A DNA stretch of 50,879 bases from an uncultured Flavobacteriales bacterium (lineage in GTDB: Bacteria > Bacteroidota > Bacteroidia > Flavobacteriales_D > Sanyastnellaceae). The DNA is taken from NCBI GenBank assembly GCA_905479115.1, contig CAJQLF010000057.1, forward strand, positions 1 through 50,879, given 5' to 3'. Below are positions 1 through 50,879 of this stretch, in pieces; positions within the stretch are counted from its first letter, which is position 1, and each line of letters begins with the position of its first letter. A program made the position numbers and the translations under genes. The notes beneath the pieces were generated by a model, which was given only the letters and a program-made list of their open reading frames with translations, had not been told where the DNA came from and made no database searches.

Positions 1-556
1 AATCGGTCATCACCATGCCTGCGGTTGAACAGCTACAGAAATCGCAGCTACCGTCATCCTCCGTGGCGTCTGAATCGAAATTGCACGCATTCGAAGCGGT
101 GCAACCGCCCACCTCAAACTCGTCGCATGTGCCATCTCCGTCCGTATCGCTGAGGCAGTTGCCGTCACAGTCGTAACCTGATCCGGCAAATAAACATGAG
201 CCGTCATCGTCCGTTGCGTCCGCATCAAAATTGCACGCGTTTTCATCTGAACACCCAGCGATTTCAAATCCATCACAAATTCCATCAGAATCTGCGTCAG
301 CAAGGCATGTTCCTTGACAATCATACCCTGTTTCCGCAAAGGTGCAAGAGCCATCGTCATCCGTTGCCGTCTCCCCATAATTGCACGCTGCTGCGTCCGT
401 GCATCCTGGAACTTCGAATTCGTCACAGAGGCCGTCTTGGTCAGCATCATTGAGGCAATCGCCAGCACAATCGTACCCTTCTTCAGCATAAACACATGAG
501 CCATCGTCATCTGTGGCGTTTACATCATAGTTGCAGGCGAGGTCGTTGCTGCAACC
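1..556 (-). repeat. Tandem 150-bp coding repeats
   Basis: Within the left-edge gene, the codons for the recurring GC(S/T) motif fall near 556, 406, 256 and 106, a period of 150 bp (50 residues). The units are similar but not identical in DNA. Each encodes a cysteine-rich segment followed by an Asp-rich DxDxDG segment. The array runs to the left edge, so the total number of units is unknown. Confidence 0.85.
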
Positions 557-2215
557 TGCGGTTTCGTTCTCATTGCAGATGCCGTCTCCATCTTCATCAT
601 TCAAGCAGCTGCCATCGCAGTCGAGAATGTCTCCAGGATAGGTGCACGACAAGGCGACATCGGGTCCATAACAAGCTTCCTCGAAATCGATTAATTTTCT
701 GAATTCATCCGCTGGATTACCGTTTTCAAAAAACTGGACGTACATGCTTCCTGATAGGTCGCCGTTCGTTGTAACCTGAGCCAACAATACCCGAAAGTCA
801 TCTCCCGCCACACCGTTGGTGTTGCCATTGAAAATGAACCAACTTCCACCAATTTCGTCATCAATTGCTAAGTCATCGCCGTTTTCGAAAACAGCGCCCC
901 AAGGATTTACTGGGTTGTCAAGGACATTGATGGTACCTTCTCCATCTGAACCAGAAGCTGTTTCCGTCAATCCAATCGTGACATAAGAGTCGTATGAAGC
1001 ACTTGGAAAGAAAGGGAAGAGGGCCGGATTTTGATCAGAGCCAAGGAGTCCACCAAATCCACTTTGGAAGAAATCCCCGGATGACATAATGCGGGTAGGA
1101 AATTCAGAATCACCGGATACGCTTGAAACGAAATCATCTGTGTTCTCGCACAAGGCGTAGATGCGGTAGGTCGTATAACCGGTCAGGTCGTCTGCGCCTA
1201 CCAAGCCATCATGCTCCATGAAAGGCTCTATTTGAAGGCAGTAAGCCGGACCAGCGAAGGGCGCGTAATTGCAGGCCGCTTCATCTGTGCAGGCAAAATC
1301 TTCAGCATACGCGCAAAAACCATTGTCCTCCGTTGCCTCTGGGTCAAAGTTCAGTGCTTCAGCTTCTGTGCAACCGGATACCTCAAACTGATCACATATT
1401 CCATCGCCGTCTTCATCAGATAAGCACGTTCCATCGCATGCATAACCGTCTTCTGGATAAATACAGTCCCCGACCGAATCAGGAATGACGGGCGCATTGG
1501 GGTCGTAATTGCAAGCCAGTGCATCGCTGCATCCAATAGGTCCGCAATCGGTGCAATTAAACTGCTGTCCCAAAATGAAAGGTTCTGAACCATCCGCAGG
1601 TTGAATCAGCGCATGAAGAACACCGGAAAGGCAATCTGCACTGGTGAATTGAGCAATTAATACTTTCAAATCGTCACCTGCAAAGGAGTTCGATGAGATG
1701 TCGTCCACATACCAAGATCCACCCAACTCTGAATTGATGACAATACTTTCGCCCGAAGTTGCTGAAGGAATAAATAGATTGGAAACCCATTGCTGATTCG
1801 GATCTTCTTCAACCGAAATGACTGACTCTCCAGACCCCAAATCTGGTTCGTGCTCAATTCCGATGGTGATATAGCTATCGTATTGCAGGGAAGGGTAAGT
1901 CGCGAGGCCATCCAAAGAAATTCCCGAAGCTGCCGGGCCCGAGGCGTAAAGGCTATTGAAAAAACCTGCTGGCGCTGAGATTTCAGTTGGAGAATTCTCA
2001 TTTCCAAAAATGGAGAGCACTTGGTCTCCGGGGTCAGCGGTCTCGATGTAAAATCGGTAGGTCGTGTGATTGGAAAGATCTACTTCTCCAACCATACCGG
2101 TGTGTTCACTGGTTATTTCAATGGACATTTGATAGTCCTGGGCATATGTAGTTTGAACAGCTGTAACCAGCGTGACAACCACCCAGAAAAACCGGGTAAG
2201 GCAATTTTGGCTCAT
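1..2215 (-). CDS. Large secreted Cys-rich repeat protein (3' end outside window)
   Basis: The frame starts with ATG at 2215 and stays open to the left edge, giving 738 residues; the C-terminus lies outside the window. Residues 1-26 look like a signal peptide ending in TYA-QD. Two similar domains follow, about residues 31-205 and 329-495; both contain a VGxxDLxxxTTYR start, a SYxTIG segment, GGSW and AGDDxxVLxAQ. Between and after them are cysteine-rich units of the GCxxxxACNxxxxATxDDGSC type, each followed by a DxDxDGxCDxFE segment that resembles a calcium-binding thrombospondin type 3 loop. From residue 554 the units recur exactly every 50 residues. The protein is probably extracellular and structural or adhesive; this is inference. 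The endonuclease gene upstream on the same strand carries the same cysteine motif. The sorting signal, if any, is beyond the edge. Confidence 0.85.
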   Translation of the reverse strand, partial: MSQNCLTRFFWVVVTLVTAVQTTYAQDYQMSIEITSEHTGMVGEVDLSNHTTYRFYIETADPGDQVLSIFGNENSPTEISAPAGFFNSLYASGPAASGISLDGLATYPSLQYDSYITIGIEHEPDLGSGESVISVEEDPNQQWVSNLFIPSATSGESIVINSELGGSWYVDDISSNSFAGDDLKVLIAQFTSADCLSGVLHALIQPADGSEPFILGQQFNCTDCGPIGCSDALACNYDPNAPVIPDSVGDCIYPEDGYACDGTCLSDEDGDGICDQFEVSGCTEAEALNFDPEATEDNGFCAYAEDFACTDEAACNYAPFAGPAYCLQIEPFMEHDGLVGADDLTGYTTYRIYALCENTDDFVSSVSGDSEFPTRIMSSGDFFQSGFGGLLGSDQNPALFPFFPSASYDSYVTIGLTETASGSDGEGTINVLDNPVNPWGAVFENGDDLAIDDEIGGSWFIFNGNTNGVAGDDFRVLLAQVTTNGDLSGSMYVQFFENGNPADEFRKLIDFEEACYGPDVALSCTYPGDILDCDGSCLNDEDGDGICNENETAGCSNDLACNYDVNATDDDGSCVYAEEGYDCAGDCLNDADQDGLCDEFEVPGCTDAAACNYGETATDDDGSCTFAETGYDCQGTCLADADSDGICDGFEIAGCSDENACNFDADATDDDGSCLFAGSGYDCDGNCLSDTDGDGTCDEFEVGGCTASNACNFDSDATEDDGSCDFCSCSTAGMVMTD

Positions 2216-2278
2216 ATCAGACAATTTGGGACTTCTAATATAAGGCTTGAAGAGTCATATTATACCCTTCGTCGAGAG

Positions 2279-2311
2279 AAAATATATATTCCTTGGTTAA
2301 ATAAACAGCAA
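2279..2311 (-). promoter_or_regulatory. Possible promoter of the left-edge repeat protein
   Basis: On the minus strand, TTG (2311-2309) is followed after 22 bases by TATATTTT (2286-2279). This resembles the Bacteroidetes TTTG/TAnnTTTG arrangement, but the last base of the -7 box differs and the spacer is long. It lies about 65 bases before the ATG at 2215 in an AT-rich stretch. Confidence 0.3.
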
Positions 2312-2352
2312 CATCGGTAGTTTACCGGGGGTCGGTCGTTGAATTTTTTCAG

Positions 2353-2369
2353 TTATTTCAATGAAATAA
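2353..2369. repeat. 17-bp perfect palindrome in intergenic DNA
   Basis: TTATTTCA-A-TGAAATAA is a perfect inverted repeat with a one-base centre, located between the stop of the endonuclease gene (2436) and the start of the repeat protein (2215). It is not followed by a T tract on the minus strand, so a simple intrinsic terminator is unlikely. It could be an operator or an mRNA hairpin. Confidence 0.6.
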
Positions 2370-2435
2370 TCGTTGAAATATTTAAATATATCGATGGGTA
2401 GACATCTCAAGGTCCTGGTCAATGTGGTTCTAGGG

Positions 2436-4163
2436 TTATCCTGGACACGTGAGTCCAAAATCCGTGAGCAGCAGTAACACGTCCGCCACAGTGATGACGC
2501 CATCTGAATTGATGTCTGTTGGGCATGTGTTGTCGCAGGCGGGGAAGAGGCAATTCCCATCATCTATGGTAGATAAAGGGTTGAAATTTAACGCATTAAC
2601 GTAAGTGCATCCAGGAATGCTGCAAGAGGCAAAGTCGCAGCTGCCATCATCTGCATTGGCTGCATTGTTGTAGTTGCACGCTGAAGCATAGGTGCATCCG
2701 AGCACATCGTCATTTTCCCCTTCATTGGAGGGATCGCAGCTTGTGTCAGCTGCATGCTCTCCATAGTTGCTCCAGTCATCATTTTCCAGCACAATCCATT
2801 CGCTGTCTTCCGCATTGTTCCCAGCAGAAGACGTCCAGTCTCCTTCGTTTCCGGTGATGATCTCGGACTTACGCACAAGGGTGTGATTCGCGGTGGCATT
2901 AGACACACCTGCCACGTCCCAACCTATACCAGGGTCTCCCTGCCAGTCTCCAATGATGTCCAAAATCATGAAATTCTCTGGCGAGCCAGTAACCAATGCA
3001 AAACCGTCATCTCCGTTGGATAGGTTTCCGTAGATAAAATCTGCGGCGTTGACCAAAGAAGCGGTCGCAGAGGAATGGACGATGGTGTAAACGGATGAAG
3101 GCGCAATTTCTGCATTGACGGGCAATTCCACCCATGTTTCGAACATTCCCGGTGTACTCGGTTCATTGGTCGTATGAGCCAAAGCGAACCCTTCGAGGCT
3201 TATCGGAATCAAGCCGGGATTGTAAATTTCCAGGTATTTGTTGTTCGAACTTCCTTCGGCATATTCAGAAAAAAACAGGGAACAATTGACGAGGGGCGCA
3301 CCATTGCAATCCAGCCCAGACTCAGGGAAGGTACATGACCCGTCATCTGAATTCGCATTGTCATCGTAATTGCAGGCGGTTGGGTCGGTGCATCCGCTGA
3401 TGACCTCGCCTTGCCAGAACCAAGCCAACTCCACCCATTCGGGATGACTGATGTAGGGGTTGTAGTTTCCTTGAACGTCTTGAACGCGTTCGTTGCGTGT
3501 AGATTCGAAGTCATCGACGGGATCTGCGATGTGCCAGGCATAGAACATGTCGAGATTCCCTACTTCTGTGATGTCTCCTGCCTGAGTGGGGTACATGGTA
3601 TAGAAGTAAAAAACTTTTCGGGCAATGTCCCCTTTTACAGACTCCTTGGGCTCCCACGTCGAGCCAGACCTCTCTGACCAAGCTTCTGGATTGTCTGGAA
3701 TATTGCCTTGAGTGATGTAGGCTCCCGAAGAATTGATTCCGTACCACTGTGCGTTTTCATCGATGACCTCAGCATAAGGTGAGTTGCCTCGGGATGAATT
3801 GGCGCTGCCGTGGGAAGGTCGAATATTAAAAAGGTCGGATTTCATAGGAGCAAGGCTACCAAAGAAGCTTTGCGGAATGATGTGCTCCGTATTAATCGGA
3901 TCTAAATAGGTCGTGAATTCTGCGGGTTGCGTGAAGCCTGTGTAAATGCATTCAATGTTGCCATTGGACTCATCGGTGTATCCGAACATTTGGGATCGGG
4001 CTCCGTTGTAACCAAGGTCATCAAAGAATGGTGTGTACCATTCGGCCTTGATCCAACTGCGCAATGCTTCGGAGTTGAGTGATCCCGGATCATTGGGTTG
4101 GCTCCAGCTCGTCCCTGCAGAGATTATCGCGCCAAATAAGAAGAGATTTTTGATTAAATTCAT
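2436..4163 (-). CDS. Secreted endonuclease I family nuclease with lamin-tail domain
   Basis: This 575-residue protein begins with a signal peptide (about 1-21, ending TSWSQ). Residues about 30-250 fit the endonuclease I family (PF04231): NTEHIIPQSF with candidate catalytic His94, then a DLFNIRPSHG segment followed by N122, R125 and N127, and GDIARKVFYF near 178. A GCTDPTACNY cysteine repeat follows at 258-290, then a lamin-tail-like beta-sandwich at about 293-430 (FFSEYAEGSSNNKYLEIYN). More cysteine repeats occupy 489-545. The C-terminus (547-575) has DINSDGVITVADVLLLL, a dockerin/EF-hand-like calcium motif. No standard T9SS sorting domain is visible. The likely role is degradation of extracellular nucleic acid, possibly for nutrient acquisition. 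The gene lies 21 bp downstream of the serine hydrolase gene on the same strand. Confidence 0.88.
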   Translation of the reverse strand: MNLIKNLFLFGAIISAGTSWSQPNDPGSLNSEALRSWIKAEWYTPFFDDLGYNGARSQMFGYTDESNGNIECIYTGFTQPAEFTTYLDPINTEHIIPQSFFGSLAPMKSDLFNIRPSHGSANSSRGNSPYAEVIDENAQWYGINSSGAYITQGNIPDNPEAWSERSGSTWEPKESVKGDIARKVFYFYTMYPTQAGDITEVGNLDMFYAWHIADPVDDFESTRNERVQDVQGNYNPYISHPEWVELAWFWQGEVISGCTDPTACNYDDNANSDDGSCTFPESGLDCNGAPLVNCSLFFSEYAEGSSNNKYLEIYNPGLIPISLEGFALAHTTNEPSTPGMFETWVELPVNAEIAPSSVYTIVHSSATASLVNAADFIYGNLSNGDDGFALVTGSPENFMILDIIGDWQGDPGIGWDVAGVSNATANHTLVRKSEIITGNEGDWTSSAGNNAEDSEWIVLENDDWSNYGEHAADTSCDPSNEGENDDVLGCTYASACNYNNAANADDGSCDFASCSIPGCTYVNALNFNPLSTIDDGNCLFPACDNTCPTDINSDGVITVADVLLLLTDFGLTCPG

Positions 4164-4184
4164 GTTGAGTTGACTTAGGGTAAG

Positions 4185-5768
4185 TTATTGTTTTACAAAG
4201 TGTAACTCGGTAAAATCAAAATCAGGATTAGGGATGTCGATGTCGAGGCTTTCAATGGTGCCTTTTGAATTAATCGAGAAATGAGCTGTGCCACTAGGGA
4301 GCATCATTTGACGGTCCCAGTGCAGCCGGAAGGTGTCGAAATGCCAGTGTTCGAGGTGGCCAACAAACAACGGGGTTGGATCGAATTGGATGTCCAATCG
4401 GTCACCATCGAACCCAATGGTCACCTGACCATACATGGAATCCAAGTATGTCCCGGTGTAATCCTTCAATGGAAGAGATGCCTGTGTTCCCGGAATGCGA
4501 CTTGCCTCCAAAGCTTCCTGCTCAGCCAGTTTGTCAGTGGGTTCTGCAGCTTTTCTTTCCCTCAAAAAGTCCAATAGGGGTGTGTCTTTTTCGTTTTCCA
4601 AAAGGATACCGAGGGCATCGTAGCCCAAGGCCCATGGCACTGAGCTATTGGAGTTGGTGGCAATGAAGATGCCTAGTTTTTCTTCGGGTACTAGCATCTG
4701 ACGTGAGATCATGCCGTCATATCCTCCAGAGTGGCCAACGGTTTTGTAGCCATGCAAAGTGGACAGCTCCCATCCCAGACCGTAGCCGCGAAAATGCATG
4801 GAGGGGATGCGCTTTCTGTAAAACTCAGAGACCGGTATGGGAGTGTGGAGGCTCCACATCTTTTGCGTTTGTTCTGCATTCCACAATCGCCCGTTTTCGG
4901 TGCGCCCGCTGTCCAATTGAACAATCATCCATTTCCCCATTTCTTCCACACTCGTAATAAGAGCGCCGGCCGGTGCCATGTTATCCCAATTCACCCATTC
5001 AATGCTGGCGAGGCGACCGTCCTCCAATTCGTTGTGAGGCAATGCGACGTTTTTGAATTTGTCCAAGGATTGCGTCGAAAGCGCCGCGCGCTCCATTCCC
5101 AATGGGGTGAGAAGGGAATCTTGGATGCAGTTCGTCCATGAACGTCCGGTTACCCGTTCGATGACTTTTCCCGCAGCGATGTACATGATGTTTTGATAGC
5201 CAAATTCTGTCCGAAAGCTGCTCGCAGGCTGCAAGTAGCGCGCTCGGTGCAATACTTCATCTGACGTCCATTTGGTTCCGTACCACAGCAGATCTCCTGA
5301 AAAGGTAGCAAGTCCGCTTCGGTGACAAAGCAAATCGGTAATGCGCAATTCAGAGGTCACGTAGGAATCGTGCAATTCGAAGTCAGGCAAATAATCCTGA
5401 ACCCGATCATTCCAATTTATGGCGCCCGCATCAACGAGTTGGGCTAATGCCGCACTCGTGTATGCTTTGGTATTTGACGCAACAGCATACAGCGTGGATG
5501 GATTAGCTGCTGTTTTGGACGAAGCGTCTAAGACACCATGAGATTTTGACCACACCAACTTTCCGTTGTGAACGACCGCGACGGATAGGGAGGGTAAATG
5601 GAGCGTTTCCACAGCCGTAGCCATGGTTTCGTCCAGCCGCATCCACTGCTTTTTGCTTACCGTTAAGTCTCCTTGTCCCCAAACTGGCGCAAAACAGAAG
5701 CTTGCGCATAACATTCCAAGAGCAAGCGCCTTGAATTCAAATCGCTTTAATGAAATTTGACTGTACAT
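4185..5768 (-). CDS. Serine hydrolase, class C beta-lactamase/DD-peptidase fold
   Basis: I chose ATG 5768 (527 residues) because an upstream in-frame extension would overlap the divergent gene at 5788. Residues 1-31 look like a signal peptide. The active-site motifs of the beta-lactamase family (PF00144) are present: SNTK (Ser98, Lys101), YQN (Tyr191) and HSGG (346-349, the KTG equivalent). A C-terminal beta-rich domain at about 430-527 resembles the accessory domain often attached to such hydrolases. The family includes esterases, D-aminopeptidases and peptidases, so the substrate cannot be called. The enzyme is probably periplasmic or secreted. The endonuclease gene follows 21 bp downstream and may be co-transcribed. 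Confidence 0.88.
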   Translation of the reverse strand: MYSQISLKRFEFKALALGMLCASFCFAPVWGQGDLTVSKKQWMRLDETMATAVETLHLPSLSVAVVHNGKLVWSKSHGVLDASSKTAANPSTLYAVASNTKAYTSAALAQLVDAGAINWNDRVQDYLPDFELHDSYVTSELRITDLLCHRSGLATFSGDLLWYGTKWTSDEVLHRARYLQPASSFRTEFGYQNIMYIAAGKVIERVTGRSWTNCIQDSLLTPLGMERAALSTQSLDKFKNVALPHNELEDGRLASIEWVNWDNMAPAGALITSVEEMGKWMIVQLDSGRTENGRLWNAEQTQKMWSLHTPIPVSEFYRKRIPSMHFRGYGLGWELSTLHGYKTVGHSGGYDGMISRQMLVPEEKLGIFIATNSNSSVPWALGYDALGILLENEKDTPLLDFLRERKAAEPTDKLAEQEALEASRIPGTQASLPLKDYTGTYLDSMYGQVTIGFDGDRLDIQFDPTPLFVGHLEHWHFDTFRLHWDRQMMLPSGTAHFSINSKGTIESLDIDIPNPDFDFTELHFVKQ

Positions 5769-5787
5769 AAAAGCTAATTTCGGGCAC

Positions 5788-6396
5788 ATGACTTCGAAAG
5801 CATTAAAAATTGGAGATAAAGTGCGTTTTCTTAACGATGTGGGGGAAGGTGTCGTCACCCAGGTCTTAGACAATGATTGCTACATGGTCGAGGATGACAA
5901 TGGATTTGAGTATACCCATCCGTCAACCGAATTGATTGGAATAGAAAATGCGAAAATCGAGGCGCAGGCGTACGATCGAGCAATTCCCACGGTCTTAGAA
6001 ATCTTGCATCAGGAAATTACTCCAGCACATCAGAAAAGAGTGGAGAAGGAGTTTAAAACCAAATACAAAGAGGCCCAATCCACAACGAGCGCACGCGATG
6101 AATTCGAAGTCGATCTTCATTTACATGCCATCGTCGACTCCCAGCGTGGCTTAAGTCCTGCTGTTATGTTGGAGCTGCAAATCGCACATTTTGAACGCAT
6201 GTTGCAAATTGGCATCCGACAACGAACCAAAAAGATGGTCTTCATCCACGGTATTGGACAAGGTGTACTGCGTCATCAAATTTGGAGTCGTGTAGAACAG
6301 TACTATCCGGATTGCAGCTGTAAATCAGCGGATCCCCGCAAATTTGGAAGTGGTGCCACAGAAGTTTGGATCGGAGAGGGAGCCTTTCGTTCCTGA
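5788..6396 (+). CDS. Compact Smr-domain protein with KOW/SH3-like N-terminus
   Basis: The 202-residue protein starts MTSKALKIGDKVRFL, a short beta-rich segment (about 6-50) like the N-terminus of Bacteroidetes DUF2027/MutS2-related proteins. After a charged linker, residues about 108-200 form a Smr domain: DLHLHAIVD (the DLHxH motif) and HGIGQGVLR (the HGxGxGxLR motif). Smr domains bind branched DNA or cleave nucleic acid. Relatives with these two ends are usually longer and carry a central domain, so this version appears shortened; that comparison is from memory. The gene is divergent from the serine hydrolase with only 19 bp between starts, and converges on the gene ending at 6400 with a 3-bp gap. 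Confidence 0.85.
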   Translation: MTSKALKIGDKVRFLNDVGEGVVTQVLDNDCYMVEDDNGFEYTHPSTELIGIENAKIEAQAYDRAIPTVLEILHQEITPAHQKRVEKEFKTKYKEAQSTTSARDEFEVDLHLHAIVDSQRGLSPAVMLELQIAHFERMLQIGIRQRTKKMVFIHGIGQGVLRHQIWSRVEQYYPDCSCKSADPRKFGSGATEVWIGEGAFRS

Positions 6397-6399
6397 GGG

Positions 6400-7299
6400 T
6401 CAATTCTGTTCTTTTTCCTGTGCCTTCTGGTCCGCCCATTCGCGAGCGACGGTTTTGAGATCGCGTTCTGGGTCGCGAATAATCAGGCTTTTTGCATCAA
6501 TGGTAACGGGCTCTTCCAGTTCTTCCCACGTTTTGCACTCGATGCGATAACGCGCTGTTCCATTTGCATCCTTGCGTTCAATGGAATGAATGGGAAACTT
6601 CTGGGCAAGAGCAGGAAGCCTCATGGCTTCAATGGGTTGAAGGCAGATCCACTGGTAAATTGCCTGCGCATGGTCCACATCTTTTTCGGTGCTCATTTCC
6701 AACGTGAACGTGTCGCCTTCGACGGAAAGATTCCATCTGCTTAGTTCAGCGTTGCTGGATTTTTCTTGGGTCCAATCTTTGGCCTTCTTCGGGAGAAAGA
6801 TGCTCGGATTGCCTGTAAAACCAGCTTGTTCAGCGATGCGAGCAGGAATGTATGAACCTTCAAGTTTGTTTAAATCAAGGCTGGCCGCTCGTCCAGTCGT
6901 TGGATCCAAGAAAAAGAGGCCGCCAGAGCGTTCTGAAAGGTGCTTCCAAATTGCAGGGCCTTGCGGTTGTTTCGGGTTGTACCAAAATTCCTGCAGTTGA
7001 CGTTGACCAGCGCGGTCGATTGTAATTTCAGCTCGATAAGTCCAGATGTATTCGTCATCTCCGAGCTGGCTTTGGCTGAATGCTGCAATTTCCTCTCTCA
7101 GCGCTGCCTGTATCGCCACTCGTTCTGCACGTGCGGAATCCATGATCGTAGAATCTGCTGCTTCAGTCGGCGAGGCGGAATGCGCGAGGGAATCATTTGA
7201 CAGTGTGGCATCCATCGTTTGACCGATAACCGGAGAAACCAATGCAACAAACAACGGTATCAGACTTGCGCAGATGTAAAATCGTGACGGGTTTATCAT
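6400..7299 (-). CDS. Secreted protein of unknown function (299 aa)
   Basis: I do not recognise this family with confidence. The ATG at 7299 opens a signal peptide (MINPSRFYIC... SPVIGQ, about 1-27), then a Ser/Ala/Asp-rich linker to about residue 60. The rest is a soluble mixed alpha/beta region with EYIWTYRAEITID and EFWYNPKQPQGPAIWKHL, followed by alternating strands and a C-terminus rich in Lys and Glu. No catalytic motif is obvious. It is probably periplasmic. The equally long secreted gene at 7320-8219 lies 20 bp upstream on the same strand, so the two are likely co-transcribed. Confidence 0.75.
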   Translation of the reverse strand: MINPSRFYICASLIPLFVALVSPVIGQTMDATLSNDSLAHSASPTEAADSTIMDSARAERVAIQAALREEIAAFSQSQLGDDEYIWTYRAEITIDRAGQRQLQEFWYNPKQPQGPAIWKHLSERSGGLFFLDPTTGRAASLDLNKLEGSYIPARIAEQAGFTGNPSIFLPKKAKDWTQEKSSNAELSRWNLSVEGDTFTLEMSTEKDVDHAQAIYQWICLQPIEAMRLPALAQKFPIHSIERKDANGTARYRIECKTWEELEEPVTIDAKSLIIRDPERDLKTVAREWADQKAQEKEQN

Positions 7300-7319
7300 A
7301 AACCGAAGATACGGTTCAA

Positions 7320-8219
7320 TTAATTTCGTCCGCGTCTCCGGAGTTTTTTTGGATTGTTCCAGGGACTTGTGATTTCGGGGTCTCGCACGTCTATGTCAGG
7401 CTGAAGAATCCATTGTCCTTTTTTCCAAACCAGACCGTCATATGACATGTCAGGGCCGTAAAAGGCTGTTTGTCCTTCAAGTTCTTCGCGTGGAGGGCTG
7501 AGATGATCCATGACAATCATGTTCATGTCTTCACGCCATTGAAGCGTTGCAGAAACCTGGTCTGAATACTCAAGGATGTATCGCTTGGTGGTGCCTCTTC
7601 CCGCCGAAATGATGGGAACGCCAAATTTCAATTTATTTCCACTTACGGTCAAAGTTTCGACAATTTTACGGGTCCGAATGTTGTCCGCACCATCCCAGCC
7701 CAATAAGGTGTATACGGGCCGACTTCCCTGGTAGCAAATCAGTGCTTTGTAATACACCGCGCCAGGCCACTGCTTGGAGGTATACCTTGATTTGGTATCG
7801 AGCGTCGGCCCGAATGAGGTCACATTCTTGGAGCGAAGTAATTCAACCTTTTGCTCTCCATTGCGGGACGTGGAAACAACCACTCCACCATAGACCTGAC
7901 GCTGGTTGGAAATTTCTACATTCCAGGAAATCACCGCAATGTGATCATTGCCGGTTCCCGCTTCCGCAAAGCCTAGGACGTCTTTCAAGGGGTCACAAGA
8001 CGCTGAGTTAAACGGTTCGTTCTCCCAATATTGAACTAGAGCGAGGCTCATCGCCTCACTCTCCGCTATCCTTTCTTCGTCCGATGGGAGCTTTTGTAAA
8101 TCCTGATAACGCTGCGCAAAATCATCAAATGATTGCCTTTCCTGGGCATCACATTTTAATGCGAAAATGAGAACCAAGCAGGAGGGGAGGAAGACGTGAG
8201 CCATAAACCGAATGCGCAT
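7320..8219 (-). CDS. Secreted protein of unknown function (299 aa), Bacteroidetes type
   Basis: A signal peptide (MRIRFMAHVF... KCDAQE, about 1-26) precedes a helical segment (FDDFAQRYQDLQKLPSDEER) and then a beta-rich region: DHIAVISWNVE, YKALICYQG, YTLLGWDGAD, KFGVPII, KRYILEYS and FYGPDMSYDG. The C-terminus is basic (KKLRRRGRN). Similar proteins with this WDG core occur in Bacteroidetes with no known function; that recognition is from memory. ATG 8219 was preferred over the internal ATG at 8204 because it gives a better signal peptide. It lies directly upstream of another unknown secreted protein with a 20-bp gap. Confidence 0.78.
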   Translation of the reverse strand: MRIRFMAHVFLPSCLVLIFALKCDAQERQSFDDFAQRYQDLQKLPSDEERIAESEAMSLALVQYWENEPFNSASCDPLKDVLGFAEAGTGNDHIAVISWNVEISNQRQVYGGVVVSTSRNGEQKVELLRSKNVTSFGPTLDTKSRYTSKQWPGAVYYKALICYQGSRPVYTLLGWDGADNIRTRKIVETLTVSGNKLKFGVPIISAGRGTTKRYILEYSDQVSATLQWREDMNMIVMDHLSPPREELEGQTAFYGPDMSYDGLVWKKGQWILQPDIDVRDPEITSPWNNPKKLRRRGRN

Positions 8220-8257
8220 GGAGATGAAACGGGATTTAGAGCGATTGGATTGCCTCT

Positions 8258-8605
8258 TTAAAGGTGCAAGAATGATTTTTTGGCTAAAAGCATTTCTTCG
8301 GATTCCCGATGTTCGGGATCATCCACGCAACAATCGACCGGGCAAACCGCTGCGCACTGCGGTTCGTCGTGAAAACCGACGCACTCAGTGCATTTCTCGT
8401 GGGCAATAAAATATACATCCATATCGCGCGGGTCTTGTTCCACGTCTGCATCAACCGCTCCAACGGTTGGGTGATCCCCCTGACCTTGGAAGCCAGTTCC
8501 ATCGGAAAACTTCCATTCTGCGCCGCCCTCGTATATGGCGTTGTTCGGACACTCGGGTTCGCATGCACCGCAGTTGATGCATTCATCTGTAATCATTATG
8601 GCCAT
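8258..8605 (-). CDS. 2x[4Fe-4S] ferredoxin
   Basis: From ATG 8605 the protein has 115 residues, the expected size, and starts [20 protein letters not shown]. The first cluster motif is C9-x2-C12-x2-C15-x3-C19-P; the second is C72-x2-C75-x8-C84-x3-C88-P with further cysteines at 92 and 93. This is the bacterial dicluster ferredoxin pattern of the Chromatium/Azotobacter type, with an inserted acidic loop (about 28-66). It carries low-potential electrons in the cytosol. A longer frame beginning upstream would run into the divergent acyl-CoA reductase start and adds no conserved sequence. The ferredoxin/acyl-CoA reductase pairing is common in Bacteroidetes as I recall; their functional link is unproven. 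Confidence 0.92.
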
Positions 8606-8634
8606 GATGTCACTGTAGTCTCTGGTTGCAACGT

Positions 8635-8642
8635 TAAATTTG
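8635..8642 (+). promoter_or_regulatory. Possible -7 element for the acyl-CoA reductase gene
   Basis: TAAATTTG matches TAnnTTTG exactly and ends 20 bases before the ATG at 8663, inside the 57-bp divergent region shared with the ferredoxin gene. The matching -33 element is poor (ACTG at the 19-base spacing), so this is a candidate only. Confidence 0.35.
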
Positions 8643-8662
8643 GGACGAAGATACGCACTCAT

Positions 8663-9730
8663 ATGACCAACACATTTAAATCAGGCCTTGTTCAACTGGG
8701 GCAATGGTTTCGGGGTGAATTACCCGGGCGAGGCGGGGATGACGCTGACTTGCTTTCTACAGCCGAAGGGCAAAACCGTTGGTTTACGCCGGATTTTGTT
8801 CGAATGGCTTTGCATGCCAACGGAACGATGCTTGACCCCTTGACCTTGGATCGATGGACCGATGAATACCCTGAACTTTCAATGGAGCGAAAGCCTCAGC
8901 GTATTGGTCTTGTGCTTGCGGGCAACTTACCCATGGTGGGATGGCATGACATCCTCTGTGTCTTGATGAGTGGCCACTGTGCTGTAATTAAATGCAGCTC
9001 GAGCGATGGCATCTTGATTCCTGCAGCGATCGAGGCTTTGCAGGGTTTTGTTGGGAAATTGGACTTGGTTGATAGGGTTGAATTCGTCTCGGGTCAGTTG
9101 GGGAGTTTAGATGCCGTAATTGCCACAGGCAGTGCCAATTCAAATCGCTATTTCGAATATTATTTTCGAGCATTGCCCAAGGTCTTACGCAGTCAACGCA
9201 CCAGTGCGGCCGTGCTACTTGGGACAGAGACCGATGATGAATTGCGCGCCTTGGGAGCTGATGTGTTTAACTACTATGGCATGGGATGCCGGAGTGTAAC
9301 CAAATTATTTTTGCCGACGGGATTTGATTTAGACCGCTTATTCGCTGTGTGGGTGGACTGGGCGCATGTAGCCAACAATAACAAGTATGCGAACAACTAT
9401 GATTACCACAAGGCCGTTTGGTTGTTGAATCAATACCAGTTGATTGAAAATGGCTTCGTGTTATTAAAGCAAGATGATGGCTGGTTCAGCCCTGTTGGGA
9501 CGCTTTATTACGATTTCTATGATGATTTGTCGGATGTAGGCCAAGCCGTTGGACAGCACGCAGACTCGATTCAATGTATAGCAACGTCCGACCGCGATGC
9601 GCTGGGTATGCTGGCTTCTCCCATCGTTGCGTTGGGTCAAACCCAATGTCCCGCTCCATGGGAATATGCTGATGGCATAGACACATTATCTTTTTTATTG
9701 GCGCTATCTTCGTCACCTGTGGCACGGTAG
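8663..9730 (+). CDS. Acyl-CoA reductase, LuxC family
   Basis: I chose ATG 8663 ([12 protein letters not shown]), giving 355 residues; a frame opening further upstream reads antisense through the ferredoxin gene. The protein resembles the LuxC/acyl-CoA reductase family (PF05893), an aldehyde dehydrogenase-like NADPH enzyme reducing acyl-CoA or acyl-protein to aldehyde. Visible landmarks are [17 protein letters not shown] (nucleotide-binding region), [17 protein letters not shown], and [16 protein letters not shown] holding the likely nucleophilic cysteine. No luxD, luxE or luciferase genes are nearby, so bioluminescence is not implied. It is divergent from a ferredoxin and followed by a lipoprotein gene. 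Confidence 0.85.
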
Positions 9731-9751
9731 GTGCCGAAATTGAAAACCAAC

Positions 9752-10858
9752 ATGGCCTCACGTTATTTTCTCGCAGCGTTGTTACTTATCAGTTGGGTTG
9801 GATGCTCAACGGACATTGAGTTGAATGCGCCTTACCAGAGAACCCCAGTTGTCTTTTCCTTGTTGGATGCTGCGCAGGATACCCAATGGGTGCGCATAAA
9901 CCGCACATGGTTGGGCGATGGAAACCAATTAGATGCAGCGTTGGTTGCCGATAGCAGTGAATATCTGGCGGAAGAACTTGCTGTGGAAATAACGGAGCGG
10001 ATGAACGGTGCCGACGTGCAGTCATGGACGCTGAAGGACACGGTCATCTCGAATAAATCCGATGAAGGCATCTTTTACTCTCCGGATCAACAAATGTGGT
10101 TTTTTGTTCCGGAACAAGGGCTCGACACGGATGCGGAATACGATTTGGATATTTCCATTTTGACAGAAGATGCGCAGATCACTTCTTCAACCAATATGAT
10201 TGCAGAGCAAATCGGGAACATCACCCAGCCACCGCCGGGCGTGAACAATTTCAAATTGGGATTTGCCAGCGTGAGTCAAACCATCATCTATCCTGACATT
10301 ACGTTCAAGTGGTCATCAACAGAAGGAGCGAGTCGCTACGACATTGCGGTTTATGTTCATGTCATTGAGCGCATTTGGAATGACTTAGGTCATACAGACT
10401 TGGCAGAAGAGCGCGAGCGCTTGATTGAATGGAACATCGGCACCTTGAACACAGAAAACGATGAAGGAGGACAGGTGCTGCAAAAAGCAGTGAGCGGAGA
10501 GCGGTTTTATTCGATTTTAGCGACCAAATTGGAAGTGGACCCCTACATCACTCGGGTCTTGGGCGTGTGGGATGAAGATGTCCAAATTGTGCGAGCGGTG
10601 GACTTCGTATTGACGGTAGCGAACGATGAGCTTTCTACGTATTTAGAGGTCAATGCCCCTGTAACAGGGGTCATACAGGAACGTCCTCAATACACCAACA
10701 TCAATGGCGGTCTGGGGTTGTTCGCGTCTCGTAGTACGCAAGGTGTCTATGGCATTGGCTATACCACGGCTTCCATGCAAGCTTTAAGGGAAGGCAATCT
10801 AACCGACTCATTGAACTTTTGCTCGCCCAATCCTTTCTCTGATTATTACTGCGATTGA
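9752..10858 (+). CDS. Predicted lipoprotein, DUF4249-like
   Basis: From ATG 9752 the protein has 368 residues; a GTG at 9731, directly after the previous stop, is an alternative that adds seven residues. The N-terminus MASRYFLAALLLISWVGC is a lipoprotein signal with the lipidated Cys near residue 18. The mature part is beta-rich, with segments such as TPVVFSLLDAAQDTQWVRIN, suggesting an Ig-like domain as in DUF4249 lipoproteins; this family call is tentative. The C-terminus ends in CSPNPFSDYYCD with two cysteines. It probably sits on the outer membrane. The stop overlaps the start of the next gene (TGATG), so translation of the two is likely coupled. Confidence 0.75.
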   Translation: MASRYFLAALLLISWVGCSTDIELNAPYQRTPVVFSLLDAAQDTQWVRINRTWLGDGNQLDAALVADSSEYLAEELAVEITERMNGADVQSWTLKDTVISNKSDEGIFYSPDQQMWFFVPEQGLDTDAEYDLDISILTEDAQITSSTNMIAEQIGNITQPPPGVNNFKLGFASVSQTIIYPDITFKWSSTEGASRYDIAVYVHVIERIWNDLGHTDLAEERERLIEWNIGTLNTENDEGGQVLQKAVSGERFYSILATKLEVDPYITRVLGVWDEDVQIVRAVDFVLTVANDELSTYLEVNAPVTGVIQERPQYTNINGGLGLFASRSTQGVYGIGYTTASMQALREGNLTDSLNFCSPNPFSDYYCD

Positions 10859-11298
10859 TGGAACATACCTTAGCAGCCCAAGTCCATGATGCCACCATCG
10901 AATTGTCCATGGGGCTATACACGATTCGATTTGCTGCAGAAGCGGTTTTGGACTTGAATCAAATGAAGCGGGTTGAGCAGGCGCGCCGTGAATTGCTGGA
11001 AGGAGGTGTGGGGCCTGTGCTTGTTTTGATTCCCAAGAACGCGGCGTTAGTGGAGCAGGAAGCCTTGGCTTGGTTGGGTTCTGATGAGGCCATGCTGGAT
11101 GTGCCAGCGCGAGCCGTGGTAGTGCCTTCTTCCATTCAGGTGCTTCGGGACAAGATTCGCTGGGCGCTCTTCAAACCTTCTGTTGCTTTCAGAGTCTTTC
11201 GCAATCCCCAAGTTGCAAAGGGATGGGTTCTTGACGAATGGTACACCACCCAAGTGGGTGCGGAAATCGACGCGTTTGAATCTGAAGGATTGATTTGA
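10858..11298 (+). CDS. Small cytosolic protein of unknown function, possible STAS/SpoIIAA-like fold
   Basis: ATG 10858 overlaps the preceding stop (TGATG) and gives 146 residues. There is no signal peptide or membrane segment. Residues about 20-140 alternate strands and helices, with GPVLVLIPKNAALVEQEALAWL, RAVVVPSSIQVLRDKIRWAL and FRVFRNPQVAKGWVLDEW. The last part, a strand followed by a helix with an aromatic end, resembles small Bacteroidetes proteins with a STAS/SpoIIAA-like fold that end in a similar FxxxxxAxxWL pattern. Function is unknown. It converges with the T9SS cargo gene at 11325. Confidence 0.7.
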   Translation: MEHTLAAQVHDATIELSMGLYTIRFAAEAVLDLNQMKRVEQARRELLEGGVGPVLVLIPKNAALVEQEALAWLGSDEAMLDVPARAVVVPSSIQVLRDKIRWALFKPSVAFRVFRNPQVAKGWVLDEWYTTQVGAEIDAFESEGLI

Positions 11299-11303
11299 TT
11301 CAG

Positions 11304-11329
11304 CGCGCAGTTCAGCCGCGCAGTTCAGC
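11304..11329. repeat. Perfect 13-bp tandem duplication at a stop codon
   Basis: CGCGCAGTTCAGC occurs twice head to tail (11304-11316 and 11317-11329) between two convergent genes. The second copy contains the stop codon of the minus-strand gene; the first copy carries the same trinucleotide, so gain or loss of a unit would leave that protein unchanged. Confidence 0.9.
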
Positions 11330-12374
11330 GCACATATATGCGCTCAATGCTGCTGCAATGGTCTGCGATGGTAGTGCGTTTCACCAAGTAAACTCCAGCT
11401 TCCAGCTCTTCGGGAACCCCAAAACCTGCTGAGTGACCGTTCATCAATTCTTTTCCTTGGATGTCCATGAAGGACCAGTCAGTGGTCTCATTCCACTGAA
11501 TCCAATGTCCGCGGAGAACGGGGTTCGGAAAAGCAGGAGCTACCTCCAGCGCAGTAGGGATATACACCGCATTGGGTTCACTCAAATCTTGGAATGATGC
11601 AACAAGAGGAAGGCCTAGGATTTCGGTTATTTCCAGCAAAGGAAAGCCCATTCCTTCTGCCCACCATTGGTAGGTGACTTGTTCGCGTTCTAAGGTGAAT
11701 GGCTCACCGAGTTCTTCGATAAATACATCGTCAGTAGCCGCGAGATCGGTCCGGGTGCGGAGAACTTCGTAGGAACCGCTCGGTAGAATTAGCGTACCCC
11801 AACCATCCACCACCACCTGTCGTTCTTGAACGAGCCCGTAGGTCAGGATGCCTGTCAAATCTAAATTGAACGAGGCTGTGCTGGTCATTTCTGCCCCATA
11901 TTCAAGCGGCAATGGGAGGATCTCATCGATGTCGTCATAGGCCACAGGAAGATCAAAACCTGCGGCACTCAGGCCTAAACCGGCAATGGCATACACGTCT
12001 CCATTTGATTGATAAAAGTTATTGAATCCATCCAGGGGAATATCGATGCCCAAATCGGGGAATTCCGTTGGCAAAAAGAAATCGGATTGATAAGCCGAAT
12101 TAAATGGACTATTGAAAACAAAGGCAGCGCTAAAGCTGGCGTCATTGATATTGACTGGCGTAATAGGCGCCTCGCCAATGCTGATCAAGTCGCTGGCATC
12201 CCACGTCATATCGGCACCGATAATACCTCCTAAGGTTACGTCGGTGATCGCTGCTGTATAGATGGGATAGGTCACATCCGCTTGAGGTAAGTCAGAAGAG
12301 GTGATGGTTATTTGGGCAAAGACGGTGGCCCAGCTGCTTAGGGCGAATATACAAATGGCAATCAAGTGCTTCAT
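11325..12374 (-). CDS. Secreted protein with T9SS type A C-terminal sorting domain
   Basis: The 349-residue protein has a signal peptide (MKHLIAICIF... TVFAQ, about 1-21). Residues about 22-275 are a beta-rich region without a recognised fold (TITSSDLPQADVTYPIYTAA near the start). The last ~75 residues fit a Por/T9SS type A sorting domain: AFPNPVLRGHW, SFMDIQGKELMNG, a LEAGVYLVK hairpin and the final IERIYVR. T9SS domains direct export across the outer membrane and are usually cleaved when cargo is attached to lipopolysaccharide. It lies 39 bp downstream of the tamB-like gene on the same strand. The 330-residue protein at 43710-44702 has a similar layout. Confidence 0.85.
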   Translation of the reverse strand: MKHLIAICIFALSSWATVFAQITITSSDLPQADVTYPIYTAAITDVTLGGIIGADMTWDASDLISIGEAPITPVNINDASFSAAFVFNSPFNSAYQSDFFLPTEFPDLGIDIPLDGFNNFYQSNGDVYAIAGLGLSAAGFDLPVAYDDIDEILPLPLEYGAEMTSTASFNLDLTGILTYGLVQERQVVVDGWGTLILPSGSYEVLRTRTDLAATDDVFIEELGEPFTLEREQVTYQWWAEGMGFPLLEITEILGLPLVASFQDLSEPNAVYIPTALEVAPAFPNPVLRGHWIQWNETTDWSFMDIQGKELMNGHSAGFGVPEELEAGVYLVKRTTIADHCSSIERIYVR

Positions 12375-12413
12375 TGGAAATGAGAATTGACTCCGAAAGT
12401 ACGATTTAACCGC

Positions 12414-15400
12414 TTAATCCTCGCTCTTCCAGTCTCCCCATCGGTTGAATTCTCGTCGAAATCGCAATCCAACACCCTGGGTCTGTGTGCCTTCTATTGC
12501 ATTGCTGAGTCCCGGGTTTTGACGAGAGTGTCCTGTGAGCTGCCAGGTTCCTTCATCACTCAAATCATAGCTTATCACCAAATCCTGCAATTGTAAATCA
12601 CCCGGTTGGATTTGCCCCACGGATTGAGCGCCCACAGCACCTTCAATGTGAAGTCGGTCATTGAAAAGCTGGGTACTCATCGCAATGCCCAAGGCTTGCT
12701 CTCCACTGAATTCGTCTTGGTCGTAATCGAGTCCCAGGTCCATACCAGGAGAAATCTGGGAGATCCAATGACCAAGTTGATTCGCAAGGAGTTGGGTGCT
12801 TTGAGCGGGATTGAGAAAACCTCCAATGGCAGCCTGGGACAGGTCGGTGCTAAAGAATTGATTCATTACCAGCAGGCTCAATCCTTGCCGCTGCAGCTCT
12901 TCCTCGTTTACCAAGGCGTTTTCCATCAACGCTTGAATGCGAGAGTCGGCATTCGGGGCTTGGATATCAAAACTCAAGGATGGCCTCATTAGCGCACCCG
13001 TCAACTGAAGTCCAAGCTCAACTGGAATTCGTCCGGGTAAATCAGCTACATCGGGAAGCAAAGGATCCAGCCGCGCGCGTGTGGCATAGGAAGTAGCCAG
13101 GTCGATTTCTGCTTGGTAGGGATCGCCTTCCCAGACAATGGTGCCTCCGGGTGCAACATGGAAGCGCTTACTCAGCCAATTCTGTAACGTGAAATAGTAA
13201 ACACCTTCTGTGACTTCTAGCCCTCCAGTCAGTTGCAGATGTTCAAAGTCATCCACGGTCAAATCCAGATGTCCTTTTGCCTTGCCGACGATCTCATCTC
13301 CAACGCTACGGTCGAAGATGATGCGCGCTTCTGCATCTGGTGTCACGTCAATTCCCAAATTGAGTTGGACTTCGGAAAAATCCCCTCTTCTCTCAACGAT
13401 GGGTTTAGCCAATTCTGTATTGGATGTGAAACGTACAAATTGAGCAGATGCCACGTCGGTACTTACATCCAGTGGCAGAGAAAAAACCGTCCCGCTCTCG
13501 GTTTGAAGTTCCGCGTCTATGGTCAGGTTTTGCCCATATCCAGCAATGTTGATGTCTCCGGTGCAGTTCACCTCTCCGAAAAAGAATCCATCATCCGTGG
13601 AAGGAGTATTCATCAATTGAATGGGCATGGCCTGGGCATCAATTCCAAAATCGAGGTCCCATTGCTGGAAATCATCATGCAGCACAGTTCCATTGAATCG
13701 GGCTTTTTGGCCGGATTCGTCTGTTAATTCCCATTGGTTCAATAGAAATTCAGTGGGAAGAATTTGTGCCTTCCCGCTGAGCGTGTACCGTGTGTTGAGA
13801 AAGGGTACGCGCAGAGCTGTTTGCTCTGTCGTCATATATCCATTCAATTCGGCGCCATTGCCCAGGCCCAAGAATCGAAGCATGCCTTGCACAGTTCCTT
13901 CCAATTGGATGCTTTCGTCGGGGATAAATTGATTGATCGGGGAGAGATCAATCTGCTCAAACGTTAGCCGTCCTTTGGATTTTTTGGGGTCATCCATAGA
14001 TAAGACCATGTCACCGTTTATTTGGCCTTCGGGGCCAATATCAGCCGAGAGCTCCACCCGAGGCGTGCGCAATGATCCGGCGATTTGTGTTGTGATGTTC
14101 GATGCCAGCAGATCTTTCCAGCCTAGCTCTTGAAGCTGAAGCTCGCCCTCGATTTCAGGTTCTGACAAATTACCTGAAATATTGAGTTCTCCGCTGAATC
14201 CCTCTGCGCTCCATGGATCGGGCATCTGAGAAAGTCCTTGAAATGTTCGCCAGTTTAACTCCGTCGAAACATCAATTCCTCCATTCAGTTGGTAGGACCC
14301 TTCCATAGTCGCATAGCCCAAAGAAGATTCCACTCGGAAGGATTGAGCCTCCAGTTCACGTTCCGTGTTGGACCATTTCGCGTGCAAGGGTTCTTGCAAG
14401 GTAAAATTATCACCTTCAAAAGGTATGCGCAATGAATCCAGGGTAAATCCATACCCATCTGGGATGGAGCTAATTTCGAAAGACAGGGCTCCCGGCGCCC
14501 GCTCGGCCCCTTGTTCCCAGTCAGCCTGACCTGACCAGGCTGTGGATTGAACTGCACGGATGCCAATGGACGAGCCGATTGGTTTCTTGTTCAAAATCGC
14601 TTGTTCGATTGCACACGAAACTTCGGCATGATCCATTCCATCGATGTCCCAGGTAAGCTGCAAATTTTGGGCTTTGAGGCCTCCGTAGGTTAACGAAGCA
14701 AGGTCAGCTTGGAGCGCAATTGACTGAGAATCCCACAGGCCTTGAATCGTACTCATGTTCCCAAGGGTAAATGGCAAGTCCGCCATCAGGCCAATCGGAT
14801 TGAACCGAACTACCGTGGTGGCGAACTCGAGTCGGGGACTCACTGTCGTACCACGTGCCGAAGCAGAGGAGCGAGGAGACTCAGGCTGAGGCCATGTCCA
14901 AGGGTGGAGTCGCCATTGATCGGATGCCTGAGAATTCCCTCGTGCGAAACCGTTGATGAGGTCGGACTCCCATGTGACCTCCCATTCAGAATCGGTTTGT
15001 TTTTGCACAAGATCGAATCGTTCGAAGGACCGGGGTACGCTATTCTCCAGTAATGTGATGTCTCGAAGTTCAACGATCTGCATGCCATTCCCTTCCCACG
15101 TTGCGTTTCCGCGGGCACTCAATTGGGCAAACAGATCCCATTCACGGGTGGCGAGGTCAGAGTGCAGTTGTTCGATGCTGCATTGGGTGGTGTGAGACCA
15201 ACCCATTGAATCCCATTCAGCCTCCGCCTTGCCTTGAAGAAGGGATCCTTTGCCATCCGAGAGCAGGAAGGAGGATCTACCTTGCTCAGTATCCCACAAA
15301 AAATCACTTTCTACTCGCCAAGGTCGGCCCCAGGAGGTTTCAGAATTTTCACTGAAAGTCAGGCCTTCCAAGGTCAAATGGAGATCGTTTAGATCTTCGT

Positions 15401-16508
15401 GGGGCCTCCACTGAAGGCCGATGGACTTCTCTATCTGAGTAGCTTTTCCAAGCGGTGAACATTTCAATGCAATCTCGTCATCTTCGCCTTCGATTTCCGC
15501 CTGCCAGACAGAGGATTCTTTGATGTAACGAGGACAACTAATCTGGCTCCAAACGACATCCCATTCAGACGCAAGTGGCCTCAAGAGGAAAGGTCCGGCG
15601 GACCATTTTCCGGAGTCCCATTTCGCAGGAATTGTCCAATCTCCAATCTCCACTTGTCCTGCGATTTCGTCATTTTCGTTGCCACGGAATTGAGCGATTA
15701 ATCGATGTTCAGGTGCTCGGGACTTAAGCAGTTCGACCCACGTCACCGAGGTGTCCAGCGGCCAAGTTTTGGGAGTCCAATTCCAATCTAAATCCATTGC
15801 ACTTTCGGTCTCACCTCGCTGAAATGCACCTTGGATCGCTCCCCAATTCGATTGAGTCTGAACTTCGAGAAATGACTTCGCTTCATCGATTCCCACCCGT
15901 GCATGCAGCGAATCAAACTCCATGGGCGAAGACCACGCTCCAGATAATTCTTGGGGATGAAGCCTCAGCTGCGCGTGGCGAAGAGCTGCGCTGAAATGCG
16001 CAGGACCGAGCATGAATGAATCAATTTCTGCTGTCGGAATTTCGATGCCCATGCTGCCCCTTTCTTCTTCTATGCTGAGATCTAGGCCCTCTATGCCAAT
16101 TTGCCGAATTTCACATGAGAACGGCACCCCAGAAGCAGCTTCACCTCCTGACAATTTCGACGACCACGCAGCGGGGATGCTTCCGCTGATCTGAGTGATA
16201 TCTAGCCGTTTGATAATCCATTTGTCGTGGTGTTGCCAAAATCCATGAGGCAAAATGTGCACCGATGCGGCACTCAGAAAGATCCCTGTGCTGTCGGAGG
16301 CTACAAGTTCATGGAGTTCAATTTCTGGAGGAAATAAAGCAATGGATGCACCGTTCACATGGACATTTGCGCCCCATTCTGCAGCGTTTTTAGATAGGAA
16401 ATAATTAAGCGCGGCGGTTTGAACAGGCTTGGTCATTAGGAAAATCACCAAGAGTCCGGCTACAGCAAATATTCCGATGAAGTATTTCCAATATTTATTT
16501 GTCAGCAC
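12414..16508 (-). CDS. TamB-like translocation/assembly module protein
   Basis: The 1364-residue protein starts at GTG 16508 with an N-terminal signal anchor (about 9-25, YFIGIFAVAGLLVIFLM). Most of the protein is a long series of short amphipathic beta strands, as expected for a TamB/AsmA-like beta-taco spanning the periplasm. The C-terminal part, roughly 1000-1364, matches the TamB domain (PF04357): GKAKGHLDLTVDDFEHLQLT, EGVYYFTLQN, GGTIVWEGDPYQAEIDL, LLVMNQFF and a final strand region with SYDLSDEGTWQLTGH. TamB-type proteins move phospholipids or assist beta-barrel insertion between inner and outer membranes. The gene is divergent from tsaD with 47 bp between starts, a Bacteroidetes-typical neighbourhood as I recall. 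No in-frame ATG fits a complete signal anchor. Confidence 0.88.
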   Translation of the reverse strand: MLTNKYWKYFIGIFAVAGLLVIFLMTKPVQTAALNYFLSKNAAEWGANVHVNGASIALFPPEIELHELVASDSTGIFLSAASVHILPHGFWQHHDKWIIKRLDITQISGSIPAAWSSKLSGGEAASGVPFSCEIRQIGIEGLDLSIEEERGSMGIEIPTAEIDSFMLGPAHFSAALRHAQLRLHPQELSGAWSSPMEFDSLHARVGIDEAKSFLEVQTQSNWGAIQGAFQRGETESAMDLDWNWTPKTWPLDTSVTWVELLKSRAPEHRLIAQFRGNENDEIAGQVEIGDWTIPAKWDSGKWSAGPFLLRPLASEWDVVWSQISCPRYIKESSVWQAEIEGEDDEIALKCSPLGKATQIEKSIGLQWRPHEDLNDLHLTLEGLTFSENSETSWGRPWRVESDFLWDTEQGRSSFLLSDGKGSLLQGKAEAEWDSMGWSHTTQCSIEQLHSDLATREWDLFAQLSARGNATWEGNGMQIVELRDITLLENSVPRSFERFDLVQKQTDSEWEVTWESDLINGFARGNSQASDQWRLHPWTWPQPESPRSSASARGTTVSPRLEFATTVVRFNPIGLMADLPFTLGNMSTIQGLWDSQSIALQADLASLTYGGLKAQNLQLTWDIDGMDHAEVSCAIEQAILNKKPIGSSIGIRAVQSTAWSGQADWEQGAERAPGALSFEISSIPDGYGFTLDSLRIPFEGDNFTLQEPLHAKWSNTERELEAQSFRVESSLGYATMEGSYQLNGGIDVSTELNWRTFQGLSQMPDPWSAEGFSGELNISGNLSEPEIEGELQLQELGWKDLLASNITTQIAGSLRTPRVELSADIGPEGQINGDMVLSMDDPKKSKGRLTFEQIDLSPINQFIPDESIQLEGTVQGMLRFLGLGNGAELNGYMTTEQTALRVPFLNTRYTLSGKAQILPTEFLLNQWELTDESGQKARFNGTVLHDDFQQWDLDFGIDAQAMPIQLMNTPSTDDGFFFGEVNCTGDINIAGYGQNLTIDAELQTESGTVFSLPLDVSTDVASAQFVRFTSNTELAKPIVERRGDFSEVQLNLGIDVTPDAEARIIFDRSVGDEIVGKAKGHLDLTVDDFEHLQLTGGLEVTEGVYYFTLQNWLSKRFHVAPGGTIVWEGDPYQAEIDLATSYATRARLDPLLPDVADLPGRIPVELGLQLTGALMRPSLSFDIQAPNADSRIQALMENALVNEEELQRQGLSLLVMNQFFSTDLSQAAIGGFLNPAQSTQLLANQLGHWISQISPGMDLGLDYDQDEFSGEQALGIAMSTQLFNDRLHIEGAVGAQSVGQIQPGDLQLQDLVISYDLSDEGTWQLTGHSRQNPGLSNAIEGTQTQGVGLRFRREFNRWGDWKSED

Positions 16509-16535
16509 TGTGGGCAGCTATTGGCAGTGAAATTA

Positions 16536-16543
16536 TACTTTTG
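16536..16543 (+). promoter_or_regulatory. Possible -7 element for tsaD
   Basis: TACTTTTG matches TAnnTTTG and ends 12 bases before the ATG of tsaD, which would give a very short leader. A TTG lies at 16521-16523, but the spacing of 12 bases is too short for the usual -33 element. Weak candidate. Confidence 0.3.
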
Positions 16544-16555
16544 TGGTCAGAAATC

Positions 16556-17569
16556 ATGCCACAACTACCTGTAATTCTCGCTTTTGAATCATCGTGTGAT
16601 GATACAGGTGTATCTGTTATCCAGGGAAACAAGGTCCTTGCGAACACCGTGGCGAACCAAGCTGTGCATGAAAAATTCGGTGGTGTAGTTCCCGAGTTGG
16701 CGAGTCGTGCGCACGTGCAAAACATCGTTCCGGCCTTGGATTCTGCGTTGCAGGAATCTGGAATTGATGTGGAGGCCATCGATGCAGTGGCGTACACACT
16801 AGGCCCGGGATTGATGGGTTCGTTGCATGTGGGTTCGGCATTTGCGAAGTCGTGGGCTTGGAGCCACAGCATTCCGATGATCCCTGTAAACCATATGCAG
16901 GCTCATATTCTGGCCCATTTCTTGGCGCCTGGACCTTATCCGACCTTCCCGTTTTTATGCTTGACAGTCTCAGGCGGCCATACGCAGTTGGTTCACGTCA
17001 ATTCTGTCTTGGACATGAAGGTGTTGGGCACGACCCGGGATGATGCGGCGGGAGAGGCTTTTGATAAGGTTGCAAAGTTGATGGGTTTGCCTTATCCGGG
17101 AGGTCCTGTCCTGGATCGTATGGCGGCAGAAGGGGACGCAGCGGCTTTTGCATTTTCTAAGCCGAATGTAGCGGGTTTGGACATGAGCTTCAGTGGACTC
17201 AAAACCCAAATTTGGCAATTCCTTCAGCGGGCAACGCAAGAAGACTCCACGTTTATTGCACGCCACCAAAATGATATTGCGGCAAGTGTTCAAAAGACGA
17301 TTTTAGATGTGTTGATTGAGAAGCTTGAAGCCGCTGCAGTCCAAACTGGTATAAAGCGCATCGCTATTGCAGGAGGTGTATCAGCCAATAGTGGATTGCG
17401 TGCACGATTGGCTGCAAAACAGGAAAGCGATCAGTGGGAGGTATTCATTCCCCCTTTGTCATACTGCACAGACAATGCTGCTATGGTGGCCATGGCCGGT
17501 TCGCTCATGTTGGAGGCAGGATCGGCCGGGAAGCTATCAGATGAGCCGCAACCTCGCTGGACGCTCTAA
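16556..17569 (+). CDS. tsaD: tRNA N6-adenosine threonylcarbamoyltransferase TsaD
   Basis: ATG 16556 gives 337 residues, the normal length; longer readings add non-conserved sequence and overlap the tamB-like gene. TsaD (Kae1/Gcp, ASKHA fold) transfers the threonylcarbamoyl group to A37 of tRNAs reading ANN codons, together with TsaB, TsaE and TsaC, none of which is in the window. Motifs seen: ILAFESSCDDTGVSVI at the start, the metal-binding HMQAH (His113, His117), LTVSGGHTQLV, GEAFDKVAK, SFSGLKT, IAGGVSANSGLR and the closing CTDNAAMVA metal/nucleotide motif. All key residues are present. Confidence 0.97.
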   Translation: MPQLPVILAFESSCDDTGVSVIQGNKVLANTVANQAVHEKFGGVVPELASRAHVQNIVPALDSALQESGIDVEAIDAVAYTLGPGLMGSLHVGSAFAKSWAWSHSIPMIPVNHMQAHILAHFLAPGPYPTFPFLCLTVSGGHTQLVHVNSVLDMKVLGTTRDDAAGEAFDKVAKLMGLPYPGGPVLDRMAAEGDAAAFAFSKPNVAGLDMSFSGLKTQIWQFLQRATQEDSTFIARHQNDIAASVQKTILDVLIEKLEAAAVQTGIKRIAIAGGVSANSGLRARLAAKQESDQWEVFIPPLSYCTDNAAMVAMAGSLMLEAGSAGKLSDEPQPRWTL

Positions 17570-17579
17570 GGAATTTTTT

Positions 17580-18656
17580 CTAACTAGCTTGTCTTTGTTC
17601 ACGCTGATTCCAAGCGGGTTCCAATACCCAGAGAGGGAAGCTCAATCGTGCAGTCACTCCGCATGGAAAGGGATGCTCCTCGAGCCCCTCTTGAATTTTC
17701 AAAGTGCCGCGATGCCGGAGCAAAGTCAGCCGTTCTCGGACGATAGCCGTTCCCCTGGATCGATGCTTTTGGCGATGGGGGTCAGAGGCTTTGGATAATC
17801 CAGATCCATTATCACAAACGTTGATTTCCAAATCTTCGTTAATCCATCTAATTTGAATCTGCACTTCAGGATTGGCAATGGCTTGGTCAGCCAATCCGTG
17901 CCATATGGCATTTTCAACAAGGGGTTGAAGGATAAAGAGTGGACAAGGGGTTAATTCGGGTAATACATCCTTGTGGATGTTCCACACAAAAGTGATGGGT
18001 CGATCCAAGCGAATCCGCTCTAAGTCAACATACTGATTCACGTGTTCGATTTCTTGTGACAAGGGCCCAAGAATGTGTTCCTGAGACATGAAACCGAGCA
18101 TTAAAAGCCTTCGAAATCGATGAAAAACACGGCTGGCTCGCTCGCTTTCTGCATTTTGGAGCAAGTGTTGAACCCCCGTGAGCACATTGAACAAGAAGTG
18201 CGGATTCATTTGAGACTTCAAATGCTTGCGCTTTGTTTCAACGACTTTTTCCTTCAAGGCGAGGTTTTGTTGCGATTGCGATACGCTTTGCAACAACAAT
18301 TGCTCTTGAATGAGTGTGTTTTTGGTTTGCTTCGGAATCGCCGTTAATTGCCTCAGTCGATAGCCGTAGGTCGCTCCATTGATTCCCATTAAAGCGACGG
18401 CCGTCAGAGCAATGCGAAGAACGCTCGAATGCATTTCCTGGGGTAATAGCTCAAATTGGAGGCAAACAATAAACAGCATTGCGATAAAGGCGAATGCGCT
18501 GGAAGCTGCGGCTAAGGCGATTTGCCAATGGGGGATGTAGGCTGAATTTCGGCGATAAATCTTGATAAGATTCAGGGCCATTACAAACCCCAAACAAAAG
18601 AGAATGACAAGCGCGATCAGGAAGATCTCAAGCTCGTTCAAAACAGCAAGTGACAT
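17580..18656 (-). CDS. LytS/YehU-type sensor histidine kinase
   Basis: The 358-residue protein has three or four N-terminal membrane segments (about 10-32, 43-68, 78-96), a coiled segment (about 110-148), then the His_kinase domain (PF06580) with QMNPHFLFNVL carrying the phospho-acceptor His153. The ATPase domain has LVENAIWHG (N-box Asn249) and CDNGSGL (282-287). No extracellular sensing domain is obvious. Such kinases normally phosphorylate a LytTR-type response regulator encoded next to them, but none is present here, so it is an orphan in this window. It lies 89 bp downstream of the helicase gene and converges on tsaD with a 10-bp gap. Compare the degenerate relative at 23670-24608. Confidence 0.88.
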   Translation of the reverse strand: MSLAVLNELEIFLIALVILFCLGFVMALNLIKIYRRNSAYIPHWQIALAAASSAFAFIAMLFIVCLQFELLPQEMHSSVLRIALTAVALMGINGATYGYRLRQLTAIPKQTKNTLIQEQLLLQSVSQSQQNLALKEKVVETKRKHLKSQMNPHFLFNVLTGVQHLLQNAESERASRVFHRFRRLLMLGFMSQEHILGPLSQEIEHVNQYVDLERIRLDRPITFVWNIHKDVLPELTPCPLFILQPLVENAIWHGLADQAIANPEVQIQIRWINEDLEINVCDNGSGLSKASDPHRQKHRSRGTAIVRERLTLLRHRGTLKIQEGLEEHPFPCGVTARLSFPLWVLEPAWNQREQRQAS

Positions 18657-18745
18657 ACTCGAAATTTAAGCCAAAGCAGCGGGCTCAACGGGGGTGGAAT
18701 TTGTAAGTGTCGGCGCACAGTTTATGCATGCCAGCCTGAAGTGTG

Positions 18746-20290
18746 TTAGGCCTCGAGGTCGTCGGTAACATACGCCTGTCGCAGGGCGCTTCGGAGTTTA
18801 CGGCAGTATTCTTCCTTTAGCCAGTTTTTGTAGTTCTCCGTGGTCTTGGCAATGCATTTGGAGTAAAGTCGAATCCGATACGTAATGTCTCCTTCGAGTT
18901 CTTTGGCTAAATCAAAGGCATCCCACAAATCATCGCATACATATCGAATGATTTCAATGTGGTGGTCGATGCTTCGTTCAATGGCCTCCTTGGGTCTTCC
19001 ACCATCCCGGGTCACTTGAACATAGGCTTCGGCCATGTTGAAATCTGGATCAGGCCCTCCCTGAAGCTTTTCCATCAATTCATTCGAATACTCGAAAACG
19101 AATTCATCTTCGATTTCTTCATCGGTGTAAAGCCCTTCAATAAACGAATTGGGTGATTTGAAAATTTCGGCCCAATTGATGTGCGCCTCCCACAAGCCAA
19201 ATCTTCGAGCATTGTTCCCCAAATCAATCACATTGAAATGCCGCTTTTTTGGCAAAATTCGAGAACCACGGCCAATCATTTGGTGATACAACGTCAGGGA
19301 TTTCGTCGCTCGATTCAAAATGATGGTTTGCACCGATGGCGAATCGAAACCGGTAGTCAAGATGGAGACCGAACTCAGGATAGCGTCGGGTTTCTTTTCA
19401 AACCACGTCAAGATGTCTTGCCGTTCCTTTTCACTGTGCGTGTTATCCAAGTGCATGCACTCGTAGCCCTCTTCAATGAACATCGCTTGTACCTGCTTCG
19501 AAGTATTGATGCCATTATTGAAAATCAATGTCTTCGTTCCTTTTGCTTTCTCCTCATACGCATAGAGCAGCTTCTCCTGCATCAGGTAATTGCCATACAG
19601 GCGTTCTGAACTACTAACTGTATAATCGCCGTTGATGCCAATTTTGAGAGAACGCAAATTCACATCATAACTGTACGTAATGGCCTTGGCTAAGAATTCA
19701 TCCTCAACCAAAGCAGAAATCGATTCTCCAACGATGAGTTCGTTGTAGTTGTCTTTGAGAGGCAATTTTACGTTCGAGCTCAGCGGTGTGGCGGTTACGC
19801 CAAGAATGACTTGATTCGCAAAGTGTCCAAAAAGCTTTCGAAAGCTGTTGTAGTGGGCCTCGTCAATGACCACCAAGCCAAGGTTGTCAAACTCAATCCG
19901 CTCGTCATTAAGTCGGTTGTTCAGCGTCTCCACCATCGCGACGAAACACCAGTGATCATCCTCCTCCTCGAGTTCTTTGACTTTGCTGTTGATGATTTTG
20001 TTCGGAATTCCAATGTCCGTCAGCATGCGACTTGTTTGGCCGCACAATTCAATTCGGTGGGTGAGGATGAGGACTCGTTTGCCGGTTTTGAGGATAAACT
20101 GCTTCGCGAGTTCCGAGAAAATCACTGTTTTTCCCCCGCCTGTCGGCAATTGAAACAACAAATTGTATCGCTCTGGAAACTTATCCATGCGTCCCAGCAA
20201 GGTTGCGATGGCACTCTCTTGGTATCCGTAAAGGTTTTTGCCTTTGTGGGATTCGAGTTGCTTTTTAAGGTGGGTGTCGGTCAAAGACAA
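18746..20290 (-). CDS. DEAD/DEAH-box helicase, SF2, Bacteroidetes type
   Basis: I place the start at TTG 20290 (514 residues, starting LSLTDTHLKK). An open frame continues to a GTG at 20464, but it would overlap ung on the other strand, and a good promoter match lies within it at 20349-20379. Domain 1 has QLPTGGGKTVIFSELAKQ (Walker A), LTHRIELCGQT, VIDEAHYNSF (DEAH, motif II) and GVTATPLSS (motif III). Domain 2 has TLIFNNGINTS, SILTTGFDSPSVQTIILNRAT and QMIGRGSRIL (motif VI). The C-terminus is helical. It resembles the RecG/XPB-like type I restriction R-subunit superfamily, but no nuclease or methylase partners are nearby. A role in DNA or RNA repair is inferred only from adjacency to ung. 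Confidence 0.88.
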   Translation of the reverse strand: MSLTDTHLKKQLESHKGKNLYGYQESAIATLLGRMDKFPERYNLLFQLPTGGGKTVIFSELAKQFILKTGKRVLILTHRIELCGQTSRMLTDIGIPNKIINSKVKELEEEDDHWCFVAMVETLNNRLNDERIEFDNLGLVVIDEAHYNSFRKLFGHFANQVILGVTATPLSSNVKLPLKDNYNELIVGESISALVEDEFLAKAITYSYDVNLRSLKIGINGDYTVSSSERLYGNYLMQEKLLYAYEEKAKGTKTLIFNNGINTSKQVQAMFIEEGYECMHLDNTHSEKERQDILTWFEKKPDAILSSVSILTTGFDSPSVQTIILNRATKSLTLYHQMIGRGSRILPKKRHFNVIDLGNNARRFGLWEAHINWAEIFKSPNSFIEGLYTDEEIEDEFVFEYSNELMEKLQGGPDPDFNMAEAYVQVTRDGGRPKEAIERSIDHHIEIIRYVCDDLWDAFDLAKELEGDITYRIRLYSKCIAKTTENYKNWLKEEYCRKLRSALRQAYVTDDLEA

Positions 20291-20348
20291 GGTCTGCTGG
20301 CGTTTTTGGTAGGCCCTTTGCGAAGCATGAGGGATTCTTGCGAAACGA

Positions 20349-20379
20349 CAAAAGTACCCCTTCCATTCCTTCCCTGAAA
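20349..20379 (-). promoter_or_regulatory. Promoter of the helicase gene (Bacteroidetes consensus)
   Basis: On the minus strand TTTC (20379-20376), a 19-base spacer and TACTTTTG (20356-20349) match the consensus TTTG-N19-TAnnTTTG with one mismatch. Transcription would begin near 20342, about 50 bases before the TTG start at 20290. This supports the shorter gene model for the helicase. Confidence 0.55.
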
Positions 20380-20455
20380 GAAAATGAATGAAGAGGTTTT
20401 CCACCGAAAGACGCGGAGCATTGGAAAACCTGCCTGAATCTTCGATGTTTGTTGT

Positions 20456-21160
20456 GTGAAACACGCCTCTGTCCCTGCTTTTTTAGATGACATTCCTCAG
20501 GAATGGGGGGACTTAATCAAGCATGTCACCTTCGATTGGGAACGTTTAAACCGTGCGGTTGAGCAGGAGCGACAAGTGCATCCTTGTTACCCGCCCCGAG
20601 GCAAGGAATTTGAAGCTCTGCTGTCTGTGCCTCCTTCGAGGGTTCGGGTTGTCATTTGCGGTCAAGATCCGTACCACGGCCCAGGACAAGCGCACGGCCT
20701 TGCCTTTTCCGTTTCTGCAGGTGTGCCGCATCCGCCCTCTCTTCGAAACATTATCAAGGAAGCACAGGTGGATTTGGAGTCTCCGTGGCCCTTGGAACAA
20801 GATTTTGATCCCGCGGGTGCATTGGGACATTGGGCCCGAGAAGGCGTGCTGTTGCTGAATGACGTTTTGACGGTGCGTGATGGGGCTCCAGGGTCCCACG
20901 CGTCATTCGGATGGCAGGAAGTTACTGGAGCCATCCTCGATGCCGTGGCCCAATTGGATGAGCCTATCGCAGTTTTACTTTGGGGCAAGCCTGCCCAGCG
21001 GCATGCTGTTCGATTTAAGCAAGATCAACACGCCGTGTTCGAGGCGCCGCACCCGAGCCCTTTATCTGCATACCGCGGATTCTTCGGTGCCAAGCCATTT
21101 TCAAAGGCGAATGCTTGGCTGGAGGCTCATGGGAAGCCTGGTGTGAATTGGATGGGCTGA
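20456..21160 (+). CDS. ung: Uracil-DNA glycosylase, family 1
   Basis: From GTG 20456 the protein has 234 residues, typical of family 1 UDG. It removes uracil from DNA to start base excision repair. Seen motifs: VICGQDPYHGPGQAHGLAFS with the catalytic Asp71, LLLNDVLTV for uracil recognition, VLLWGKPAQ, and HPSPLSAYRGFFG (198-211) with the catalytic His199 and the DNA-intercalating loop. The stop is followed by a 108-bp gap to the convergent WD40 gene. The start codon is GTG because no ATG precedes the conserved IPQEWGDL region. Confidence 0.96.
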   Translation: MKHASVPAFLDDIPQEWGDLIKHVTFDWERLNRAVEQERQVHPCYPPRGKEFEALLSVPPSRVRVVICGQDPYHGPGQAHGLAFSVSAGVPHPPSLRNIIKEAQVDLESPWPLEQDFDPAGALGHWAREGVLLLNDVLTVRDGAPGSHASFGWQEVTGAILDAVAQLDEPIAVLLWGKPAQRHAVRFKQDQHAVFEAPHPSPLSAYRGFFGAKPFSKANAWLEAHGKPGVNWMG

Positions 21161-21268
21161 AAACCGGCGACGGCGACATTCAATGGCGCCGCGTGTGGGT
21201 TTCACAAAAATGAGACCAACACAGATGTACTTATCGCTGTCATGGGTTGAAACTTCGGAGCGATGGTT

Positions 21269-22156
21269 CTATCGTGTGAACATGCGCCCAATGCGGTCGT
21301 CCCCTCCGAATACGAGCCGATCCAAAGGTCTTCCGCTTGCAGCCAAAGCATTGATCGATCGATTCGATCCTCCTTGTCGATGGGTCACCTTCTCCAAGGG
21401 CTCCAAATCATTCCATCCCCAAGCCTTCAAGGTTTTATCTCTGCTGGCTGTCCACAGCATGCCACTGAACTGGCACACTCTGTAAATCGCACTTTCATGA
21501 GCGGGTATGGACAACAAAGATGCGCCTGCTGCGTCCCATACACGCAAATGGCCATCGCGTCCACCCGAAATCCAAACGCGTTTTTGCGGATGCCACACGG
21601 CAGCATAGGTTCCCCCTGAATGACCTGCAATGGCAATCCCGCCCTTTAAACAACCGACCGCACCGAGAGGAGGGCTTATGATGGCTTCTCCTCCAGAGGT
21701 TCCGACAAAAACACCTGCGTCGGAGGGAACAATGCATCTTATTTTACGCGCGCCTTGGATGTGCCATTCGCTTTGTATTTCGTTTTCATTCCATCGAACT
21801 ACCCGTTCGTCTCCTCCGCCCGTGACCAAGGTTCCGTCCTTCATCCAGGTCAATGCAAACAGGCCAGAGGTATGAGCTTTAATGCGTCTTGCACGATCTG
21901 ATTCGCCTCTTTTCCATAGGAATAAGTCACCGTTTTCGGCGCCCGCGACCCGCATCTGTTGGTGGGCTGATACTGAATAAAAAGCCTGTTCATGGTGCAG
22001 CACGGCCCGGCCTTCACCGCTGCCGTCTTCGGCCCATTCCGCGATGATACCATCGCCTCCCGCTGTTAACCAGCAGGATTGGTCATCAGCCCAAGTCACA
22101 TCGTAAATCGCACCTCGATGACCGGAAAGTTGTTGGATGGTTTCGTGGGTTCCCAT
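21269..22156 (-). CDS. WD40 repeat beta-propeller protein
   Basis: The 295-residue protein starts at ATG 22156 (MGTHETIQQLSGHRGAI) and has no signal peptide or membrane segment, so it is probably cytosolic. About seven WD-type blades are visible, each with a GH/AH turn and a closing W-D-like end: LSGHRGAIYDVTWADDQS, KAHTSGLFALTWMKDG, GHSGGTYAAVWHPQKRVW, SGGRDGHLRVWDAAG and IPAHESAIYRVCQFSG. The length fits a single closed propeller. WD40 proteins act as interaction scaffolds; no partner domain is fused. It converges with ung and is divergent from the small ORF/hisS unit. Confidence 0.87.
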   Translation of the reverse strand: MGTHETIQQLSGHRGAIYDVTWADDQSCWLTAGGDGIIAEWAEDGSGEGRAVLHHEQAFYSVSAHQQMRVAGAENGDLFLWKRGESDRARRIKAHTSGLFALTWMKDGTLVTGGGDERVVRWNENEIQSEWHIQGARKIRCIVPSDAGVFVGTSGGEAIISPPLGAVGCLKGGIAIAGHSGGTYAAVWHPQKRVWISGGRDGHLRVWDAAGASLLSIPAHESAIYRVCQFSGMLWTASRDKTLKAWGWNDLEPLEKVTHRQGGSNRSINALAASGRPLDRLVFGGDDRIGRMFTR

Positions 22157-22194
22157 GGATTGCCGAATTTAGCACCTCTAAAAGTCTCCTCCTC

Positions 22195-22272
22195 ATGCAA
22201 TATGTATTTCTCGCTATGGCCATTCTTACAGTTGTAGCTTTCATTCAATACCGCCGACAAAATAAGCGTTGA
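22195..22272 (+). CDS. Possible 25-residue single-span membrane peptide
   Basis: A 26-codon frame (ATG 22195 to TGA 22272) encodes MQYVFLAMAILTVVAFIQYR followed by RQNKR. It has the shape of a small membrane protein: a hydrophobic stretch of about 16 residues followed by a strongly basic tail. It fills the space between the WD40 gene start (22156) and hisS (22292), with 19 bp to hisS. No Shine-Dalgarno sequence is visible. Its size means chance is possible, but the composition is unusual for random sequence. Confidence 0.45.
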   Translation: MQYVFLAMAILTVVAFIQYRRQNKR

Positions 22273-22291
22273 ATCGCTTTACTAGCCGATT

Positions 22292-23680
22292 ATGAGCAAA
22301 CCTTCGATCCCAAAAGGAACCCGCGACTTTGGTCCAGCGGTCATGGCCCGACGCAATTGGATGTTCGGCGTCATGCGAAAAGCTTTTGAACGCTATGGTT
22401 TTCAGCCTATCGAAACTCCCGCGATGGAGAGTCTGCAGACGCTGACAGGAAAGTATGGAGAGGAAGGGGATCAATTGATATTCAAAATTTTAAACAACGG
22501 AGATTACCTCGCAAAGGCCGATGACCAAGCGCTGCAGCTCAAGGATTCCAAATCGGTTATCTCCAGCATTTCAAAAAAAGCACTGCGCTACGATCTGACT
22601 GTGCCATTTGCTCGGTTTGTGGTTATGGCACGAAACGATTTGGCATTTCCTTTTAGACGCTATCAAATGCAGACGGTTTGGCGAGGAGATCGCCCGGGTA
22701 AGGGCCGGTATCAAGAATTTACTCAATGCGATGCTGACATCATCGGTTCAGATAGCGTGCTGTGCGAGTTGGACTTAATCACTTTGTTTCACGAGGTCCT
22801 TCAAGAACTGGGAGTTCCCGGATATGAGATCGTTCTAAACGATCGAAGACTCTTGAATGGTTTGGCACGTTCCTGGGGCATCGAAGACCGTTTCGAAGAC
22901 TTTACAGTCGCGTTGGATAAATGGGACAAAATTGGAAGCGAGGGTGTTCGCATCGAGCTCAATGATCGCGGGTTCACAGGCGCATCAGTCGATTCCATTA
23001 TGGGCCTCTTTGAATTGCTTTCGCTTGACGATGTTCACCAAAGACTGGATGGAATGAGAGCGATGGTTAATCCCGATGATTCGGAGGTGCAGGAAGCTTT
23101 TGAAGAAGTCAGTGAATTGATCCGAATGGCCGGCGATGCCGGTGTTCGTTCTGAGTATATGGTGTTCGATCCTACGCTGGCCCGAGGATTAAATTATTAC
23201 ACCGGAGCGATTTTTGAGGTGCGGGTCCCTGACGCTCCTGTTGGCAGTATATGCGGGGGAGGGCGTTATGCGGATCTTACGGGCATTTTTGGCTGGGAGG
23301 GCATGAGCGGAGTCGGAATCAGTTTTGGAGCAGACCGCATTTACGATGTACTTGATCATTTTGACGCATTTCCCGCGTCGGCTTTGACCCAAGCTCAGGT
23401 ATTGATTGTTCAGTTGGATGGTGAAGGACGTGAAGAGGGGTTGAGGGCGTTAAGAGGGTTAAGAGAAGCAGGAGTTCGATCCGTTCTCTATCCAGACATA
23501 GCCAAATTAAAAAAGCAAATGAAGTACGCTTCTGATTTGGGCGTTCAATTTGTCTTAATGGCCGGTGAAGAAGAACGAGCAAATGGAACCTGGACGGTGC
23601 GTAACATGAAAACGGGTGACCAGGTTCAAGTTCCATCCACAGCACTTGTCTCTTGGATGGAGGCAGCAATTATTGGCTAA
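22292..23680 (+). CDS. hisS: Histidyl-tRNA synthetase
   Basis: The 462-residue class II synthetase starts MSKPSIPKGTRDFGP, the usual N-terminus with the PKGTRD motif. It charges tRNA-His. Motif 2 is seen as FRRYQMQTVWRGDRPGKGRYQEFTQ (split here: FRRYQMQTVWRGDRP, then GRYQEFTQCDADIIG). The histidine-specific HisA signature is LARGLNYYTGAIFEV, and motif 3 is GVGISFGADRIYDVL. The C-terminal anticodon-binding domain (about 365-462) contains LRGLREAGVRSVLYPD and KQMKYASDLGVQFVLMAG. The length fits the family. Its 3' end overlaps the convergent pseudokinase gene by 11 bp. Confidence 0.96.
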   Translation: MSKPSIPKGTRDFGPAVMARRNWMFGVMRKAFERYGFQPIETPAMESLQTLTGKYGEEGDQLIFKILNNGDYLAKADDQALQLKDSKSVISSISKKALRYDLTVPFARFVVMARNDLAFPFRRYQMQTVWRGDRPGKGRYQEFTQCDADIIGSDSVLCELDLITLFHEVLQELGVPGYEIVLNDRRLLNGLARSWGIEDRFEDFTVALDKWDKIGSEGVRIELNDRGFTGASVDSIMGLFELLSLDDVHQRLDGMRAMVNPDDSEVQEAFEEVSELIRMAGDAGVRSEYMVFDPTLARGLNYYTGAIFEVRVPDAPVGSICGGGRYADLTGIFGWEGMSGVGISFGADRIYDVLDHFDAFPASALTQAQVLIVQLDGEGREEGLRALRGLREAGVRSVLYPDIAKLKKQMKYASDLGVQFVLMAGEEERANGTWTVRNMKTGDQVQVPSTALVSWMEAAIIG

Positions 23681-24608
23681 TCGCATCGATAATCTGGGCC
23701 TCCATAGACTTAGGCCAAGCCGAGGAATCCCCGAGTAACCGGAAAGTTTGACTGCTCATTTGCTCAGCAGATCCTTCGGGTAAGTACATCGAGTTTGGGG
23801 CTGAAAAGCAGGCGACCAGACTCTCGTTGACTTGTTCAAATTGCAGATTGGTATCTCCAATGTCTTCCAGGCTCCTTTCGGCCAAATTAAAATAGGGCCA
23901 AAGTGCCTCCTGCACCCAAGCACTGATGAGCAGTGGCTGTGTGTATCGCTTCAAAGTGAAATCATCTAACATCCCGTCATCCACTTCGCATCGAAACCGG
24001 TTGCCGGTCAAAAGTTGCATTAACGCCAGGTGGGTCTGTATGTGAACCATCGTCTCATGCAGAGGTAAAAAGGGAGTGGCCCCCTCGTACAGAACTTGCC
24101 TCAAATGCCGGGCAAAAAGAGTGATGATCTTTTCCGCTTTTTCATGGTCACCCATGAGCAGATGATTTTCAATCGTGAGCAGGATCAACTCAAACCGATC
24201 GCTGAATTGCCTCAACGCGTGCTGGGATAAATTGGTCTTGGTCAGTGCGGTATCCAATTGTTCTTTTTCTTTCAGCCGGTCTAGTTGGTGTTGGAGCGCT
24301 CGGAGTCGGTTGTGAAGCACATGAGGGCTTTCGGTATGCAAAGCAGGTTCAAATTGCCAAAAGCTTCGCATACTCAAGATGGCAATCATCGAGGCAATGC
24401 CCCACATGATTGGACCCCAATGAGAGGGGAGCAGGAGAACGCAGAGAACCGTGGCAGCAATCGAAACCAGAAAAACCCAATTCTCCTCAAAATTGAATAA
24501 ACCCAGATTGGAATCTTTCTCAATCATGCCGATGCCAGGAGCGTACTGCAATTGCGCCCAAGCCAAAAGGAAAACAAACGCGCTGACGAAGAGCAAGAGG
24601 GCTATCAT
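23670..24608 (-). CDS. Degenerate LytS-family histidine kinase (predicted pseudokinase)
   Basis: The 312-residue protein has three hydrophobic segments (about 2-19, 43-61, 65-80), a coiled region, then a His_kinase-like domain. It follows the normal pattern in HEKAEKIITLFARHLRQVL, LPLHETMVHIQTHLALMQLL and NRFRCEV, but the NPHFLFN box reads SDRFELI (136-142), so the phospho-acceptor His is Arg138. The N-box reads WVQEALWPY (231-239), so the ATP/Mg-binding Asn is lost, and no DxGxG motif follows. I infer a catalytically dead kinase, perhaps a sensor or scaffold. The ATG overlaps the meaB stop (ATGA), so translation is likely coupled to meaB. It also overlaps the end of hisS by 11 bp. Confidence 0.8.
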   Translation of the reverse strand: MIALLLFVSAFVFLLAWAQLQYAPGIGMIEKDSNLGLFNFEENWVFLVSIAATVLCVLLLPSHWGPIMWGIASMIAILSMRSFWQFEPALHTESPHVLHNRLRALQHQLDRLKEKEQLDTALTKTNLSQHALRQFSDRFELILLTIENHLLMGDHEKAEKIITLFARHLRQVLYEGATPFLPLHETMVHIQTHLALMQLLTGNRFRCEVDDGMLDDFTLKRYTQPLLISAWVQEALWPYFNLAERSLEDIGDTNLQFEQVNESLVACFSAPNSMYLPEGSAEQMSSQTFRLLGDSSAWPKSMEAQIIDAISQ

Positions 24609-25690
24609 CGACCTTGAATCAATCGTTCACTCATCCATTCACGTGCAGCGCGGAACGGATGAACGGAGCCAGCTTCAAGGTCTTGCAGGAGCTTGCCCCA
24701 TTTTTTTGACCCTTCATCGCCATCCATTCTTTGCATGAACAGCAATTGCTGCAGATGGTGTCGAAACTGGATAACCCGCTGGGTTGATCGCTGTTGATTC
24801 ATCCAACCGTTCGTTATCCACTTGGACTTCAATGCTTCCAGTGCCACGCAGCATTCTTGGATTCCAAGGGCTTCAAGCGCACTGATCATCATGACATCCA
24901 CTTCATGTCCCCCGGGATTAGGAGGAAATAAGTGAAGCGCTTTTCTGTATTGATTGGCCGTCTCTTCCGCCAGCATCTCTCGTCCGCTGTCGCATTTGTT
25001 GACGAGCAACAAATCGGCCATCTCCATGATGCCCCTCTTGATTCCTTGCAGTTCATCGCCGCCACCGGGTAGCATCAGTAAAATAAAAGCATCCGTTAAT
25101 TCCCGCGCGGCTGTTTCGCTTTGACCCACACCGACTGTTTCGATGATGATGCGGTCATATCCCGCTGCTTCGCATAAAACAATTGCTTCGGAGGTGCCTC
25201 TCGTAACACCTCCCAAAGAAGAACCTGTTGGGCTAGGGCGAACAAAAGCGGCCTCATTTTGCGCGAGGCGCTCCATCCGAGTTTTATCCCCAAGAATGCT
25301 ACCTCCAGTTCGGCTGCTCGAAGGGTCAATGGCCAATACGGCAACCCGGTGACCTTGTTCGATCAAGGCCTCACCGAACTGCTCAATAAAGGTGCTCTTT
25401 CCAACTCCAGGAACGCCGGTGATTCCAATGCGCAAACTTTCAGGATGTACTTGATCGCTTACCAGCGCATGAAGAAGTTTGTCCAAGATCTCCAAATCTG
25501 ACATGCGATTACTTTCTGTCAGCGTGATGGCTTGTCCAAGCACTTCTCGGTTCCCTGCTCGAATTTGCGTGGCCCAATCATCCATGTTTGGCCGGAAACC
25601 TTGTGCAGCGCGAATCCGCTCAAGGGCACTCTTTCTTGCTTGAGCGCCTTTGGGGTTTTGGCCTTTTTTATCTGCTGAATCCAACGCCAC
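24605..25690 (-). CDS. meaB: Methylmalonyl-CoA mutase-associated GTPase MeaB
   Basis: From GTG 25690 the protein has 361 residues; an ATG at 25585 (MDDWATQIRAGN) is an alternative start, but Flavobacteriales homologues often carry such an N-terminal extension. MeaB/ArgK is a G3E-family GTPase that protects and reloads adenosylcobalamin-dependent methylmalonyl-CoA mutase. Seen: GVPGVGKST (Walker A, 92-100), AVLAIDPSSSRTGGSILGDK, RPSPTGSSLGGVTRGTSEA, ETVGVGQSE (switch/Walker B region), GGGDELQGIKRGIMEMADLL and LVNKCDSG (the NKxD motif). The mutase genes are not in the window. The stop overlaps the start of the pseudokinase gene. Confidence 0.93.
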   Translation of the reverse strand: MALDSADKKGQNPKGAQARKSALERIRAAQGFRPNMDDWATQIRAGNREVLGQAITLTESNRMSDLEILDKLLHALVSDQVHPESLRIGITGVPGVGKSTFIEQFGEALIEQGHRVAVLAIDPSSSRTGGSILGDKTRMERLAQNEAAFVRPSPTGSSLGGVTRGTSEAIVLCEAAGYDRIIIETVGVGQSETAARELTDAFILLMLPGGGDELQGIKRGIMEMADLLLVNKCDSGREMLAEETANQYRKALHLFPPNPGGHEVDVMMISALEALGIQECCVALEALKSKWITNGWMNQQRSTQRVIQFRHHLQQLLFMQRMDGDEGSKKWGKLLQDLEAGSVHPFRAAREWMSERLIQGR

Positions 25691-25729
25691 GAGTCGAAGT
25701 TAACGCGAAGTACGGCCTATCTTGCAGCC

Positions 25730-26506
25730 GTGGAAAGGACTTTTTTACGAACGGCATGTTGGGTTTTTTGCATGTATCTGCCTTTTGCGTGCTCAGCTCA
25801 AAGCCAAGTCGAGCCTGCACGGTGCGATTCATTGATGTTTATTACGGGACGGGTAATTGATGAATCTGCTCATTTGGTGCCCGTTGCCATGGTGGTCAAC
25901 CGCGGACTGGATGGAGGAGGGCAGTTTGTAGATCATCAGGGACAGTTCTTGCTGGCTGTTTGTCCAGGCGATACCATTGCCTTTGGTGCAATTGGGTTTC
26001 ATACCATCGAGCGTGTGGCTCCTCTGGATGGCCGTCAATGGGATTGGGAAATCAGATTGCGCAGACTGCGCGTCGAAGTGGGGGTAGCTGAGGTTGTGGC
26101 ACCAAGGGAGCTTCGAGAAATCGTGCGTGATATTGAAGCACTTGGATACAATGAAGACGATTTTAGGCTTACCCCAATTGATGCGCTGAGCAGCCCTATA
26201 ACCTTCTTGTATCAGATGCTCAGTAGAGAAGAACAGAGCAAGCGGCTCGTGGCACAATTAGAGAACATAGATCAAAGGCACGACCTTCTTCGGGAGTTGT
26301 TTGTGAAGTATGTGAACTATGAAATCATTCGATTGAGACCAGACGAATTTGATGCGTTCATCGCATTCAGTGATCCGGGCGATGAATTGCTTCAGGCGTG
26401 GACACAATATGAGTTTATTCGCTATATCCAGCAGCGCTTTGAGTTATTTAGGACTCTCCCTTCTCGCCTGAATGATTCAGATTATCAGTATCATTTGGAT
26501 GATTGA
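25730..26506 (+). CDS. Secreted CarboxypepD_reg-like domain protein
   Basis: The frame starts with GTG 25730, giving 258 residues with a signal peptide (MERTFLRTAC... FACSAQS, about 1-24); a later ATG would leave too short a signal. Residues about 38-115 form a CarboxypepD_reg-like beta-sandwich (FITGRVIDESAHLVPVAMVV, GGGQFVDHQGQFLLAV, GDTIAFGAIGF), the type found at the N-terminus of TonB-dependent receptors and as stand-alone periplasmic proteins. The C-terminal half (about 125-258) is helical and charged. No TonB receptor or other partner is adjacent. It is divergent from meaB with 39 bp between starts. Confidence 0.8.
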   Translation: MERTFLRTACWVFCMYLPFACSAQSQVEPARCDSLMFITGRVIDESAHLVPVAMVVNRGLDGGGQFVDHQGQFLLAVCPGDTIAFGAIGFHTIERVAPLDGRQWDWEIRLRRLRVEVGVAEVVAPRELREIVRDIEALGYNEDDFRLTPIDALSSPITFLYQMLSREEQSKRLVAQLENIDQRHDLLRELFVKYVNYEIIRLRPDEFDAFIAFSDPGDELLQAWTQYEFIRYIQQRFELFRTLPSRLNDSDYQYHLDD

Positions 26507-26523
26507 TACGGCTTCAACCGCTG

Positions 26524-26829
26524 TTAACTCAATAGGGCGCTGTCTAAGTAATGGACAAAAAACTGACAGCACCAACCGATGGAGCAGAGGCCCACTCCGG
26601 CTACATGCCATGGTCTTCTGCTTGGAGCTAATTGGTCGAATCGAATGACCATATCCACGAACAGAACAACAGATCCGATGCCTTGAGCAAGCAGCCAACC
26701 TCCCCTATAATTCTGGAACGGCGCACCAAATTCAATTTCTGAGAATATTTCGAAAAGAAAAACCAATTGCAACAGTATCATGACGGCAAAAAGCAGATTC
26801 AATGATGTTAGGGTGGAAGAGTTGCTCAT
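26524..26829 (-). CDS. Small integral membrane protein of unknown function
   Basis: From ATG 26829 (MSNSSTLTSLNLL) the protein has 101 residues and about three membrane segments: LLFAVMILLQLVFLFEIF, GWLLAQGIGSVVLFVDMVI and a C-terminal HVAGVGLCSIGWCCQFFVHY. I do not recognise a family. An upstream in-frame ATG at 26859 adds ten residues without clear benefit. It is divergent from the small lipoprotein gene at 26893 and converges with the CarboxypepD_reg-like gene (17-bp gap). The hydrophobic pattern and lack of overlap with other genes support it as real. Confidence 0.6.
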   Translation of the reverse strand: MSNSSTLTSLNLLFAVMILLQLVFLFEIFSEIEFGAPFQNYRGGWLLAQGIGSVVLFVDMVIRFDQLAPSRRPWHVAGVGLCSIGWCCQFFVHYLDSALLS

Positions 26830-26892
26830 GTTTTGAAAAAGATATACTAAGTTTGACATCCCTGCGTTCTGAACCCACCAATTGAAATAGTG

Positions 26893-27081
26893 ATGCTGAC
26901 GAATAAACAGAACACCACAAAAATAGACTCATCTGACCTGGATGTGAAAGGAATTAACCATGCTCAATTGCAGCAGGTAATTGTCGTTGTTTTGGGCCTC
27001 CTGATGCTCGCTGTATTTGCGACCTCTTGCACTTCTCAAAAATCGTGCAGCGCATATCAATCCGTAGAGCAAGTTGACTGA
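26893..27081 (+). CDS. Small predicted lipoprotein
   Basis: The reading from ATG 26893 gives 62 residues ending TSCTSQKSCSAYQSVEQVD. The hydrophobic segment VIVVVLGLLMLAVFATSC looks like a lipoprotein signal, with lipidation at the Cys after ATS and a mature part of only 17 residues. The charged leader before it is long for a signal peptide, so translation may start at TTG 26968 (LQQVIVVV...), giving 37 residues. Very short lipoproteins with a CxAYxxxEQV-like tail are recurrent in Flavobacteriales as I recall, without known function. It ends 11 bp before the convergent MBOAT gene. Confidence 0.6.
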   Translation: MLTNKQNTTKIDSSDLDVKGINHAQLQQVIVVVLGLLMLAVFATSCTSQKSCSAYQSVEQVD

Positions 27082-27092
27082 TGCGATGCGCA

Positions 27093-28808
27093 TCAAAATT
27101 GGAAATAGATGAAAGGCTGGACGCCAGAAGCTAGTCCAGCGTAGGCCAATGCAATGACAGCGAGCGTTGCGGCCAATTGTACAAGGAATGGTGCGTGAGC
27201 AAAGGCCTTCCTGTAGTTTCTTTTGAATCTTTCTGGAATCAGATGAATTGCAAAACCAGCTGCCATTAGGCTCAGCACCGGTGCGTAACCGGTTGCAATT
27301 TCCAGGATGGGGCTGGACCAAAATGAGGACGTCAATCGGTTGATCATTTCATTGGCCGTGAACCATTCTTCCCAGATGTTGTGAGGTTGATCCAGGCCCT
27401 CCCAGCTGACATGGCTTCCTGATCGGAACCAAATACGGGTAAAGGTGATAAAATGAAACGTCAAAAAAATGCCGATGGCGCGTTTCCACCATTGGCGTCC
27501 TGTTTCCCATGGACTAATGCGCCTCCAGCCCTTATAAACAACCAACCCCAGCCCATTCAGTCCACCCCAAAGCACGAAATTCCAGCTCGCTCCGTGCCAA
27601 AGTCCGCCAAGGAGCATGGTCATCATTAAGTTGACGTTTGTACTAAGTCTTCTGCGAATTCCCGGTATGCCATATCCAATCGCCCCGAGAATTAAAAGGC
27701 TTCCCGCCAAAATGAGCCGGGAACCTGTATTGGGAAGCATCAGCATAACAAAGCCCCCTAAAATGCAGCCACTGATCAACGTAAACATAGAGCCTCCTCG
27801 GTTTCCGCCCATTGGGATGTAGAGGTAATCCTTTAGCCAGCTGGAAAGGCTTATGTGCCAGCGCTTCCAGAATTCGCCTACGTTGCGTGCTTTGTATGGC
27901 GAATTGAAATTCAAAGGCAACCGAAACCCCATGAGCAAGGCGATTCCGATGGCCATGTCGGTATACCCACTGAAATCAGCATAAACCTGCAAGCTGTATG
28001 CATAAAGCGCCAGCAAATTCTCGAACCCACTAAATGAACCGGGCATGGCAAATACGCGGTCGACTAGGTTTACGGCGAGGTAGTCAGCGAGCCAGATCTT
28101 TTTTATCAATCCGTTTAAAATCCAGAAGATTCCCATTCCGAATTCTGCTTGAGATAATGCGTAAGGCCGGTGCAGCTGCGGTATAAATTCCTTGGCACGC
28201 ACGATAGGCCCCGCGACCAGCTGGGGAAAGAAACTCACGAAAAAGCCAAAATCAAGGAAGCGTTTAACCGGTTCAACGTGCCCTCGGTACACGTCGATGG
28301 CATAGGACATGGTTTGAAACGTGTAAAACGATATTCCGACGGGCAGCAGAATTTGATCCACTCGAAACGTGGTGCCTAAATGTGAATTCGCCCATTGTCC
28401 GAGCGCAGCGTGCGGTTGCGACCAATGCGCACCCAGCAGCGGTTGCATGGCATCGGCGATGAAATACGCGTACTTAAAGTAGAGGAGGACACCCAAATTG
28501 ATGGCCAAACTGAGGGCGAGCCAACGTCGTTTCGCATGGCCGGTGCTTTTTCCAATGTGCGCTCCGATGAGCCAATCACAGCTTGTTGAAAAAATGAGCA
28601 GAGCGACGAACCAGCCACTTGTCTTCCAATAGAAAAACAGACTGACAGCGAACAGAAAAGCGTTTCGAGCCTGAATGCGTCTTTCCAACCGACTCAAGAT
28701 GCTCAGCCCGACAATCACTCCCCACAAAAACAGCCAAAACGTTCCATTCAAGAAAGTGAACGGTGCACCCGAATTGGGGTCAAACCAGTCAAGGAACAGA
28801 TCCATCAT
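27093..28808 (-). CDS. MBOAT family O-acyltransferase (AlgI/PatA-like)
   Basis: ATG 28808 overlaps the upstream stop (ATGA) and gives 571 residues. The protein is a multi-span membrane enzyme of the MBOAT family (PF03062). Conserved segments are LLPVGISFYTFQTMSY, FFPQLVAGPIVRAKEFIPQL, QVYADFSGYTDMAIG, FWKRWHISLSSWLKDYLY with PMGGNRGG, and GGLWHGASWNFVLWGGLNGL, whose His (about residue 405) is the family's catalytic residue. About 55 residues with two extra membrane segments separate GGNRGG from the catalytic His, which I believe marks a Bacteroidetes subfamily. MBOATs of this type pass acetyl groups across the inner membrane for glycan O-acetylation. The upstream SGNH and LysM genes form one overlapping operon with it. 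Confidence 0.93.
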   Translation of the reverse strand: MMDLFLDWFDPNSGAPFTFLNGTFWLFLWGVIVGLSILSRLERRIQARNAFLFAVSLFFYWKTSGWFVALLIFSTSCDWLIGAHIGKSTGHAKRRWLALSLAINLGVLLYFKYAYFIADAMQPLLGAHWSQPHAALGQWANSHLGTTFRVDQILLPVGISFYTFQTMSYAIDVYRGHVEPVKRFLDFGFFVSFFPQLVAGPIVRAKEFIPQLHRPYALSQAEFGMGIFWILNGLIKKIWLADYLAVNLVDRVFAMPGSFSGFENLLALYAYSLQVYADFSGYTDMAIGIALLMGFRLPLNFNSPYKARNVGEFWKRWHISLSSWLKDYLYIPMGGNRGGSMFTLISGCILGGFVMLMLPNTGSRLILAGSLLILGAIGYGIPGIRRRLSTNVNLMMTMLLGGLWHGASWNFVLWGGLNGLGLVVYKGWRRISPWETGRQWWKRAIGIFLTFHFITFTRIWFRSGSHVSWEGLDQPHNIWEEWFTANEMINRLTSSFWSSPILEIATGYAPVLSLMAAGFAIHLIPERFKRNYRKAFAHAPFLVQLAATLAVIALAYAGLASGVQPFIYFQF

Positions 28809-30031
28809 GGTCGAATTGAATTTGACCATGATGTATATCCGTTAGTCCACGCATCGAATAGAACTTCGCTTATGCGGGTGTACCCAAATTCGGTGAAATG
28901 AATGCCATCGGGTTTATACCATTGATCCAATCCCTCGGAAGCTTCATTGCGTGCTCGCTGCACGGCCATGCCCATATCCCAGAAACCCATATCGTGGGCA
29001 CTTGCATGGTCACGGAGAAATTTCTTGATCGCCTTTGAAGCGCTCGTGACAGCCGGTTTATGTCGCAAAACTGGGGTGTTCGTCATGAGAACGATAGCAG
29101 CGTTACTTCGGCGAAGTACATGGGTCAATTTGGCGTAATTCGATTGGAATTGTTCCATGTTCAGGTGGCTCCCGTCCATGGCATCATTCAATCCCATGCC
29201 GATAAAAATAAGGTCAGGGCGCAAGGTCTTCAATAATTCTTCCCAGCCTTCTATTTCATTGATGTGGGAGGCTCGCAGCCCGTTATGTCCCCACTCATGA
29301 ACAGTGTACGATGGGCCAGAGACTGGAGCGGATGCATCCATGCCCGCGTACCAGATGTTGCTGCCCAATTCCGGAATGAATTCAATAGAAAAGGTGTCTG
29401 CGGGTTGAGCAAGTTCGATGTGCCATCCCCCCATGTTTGGCAGAGGAGTGGCGGCTTTTAATTTGGAGTTCCCCGTCCATTTCCATTGATTTTTAGTTGC
29501 ATTGGTCCAAAGGGTAAGTTCAGAGGACTTCACCCGGCTTGAATCAGGAAAGTAGCCAACATGTTGAATCCAATGTGTGTCCTGGTTCGAATCTGTTTCG
29601 GGTAGAACCGTGATGCCTGTGGCGATCGGAGATGGCTGAGTGAGCGGGGCTGTGTTACGGGTGCATATATGGCTTTGCCAAGCACCGGTAAATTCCGTTC
29701 TGAAGTGGGTGGGAGTATTGGTTTCAGCGATGCGATAGGGGAGCATCATGCCTCGCGATTGTTGTGCGTTTGGTGCCCAAGCAGCCAATTCCCGCCGAAG
29801 TCCATGGCCCATCCATCCGGCTTGTACGTGAGATCCACCAATGTAGAGCACAACCAAGGTTGCATCCTCTTCCTGATCAATGGCTTCCATCTTATGATAC
29901 AACTTGTCAAAGGCGGCACATTGATCCGGTACTTCCCACGAAGCTGTGGATTGTGCAGAAGCGCAGAAAGGGGTCACCAAAACAGAAAGGACGAGGAGGC
30001 ACGAGAAAGGGAGGGCGTGTCTATTTCGCAT
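28805..30031 (-). CDS. SGNH-type hydrolase/acetyltransferase with altered GDS motif (GGS)
   Basis: ATG 30031 overlaps the end of the upstream gene by 11 bp and gives 408 residues with a signal peptide (about 1-27, ending CASAQ). SGNH landmarks: block I reads YIGGSHVQAG (Ser67 kept, the Asp of GDS replaced by Gly66), block III is FIGMGLNDAMDG (the GxND motif) and block V is KPDGIHFTEFGY (the DxxH dyad). The catalytic Ser, Asp and His therefore seem present although block I is atypical. It is probably a periplasmic partner of the MBOAT protein, transferring or removing O-acetyl groups. The stop overlaps the MBOAT start by 4 bp. A longer frame extending to 30202 would overlap the upstream gene further and was not used. 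Confidence 0.85.
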   Translation of the reverse strand: MRNRHALPFSCLLVLSVLVTPFCASAQSTASWEVPDQCAAFDKLYHKMEAIDQEEDATLVVLYIGGSHVQAGWMGHGLRRELAAWAPNAQQSRGMMLPYRIAETNTPTHFRTEFTGAWQSHICTRNTAPLTQPSPIATGITVLPETDSNQDTHWIQHVGYFPDSSRVKSSELTLWTNATKNQWKWTGNSKLKAATPLPNMGGWHIELAQPADTFSIEFIPELGSNIWYAGMDASAPVSGPSYTVHEWGHNGLRASHINEIEGWEELLKTLRPDLIFIGMGLNDAMDGSHLNMEQFQSNYAKLTHVLRRSNAAIVLMTNTPVLRHKPAVTSASKAIKKFLRDHASAHDMGFWDMGMAVQRARNEASEGLDQWYKPDGIHFTEFGYTRISEVLFDAWTNGYTSWSNSIRP

Positions 30032-31574
30032 TTTCCTCAGCCTGTTCGAATTGATCAATTTGCCACATGGCCCATTCTGTTTGGATCGATTGCCGAAAAA
30101 GCTCAGAGATTTCTCTGGCTCCTTTTGGCGTAAAGTGTATATGGTCGGAACTGGCAAGTGGTGGCGAGGATTGAACCCATGCAGCCATGCTGCCCGCTCC
30201 ACCCATTACTTCAAAAACGTCCCAATAAAGCGCGTCATTTTCCAATGCAGCTTGTTTCAAAGCATCTCGAATTGAGGGCAACTGTGCATAGGTTTCCATG
30301 CGGGTTTCGACTTTATGGGCCATGTCAGACGGTCCCATAACAATCACGGGTACCCCAGGAAGCAGTTGGTGAAACAATTGGATTTGAGAAGCAAACCATC
30401 CTCCAAAACGCTGTGTTGCCGGGGAATCAGTTAAGTAGGGTACCGCATTTCCGCCGTACTGAAGCAGAATTAAGCCCGTGCGAAAGCCTTTAAATTGCTC
30501 GGTGAGTTGAGTCCGGTCCAATGATCTAAAGAGCGTGCCAGAGCTTCCGCGCATGGCTATGTTATGCACCACAATGCCAGAATCACGCCACATGCCTACG
30601 CCATCTACTTCGGGGACCGGCCCCGAAAAGCAAAGCCGCAATGACTGGAATTCGGACGAGTCAAGGGAGGGAAGTGGGATGTCAATGCGCTGGGCGAAGC
30701 TGTCAGCTTCAAGCGGCATCGTGCGCTCGGCAAGTGCATTCAATTGATAATGCAATTGCGCCCCAGAATCCACCTGTCCAAACAAAACACTGACTTGGTT
30801 GAAGGAACGATTTCGAAGATAGCTTTTCAGATGAGGTTCAAAAGTCAAACAAGGTAAAATGCTATCGTTGCTATTGAGGCTTGGGTGCGTAGCGAAAGCG
30901 GCCATGATCCCAAAACGGTTATGAAGAATCGTTGTGTCCTTTCGTCCATAACGTGCGTGTCGAACCCAGCCTGAAGACCAGGAATGACGCATTGACAGGG
31001 AGGGGATGGGTTGCAAAGGTGAAATCAATCCAGGGCCGCTTCCTCCCCAAATGGATTGCCATTGATTGCGCAATGGACCGGTGATGCGGTCTCCTTCAAT
31101 CTGTGAGTCCCCAAAGTGAAATACGTGAATGGGCGGGGATCGTTGGGGTTGATTCAGTTGGGCGAAAAAGCGAGCCAAGGAGGTGAATGCCGCATCGCTG
31201 CCATACAGTTTTAGGTTTTCGTGCAGATAGTCATCGACGCTCAATCGACTGTAGGCTTCTGTGGGAAGAACGAATTCCTTGGTCATCTCTTCAGCAAAAG
31301 CGGGTTGGACGGAATCCTCTTGGATGATAGCGGCCGGTGGTTGCTCGATGGAATCGCTGGAAGCATACTCCGCTAGAATGGCTTGTGCTTCTTCGGGTGA
31401 CACCTGAGGTGATTCAACGGACCAAGTCGACCATCGAGGCCAATCATCTAGGTGCGTGACCAAATTCAGTGGTCTGGATAGAAAGGCGCAAACAGCAAGT
31501 AAAATAGCCGATAAAAAAATCGCTGTTCGACGAATGGAGTGCCGCTGGGTTTTTATGGGATTCTCGGAATGCAT
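30021..31574 (-). CDS. SGNH/GDSL hydrolase, membrane-anchored
   Basis: The 517-residue protein starts at ATG 31574, inside the end of the LysM gene (22-bp overlap). Residues about 17-33 form a signal anchor. An Asp/Glu-rich linker reaches about residue 105; the catalytic domain follows with HFGDSQIEGDRI (GDS at 155-157, Ser157), LLQYGGNAVPY (the GxN block) and SDHIHFTPKGAREI (the DxxH block). All four SGNH blocks are recognisable. It resembles the periplasmic partners of MBOAT acyltransferases that transfer acetate to, or remove it from, cell-surface glycans. It is paralogous in layout to the next gene, which has an altered block I. Confidence 0.87.
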   Translation of the reverse strand: MHSENPIKTQRHSIRRTAIFLSAILLAVCAFLSRPLNLVTHLDDWPRWSTWSVESPQVSPEEAQAILAEYASSDSIEQPPAAIIQEDSVQPAFAEEMTKEFVLPTEAYSRLSVDDYLHENLKLYGSDAAFTSLARFFAQLNQPQRSPPIHVFHFGDSQIEGDRITGPLRNQWQSIWGGSGPGLISPLQPIPSLSMRHSWSSGWVRHARYGRKDTTILHNRFGIMAAFATHPSLNSNDSILPCLTFEPHLKSYLRNRSFNQVSVLFGQVDSGAQLHYQLNALAERTMPLEADSFAQRIDIPLPSLDSSEFQSLRLCFSGPVPEVDGVGMWRDSGIVVHNIAMRGSSGTLFRSLDRTQLTEQFKGFRTGLILLQYGGNAVPYLTDSPATQRFGGWFASQIQLFHQLLPGVPVIVMGPSDMAHKVETRMETYAQLPSIRDALKQAALENDALYWDVFEVMGGAGSMAAWVQSSPPLASSDHIHFTPKGAREISELFRQSIQTEWAMWQIDQFEQAEENAK

Positions 31575-32752
31575 AGCACTTGGCCAATGCGAATGTAATC
31601 CTTGATTTCATTGATTTCAGCAATCCATTCGGGAGTTGTTCCGGGGTATCTTTTTGAAATATTCCACAGTGTATCGCCCTCTTTGACTTCGTGCAGGAGA
31701 CATTTTATGCCTTCACTGTAAGCTTCTTCTTCGGCAATGGTCTGCAGCACAGCCTCGGTTTTTGCCACTTCAGGAGTGGGTTGGGTCACAGGGCTTGTTC
31801 CGGCGACCCGAAGTGGCAGTCGAACGTTTCGACTGTTCAATTCTTCACAACCGATTGAACTCCCTTTCCACCACGGAATGAGTTGCTGCAATTCGGCTTC
31901 CGTCATCGACAGCTGCCTACACAAATCACTCCTCCGAACATTGCCATCGCAGGGTACCGGTTTCCATTCGCCCATCAACTGAATCCAATCGAGCGAGCGA
32001 TCTTCCAACTCGACATTGACCATCATGCGGCTGATTACTTTATAAAGGGCTAACCACTCATCCAATGCTGCATCGTAGCCTGGTTTTCCTGTCCATCTTG
32101 TGGCGAAGGCCATGCCTTTTACGTAAGCAACAAGCACACGATGAGGACTATCAGGAAACCTCCGCTGCAACTTCACAAGGGTTGCAACGGCCGCCTCTGT
32201 TGATTTATCGGGTATGTATCGTTCATCTAGGTTTGCATTGACATTGAGACCTCGGTCTATTGCATTTTCCACTTGGTTGCTCCAAAGTCCCGATTTTTGA
32301 GATGCATCCGAATGCGCATGATTGAATTGGTTAAGCAAAGCAGGCAGCCAAACAAAGGAGCGAGGCAAAGTCGAAGCAAGAAAGTGGTTCTGGACATCAG
32401 CTTTGTAAAGACCATAGAGGGCGTTAAGTTGCTGAAGTCGAAGCGCATCGTTTTCCATGAGCACGACCATGGCCATGTTTTCGATGGCTTTGTTCGCTCC
32501 CCACGCCTGCAAGGCTATTTCTAAGTCATCAAGAGACGGGACTTCTGCCTTTAACGTAGGGGAGGCCCCTGATGCTGTAAAGGGAAATCGGATTTCAAAA
32601 CTTGCAAAGTCGATACAACGGGTGCGCTGGTCAAAAGAGCTCTTCCAAGAGTCAATAGGTTCTTGCGAGAATACGAAACGGGATGCCAAAAGCAGGTACA
32701 AAAACAACATGCTCGTGTTGCGAATGCACTGAAAGAAGGTCTGTGAAGGCAT
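31553..32752 (-). CDS. LysM protein with a degenerate lytic-transglycosylase domain
   Basis: The 399-residue protein has a signal peptide (about 1-29, ending FVFSQ). Residues about 90-260 follow the MltD-type lytic transglycosylase pattern: LPRSFVWLPALL, SGLW, NLDERYIPDKSTEAAVATL and VLVAYVKG line up with the family's YLPLIES, GLWQ, DERxDPxxSTxAA and AYN motifs. At the catalytic Glu of YLPLIES this protein has Leu140, so it is probably inactive. Residues 353-396 form one LysM domain (HEVKEGDTLWNISKRYPGT, then IRIGQVLCIP) that binds the glycan strands of peptidoglycan. First gene of the overlapping operon with two SGNH proteins and the MBOAT; it likely anchors or regulates the system at murein. 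The transglycosylase reading is mine and untested. Confidence 0.82.
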   Translation of the reverse strand: MPSQTFFQCIRNTSMLFLYLLLASRFVFSQEPIDSWKSSFDQRTRCIDFASFEIRFPFTASGASPTLKAEVPSLDDLEIALQAWGANKAIENMAMVVLMENDALRLQQLNALYGLYKADVQNHFLASTLPRSFVWLPALLNQFNHAHSDASQKSGLWSNQVENAIDRGLNVNANLDERYIPDKSTEAAVATLVKLQRRFPDSPHRVLVAYVKGMAFATRWTGKPGYDAALDEWLALYKVISRMMVNVELEDRSLDWIQLMGEWKPVPCDGNVRRSDLCRQLSMTEAELQQLIPWWKGSSIGCEELNSRNVRLPLRVAGTSPVTQPTPEVAKTEAVLQTIAEEEAYSEGIKCLLHEVKEGDTLWNISKRYPGTTPEWIAEINEIKDYIRIGQVLCIPRIP

Positions 32753-32855
32753 GTCCCAAAGGTATCTCAGATTGAGAAAGCTTTGAAGGAAGATTGTCCT
32801 CCGCGACTAACCGATAAAATAACAAGTCGAATAAATATAATAAAAAGACAGAACC

Positions 32856-32886
32856 TTTTATTTTGCTTATTAAGTTACTATATTTG
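32856..32886 (+). promoter_or_regulatory. Promoter upstream of the SRPBCC gene
   Basis: TTTT (32856-32859), a 19-base spacer and TATATTTG (32879-32886) match the Bacteroidetes consensus with one mismatch in the -33 box. Transcription would start near 32893, giving a 5' leader of about 130 bases before ATG 33022. The 269-bp region 32753-33021 is AT-rich, contains this promoter and a palindrome, and otherwise shows nothing recognisable. Confidence 0.5.
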
Positions 32887-32898
32887 AGAATAGGTCGG

Positions 32899-32913
32899 AG
32901 AGCAAATTGCTCT
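32899..32913. promoter_or_regulatory. 15-bp palindrome just downstream of the predicted promoter
   Basis: AGAGCAA-A-TTGCTCT is a perfect inverted repeat 12 bases after the TATATTTG box. As DNA it is a candidate operator near the predicted transcription start; as RNA it would form a 5-bp stem with an AAATT loop at the very 5' end of the leader. Confidence 0.5.
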
Positions 32914-33021
32914 TGGAGGACCTAGTTGTGAATCGTAGTGAGGCATCTGCAACGGCGGGTGCTTCATTTTTTTTACTCTGTTCTTAAAGAACAATTGGTG
33001 CAGGAATACGTTTTTCATTCT

Positions 33022-33477
33022 ATGAATTTGCATCGCCTGGAAAGCAGTCAATGGCTGCCACTATCGCTGAAAGACGCGTGGGAGTTTTTCAGTGTTCCTG
33101 AAAACCTGGATCGAATCACGCCTTCGGATATGTCATTCGAAATTTTATCCGGTGCCGAAGAGCGAACCTATGCGGGACAAATTATCAGGTACCGCATTCG
33201 ACCCGTGTTGAACATCCCGATGAACTGGGTGACGGAAATAACGCACGTTGTTGAGGGAGAATACTTCATAGATGAGCAGCGGTTTGGGCCCTATAAGTTT
33301 TGGCATCACGTGCACAAGTTCAAAGAGGAAAATGGCGGCGTCCTCATGGAGGATACGCTCCATTATGCACTTCCTGGAGGATGGTTGGGTGAATTAGGCG
33401 GAGGCTTCGTTCACAAAAAGGTGCACGGAATTTTTGAGTTCAGAGAAGCTGAGTTGAATCGACTCTTCCCAGCCTAG
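33022..33477 (+). CDS. SRPBCC family ligand-binding protein
   Basis: ATG 33022 (MNLHRLESSQWLPLSLKDAW) gives 151 residues, the normal size of a single START/polyketide-cyclase-like domain; an open frame upstream from 32938 adds non-conserved sequence. The family pattern is clear: W-PLSLKDAWEFFSVPENLDRITP at the start (split: PLSLKDAWEFFSVP, ENLDRITP), IIRYRIRPVLNIPMNWVTEI, DEQRFGPYKFWHHVHKF, GVLMEDTLHYALPGG and the C-terminal helix GGGFVHKKVHGIFEFRE. Such proteins bind lipids or hydrophobic ligands; a role in stress or cell-envelope physiology is often suggested but not shown. It is preceded by its own predicted promoter and converges with the YkuK-like gene with a 3-bp gap. Confidence 0.85.
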   Translation: MNLHRLESSQWLPLSLKDAWEFFSVPENLDRITPSDMSFEILSGAEERTYAGQIIRYRIRPVLNIPMNWVTEITHVVEGEYFIDEQRFGPYKFWHHVHKFKEENGGVLMEDTLHYALPGGWLGELGGGFVHKKVHGIFEFREAELNRLFPA

Positions 33478-33480
33478 TCA

Positions 33481-33945
33481 TCACTGGCAGAGAGCGTTCG
33501 CCGCCCAAGCTGCCATTAGAAGGTCGGGCTTTGCTTGAGCTTTGAATCCCAGGGACGCAATGTATCCTGCGGAAGCGCTGATGAGCTTGTGCGAGGGATA
33601 TTGAGGGTCGGAATTGAAGTCCAGGTCGATTTGCTTCACGCGGACATGGCATTCTTCCAAGATGAGGTTGGCAAGGTCCACAGATCGCTCGGTCTCCCCC
33701 CATAATTTGGTCCAAAGGTCCGTGATTTTGGGAACGCGTTCTCGCCGATAGATGACATGCGCACCGTTATCGGGATACCTGAAAACAACGGTAGTTACGT
33801 AGACCGTATATCTTTTGTAATTCTGGCTGTCGCAACCAACATGGATATCCAATGATCGTTCGGCATGCATGGAAGCGATGTAGTCGCACACATCATGTTG
33901 AATGTGTCCGCCCATGACTTTAAATTTCCGCTCACTCTGCAGCAT
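33481..33945 (-). CDS. YkuK-like ribonuclease H-fold protein (DUF458)
   Basis: The 154-residue protein resembles the YkuK/DUF458 family, an RNase H-like fold of unknown role. Landmarks: LDIHVGCDSQNYKRYTVYVT (the VGxDSQ acidic strand), VVFRYPDNGAHVIYRRERVP, a helical segment ETERSVDLANLILEE, IDLDFNSDPQYPSHKLISAS with the second acidic cluster, and KPDLLMAAWAANALC at the end. ATG 33945 was used; an ATG at 33915 (MGGHIQHDVC) is also possible. It is separated from the upstream metalloprotease gene by a terminator-like hairpin. Confidence 0.82.
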   Translation of the reverse strand: MLQSERKFKVMGGHIQHDVCDYIASMHAERSLDIHVGCDSQNYKRYTVYVTTVVFRYPDNGAHVIYRRERVPKITDLWTKLWGETERSVDLANLILEECHVRVKQIDLDFNSDPQYPSHKLISASAGYIASLGFKAQAKPDLLMAAWAANALCQ

Positions 33946-33965
33946 AGCTCCAATTTAGGCATCAT

Positions 33966-34003
33966 AAAAAAGGGCGGAACCTCTGATTAGGAGAAATTCC
34001 GCC
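33966..34003 (-). terminator. Intrinsic terminator of the metalloprotease gene
   Basis: On the minus strand GGCGGAA (34003-33997) pairs with TTCCGCC (33979-33973) around a loop holding a short CTC/GAG stem, and the hairpin is followed by C and TTTTTT. It begins about 41 bases after the metalloprotease stop (34045) and precedes the YkuK-like gene. This is the clearest terminator in the window. Confidence 0.75.
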
Positions 34004-34044
34004 ATTTTCTTCACACCTTTTACACAAGGTATGCGGTCTGCAAC

Positions 34045-36657
34045 TTAGCCCTCCAGTGTCTTTTCAATTAAGAAGAGAACGTGTGTGCGGTGCGCTTTGG
34101 TTAATCCATCTGGTGAACTGGCATTGCGCTGATCGCGCTGGATTTTTTTCAATGTGCTGAGCGCCATGGATCGGGTAACCGTATCGTATTTGTTTTTGGG
34201 GTCCAAGACTTTGATTAAACGCCCTACGTACTCTATTTGAAGTTGTTGGCGTGCCGTATTGACCGAGCTTCTTAAGTCTGCCCGGAAAATAGCGTCCGTT
34301 AAGTCACCCATGTATTCATCAAGCGTATAGGTGTTGCCATAGGTAGATGCATCCGTGATGCGCTGCAACACGTTTGCATTCAACAGATGATTGAGGGCAT
34401 TCTTTTGAGCTGCAATGATCCGAGCATGAATCTTGGGGTCTTCCGGTGCAGCAAAGAAGCCAAACCCCCTGCGTTGGCTTTGCAAATAGCCATAGATCGA
34501 TTTGGCCGCGTCAAAGGCGTCCGGGGCGAAGGCATATTTTTTCAACGCGGACATAGCAGCAGTTTGATCAGACTCGGATACCGGTTGCAACGGGGCTAAA
34601 TTTTGCTGAGATGGGTGAGCACGGTTGTAGCGAATCCCTCCAATTTGTCGGGTCATCACACCGAGTTGAGTGATGTATTCGCCCGTCAACGTGAGGTAGG
34701 CTCGTCGCACTTCATAAAAGCTATTCTGATCATCTCCACCGTATTCGGTAACGATTTCTGGAAGCAACTCATTGACCAATTCACAGCGCTCACTCGCGTA
34801 GGCAACTGGATCACTTGAAAGGTCATAGATGTTGACATCGGGATTCATACCGCCTCCTGGACGTCGCATGTCATCCGCATCGTTTCCGAATTTTAAATCC
34901 GGCTCGATTGAGCGTCGCAACAGGGATTCAAGCCGAGCTGCTTCAGCTTCAGCGTCCGATAAGGCAGGGGAATATCCGTATTCAATGACCCACTTATCAT
35001 AGGGGCCGGGAGCATCATCGAAGAATTTCGTTTGATCTTTTTTGTCCCGCGCAAAATTGATGGAGGGATAATCCATCACGCTGTTCGACATTCCCTCAGC
35101 ATTCACAATTGCGGCATCCTTCAGCTCCTCCGGTGTTTGCATGGTCGATCCTGCCATGTTGTGGCTGAGGCCAAGGGTGTGTCCTACTTCATGGAGCACC
35201 AGCCGGTGCAACGTTTCTCTCGTGAATTTCTTTTGTTCATCCGCGTCAAACGAGCGTGCGCGCAATGCGGCCATTCCAAACAAGGTCTGCTGAGCATGGA
35301 CATTGCCCGCATCACAGCGGTGCATCCATTCGGCGTAGAGTTCCCGGGCGGATACTTCCTCCTCCTTCATTTCTTCCATGCCATCAAAACCGGCGTTTTG
35401 GAAAACCTCTGATCGCCAGAGTCGTCCAGTCATTCCGCTCCATTCCAGCATGATGTCCGCACCCAAAATCTCTCCAGTTCTGGGGTTGACAAAACTCGGA
35501 CCGTAGCCGCTGTATCGCGGACTCGGTGACGAAGTCCATCGCAGAACATTGTAACGGATGTCTCCGGCATCCCATTCAGCTGAATCTGGCTGGATTTTCA
35601 CTTGAACTGCATTGATGAATCCCAAAGGTTCGAAGGCTTGATTCCATTTTTCAACGCCGGTTTGGATGTACTCTCGAAACTCATAAGGCGTCGTGTTTTC
35701 GATCCACCAAACAATGGGCTGCACAGGTTCAGACATAGCTGCGTCCGGGTCTTTTTTCTCCAAGCGCCATCGGTGAATCATATCTTTCCAAGGGGTGGAA
35801 GACTCCGTTGTCATGTGCTCGGTTTGAGTTGCAAAGAATCCTAACCTCGCATCATCTGCACGGGGAATAAATCCATCGTCCGGCATTTGCATCAGACTGT
35901 GCTGGTAACGCACCGTCACCGCGCGCGCATCTTCTAAGGCAGATCCGCCGCTACGGGGCGCTGGATTGTCATACACGTAATCCACAATAACCTCCGTGTT
36001 TTCTGGGTAATTGTTGATGTGGTGAATTTTGGTTTTTTCACGAGAAAGTTTGCCCAATACGGACTCGCCTGGTTTACGCGATGGTCGCTTGATCATCTCG
36101 AAATCTTCCTTCAAGAACAAAGCGTCGCCTGAGATGACATGCACCGTCTTCGTAGAATCTGCGCCTTCAATTTTCAAACTTGCGATGATGGGTGTATTGA
36201 TGTTTGCACCTGCTGCACGCGCCAAAGGCGAGTCTGCATCGAAGTAATAGTTGGTGTTTTCGGTATGGACTTCAACGCGGTCGTAGTGCTTGTGAAACGT
36301 AATGACTTTGCTGTTTCGGTAGCTGCCTCTTGTGTATCCAGATTCAGCAACTCCATCGTCAACATGGGAGAAATAGATAAATTCACGTTCGAGCATGGAA
36401 TCTGGTATGGCCATCCAACTTTTTCCATCCGTCGTGTCCGTGTAGAGAGTGAAGAGTCCATCGATTTGCTTGCACGCCTTCGTCAATTCTTCTATGCTCT
36501 TGATTTCTGATTTATCGGGCTTTCCCTTTTGAGCGCCAGTCGCATTGCTTTTGTTGCCTTTGCTTTTGCGGCCTCGCTGCGCGGTTGCTTCCGGAGTTGC
36601 GGTTAAGGAAATTACAGCTAAGAAGGTTAAGGCAATGGCCTTGAATGAGTGCTTCAT
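34045..36657 (-). CDS. Secreted zinc-dependent metalloprotease (DUF5117/DUF4953 type)
   Basis: ATG 36657 starts a signal peptide (MKHSFKAIAL... EATAQ, about 1-27) and gives 870 residues; an in-frame ATG eight codons upstream is less suitable. A basic Gly/Lys/Ser linker follows. The N-terminal beta-rich region (about 50-290) matches the DUF5117-type domain of Bacteroidetes metalloproteases, and the central catalytic domain has HEVGHTLGLSH (489-499), the metzincin zinc motif HExxHxxGxxH, followed by SNSVMDYPSINFA with the Met-turn. The helical C-terminus corresponds to the family's DUF4953 part. It probably degrades peptides in the periplasm or outside the cell. A candidate promoter lies at 36712-36745 and a hairpin terminator follows the gene. 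Confidence 0.9.
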   Translation of the reverse strand: MKHSFKAIALTFLAVISLTATPEATAQRGRKSKGNKSNATGAQKGKPDKSEIKSIEELTKACKQIDGLFTLYTDTTDGKSWMAIPDSMLEREFIYFSHVDDGVAESGYTRGSYRNSKVITFHKHYDRVEVHTENTNYYFDADSPLARAAGANINTPIIASLKIEGADSTKTVHVISGDALFLKEDFEMIKRPSRKPGESVLGKLSREKTKIHHINNYPENTEVIVDYVYDNPAPRSGGSALEDARAVTVRYQHSLMQMPDDGFIPRADDARLGFFATQTEHMTTESSTPWKDMIHRWRLEKKDPDAAMSEPVQPIVWWIENTTPYEFREYIQTGVEKWNQAFEPLGFINAVQVKIQPDSAEWDAGDIRYNVLRWTSSPSPRYSGYGPSFVNPRTGEILGADIMLEWSGMTGRLWRSEVFQNAGFDGMEEMKEEEVSARELYAEWMHRCDAGNVHAQQTLFGMAALRARSFDADEQKKFTRETLHRLVLHEVGHTLGLSHNMAGSTMQTPEELKDAAIVNAEGMSNSVMDYPSINFARDKKDQTKFFDDAPGPYDKWVIEYGYSPALSDAEAEAARLESLLRRSIEPDLKFGNDADDMRRPGGGMNPDVNIYDLSSDPVAYASERCELVNELLPEIVTEYGGDDQNSFYEVRRAYLTLTGEYITQLGVMTRQIGGIRYNRAHPSQQNLAPLQPVSESDQTAAMSALKKYAFAPDAFDAAKSIYGYLQSQRRGFGFFAAPEDPKIHARIIAAQKNALNHLLNANVLQRITDASTYGNTYTLDEYMGDLTDAIFRADLRSSVNTARQQLQIEYVGRLIKVLDPKNKYDTVTRSMALSTLKKIQRDQRNASSPDGLTKAHRTHVLFLIEKTLEG

Positions 36658-36711
36658 GTTGTTGGTTTCAGGTGTGGTCAAACTTGGGTTTTAGGCTTAT
36701 TTTGAATCGAA

Positions 36712-36745
36712 TAAACTTACCAAAGGGACCCGAAGATAAGTCAAA
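36712..36745 (-). promoter_or_regulatory. Possible promoter of the metalloprotease gene
   Basis: On the minus strand TTTG (36745-36742) is followed after 22 bases by TAAGTTTA (36719-36712), similar to TTTG/TAnnTTTG with one mismatch and a longer spacer. It lies about 55 bases before ATG 36657. Confidence 0.35.
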
Positions 36746-36761
36746 TGATTGCAATTCTCAG

Positions 36762-37493
36762 TCACTTGAATCCACGCTCATCTTTTATTTGTTCGTAGGC
36801 ATTTTGGATGGCAATGAATCGCTCTTTTGCCTGAGCACGATGGGTCTCTCCAAGATCTAGCACCTTGTCTGGATGGTACTTGATTGCAAGCCTTCGATAG
36901 GCTTTCTTAATCTCCGCATCTGTTGCTTCCGAAGCTACTTCCAATACCGTGTAAGGATTTGCGCTCCCCGCTTGGAACATCTCTTCTATGCTGTTTAAGT
37001 CTCCGGCAGGAATGGCCATCCAAGCGGCAATTTGCCGAATCAAGGAGATTTCGTTTGTATGAATATGTCCATCCGCGCGTGCAATACCGTACAAGTATTG
37101 CAACAAGAGCAACCGCTTTGATACGTCCATGTGAAGACGTATCTGTTCTGAGACATCGCGCACGTGGATTTCTTGTTTCAAGATATCCCTGAGCATCAAG
37201 GTCAATTGTTCTCCCTGTTGCTGACCAAAATTTTTGCGCAAAAAGGACTTCACAAAATTCAACTCGGATTTCAAGATCCGATCGTCTGCCTTCATTACTG
37301 CAGCACTCAAAATGAGCAGCGACAGACTGAAATCACCTGGTCGTGTTCGGTTCGATTTGCCTGAGCGAGACGCAGCGCTTGCATCACTGTTGTCGGCAAA
37401 CATTTTGCCCAAGGCATAGCCTAAAATGCCCCCAATGGGACCTCCTAGAGACCACCCGATAGCACCTCCAATCCAAGCCCCGTATCGACTCAC
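36762..37493 (-). CDS. DjlA-like protein: TerB and C-terminal J domain
   Basis: The 243-residue protein starts at GTG 37493, overlapping the htpG stop by 4 bp (GTGA). Residues about 5-31 form a glycine-rich hydrophobic segment ([21 protein letters not shown]), probably membrane-inserted. A TerB-like helical domain spans about 55-170 ([34 protein letters not shown]). The J domain occupies about 179-243 ([20 protein letters not shown]) with HPD at 207-209, which stimulates Hsp70 ATPase. The layout matches DjlA, a membrane-linked DnaK co-chaperone. Coupling to htpG suggests joint function of Hsp90 and Hsp70 systems. Confidence 0.9.
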
Positions 37494-39388
37494 GCGAGCT
37501 CGCTGTAACCCTTCTGAATGAAGGAGGTCAATTCCTCACCCTCGAGTAAGCCTTGAGATAATCGAGCCAGATCGCCTGCTTTTTTGGCCAACGCCTTCTT
37601 ATTTTCTTCGTCTTTTTCACCTAGGATTTTTTGAACCAAAGGATGGTTGGCATTGACCGCAACATCATAGCTATCAGGCAGTGCGCCAAACATCTGGAAC
37701 CCACCTCCGCCAACTGCTTGCTGCTCTTTCATTCGGCGCATAAACTCCGAACGGGTGATGGTAATTGGTGATGCCGTTGGCGCCATTGCAACAAATTTCA
37801 CCTTGTAAGCATCGCCTGGGAAAGCGCCTTCTATGATCGGCTTAACCAGTTCTTCCTGCTTTTCATCCAACGCACTGGTAGCGGTTTCTTCCGTTTCAAT
37901 GAGGTTTTCAATGACGTCAGAATCCACCCGTTTGAACTGCACATCCGGGTAAGCCTCTTCGAGCTTTTGAACCATGTGGGAGGCCAATGGGCCCTCCATG
38001 ACGAGCACTTTATATCCGCGCTCTAGCGCTGGCGCGATAAAGCCGTGCTGGTTTTTTGCATCGGCCGTGTAGGGAAGGATAATCTTTCCGTTTTTGTCTT
38101 TTTGGGTTTCACCAACGGCAGCTATTAATTCCTCATAGGTGACGCAAGCGTCCGTTGTGTCCTTAAAGAGCATAAACTTCTTGGCTCGTTCAGCGAACTT
38201 TTCGTCCGTGAGCATGCCGTACTCAATAAAGATGCGGAGGTCATCCCATTGCGCTGCGAAAGCTTCCGGATCCTTCTTAAACATCGAAGAAAGTTTGTCT
38301 GAAACTTTTTTGGATATGTGGCCGCTAATTTTCTTCACGTTGGCGTCTTCCTGCAGGTATGATCGGGAGACGTTCAAGGGAATGTCGGGGGAATCGATGA
38401 CCCCGTGCAGCAGCGTCAAAAAGTCCGGCACAATGCTTTCGACGTTGTCGGTAATGAAGACCTGGTTGGAGTACAAATGAATTTTGTCTCGGCGCAGTTC
38501 CATTTCCTTTTTCAATTGAGGGAAATACAGAATTCCAGTCAAATTAAAAGGAAAGTCAACGTTGAGATGAATGTGGAAGAGGGGATCTTCAAAATTCATC
38601 GGGTATAAATCCTTGTAAAATTTGGAGTAATCGTCATCTTGCAAGTCCGCAGGTGCTTTACTCCAAAGTGGGGTAGTGGCATTGACAACTCGAGGCACCT
38701 TGTTCTCGACCTTTTTTACGTTGCCTTCTTCATCTTTTTCACCACTGGGATCTTCGACCCACTCTGACGTCGTACCGTGGATGATTTCCACGGGCATGAA
38801 TTTGCAATATTTCGTTAGGATGCCCTGAATACGGCTGTCCTCGAGGAATTCTTCACTGTCATCCGCGATATGCAGAACGATATCTGTTCCATGTTCGGCC
38901 TTTTCAGTGGCGTCCAAGGAATACTCAGGTGAGCCGTCACACGACCACTTCACAGGTGTTGCTCCTTCTCGCTGACTCCATGTGATGATGTCAACATGCT
39001 TAGCGACCATGAACGCCGAATAAAAACCGAGTCCAAAATGGCCTATAATGGCGGTCTTAGCATCCTCTCCTTGGTATTTGTCCAAGAATTCAGTTGCACC
39101 TGAAAAGGCGATTTGGTTGATGTATTTGTTCACCTCCTCCTCTGTCATGCCAATTCCACGATCTCTGATGGTCAAAGTTTTGGCCTCCTCATCTCGGATA
39201 ATTTCAATGGCAACGTCGCCTTCAATGGCCTCAATTTCTCCAATCTTAGCGAGGGTTTTGCGTTTTTGAGTCGCATCTACAGCGTTTGAGACTAATTCAC
39301 GAAGGAAGATTTCATGATCGCTATACAAGAATTTTTTGATGATCGGAAAAATGTTCTCCGTTTGGACGTTGATGTTACCAGTTGCCAT
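37490..39388 (-). CDS. htpG: Molecular chaperone HtpG (Hsp90)
   Basis: ATG 39388 ([19 protein letters not shown]) gives 632 residues, typical for HtpG; an upstream in-frame ATG at 39421 adds 11 residues that are not conserved. The N-terminal ATPase has the GHKL motifs: [12 protein letters not shown] (Asn binding Mg-ATP), [11 protein letters not shown] and [11 protein letters not shown]. The middle domain has the conserved [11 protein letters not shown] with the catalytic Arg region, and [11 protein letters not shown]. The C-terminal dimerisation part ends [10 protein letters not shown]. It remodels client proteins with DnaK. Its stop overlaps the start of a TerB/J-domain gene. An inverted repeat lies in the upstream 165-bp divergent region. 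Confidence 0.96.
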
Positions 39389-39553
39389 GAGAATGAGTTT
39401 GATTTTTCTTGGAGGATGCAAATGTTACGCCAATGGTCATTCATGAACGAATTCCTGCCATTCTGACCCATTGAGGAATTCTTTGCGCCGGGATGGCAGT
39501 AAGCTGCCTTTCCTTACTGTAAATTGGTCACACAAACTGCCAATACTGTCACG

Positions 39554-42500
39554 ATGATTCAGCGAATTCTGCTACTCTTTGTTTTTGGTTTTTTAGCGCC
39601 TTTTGCGACGCACGCTCAATCTGATGCAAGTCAAGATCCTGATTGGTCTGTGCTAATGCAAGCAGAAAACGCCGATCCGGTTGAAATCCGAAATCTTTTC
39701 GAAGCCCGGTGGGAAGGTCGTGAACGAATCAAAGGTTCTGGGTACAAGCAAGTCGAGCGCTGGTTGCATTTGATGGACGGGCGGACCGATGAAGCGGGCA
39801 AGGTCTTGGGTGTGGAGGCAATTATGGACGCTCACCGCGCCATACAACAATGGAATGATGCTGGAAGATCATTGAACGGTAATTGGCAAGTGTGCGGACC
39901 TACCCTCGATGATATCACTACGCGGGATAATATTCGGGGCGTTGGACGAATGAATGCGCTGGCATTCCACCCTTCAAATTCGGATGTCATTTTTGCAGGT
40001 GCTCCGGCCGGAGGCGTGTGGAGATCTTACGATGAAGGAGCAAGCTGGGAAACCAACACCGACGACTTTCCTACATTGGGCGTAAGTGCCATTGCTTTTG
40101 CCGCATCTGACCCTGCAATTGTTTATATCGGAACGGGAGACCGAGATGCTTCGGACAGTCCTGGCATGGGGGTGATGAAATCGTTGGATGGTGGGATCTC
40201 TTGGGAATTTTTCAATGCGGGCATTGAGGGGAAGGTTGTGGGCGATCTAGCGGTTTATCCAACAAACGCTGAGCAAGTCTTGGCTGCTACGAGCAGCGGA
40301 ATCTTCAAAACAACAGATGGTGGGACGAGCTGGTTGCAGGTGTCTAATAACACTCAGAATTACAAGAATATCGCGGTTCATCCTACGAATCCAGATGTTG
40401 TTTATTGCACAGGACAGGGCCGCTTTTGGAGAAGCGCGGATGCAGGCGATACCTGGGAGTACATCAACGAGGGGATACTGCCTAGCACAAGAATGGTCAT
40501 TGCAGTGACCCCTGCAGCGCCGGACAATGTGTATGTGCTCTCCACGGGAACGTATGAGTTCCGCGCATTCTACAAGTCAGAAGATGCCGGTTTGAATTTC
40601 GTTGAGATGAGTGATAGCCCCAATATTATGGGCTGGAATGCCGCAGGGGAGGACGATGGAGGACAAGCATGGTACGACCTGTGTCTGGAGGCAGATCCAG
40701 TTGTTGTCGACCGAGTGTATGTCGGAGGTATTCGGATGAAACGGTCGGACGACGGCGGTGCCACATGGTTGGATGTGCAGGACAGCTACTTGCATGTGGA
40801 TCAGCATGCTTTGGAGGCCAATCCGCACACCGATGAAGTGTGGCTAGCCAACGACGGCGGAATTTATCGGTACGCCAATAACATTCAGTGGCAGGATATG
40901 AGCCATGGAATCATCACGGGAGAAATCTACAAAATTGGCCAAAGCCCTTTTGACGGAAATGACGCGATGAACGGGTATCAGGATAATGGAACATACTTGT
41001 TCAATGGAGTTCAATGGGAACGCGGCAGCGGCGGAGATGGGTTTGAGTGTATTTACGATCCAAATGACCCAGATTGGTTCTTTTCGAGTTCGCAATACGG
41101 TCGCGTATACCGCACGGGTCCGGGTATTCAGTCCCAGACCATTGTGGCCAATGGCCAATTGGGAATTGATGAGGGTGGAGCATGGTCCACGCCATTCACA
41201 GTTTCATCCGAAGACTCGCAAACGATGTTTGTTGGTTTGCAGAATGTTTGGCGCTCCATGAACATCAAGCATCCGGTGAAGGACAGCATTGTTTGGGAAA
41301 AGGTTTCCTCTGAATTGGGAGGCTCTGATGCGAATACCATGCGCGTTGTGCATCGCGACCGAAATGAAGAACAGCGGGTTTACGCCACGGAATCCAATCG
41401 AAAGTTCTTTCGGTGTGACAATGCTTTGGCAGATATGGACAGTGTTACGTGGTGGGACTTGTCTGACAACCTCCCATTGAGCTCTCAGCCGGTCTTGGCC
41501 ATTGAGACGGTTCAGGGAGAAGACAGTACGGTTTACATTTCGTTCAACTATAAAGTCTGGAAATCAGAAGATATGGGCGGCGATTGGACAGAACTCGAAG
41601 GTGATTTGCCGGGGTTGCCAATCAATACGTTGGTTTACGATACCACAGGAACAGGAGGGATTTATGCGGGAACGGACATGGGAGTTTACTATTGGAATAA
41701 TGCAGATAGCGCTTGGTTAGATTTCTCCCAAGGTCTTCCCATGGCGGTGCGCGTAACGGAGTTGGAACTGTATCCCGGCGCAGGAGCGAATGATCCAAAG
41801 CGTCTGCGTGCTGGGACGTACGGGCGTGGCATGTGGGAGAGTGATGCATATGGAGAGTCGGTCGGTTTCCCGCCCTTGGCTTACCTCGAGCCAGCAGCAG
41901 AGGAAACATCTATCTACGGAGAGGCAGATGTTCAATTGGCATTTCGACGGAATTTGTTGCCGGTTGAGATGACGGACTTGACCATAGCCGACCTGTATGT
42001 TACGAACGCCACCCTTGAAGGGTTAGAGGCGAACGAATCAGGCTACAGCTTCACGGTGGTCCCCAATGCATTCGGTCCAATTCAAATCGCAGTTCCAGAT
42101 GGTGCGGCAGTGGAGCTTGGTGGTTTTGAGTTGCCTAACTTAGGATCAGATACGCTGCAATTGGTGTATCACCCAGTGCCCGATGATTTCGGTCCTTGGG
42201 GGCCAGGAGGGGTGGGAAGTCAAGAGGATATGGCCATTTGGCTCCGGGCTGACCACGGACTTTTTGATGCAGATGGTGCACCGGTAGGAGTTGGTGGGAA
42301 TGTGGCGGAGTGGCGCGATGTGCTATCTGGCAACTTTTCGAGCGCATACCAAAACGATCCGGAAGCAACTCCATTGGCCACGGCTGATGGGTTAGATGGA
42401 AAACCGGCGTTAAAATTTGACGGAGAGAACGATTGCGTTATTGCATCTGCAGTTGAAATGAATCGAGATCTTTCCGCTTTTAGCATTGTGAAGGGAGCGG

Positions 42501-43651
42501 AAAGTGCTTGGAATGATCACGGGTGGATTGCCAGTGCACGAGAGGCGAATGGTTTCATTCTGCACCCTTGGAAGAATCAAAGTTCATATCAATCTGTCGT
42601 GATTGACGATGAGGAAAATTACGCGGAGGCCACACCGCTTTGGATTGTTGATGCATCCTTGCCCCAATTTTATGGTGTGATTTACGATCAATCGGATTGG
42701 GATCAGCAGTTCTATACCATTGTCAATGACACCCGACTTCCATTTCCTGGATCCAACATTGGTGCTCGGGACGAATCAGATTTCGTTGAAGTGCGGTATG
42801 GTTGGGATTACAATGACCGATTTGGCGAGGGCTTTATCTCAGAGCATTTCATCTACGGCCGCCGGTTGTTTGAATCGCACCGCACCATCGTGTCCAATTA
42901 TGTTGCGGCGCGCTATGGGATCAACCTCGGAAATTTGCAGCACTACTTTAGAGATCAATACCCTGCAGATGTGGCTGGAATAGGCCGGGAGAGTGAATGG
43001 GATTATCATGATGATGCCCAAGGAATAGGAAGTATCCGAATAAGCAATGCGATGGACTTAGATGATGGAGAATACCTTTTTTGGGGCCACGACGAAGGCG
43101 CTTTAGCGGTGGTAACCGCATATCCTTTTATGTCGGAGCGATTGGAACGGATTTGGGCCTGTGAAGAGGTCGGAGATGCAGGAACAGTAAAAGTACAGGT
43201 GGCAGATGCAGGGGTTGCAGAGCTTTTCGCCTCAGCCTCCATCGGTTTAATCGTGTCGGAAGGGGATGAGTTTTCCATTTCGGATCAGCCTGACTTTTAC
43301 CCCTTGCAAAATGAAGGGGGCTATTGGGTAGCAGAGATCGATTTACCATCCCATGGCGTGTTCACAATCGGATTCGAACCGGTCATGCGGTTAGAGGAGT
43401 CTGTCATTGAGGCGGAATGGAGCATTTATCCCAATCCAGCGCGAGACATTCTCAACATTGAGTCGCGGTACGTCGCACTCGCAGGTGCAGGGTGCCGTGC
43501 GCTAGATGTTTCGGGACGTCAAGTTGCCCGTTGGACATGGGACGAAGGCCAGCGCATGCGATTAGATATCTCGACCTGGCGAGCGGGATTGTACCTCATC
43601 GAGATCAACAAGAATGGCCAGCGTCAGTCTCTGCCATTTTTGAAACAGTAG
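39554..43651 (+). CDS. Large secreted Asp-box beta-propeller protein with T9SS sorting domain
   Basis: ATG 39554 gives 1365 residues with a signal peptide (MIQRILLLFVFGF... THAQS, about 1-22). Residues about 100-760 hold repeated Asp-box motifs (SxDxGxxW): SYDEGASW, SLDGGISW, TTDGGTSW, SADAGDTW, SDDGGATW and SEDMGGDW, as in sortilin/BNR-type or xyloglucanase-like propellers. An Ig-like domain follows (TDLTIADLYVTNATLEG, about 800-870), then a concanavalin-like segment (LDGKPALKFDGENDCV) and a DUF8202-like part (YVAARYGINLG, AGIGRESEWD, FWGHDEG). The end is a T9SS type A sorting domain (IYPNPARDILNIE, WRAGLYLIEI). It is probably surface-exposed; function unknown. No sialidase catalytic triad was identified. 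Confidence 0.88.
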   Translation: MIQRILLLFVFGFLAPFATHAQSDASQDPDWSVLMQAENADPVEIRNLFEARWEGRERIKGSGYKQVERWLHLMDGRTDEAGKVLGVEAIMDAHRAIQQWNDAGRSLNGNWQVCGPTLDDITTRDNIRGVGRMNALAFHPSNSDVIFAGAPAGGVWRSYDEGASWETNTDDFPTLGVSAIAFAASDPAIVYIGTGDRDASDSPGMGVMKSLDGGISWEFFNAGIEGKVVGDLAVYPTNAEQVLAATSSGIFKTTDGGTSWLQVSNNTQNYKNIAVHPTNPDVVYCTGQGRFWRSADAGDTWEYINEGILPSTRMVIAVTPAAPDNVYVLSTGTYEFRAFYKSEDAGLNFVEMSDSPNIMGWNAAGEDDGGQAWYDLCLEADPVVVDRVYVGGIRMKRSDDGGATWLDVQDSYLHVDQHALEANPHTDEVWLANDGGIYRYANNIQWQDMSHGIITGEIYKIGQSPFDGNDAMNGYQDNGTYLFNGVQWERGSGGDGFECIYDPNDPDWFFSSSQYGRVYRTGPGIQSQTIVANGQLGIDEGGAWSTPFTVSSEDSQTMFVGLQNVWRSMNIKHPVKDSIVWEKVSSELGGSDANTMRVVHRDRNEEQRVYATESNRKFFRCDNALADMDSVTWWDLSDNLPLSSQPVLAIETVQGEDSTVYISFNYKVWKSEDMGGDWTELEGDLPGLPINTLVYDTTGTGGIYAGTDMGVYYWNNADSAWLDFSQGLPMAVRVTELELYPGAGANDPKRLRAGTYGRGMWESDAYGESVGFPPLAYLEPAAEETSIYGEADVQLAFRRNLLPVEMTDLTIADLYVTNATLEGLEANESGYSFTVVPNAFGPIQIAVPDGAAVELGGFELPNLGSDTLQLVYHPVPDDFGPWGPGGVGSQEDMAIWLRADHGLFDADGAPVGVGGNVAEWRDVLSGNFSSAYQNDPEATPLATADGLDGKPALKFDGENDCVIASAVEMNRDLSAFSIVKGAESAWNDHGWIASAREANGFILHPWKNQSSYQSVVIDDEENYAEATPLWIVDASLPQFYGVIYDQSDWDQQFYTIVNDTRLPFPGSNIGARDESDFVEVRYGWDYNDRFGEGFISEHFIYGRRLFESHRTIVSNYVAARYGINLGNLQHYFRDQYPADVAGIGRESEWDYHDDAQGIGSIRISNAMDLDDGEYLFWGHDEGALAVVTAYPFMSERLERIWACEEVGDAGTVKVQVADAGVAELFASASIGLIVSEGDEFSISDQPDFYPLQNEGGYWVAEIDLPSHGVFTIGFEPVMRLEESVIEAEWSIYPNPARDILNIESRYVALAGAGCRALDVSGRQVARWTWDEGQRMRLDISTWRAGLYLIEINKNGQRQSLPFLKQ

Positions 43652-43709
43652 CGAACAGAACGAAGGCGAGACTTCCATTCAAAGGAGCACTCCTCTTTGC
43701 CTTAGCGCA

Positions 43710-44702
43710 TCAGCGGATAATCAGCCGCTGCATGTGCACGCTTCCATCTTTCTGAAGGGCTTGAACAGCGTAGAATCCAGATTCCCAGCTAGTGACATCA
43801 AGTGTCACGCGTTGTCCCTGATTCAGCTGAACTTCGCTTACCGAACGACCTTGCGCATCCCAAAGGGTTACTGTGAGCAGGTCGTTGTGCTGATTTTCCA
43901 TCCAGCATTGACCATCCGCAGGGTTGGGGTAAAGGCTCAGGATCGCATGTTCATCGGAGGACGATTCTGCGATGTTCGTCGCGGGACCAAATCGATAAAC
44001 GGTCCCGTTTTCAGGTACGCCATTTAACATTTGGTTGCCGTAGTACCAGGCGTAAAAGTCATCTGTCAGCGACCACTCAGGCACTGCCGGATCGCCGCTC
44101 GCTGTATAGAAGAGGCCGCTGTAGTAATCATAATCGAAGTCGAGTATCAATCCAGACGTCAAGAACTCGGAATCCAAAGAACCATCGCCCATGGTGTTGG
44201 GGCCGAAGCGGTATTCGATGATGTTTCCATTTTCATAGAGCCAGGTCTGAAAACTCAATCGCATCGTTGTCGTTCCAAGTTCGGAAATCTCCTCGTACAG
44301 ACCGACCTCGTCCCATTCCACTTTGAGAATGCGATTGGGACTTGTGCCGGTAACCTCGTATTGAATGTGGCTTTCTTCTTCAATTTCTACAGCACCAATG
44401 TCCATGACATCCAAGCTGATGGGCCAAAGGATATTCAATGCTGCAGAAGCACTCAGTCCCATGAGCATTTCGCCCGTTCCCGAAATTTGGAGCACCGTTA
44501 CAATATCGTCGTCCTCGCCGATGCTTACTTCGAAGGGCAAAGGTATTTCGACTTCGGGGTCATCCCAGCCTACGTCAATTCCCAATCCAACGGGGTTGGT
44601 CAATGGGGTGTAGGTCTCCTCAAAAACACTTGCAGAGTAGGGGAATTGGGCTGTTGCCAAGGTGCACATTCCCAATCCAAGGAGTAGAAAGAAACGGTTC
44701 AT
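43710..44702 (-). CDS. Secreted protein with T9SS type A sorting domain (330 aa)
   Basis: A signal peptide (MNRFFLLLGLGMCTLATAQ, 1-19) precedes a beta-rich region of unknown fold with a candidate acidic cluster (VSIGEDDDIVTVL) and aromatic-rich strands (DFDYDYYSGLFYTASGD). The C-terminal ~75 residues form a T9SS type A sorting domain: LSLYPNPADGQCW, VTLWDAQGRSVSEV, VTSWESGFYAVQAL and the final MQRLIIR. It is exported by the type IX system and probably surface-attached. It converges with the giant propeller gene (58-bp gap) and lies 26 bp downstream of the LOG-family gene. Confidence 0.85.
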   Translation of the reverse strand: MNRFFLLLGLGMCTLATAQFPYSASVFEETYTPLTNPVGLGIDVGWDDPEVEIPLPFEVSIGEDDDIVTVLQISGTGEMLMGLSASAALNILWPISLDVMDIGAVEIEEESHIQYEVTGTSPNRILKVEWDEVGLYEEISELGTTTMRLSFQTWLYENGNIIEYRFGPNTMGDGSLDSEFLTSGLILDFDYDYYSGLFYTASGDPAVPEWSLTDDFYAWYYGNQMLNGVPENGTVYRFGPATNIAESSSDEHAILSLYPNPADGQCWMENQHNDLLTVTLWDAQGRSVSEVQLNQGQRVTLDVTSWESGFYAVQALQKDGSVHMQRLIIR

Positions 44703-44728
44703 TAGATTGATTGGTTGCGGTTGGAAGA

Positions 44729-45418
44729 TTAGAAATTTGGACGAAGAAGTGATTTGGCATAAAAGTCATCAATCACTTTCACTACCTCTTCTGGCGTATC
44801 CACTACGTGGAATAAATCCGGGTCACCGGCACTGATTGTTTTGTAAGAGTCTGCGAGTGTTGATTTCATCCAATCGACAAGGCCTGCCCAAAATTTGGAA
44901 TCATACAAGATGATGGGAACGGGTTCGACTTTGGACGTTTGCACGAGCGTTAACGCTTCGAACAGCTCGTCAAGCGTGCCAAATCCTCCGGGCATGACCA
45001 CGAATCCTTGAGAATATTTTACGAACATCACTTTTCGAACAAAGAAGTAATCAAAATCAATGCTCTTGTCAACGTCGATGTACGGATTGTTGTGCTGTTC
45101 AAAGGGGAGTTCGATGTTAAGTCCAACGGAAGTACCACCTACATCGTGTGCTCCGCGGTTTCCCGCTTCCATTACACCGGGACCGCCTCCAGTGATTACA
45201 CCGTATCCGCGTTCGCTAAGCTGTTTCGCTACCTCTCGAGCTTCATTGTAGACAGGTGAGTCTTCCGGTACCCGCGCAGAACCGTAAATGCTGATGCACG
45301 GACCAATCCGCTGAAGGGTTTCAAAACCTTGAACAAATTCGCCCATGATTTTGAAGATGGACCAACTGTCATTCGTCTTGATTTCGTTCCAATCGCGCTG
45401 CTTCAATCCTTTCTTCAT
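44729..45418 (-). CDS. LOG family protein (TIGR00730 Rossmann fold)
   Basis: The 229-residue protein has the LOG/YvdD signature: ISIYGSARVPEDSPVY, VITGGGPGVMEAGNRGA and MPGGFGTLDELFEALT with the PGGxGTxxE motif at 143-151. Family members include cytokinin riboside 5'-monophosphate phosphoribohydrolases and bacterial nucleotide 5'-monophosphate nucleosidases (PpnN-like), which cleave the base from NMPs. The exact substrate is not clear from sequence. The acidic end of the motif (TLDE) is intact, so catalysis is likely. It starts 11 bp after the uvrA stop and is probably co-transcribed with uvrA. Confidence 0.92.
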   Translation of the reverse strand: MKKGLKQRDWNEIKTNDSWSIFKIMGEFVQGFETLQRIGPCISIYGSARVPEDSPVYNEAREVAKQLSERGYGVITGGGPGVMEAGNRGAHDVGGTSVGLNIELPFEQHNNPYIDVDKSIDFDYFFVRKVMFVKYSQGFVVMPGGFGTLDELFEALTLVQTSKVEPVPIILYDSKFWAGLVDWMKSTLADSYKTISAGDPDLFHVVDTPEEVVKVIDDFYAKSLLRPNF

Positions 45419-45429
45419 TCTTTTGACTT

Positions 45430-48282
45430 TTACAGTCGCAAAATACCACCTAAAAACGGACCCGTTGCGCTCTTTGGGTTTTTTGCCACCTCCTCCGGTG
45501 TGCCAGAAGCGATGATGAGGCCTCCGCGATGTCCTCCCTCAGGACCTAAGTCGATGAGGTGATCGGCGACTTTGAGCACATCGATGTTGTGTTCAATCAC
45601 CAGGACCGTGTTCCCTTGATCTACTAATCGTTGAAGCACGTCGATGAGCATCTGGATGTCTTGGAAGTGAAGACCTGTGGTCGGTTCGTCGAGAACATAA
45701 AAAGTCTGTCCCGTGCTCACCCGTGCGAGCTCTGTGGCGAGTTTGACGCGCTGGGCTTCTCCTCCTGAGAGCGTGGTGGATTGTTGGCCGAGCGTGATAT
45801 AGCCCAGGCCCACATCTTGGAGCGTTTTGGTGATTCGTTTCAATTTGGGAAAGGAATCAAAAAAGGCCACGGCGTCATCTACGGTCATTTCGAGGACATC
45901 TGAAATTGACTTTCCTCTGTATCGTACTTCCAATGTTTCGCGGTTGTAGCGCCGCCCTTTGCACGTTTCGCATTCCACGTGTACGTCAGGCAAAAAGTTC
46001 ATCTCAATGGTTCGGACTCCGGCCCCTTTGCATTCTTCGCAGCGTCCTCCCGCGACGTTGAAGCTGAAACGTCCCGGTTTATATCCGCGGATTGCGGCTT
46101 CTGGGAGCTTGGTAAAAAGCGCTCGGATTTCATTGAAAATCCCGGTGTATGTCGCTGGATTGGAGCGAGGCGTTCTTCCTATGGGACTTTGATTGATGGC
46201 AATAACCTTGTCCAAATGCTCGAGTCCCTTGAGGCTCTTGTAGGGCAAGGGGTCCTTCGTGTCTTCGTAAAAGTGGTTGTGAAGGGCAGGGTAAAGGGTT
46301 TGGTTGATGAGGCTACTCTTTCCACTTCCACTTATTCCGCTCACACACGTAAAGGATCCCAATGGAATGGTGACATCTACGTTTTGAAGGTTGTGCCCTG
46401 TGGCTCCTGTGAGTTTGAGTTTTTTGCTTCGACCGAGTTTGCGTCTTTTTGGGACTTCAATTCGGAGTTCCCCGTTCAAGTACTTGGCAGTTGTGCTCTG
46501 GCTATTCAAATGGGAGTTTGGAGGTCCTTGAGCGACAATGTTACCTCCGTGCACGCCTGCTCCCGGTCCAATATCAATCAAGTAATCAGACTGCAACATC
46601 ATCTCTTCGTCGTGCTCGATTACGATGACCGAGTTACCTGCATCGCGCAGGGCTTGGAGACTTTTGATGAGTCGCTCATTGTCGCGCTGATGCAATCCAA
46701 TGCTGGGCTCATCCAAGATATAAAGCACCTCAGTCAATCGGCTTCCTATTTGCGTGGCCAGTCGGATGCGCTGCGCCTCGCCTCCGGAAAGCGTGCGTGA
46801 AGAACGATCCAATGCGAGGTAGTCCAGCCCCACATCCACCAAAAATCCGAGCCGTGCATTGATTTCTTTCAAGGGCTCTCGAAGAATGCGCTGCTGTTTT
46901 TCATTCAGCCTTTCATTCAATCCCAGGAACCATTGCGATAATTGCTTCAGATCCATCCCGCTCAGCTCTGCGATGTTTTTGTCAGCGAGTTTAAATTGTA
47001 GGCTGATGGGCTGGAGTCGAGCGCCCTCGCATGAAGGGCAGTGCTTTTTCTTCATGAATCGCCTAGCCCAGCGACGAAGCGGAATAGAGTTGCTGCGCTC
47101 AGCTGCAGATTCAACTGTAGCAATCACGCCGTCCCAAGTCACATGGCTTCCTTTGGTTCCGGCTTTACCCGTAACCCAAACGCTTTCCTTGGAGCCGTAT
47201 AGGATTTCGCCAAGCACTTCTGGGGACAATTGCTCAATGGGCGTCTTGAGGGTATCGCCAGACGCATCAAGCAAGGCTTGAATGATTTGCATCGTCCGGT
47301 TGCCCTTGATGTCACCTAGCGGTGCAATCCCTCCCTTTTGAATGGATTTTTGGCCGTCGGGAATGATCAGCTCTATTTCAGCTTCCGCCACTTCACCGAG
47401 GCCGTTGCATTGCGAACAAGCGCCGTACGGTGAATTGAAGGAGAAGAGGTTGGGCTCAGGATCGGGATAAGCGTCCCCTGTGGTAGGGCACATAAGATTT
47501 CTGCTGAAATGCCTTAAATCTTTTTGTTCGTGAACCAGCAATCCCATGGTGCCTTTTCCCAAGTTCAGCGATGTCTTGATGGAACGCAGCATGCGCTGTT
47601 CATCATCGAGTCGGACCTCAAGTCGGTCCACAACGACCTCAATATCATGCACTTTGTACCGGTCCAATTTCATTCCGCTCTCGAGTTCCATCAATTGACC
47701 GTCGACGCGCGCTCGGACGTATCCTTGCTTCATAATGGACTCGAACAATTCGCGGTAGTGCCCCTTTCGTCCTTTGACCAAGGGAGCCAAAAACAACACC
47801 CGCTGACCATGATAGTCTGCAAGAACCCTGTTCAGGATTTCCTCGTCCGTGAATCGCACCATTGCCTCTCCCGTCGTGATGCTGAACGCATCGGCGGCTC
47901 GGGCATACACCAACCGAAGGAAGTCATTGACTTCCGTAATGGTGCCAACAGTAGAGCGCGGGTTTTTGGAAATGGTCTTTTGCTCGATGCTGATGACAGG
48001 ACTTAGTCCGGTGATTTGATCGACCTTGGGTCGTTCCAGTCCTCCTAAGAACTGACGGGCATAAGCCGAGAAAGTTTCGAGGTACCGCCGCTGTCCTTCC
48101 GCATATAGCGTATCAAAAGCAAGGCTGGATTTCCCACTGCCACTGACGCCAGTGATGACGACAAGTTGATTCCTAGGAATTGTCAAGGACACGTCTTTGA
48201 GGTTGTGTTCTTGCGCTCCTATGATCTCAATCAGATCTTCGGTTATGTTCCTGCCGCTAGAAGGGTCGCTGTTTTTGCCCAT
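45430..48282 (-). CDS. uvrA: Excinuclease ABC subunit UvrA
   Basis: The 950-residue protein has two ABC ATPase modules: Walker A GVSGSGKSS (45-53) and GISGSGKSSLINQTL in the C-terminal half, each with a signature RTLSGGEAQRIRLA or TTLSGGEAQRVKLA and Walker B (YILDEPSIGLHQRD, YVLDEPTTGLHFQD). Zinc-binding segments are HCPSCEGARL and GGRCEECKGAGV plus CETCKGRRYN. The first zinc segment reads MCPTTGDAYP then ACSQC, so its first CxxC pair has only one Cys; I recall this as usual for Bacteroidetes UvrA. UvrA finds DNA damage for nucleotide excision repair with UvrB, which is not in the window. A LOG-family gene follows 11 bp downstream. Confidence 0.97.
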   Translation of the reverse strand: MGKNSDPSSGRNITEDLIEIIGAQEHNLKDVSLTIPRNQLVVITGVSGSGKSSLAFDTLYAEGQRRYLETFSAYARQFLGGLERPKVDQITGLSPVISIEQKTISKNPRSTVGTITEVNDFLRLVYARAADAFSITTGEAMVRFTDEEILNRVLADYHGQRVLFLAPLVKGRKGHYRELFESIMKQGYVRARVDGQLMELESGMKLDRYKVHDIEVVVDRLEVRLDDEQRMLRSIKTSLNLGKGTMGLLVHEQKDLRHFSRNLMCPTTGDAYPDPEPNLFSFNSPYGACSQCNGLGEVAEAEIELIIPDGQKSIQKGGIAPLGDIKGNRTMQIIQALLDASGDTLKTPIEQLSPEVLGEILYGSKESVWVTGKAGTKGSHVTWDGVIATVESAAERSNSIPLRRWARRFMKKKHCPSCEGARLQPISLQFKLADKNIAELSGMDLKQLSQWFLGLNERLNEKQQRILREPLKEINARLGFLVDVGLDYLALDRSSRTLSGGEAQRIRLATQIGSRLTEVLYILDEPSIGLHQRDNERLIKSLQALRDAGNSVIVIEHDEEMMLQSDYLIDIGPGAGVHGGNIVAQGPPNSHLNSQSTTAKYLNGELRIEVPKRRKLGRSKKLKLTGATGHNLQNVDVTIPLGSFTCVSGISGSGKSSLINQTLYPALHNHFYEDTKDPLPYKSLKGLEHLDKVIAINQSPIGRTPRSNPATYTGIFNEIRALFTKLPEAAIRGYKPGRFSFNVAGGRCEECKGAGVRTIEMNFLPDVHVECETCKGRRYNRETLEVRYRGKSISDVLEMTVDDAVAFFDSFPKLKRITKTLQDVGLGYITLGQQSTTLSGGEAQRVKLATELARVSTGQTFYVLDEPTTGLHFQDIQMLIDVLQRLVDQGNTVLVIEHNIDVLKVADHLIDLGPEGGHRGGLIIASGTPEEVAKNPKSATGPFLGGILRL

Positions 48283-48332
48283 GGAATGCCAACAATTGGC
48301 GCGTTCGCGTGTTCAGTTAATCAGGCTGGGAA

Positions 48333-49802
48333 TTAGGATGCATGCTTCTTCTTGATGCGAAATCCCAATGCAGCGATGGTCAACGTCATGAGAGGACTGA
48401 CCCAGTTAAAAATGCAATAAGGGAGGTAAGCCCAGGTCGCTACCCCCAGAATGCCACTTTGCGCGACGCCGCAAGTGTTCCATGGAATCAATACGCTCGT
48501 AACTGTCCCCGAATCTTCCAGTGTCCGGCTCAGGTTTTCGGGAGCCAAATCCCGGTCGCTGTAGGCATCTTTGAGCATGTTGCCTGGAACCACAATGGCG
48601 AGGTATTGGTCTGAAGCCAAAATGTTAAAGGCCAGGCATGTTCCAACGGTGCGAGAGACGAGCCCAAACGTGGATTGAACACCACTCAGGATTGCGAGGG
48701 TGATTCGCTCCAACATACCGGTCGCTTGCATTGCTGCCCCAAAGACCATGGCACAAAGGATGAGCCAGACGGTGTTGAGCATGCCCGCCATGCCGCTGGA
48801 CGCAAGCAGATCATTGGCCATGCTATTGTTGGTGGTGATGGAGCTGTCCAAGGCCATAGATTGAATGGTGGCCTTGAACGCTGCCATGCCATACCCTTCA
48901 CCATTCGTCATGCCAGCGACACTGCGGACCACATCTGGCTGAAAAACGATCGCGGTGAAGGCACCGAGCAAGGTGCCGATCATCAAGGCAGCGGCGGCAG
49001 GGACTTTTTTTGCAATCAGGAAGATGACAATAACGGGAGCGAAAAAAAGGCCCCAATGAATGTCAAATGCGGAAAAGACAGCGGCTCCAAAGTCATCAGC
49101 AAATGAAGCAGAAAGGCCTTCAATAGCTGCACTGCCGCCAAATCCTGCGATTAAAAATACAAGGAGAGCCACCACCAAACTGGGCACAGTGGTGTATGTC
49201 ATGTACCGGATGTGCGAGAATAAATCCGTTCCGCCAACGGCAGCAGCAATGTTCGTTGTATCGCTTAAGGGCGACATTTTGTCACCGAAATAAGCCCCAG
49301 AGATGATTGCTCCAGCAACCCAACCCTCGCTCAACCCCAATGCCGAACCGATGCCAACTAAAGCCACGCCAACTGTTCCCACGGTTCCCCAAGAACTGCC
49401 GGTGGCCAATGAAAGCACACCGCAGATGATGCATGCGGCAAACAGGAAAATACCGGGTTCGAGAATTTGCAGGCCATAATGAATAAACGCGGGAATGATT
49501 CCAGCAATAAGCCACGTCCCTGAGAGCGCCCCAATCATCAAAAGAATCAAAATGGCCTCCGTCGTCTGCGACACAGAATGTGCCATCGCATCGCTAATGG
49601 CCTTCCACCGGGTGCCTCTCACCATGCCAATTCCACCAGCTACCATCGCTGCAAGGAGCATCGCTATTTGGTTCGCTCCGTATGAGCTGTCCTCGCCAAA
49701 GGCAACCACATCGGCAGCCAACAACCCGATTAATGCGGCAACAGGAATCAGCGACAATCCCAAAGAGGGGAGCGATTGAGCGGAGGACTTCGGGTCCATC
49801 AT
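48333..49802 (-). CDS. NhaC-type Na+/H+ antiporter
   Basis: The 489-residue protein has about 11-12 membrane segments and fits the Na_H_antiporter family (PF03553). Conserved features are GSSWGTVGTVGVALVGIGSALG, ISGAYFGDKMSPLSDTTNIA and LIPWNTCGVAQSGILGV; the acidic and polar residues of GDKMSPLSDTTN are typical of NhaC transporters. Substrate could be Na+/H+ or a related exchange such as malate/lactate. ATG 49802 overlaps the yajC stop by 4 bp (ATGATG start), so it is likely translated with yajC. A cargo-export subunit paired with an antiporter is not a usual functional link; co-transcription may be incidental. It ends 50 bp before the uvrA start. Confidence 0.9.
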   Translation of the reverse strand: MMDPKSSAQSLPSLGLSLIPVAALIGLLAADVVAFGEDSSYGANQIAMLLAAMVAGGIGMVRGTRWKAISDAMAHSVSQTTEAILILLMIGALSGTWLIAGIIPAFIHYGLQILEPGIFLFAACIICGVLSLATGSSWGTVGTVGVALVGIGSALGLSEGWVAGAIISGAYFGDKMSPLSDTTNIAAAVGGTDLFSHIRYMTYTTVPSLVVALLVFLIAGFGGSAAIEGLSASFADDFGAAVFSAFDIHWGLFFAPVIVIFLIAKKVPAAAALMIGTLLGAFTAIVFQPDVVRSVAGMTNGEGYGMAAFKATIQSMALDSSITTNNSMANDLLASSGMAGMLNTVWLILCAMVFGAAMQATGMLERITLAILSGVQSTFGLVSRTVGTCLAFNILASDQYLAIVVPGNMLKDAYSDRDLAPENLSRTLEDSGTVTSVLIPWNTCGVAQSGILGVATWAYLPYCIFNWVSPLMTLTIAALGFRIKKKHAS

Positions 49803-50122
49803 GCGTTGGCTTTGATATCCTCTTCCGATGCTTCTCCAGCAGGATTCAGCGCAGATTTTTCGACGCGTATTTTGGCACCATCTACTTGAATAAGAACAGT
49901 TCGCTCGTTCATGTCGGCGACTTTCCCATGGATGCCACCGATCGTGACGACTTTGTCGCCCTTTTTCAATTCTGCACGAAATGATTTGGCCTCCTTTTGT
50001 TTTTTGACCTGTGGCCGAATCATGAACAAGTACATGATAAGGAACATGCCACCAATGAGCAGGAAGAAACTCATGCCTCCTTCTCCTGTTGCTGGACTTT
50101 GGAATAAAATGTAGTGCATCAT
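49799..50122 (-). CDS. yajC: Sec translocase accessory subunit YajC
   Basis: The 107-residue protein has one N-terminal membrane segment (MSFFLLIGGMFLIMYLFM, about 17-34) followed by the conserved IRPQVKKQKEAKSFRAELKK and GDKVVTIGGIHGKV, the YajC signature. It associates with SecDF in the inner membrane. Either of two adjacent ATG codons (50122 or 50119) may be used. A 33-bp gap separates it from the DUF1573 gene upstream, and its stop overlaps the nhaC-like start. Confidence 0.94.
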   Translation of the reverse strand: MMHYILFQSPATGEGGMSFFLLIGGMFLIMYLFMIRPQVKKQKEAKSFRAELKKGDKVVTIGGIHGKVADMNERTVLIQVDGAKIRVEKSALNPAGEASEEDIKANA

Positions 50123-50155
50123 AGCATTAGATTTGAAATAAGTTAATTTTTTAAA

Positions 50156-50644
50156 TCACTGTGGACCAATAACTTCAGCTGTTATGGTTAATGTAGTTGT
50201 TGAAGGAGTGGCATTCGTCACAACGAAGATTTCTTTGCGGTTTTCTCCCACGCGCCCGCGGCTGTCGAACCGAATTGCAATCGTCCCTGTCTCACCGGGA
50301 TGAATCGGCGAACGGGGCCATTTTTCAGCGAGTGCACAGCCACACGATGTGCTCACATCTGATATGATGAGGGGTGCTTTCCCTTCGTTCGAGAAGGAAA
50401 AAGCACGCTCTACTTGCGTGCCTTCTGCAACAATGCCCAAAGCGGCTATCGTATCTGAGAAGGCTATTACGGGTACAAGAATTTTAGGTGTGCCTTCTGA
50501 GCGAGCCGTTGCAGGAATGTGAATGAGGTCGGTGGAGATTTGTTCTTCTCCTGGAAGTTGGCAGCCTCCTGATAGCAGCAGCGCCAATCCGATCAGACCA
50601 ATCCTAAAGCTCCTCGTATGATTCATTCCTTTCGTTCGCTTCAT
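50156..50644 (-). CDS. DUF1573 domain lipoprotein
   Basis: The 162-residue protein has a lipoprotein-like signal (IGLIGLALLLSGGC, with Cys near residue 28). The DUF1573 Ig-like domain follows: ERAFSFSNEGKAPLIISDVS, TSCGCALAEKWPRSPIHPGE, GTIAIRFDSRGRVGENRKEI and VVTNATPSTTTLTITAEV. The TSCGC pair is the family hallmark. ATG 50644 overlaps the nusB stop (ATGA). An ATG seven codons downstream (MNHTRSFRIG) may be the true start and gives a more normal signal peptide. It is probably anchored in the outer or inner membrane facing the periplasm. Function is unknown, but its nusB-yajC position is conserved in Bacteroidetes as I recall. Confidence 0.9.
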   Translation of the reverse strand: MKRTKGMNHTRSFRIGLIGLALLLSGGCQLPGEEQISTDLIHIPATARSEGTPKILVPVIAFSDTIAALGIVAEGTQVERAFSFSNEGKAPLIISDVSTSCGCALAEKWPRSPIHPGETGTIAIRFDSRGRVGENRKEIFVVTNATPSTTTLTITAEVIGPQ

Positions 50645-50879
50645 TCGATGAGTCCTCGGCCGCTTTTTTTGATTTTGCCGTCCTCTTTCAACTTACCAAA
50701 GAGCTCGTCTAAGATACCGTTGATGAAGCCGTGGCTTTTCGGCGTGCTATAATACTTTGAAAGTTCGATGTACTCATTCAACGTCACTTTTAATGGAATT
50801 GACGGAAACGTTCGGGCTTCAGCCAAGGCCATTTTCATCAAAATTCGATCCATCAGCGCTATCCGTTCTAAATCCCAAT
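50641..50879 (-). CDS. nusB: Transcription antitermination factor NusB (5' part outside window)
   Basis: The frame is open at the right edge, so the N-terminus is missing; 78 complete codons are visible. They read WDLERIALMDRILMKMALAE, then PSIPLKVTLNEYIELSKYYS and SHGFINGILDELFGKL, which are the C-terminal NusB helices (RIALMDRILMKMA, NEYIELSK, FINGIL). NusB works with NusE in the rRNA antitermination complex. Its stop overlaps the DUF1573 start by 4 bp. Confidence 0.93.
   Translation of the reverse strand, partial: WDLERIALMDRILMKMALAEARTFPSIPLKVTLNEYIELSKYYSTPKSHGFINGILDELFGKLKEDGKIKKSGRGLIE

Follow-up and report, generated by a model that had tools for sequence, protein, structure and literature searches.

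Through O-acetylation of peptidoglycan, bacteria control their autolysins and their resistance to lysozyme. The locus described here raises the question of what a lytic transglycosylase (LT) with leucine in the place of its catalytic glutamate does at the head of a gene set for this modification. The locus lies in a window, meaning the whole stretch of DNA that was analysed, of 50,879 nucleotides from an uncultured Flavobacteriales bacterium (contig CAJQLF010000057.1). We favour, with a probability of about 0.58, the reading that this protein, called the pseudo-LT below, is a catalytically dead MltD-type LT that acts as a peptidoglycan-binding adaptor of the co-encoded peptidoglycan O-acetylation (OAP) machinery.

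Gene structure and predicted fold

The gene and its parts are as follows.

31553..32752, minus strand: pseudo-lytic transglycosylase, 399 aa, with an apparent signal peptide, an MltD-type LT domain and a C-terminal LysM (ORF, Pfam, AlphaFold, Foldseek)
31967..32497, minus strand: LT-fold domain, residues ~86-262 (AlphaFold model; the MltD alignment spans model residues 71-320)
32333..32335, minus strand: codon CTT of Leu140, at the catalytic Glu place (alignment to MltD 8rhe, again with profile)
31565..31693, minus strand: LysM domain, residues 354-396 (PF01476; 4uz3 match)

The reading frame begins with the ATG at 32752, and its stop ends at 31553. Pfam places SLT over residues 147-224 (27.9 bits against a cutoff of 21.3, E 1.9e-6) and LysM over residues 354-396 (E 2.1e-13), and the LysM superposes on 4uz3 with Z 8.8 and rmsd 1.0 over 47 residues. 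A Foldseek search of PDB with the AlphaFold model (pLDDT 88.1, pTM 0.71) gave MltD chains in the six top places (E values from 5.8e-10 to 1.7e-6), the closest being MltD of P. aeruginosa (E 5.8e-10), and VIA-align to MltD covered 237 residues (model residues 71-320) at Z 17.1 and rmsd 6.0. This is a strong match to lytic transglycosylases, and the MltD-like domain proposed in an earlier note on this DNA is thus borne out by the model rather than left without a structural counterpart.

The LysM is general among the relatives. In alignment A1, which includes the window protein, LysM and SLT were found at Pfam E ≤0.01 in 31/31 and 19/31 proteins, respectively. A regular expression for LysM was too crude, matching 51 of 71 proteins without the Glu; Pfam search on 10 of the 20 that it missed found LysM in 10/10 and SLT in 9/10 (the exception is L247). 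Live operon-linked relatives also have LysM, so this domain was not newly fused to the dead hydrolase.

Downstream genes and proposed role

Three genes follow on the same strand.

30021..31574, minus strand: SGNH1, Ape1b-like, overlapping the pseudo-LT gene by 22 bases (Pfam, PDB profile match, model)
28805..30031, minus strand: SGNH2, Ape1c-like (PDB profile match)
27093..28829, minus strand: MBOAT, Pat-like (Pfam; conserved residues)

The mechanical ORF of SGNH2 opens at 30202, and the ATG at 30031 is the probable start. The pseudo-LT gene and the three downstream genes overlap, which confirms the earlier statement that it heads an operon; a promoter scan gave 4 promoter-like sites against 7.2 expected. 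Residues S157, G343, N376, D477 and H480 of SGNH1 (22/22), S124, G308, N339, D432 and H435 of SGNH2 (ORF numbering; 22/22), and H325, H412 and the C-terminal motif FIYFQF of MBOAT (20/20) are invariant. A C-terminal Tyr-bearing hexapeptide is a trait of MBOAT-SGNH acyltransferases, and FIYFQF corresponds to the acyl-Tyr hexapeptide of the PatA/PatB system (PMC12148441).

The arrangement ape1b-ape1c-pat is the OAP cluster of Bacteroides and Porphyromonas, and O-acetylated peptidoglycan has been measured in Bacteroides (Weadge et al. 2005, PMC1199599). The window triad has the same order, SGNH-SGNH-MBOAT, with both SGNH proteins Ape1-like, a type set here by PDB matches and not by comparison with the accessions of that paper. 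What the window adds is the fourth gene, the LysM pseudo-LT, ahead of the first SGNH; the word LysM is absent in the main text of PMC1199599, and the only cell wall hydrolase that its available part places close by is one of Zymomonas. In the literature searched, which was largely open-access, we found no description of a dead LysM-LT with an acetylation operon. Since the neighbors form a peptidoglycan O-acetylation set, the reading with most support is the one proposed earlier, in which the protein is a subunit for peptidoglycan acetylation. It is amended here in that the LT is not obligatory (see below) and that a part in de-O-acetylation is possible because both SGNH proteins are Ape1-like, not PatB-like.

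A rival view is that the pseudo-LT is a partner in de-O-acetylation only, stabilising or stimulating Ape1-like esterases as LtgA does, with no part in acyl transfer. Ape1 is the first PDB match of both SGNH profiles (E 8e-35 for SGNH1 and 6.8e-44 for SGNH2), and a PatB-like SGNH1 was rejected, since for its model the match to Ape1 has E 1.3e-22 and that to PatB only 5.1e-4. At block II both proteins also have the Gly that is usual in hydrolases (G343 and G308, aligned to the Ape1 Gly, 22/22 each), and the Ser or Asn that marks the PatB transferase at this place is absent from both. A precedent exists in N. meningitidis, where LtgA binds and stimulates Ape1 (PMC7083599). However, the operon showed no PatB-like protein, and therefore one of the two SGNH proteins is probably the transferase. 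SGNH2 is fused to MBOAT in eight loci of family f24 (4 of 8 behind a live LT), and in LT-less operons the LysM sits on SGNH2. SGNH1 itself has an N-terminal helix, which reads as a TM anchor, a low-confidence linker and an SGNH domain with a beta-rich insert, a TM-plus-linker layout described for PatB (PMC12148441). An exclusive role in de-O-acetylation is therefore rather unlikely.

In the adaptor reading that we prefer, the pseudo-LT would be exported and would anchor on glycan strands mainly via LysM, and its retained LT fold may offer the Ape1-like SGNH proteins a surface to dock on. MBOAT would load an acyl group on the Tyr of its hexapeptide, an SGNH protein would hand this group to MurNAc, and one SGNH protein may take it off again. 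With the SGNH proteins held on the uncut strand, acetylation and de-acetylation could be made local to the polymerised wall. Like LtgA, which shows that an LT can modulate its partner (PMC7083599), the pseudo-LT would bring an LT fold together with an Ape1 esterase; unlike LtgA, which is an active LT, this candidate partner appears dead and is encoded in the operon. The LtgA-Ape1 idea would thus be extended to an LT fold that is a partner and not a cutter. A 2025 study of PatAB left open whether the nascent or the mature wall is the substrate, partly because PatB lacks a wall-binding module (PMC12148441). Here neither SGNH protein is PatB-like and the operon encodes a separate LysM protein, and a conserved LysM pseudo-LT ahead of acetylation genes would make this question testable.

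Operon linkage and co-occurrence

The earlier note had suggested looking for the same gene beside MBOAT in relatives. In 36 of 40 loci of the window's family (f1), SGNH1, SGNH2 and MBOAT all adjoin the pseudo-LT; these 40 omit five of 45 other matched genomes (G152, G182, G207, G257 and G277), four of which were examined afterwards with G277 left out. A wider set of 75 class loci was obtained from 80 rows (down to 424 bits) once two rows at contig ends (G058 and G494) and three from f1 itself had been removed. In 37 of them our script found an LT as the gene immediately before SGNH1 (29 dead and 8 live, gap 0-109 bases), and in 37 it found none; the latter number is 36 after rereading as dead L247, which was scored "none" because ORF starts overlap. 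The corrected tally is 30 dead, 8 live, 36 none and 1 contig edge.

Among 114 genomes searched, LT and MBOAT were found together in 55, LT in 61 and MBOAT in 68, at cut-offs chosen by us of at least 186 and 498 bits, respectively, which leave out five genomes with weaker LT matches and eleven with weaker MBOAT matches. The co-occurrence has p 4e-13, or 2e-7 when the 11 lower-scoring MBOAT genomes are added, with relatedness ignored. Association of the pseudo-LT with the OAP operon, as judged from gene order and presence, is well supported. Many genomes have the triad but no LT, and therefore the LT is not obligatory: f1 genomes with MBOAT and without pseudo-LT number 13/68, or 24/79 including lower-scoring MBOATs. 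Conversely, the pseudo-LT is present and an MBOAT match absent in six f1 genomes (G086, G143, G148, G162, G207 and G257), and SGNH1 was also not found in three of these (G143, G086 and G207; G162 was outside the SGNH1 search). From the pseudo-LT locus of G143 (96% complete) the OAP genes are gone; G086 is 96% and G207 93% complete, the LT of the latter lying at a contig end. An exclusive OAP role of the pseudo-LT is made less likely by the many LT-less operons and by these three genomes.

The same three genomes, together with six f1 genera in which pseudo-LT and OAP genes lie apart, speak for a free-standing decoy or regulator that covers glycan or blocks live LTs without a physical link to SGNH proteins, and a possible target exists, since the host genome also encodes a live-type MltD with Glu (L002). 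Such a role fits poorly with a gene that in several families immediately precedes SGNH1 and often overlaps it, with the co-occurrence with MBOAT, and with the LysM that six of the eight LT-less operons tested carry within SGNH2. We regard this role as distinctly unlikely.

Related operons take several forms, with a live LT, with a LysM-only protein (which occupies the LT position in L118), without LT, or with LysM inside the second SGNH protein. Loci with live LT, dead LT, LysM only, LysM inside SGNH2, an SGNH2-MBOAT fusion or none of these offer natural experiments on the adaptor.

Absence of the catalytic glutamate

Residues 136-145 of the pseudo-LT, LPALLNQFNH, align with LPVIESAYNP of MltD 8rhe in HMMER, and the profile alignment agrees; the Glu column is therefore Leu140, the position named in the earlier note. 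As far as the alignment can tell, neither Glu nor another acid stands at or beside the catalytic place, and no column from 134 to 147 is acidic in at least half of the 71 Glu-less proteins. The pseudo-LT shares with MltD of P. aeruginosa (8rhe/8rhf/8rhi), a family 1 LT with LysM, the fold, the order of LT then LysM and the frame of LP..S..N, GLW and DER. Unlike MltD, it has no catalytic Glu and is linked in an operon to OAP genes. The loss goes beyond the Glu named in the earlier note: in the cleft, the Gln after GLW (kept in 28/28 live and 12/71 Glu-less proteins; Ser158 in the window protein), G215 (kept in 4/71) and other residues are mostly gone. Glycan binding by the eroded LT domain is therefore doubtful, and LysM is the safer wall-binding part.

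The protein might still cleave glycan through another residue, as G155, W157, D176 and R178 are present in 71/71 Glu-less proteins, and an acid stands at columns 227, 232 and 248 in 42-44 of the 71, the window protein among them with D227, E232 and E248, and mostly not in live ones. The acids at D176, E177 and columns 121, 132 and 264 are shared with the live enzymes. None of columns 227, 232 and 248 is acidic in every Glu-less protein, which weakens the case for a replacement acid. With no acid adjacent to the old Glu site and E-to-Q forms of Slt and MltE called inactive in PDB titles, cleavage is very improbable, and that the pseudo-LT is catalytically dead is well supported by the alignments.

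Ancestry and selection

The Glu is missing in 60/60 f1 proteins examined, which rules out a local mutation or sequencing error, and in 30 of the 45 LTs that are operon-linked at other loci, the remaining 15 being live. In a tree of 51 rows (f1 thinned to 9; another 16 rows were left out because they were near copies or had long branches), the 28 Glu-less rows lie on one side of a single branch (UFBoot 99, SH-aLRT 98), and 98% of bootstrap trees have the same split. In a quick tree of 75 of the 99 rows, for which f1 was cut from 41 rows to 17, this holds for 47 Glu-less rows (SH-aLRT 99). A single ancient loss is therefore the simplest history.

The dN/dS of the pseudo-LT is 0.13-0.27 in five pairs, one of which has a saturating dS of 1.6; by this estimate the Glu-less group is under purifying selection, and a neutral relic is disfavored. 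Although live operon-linked LTs exist (15/45) and the LT domain (L118) or the whole gene has been lost in some lineages, it is scarcely credible, given these ratios, the intact ORFs and retention in ten family codes (f1, f17, f21, f25, f27, f35, f40, f42, f45 and f64), that the pseudo-LT is a decaying, functionless remnant of an ancestral live LT of the operon. Returning to the adaptor, we propose tentatively, at somewhat less than even odds, that one ancient Glu loss made an LT into a dedicated non-enzymatic wall adaptor for O-acetylation, which has been kept across many Bacteroidia families, steers acetylation and de-acetylation on the polymerised wall, and would be a targeting module of the kind reported to be missing from PatAB.

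Glu is present in 13/13 unlinked controls, that is, LTs with no SGNH or MBOAT match within ~1.5 kb of each side; this is no unbiased rate because the controls were picked with the motifs known. No named organism was found to carry a Glu-less LT: among the 80 named loci, the seven whose LT match exceeds 40 bits all contain the Glu.

The operon and its members

The gene heading the operon encodes an MltD-type lytic transglycosylase (LT) that lacks the catalytic Glu and carries a C-terminal LysM (pseudo-LT). It is followed by genes for SGNH1 (Ape1b-like), SGNH2 (Ape1c-like) and MBOAT (Pat-like), here called the triad.

Features of the operon in the window
32752 to 31553, minus strand: pseudo-LT ORF, 399 aa
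pseudo-LT residues 147-224: SLT domain (Pfam, E 1.9e-6)
pseudo-LT residues 354-396: LysM domain (Pfam, E 2.1e-13)
30021-31574: SGNH1, downstream of the pseudo-LT, overlapping
28805 to about 30031: SGNH2, downstream, overlapping
27093-28829: MBOAT, downstream, overlapping

Judged from its sequence, the pseudo-LT appears to begin with a type I signal peptide, in which no lipobox Cys is present. An earlier note had proposed an MltD-like domain with Leu140 at the place of the catalytic Glu, and both points have held: LPALLNQFNH is aligned to LPVIESAYNP of P. aeruginosa MltD, and the top six PDB matches of the AlphaFold model (pLDDT 88.1, pTM 0.71, 31 sequences) are MltD chains (E 5.8e-10 to 1.7e-6). 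The model matches MltD with a VIA-align Z of 17.1 across 237 residues. The rmsd of the MltD alignments is ~6 A, a value that may reflect their extent over several domains; the LT core fits MltF at 2.2-2.7 A across 149-156 residues.

Ser, Gly, Asn and Asp-x-x-His are retained in 22/22 SGNH1 and 22/22 SGNH2 sequences. The solved structure nearest to both SGNH profiles is the Ape1 chain 4k3u/4k7j (E 8e-35 for SGNH1, 6.8e-44 for SGNH2), 4k7j being Neisseria Ape according to PMC6174289. The SGNH1 model gives Campylobacter Ape1 and 4k3u as best matches (E 1.3e-22 to 8.7e-21), and PatB at 5.1e-4. In MBOAT, H325, H412 and a terminal FIYFQF are retained in 20/20 sequences; PatA auto-acetylates Tyr of such a C-terminal hexapeptide, as described in PMC12148441. 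Matched by order and Ape1 similarity, the SGNH-SGNH-MBOAT arrangement corresponds to the ape1b-ape1c-pat cluster of Bacteroides and Porphyromonas in PMC1199599, which also gives peptidoglycan O-acetylation of 69.4% for B. fragilis and 27.0% for B. thetaiotaomicron. A 111-aa protein with no Pfam match (26524-26859, minus strand) adjoins the operon in 17/17 loci examined in the window's genus (L033-L049).

Loss of the catalytic Glu

Pseudo-LT matches were found in 46 of 399 genomes of the order, every one in the window's own family (f1). At the Glu column, the window and 40 loci have Leu (22), Thr (7), Ala (6), Val (2), Ser (2) or Ile (2), and no Glu. With 16 further f1 proteins retrieved by a profile of 31 sequences and three initially left out, 60/60 f1 proteins are without it. 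Among 45 operon-linked LTs outside this set, 30 have lost Glu (Leu 21, Cys 6, Ile 1, Ala 1, Met 1) and 15 retain it, as do 13/13 MltD paralogues that were chosen once the motifs were known and have no SGNH or MBOAT match in the examined flanks.

In trees built with the catalytic column taken out (quick, n=75; careful, n=51), all Glu-less rows lie on one side of one branch, supported by SH-aLRT 99 in the former and by UFBoot 99, SH-aLRT 98 and 98% of bootstrap trees in the latter. A single loss is the simplest account, because the MltD rows across the branch retain Glu; several old losses may have occurred instead. The dN/dS of the pseudo-LT is 0.13-0.27 (five f1 pairs), compared with 0.04-0.27 for five SGNH1 and MBOAT pairs.

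Comparison of the cleft between 71 Glu-less and 28 live proteins (LTs with the catalytic Glu) has revealed that G155, W157, D176 and R178 are retained in all 71, whereas Gln after GLW (12/71), G215 (4/71) and Tyr210 (29/71) have decayed from 28/28 each in live proteins. A replacement acid was not evident near the old site: at every position in columns 134-147, fewer than half of the Glu-less proteins have an acidic residue. At columns 227, 232 and 248, an acid is present in 42-44 of the 71, the window's protein included, and mostly absent from live enzymes. The fold is retained and the active site lost; therefore, a scaffold role is favoured over a faithful glycan groove for the LT domain, leaving LysM as the likely wall anchor.

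Linkage with the triad

The MBOAT neighbourhood, to which the earlier note had drawn attention, recurs in relatives: all three partners flank the pseudo-LT in 36/40 f1 loci. Contig ends cut L054 and L067, with partners on other contigs, in L071 the LT is apart from the triad, and the fourth exception, L041, has none of the partners. Class-wide, a script assigned 75 SGNH1-centred loci to dead (Glu-less) LT (29), live LT (8), no LT (37) and contig edge (1), and manual reading of L247 gave a thirtieth dead LT. When present, the LT is directly upstream of SGNH1 with a gap of 0-109 bases (37 loci).

Of 114 f1 genomes, 61 have the pseudo-LT, 68 MBOAT and 55 both (Fisher p 4e-13, or 2e-7 with eleven weaker MBOATs, relatedness being ignored). 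In six f1 genera (g4, g9, g10, g14, g18, g19) the LT has no adjoining triad in the loci read, and SGNH1 is elsewhere in 10/11 genomes searched; although the operon is scattered there, most of these genomes still have the pseudo-LT together with SGNH1 and MBOAT. The separate loci are L262-L275 and L278-L281, from g4, g9, g14, g18 and g19, with g10 represented by L071 and L281.

The pairing is not exclusive. In six f1 genomes the pseudo-LT is present but MBOAT gave no match. In L041 (genome G143, 96% complete) the triad is gone between an intact pseudo-LT ORF and the next conserved gene, and SGNH1 was not found in the whole genome; neither SGNH1 nor MBOAT was found in G086 (96% complete) or G207 (93% complete, LT at contig end). 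The triad does not require the LT: 13 of the 68 f1 genomes with MBOAT have none, 11 of them in genus g13.

Natural variants

In L120, L131, L147, L165 and four loci of family f73, the first gene of the set encodes a live LT; L143 shares this arrangement but has no SGNH2 match. Fusions of SGNH1 with MBOAT follow a live LT in L141:4596-7658 (1021 aa) and L153:7303-10467 (1055 aa). SGNH2-MBOAT fusions of 931-970 aa occur in eight loci of family f24 (L237, L238, L241, L253, L257-L259, L261), four with a short live LT ahead. At the LT position, L118:2345-3031 encodes a 229-aa LysM-only protein in which no LT domain was found. LysM is inside SGNH2 (residues about 205-267) in six of eight LT-less operons tested (L146, L150, L159, L163, L164, L183), from four named Flavobacterium species, one Flavobacteriaceae MAG and Capnocytophaga bilenii; none was found inside SGNH2 in the other two (Parabacteroides, Formosa). 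Because LT-LysM, LysM-only and SGNH2-embedded forms all occur, LysM is a recurrent, non-universal companion of the operon.

Possible role

We infer that the pseudo-LT is a wall-docking adaptor of the O-acetyl-peptidoglycan (OAP) machinery. PMC7083599 shows that LtgA forms a complex with Ape1 and raises its activity on a substrate unusable by LtgA; an LT-fold protein can therefore serve as a partner. According to PMC12148441, PatB is without wall-binding domains, and nascent versus mature wall as target is left undecided. Both the triad and the LT fold have been described before; of a Glu-less LT within an OAP cluster, no description was found in the literature searched, mostly excluding subscription papers.

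The pseudo-LT may serve either de-acetylation or acetylation. On the former side, SGNH1 and SGNH2 are both Ape1-like with the hydrolase-type Gly. On the acetylation side, a TM-plus-linker layout is common to PatB and SGNH1, and the f24 fusion joins SGNH2 with MBOAT.
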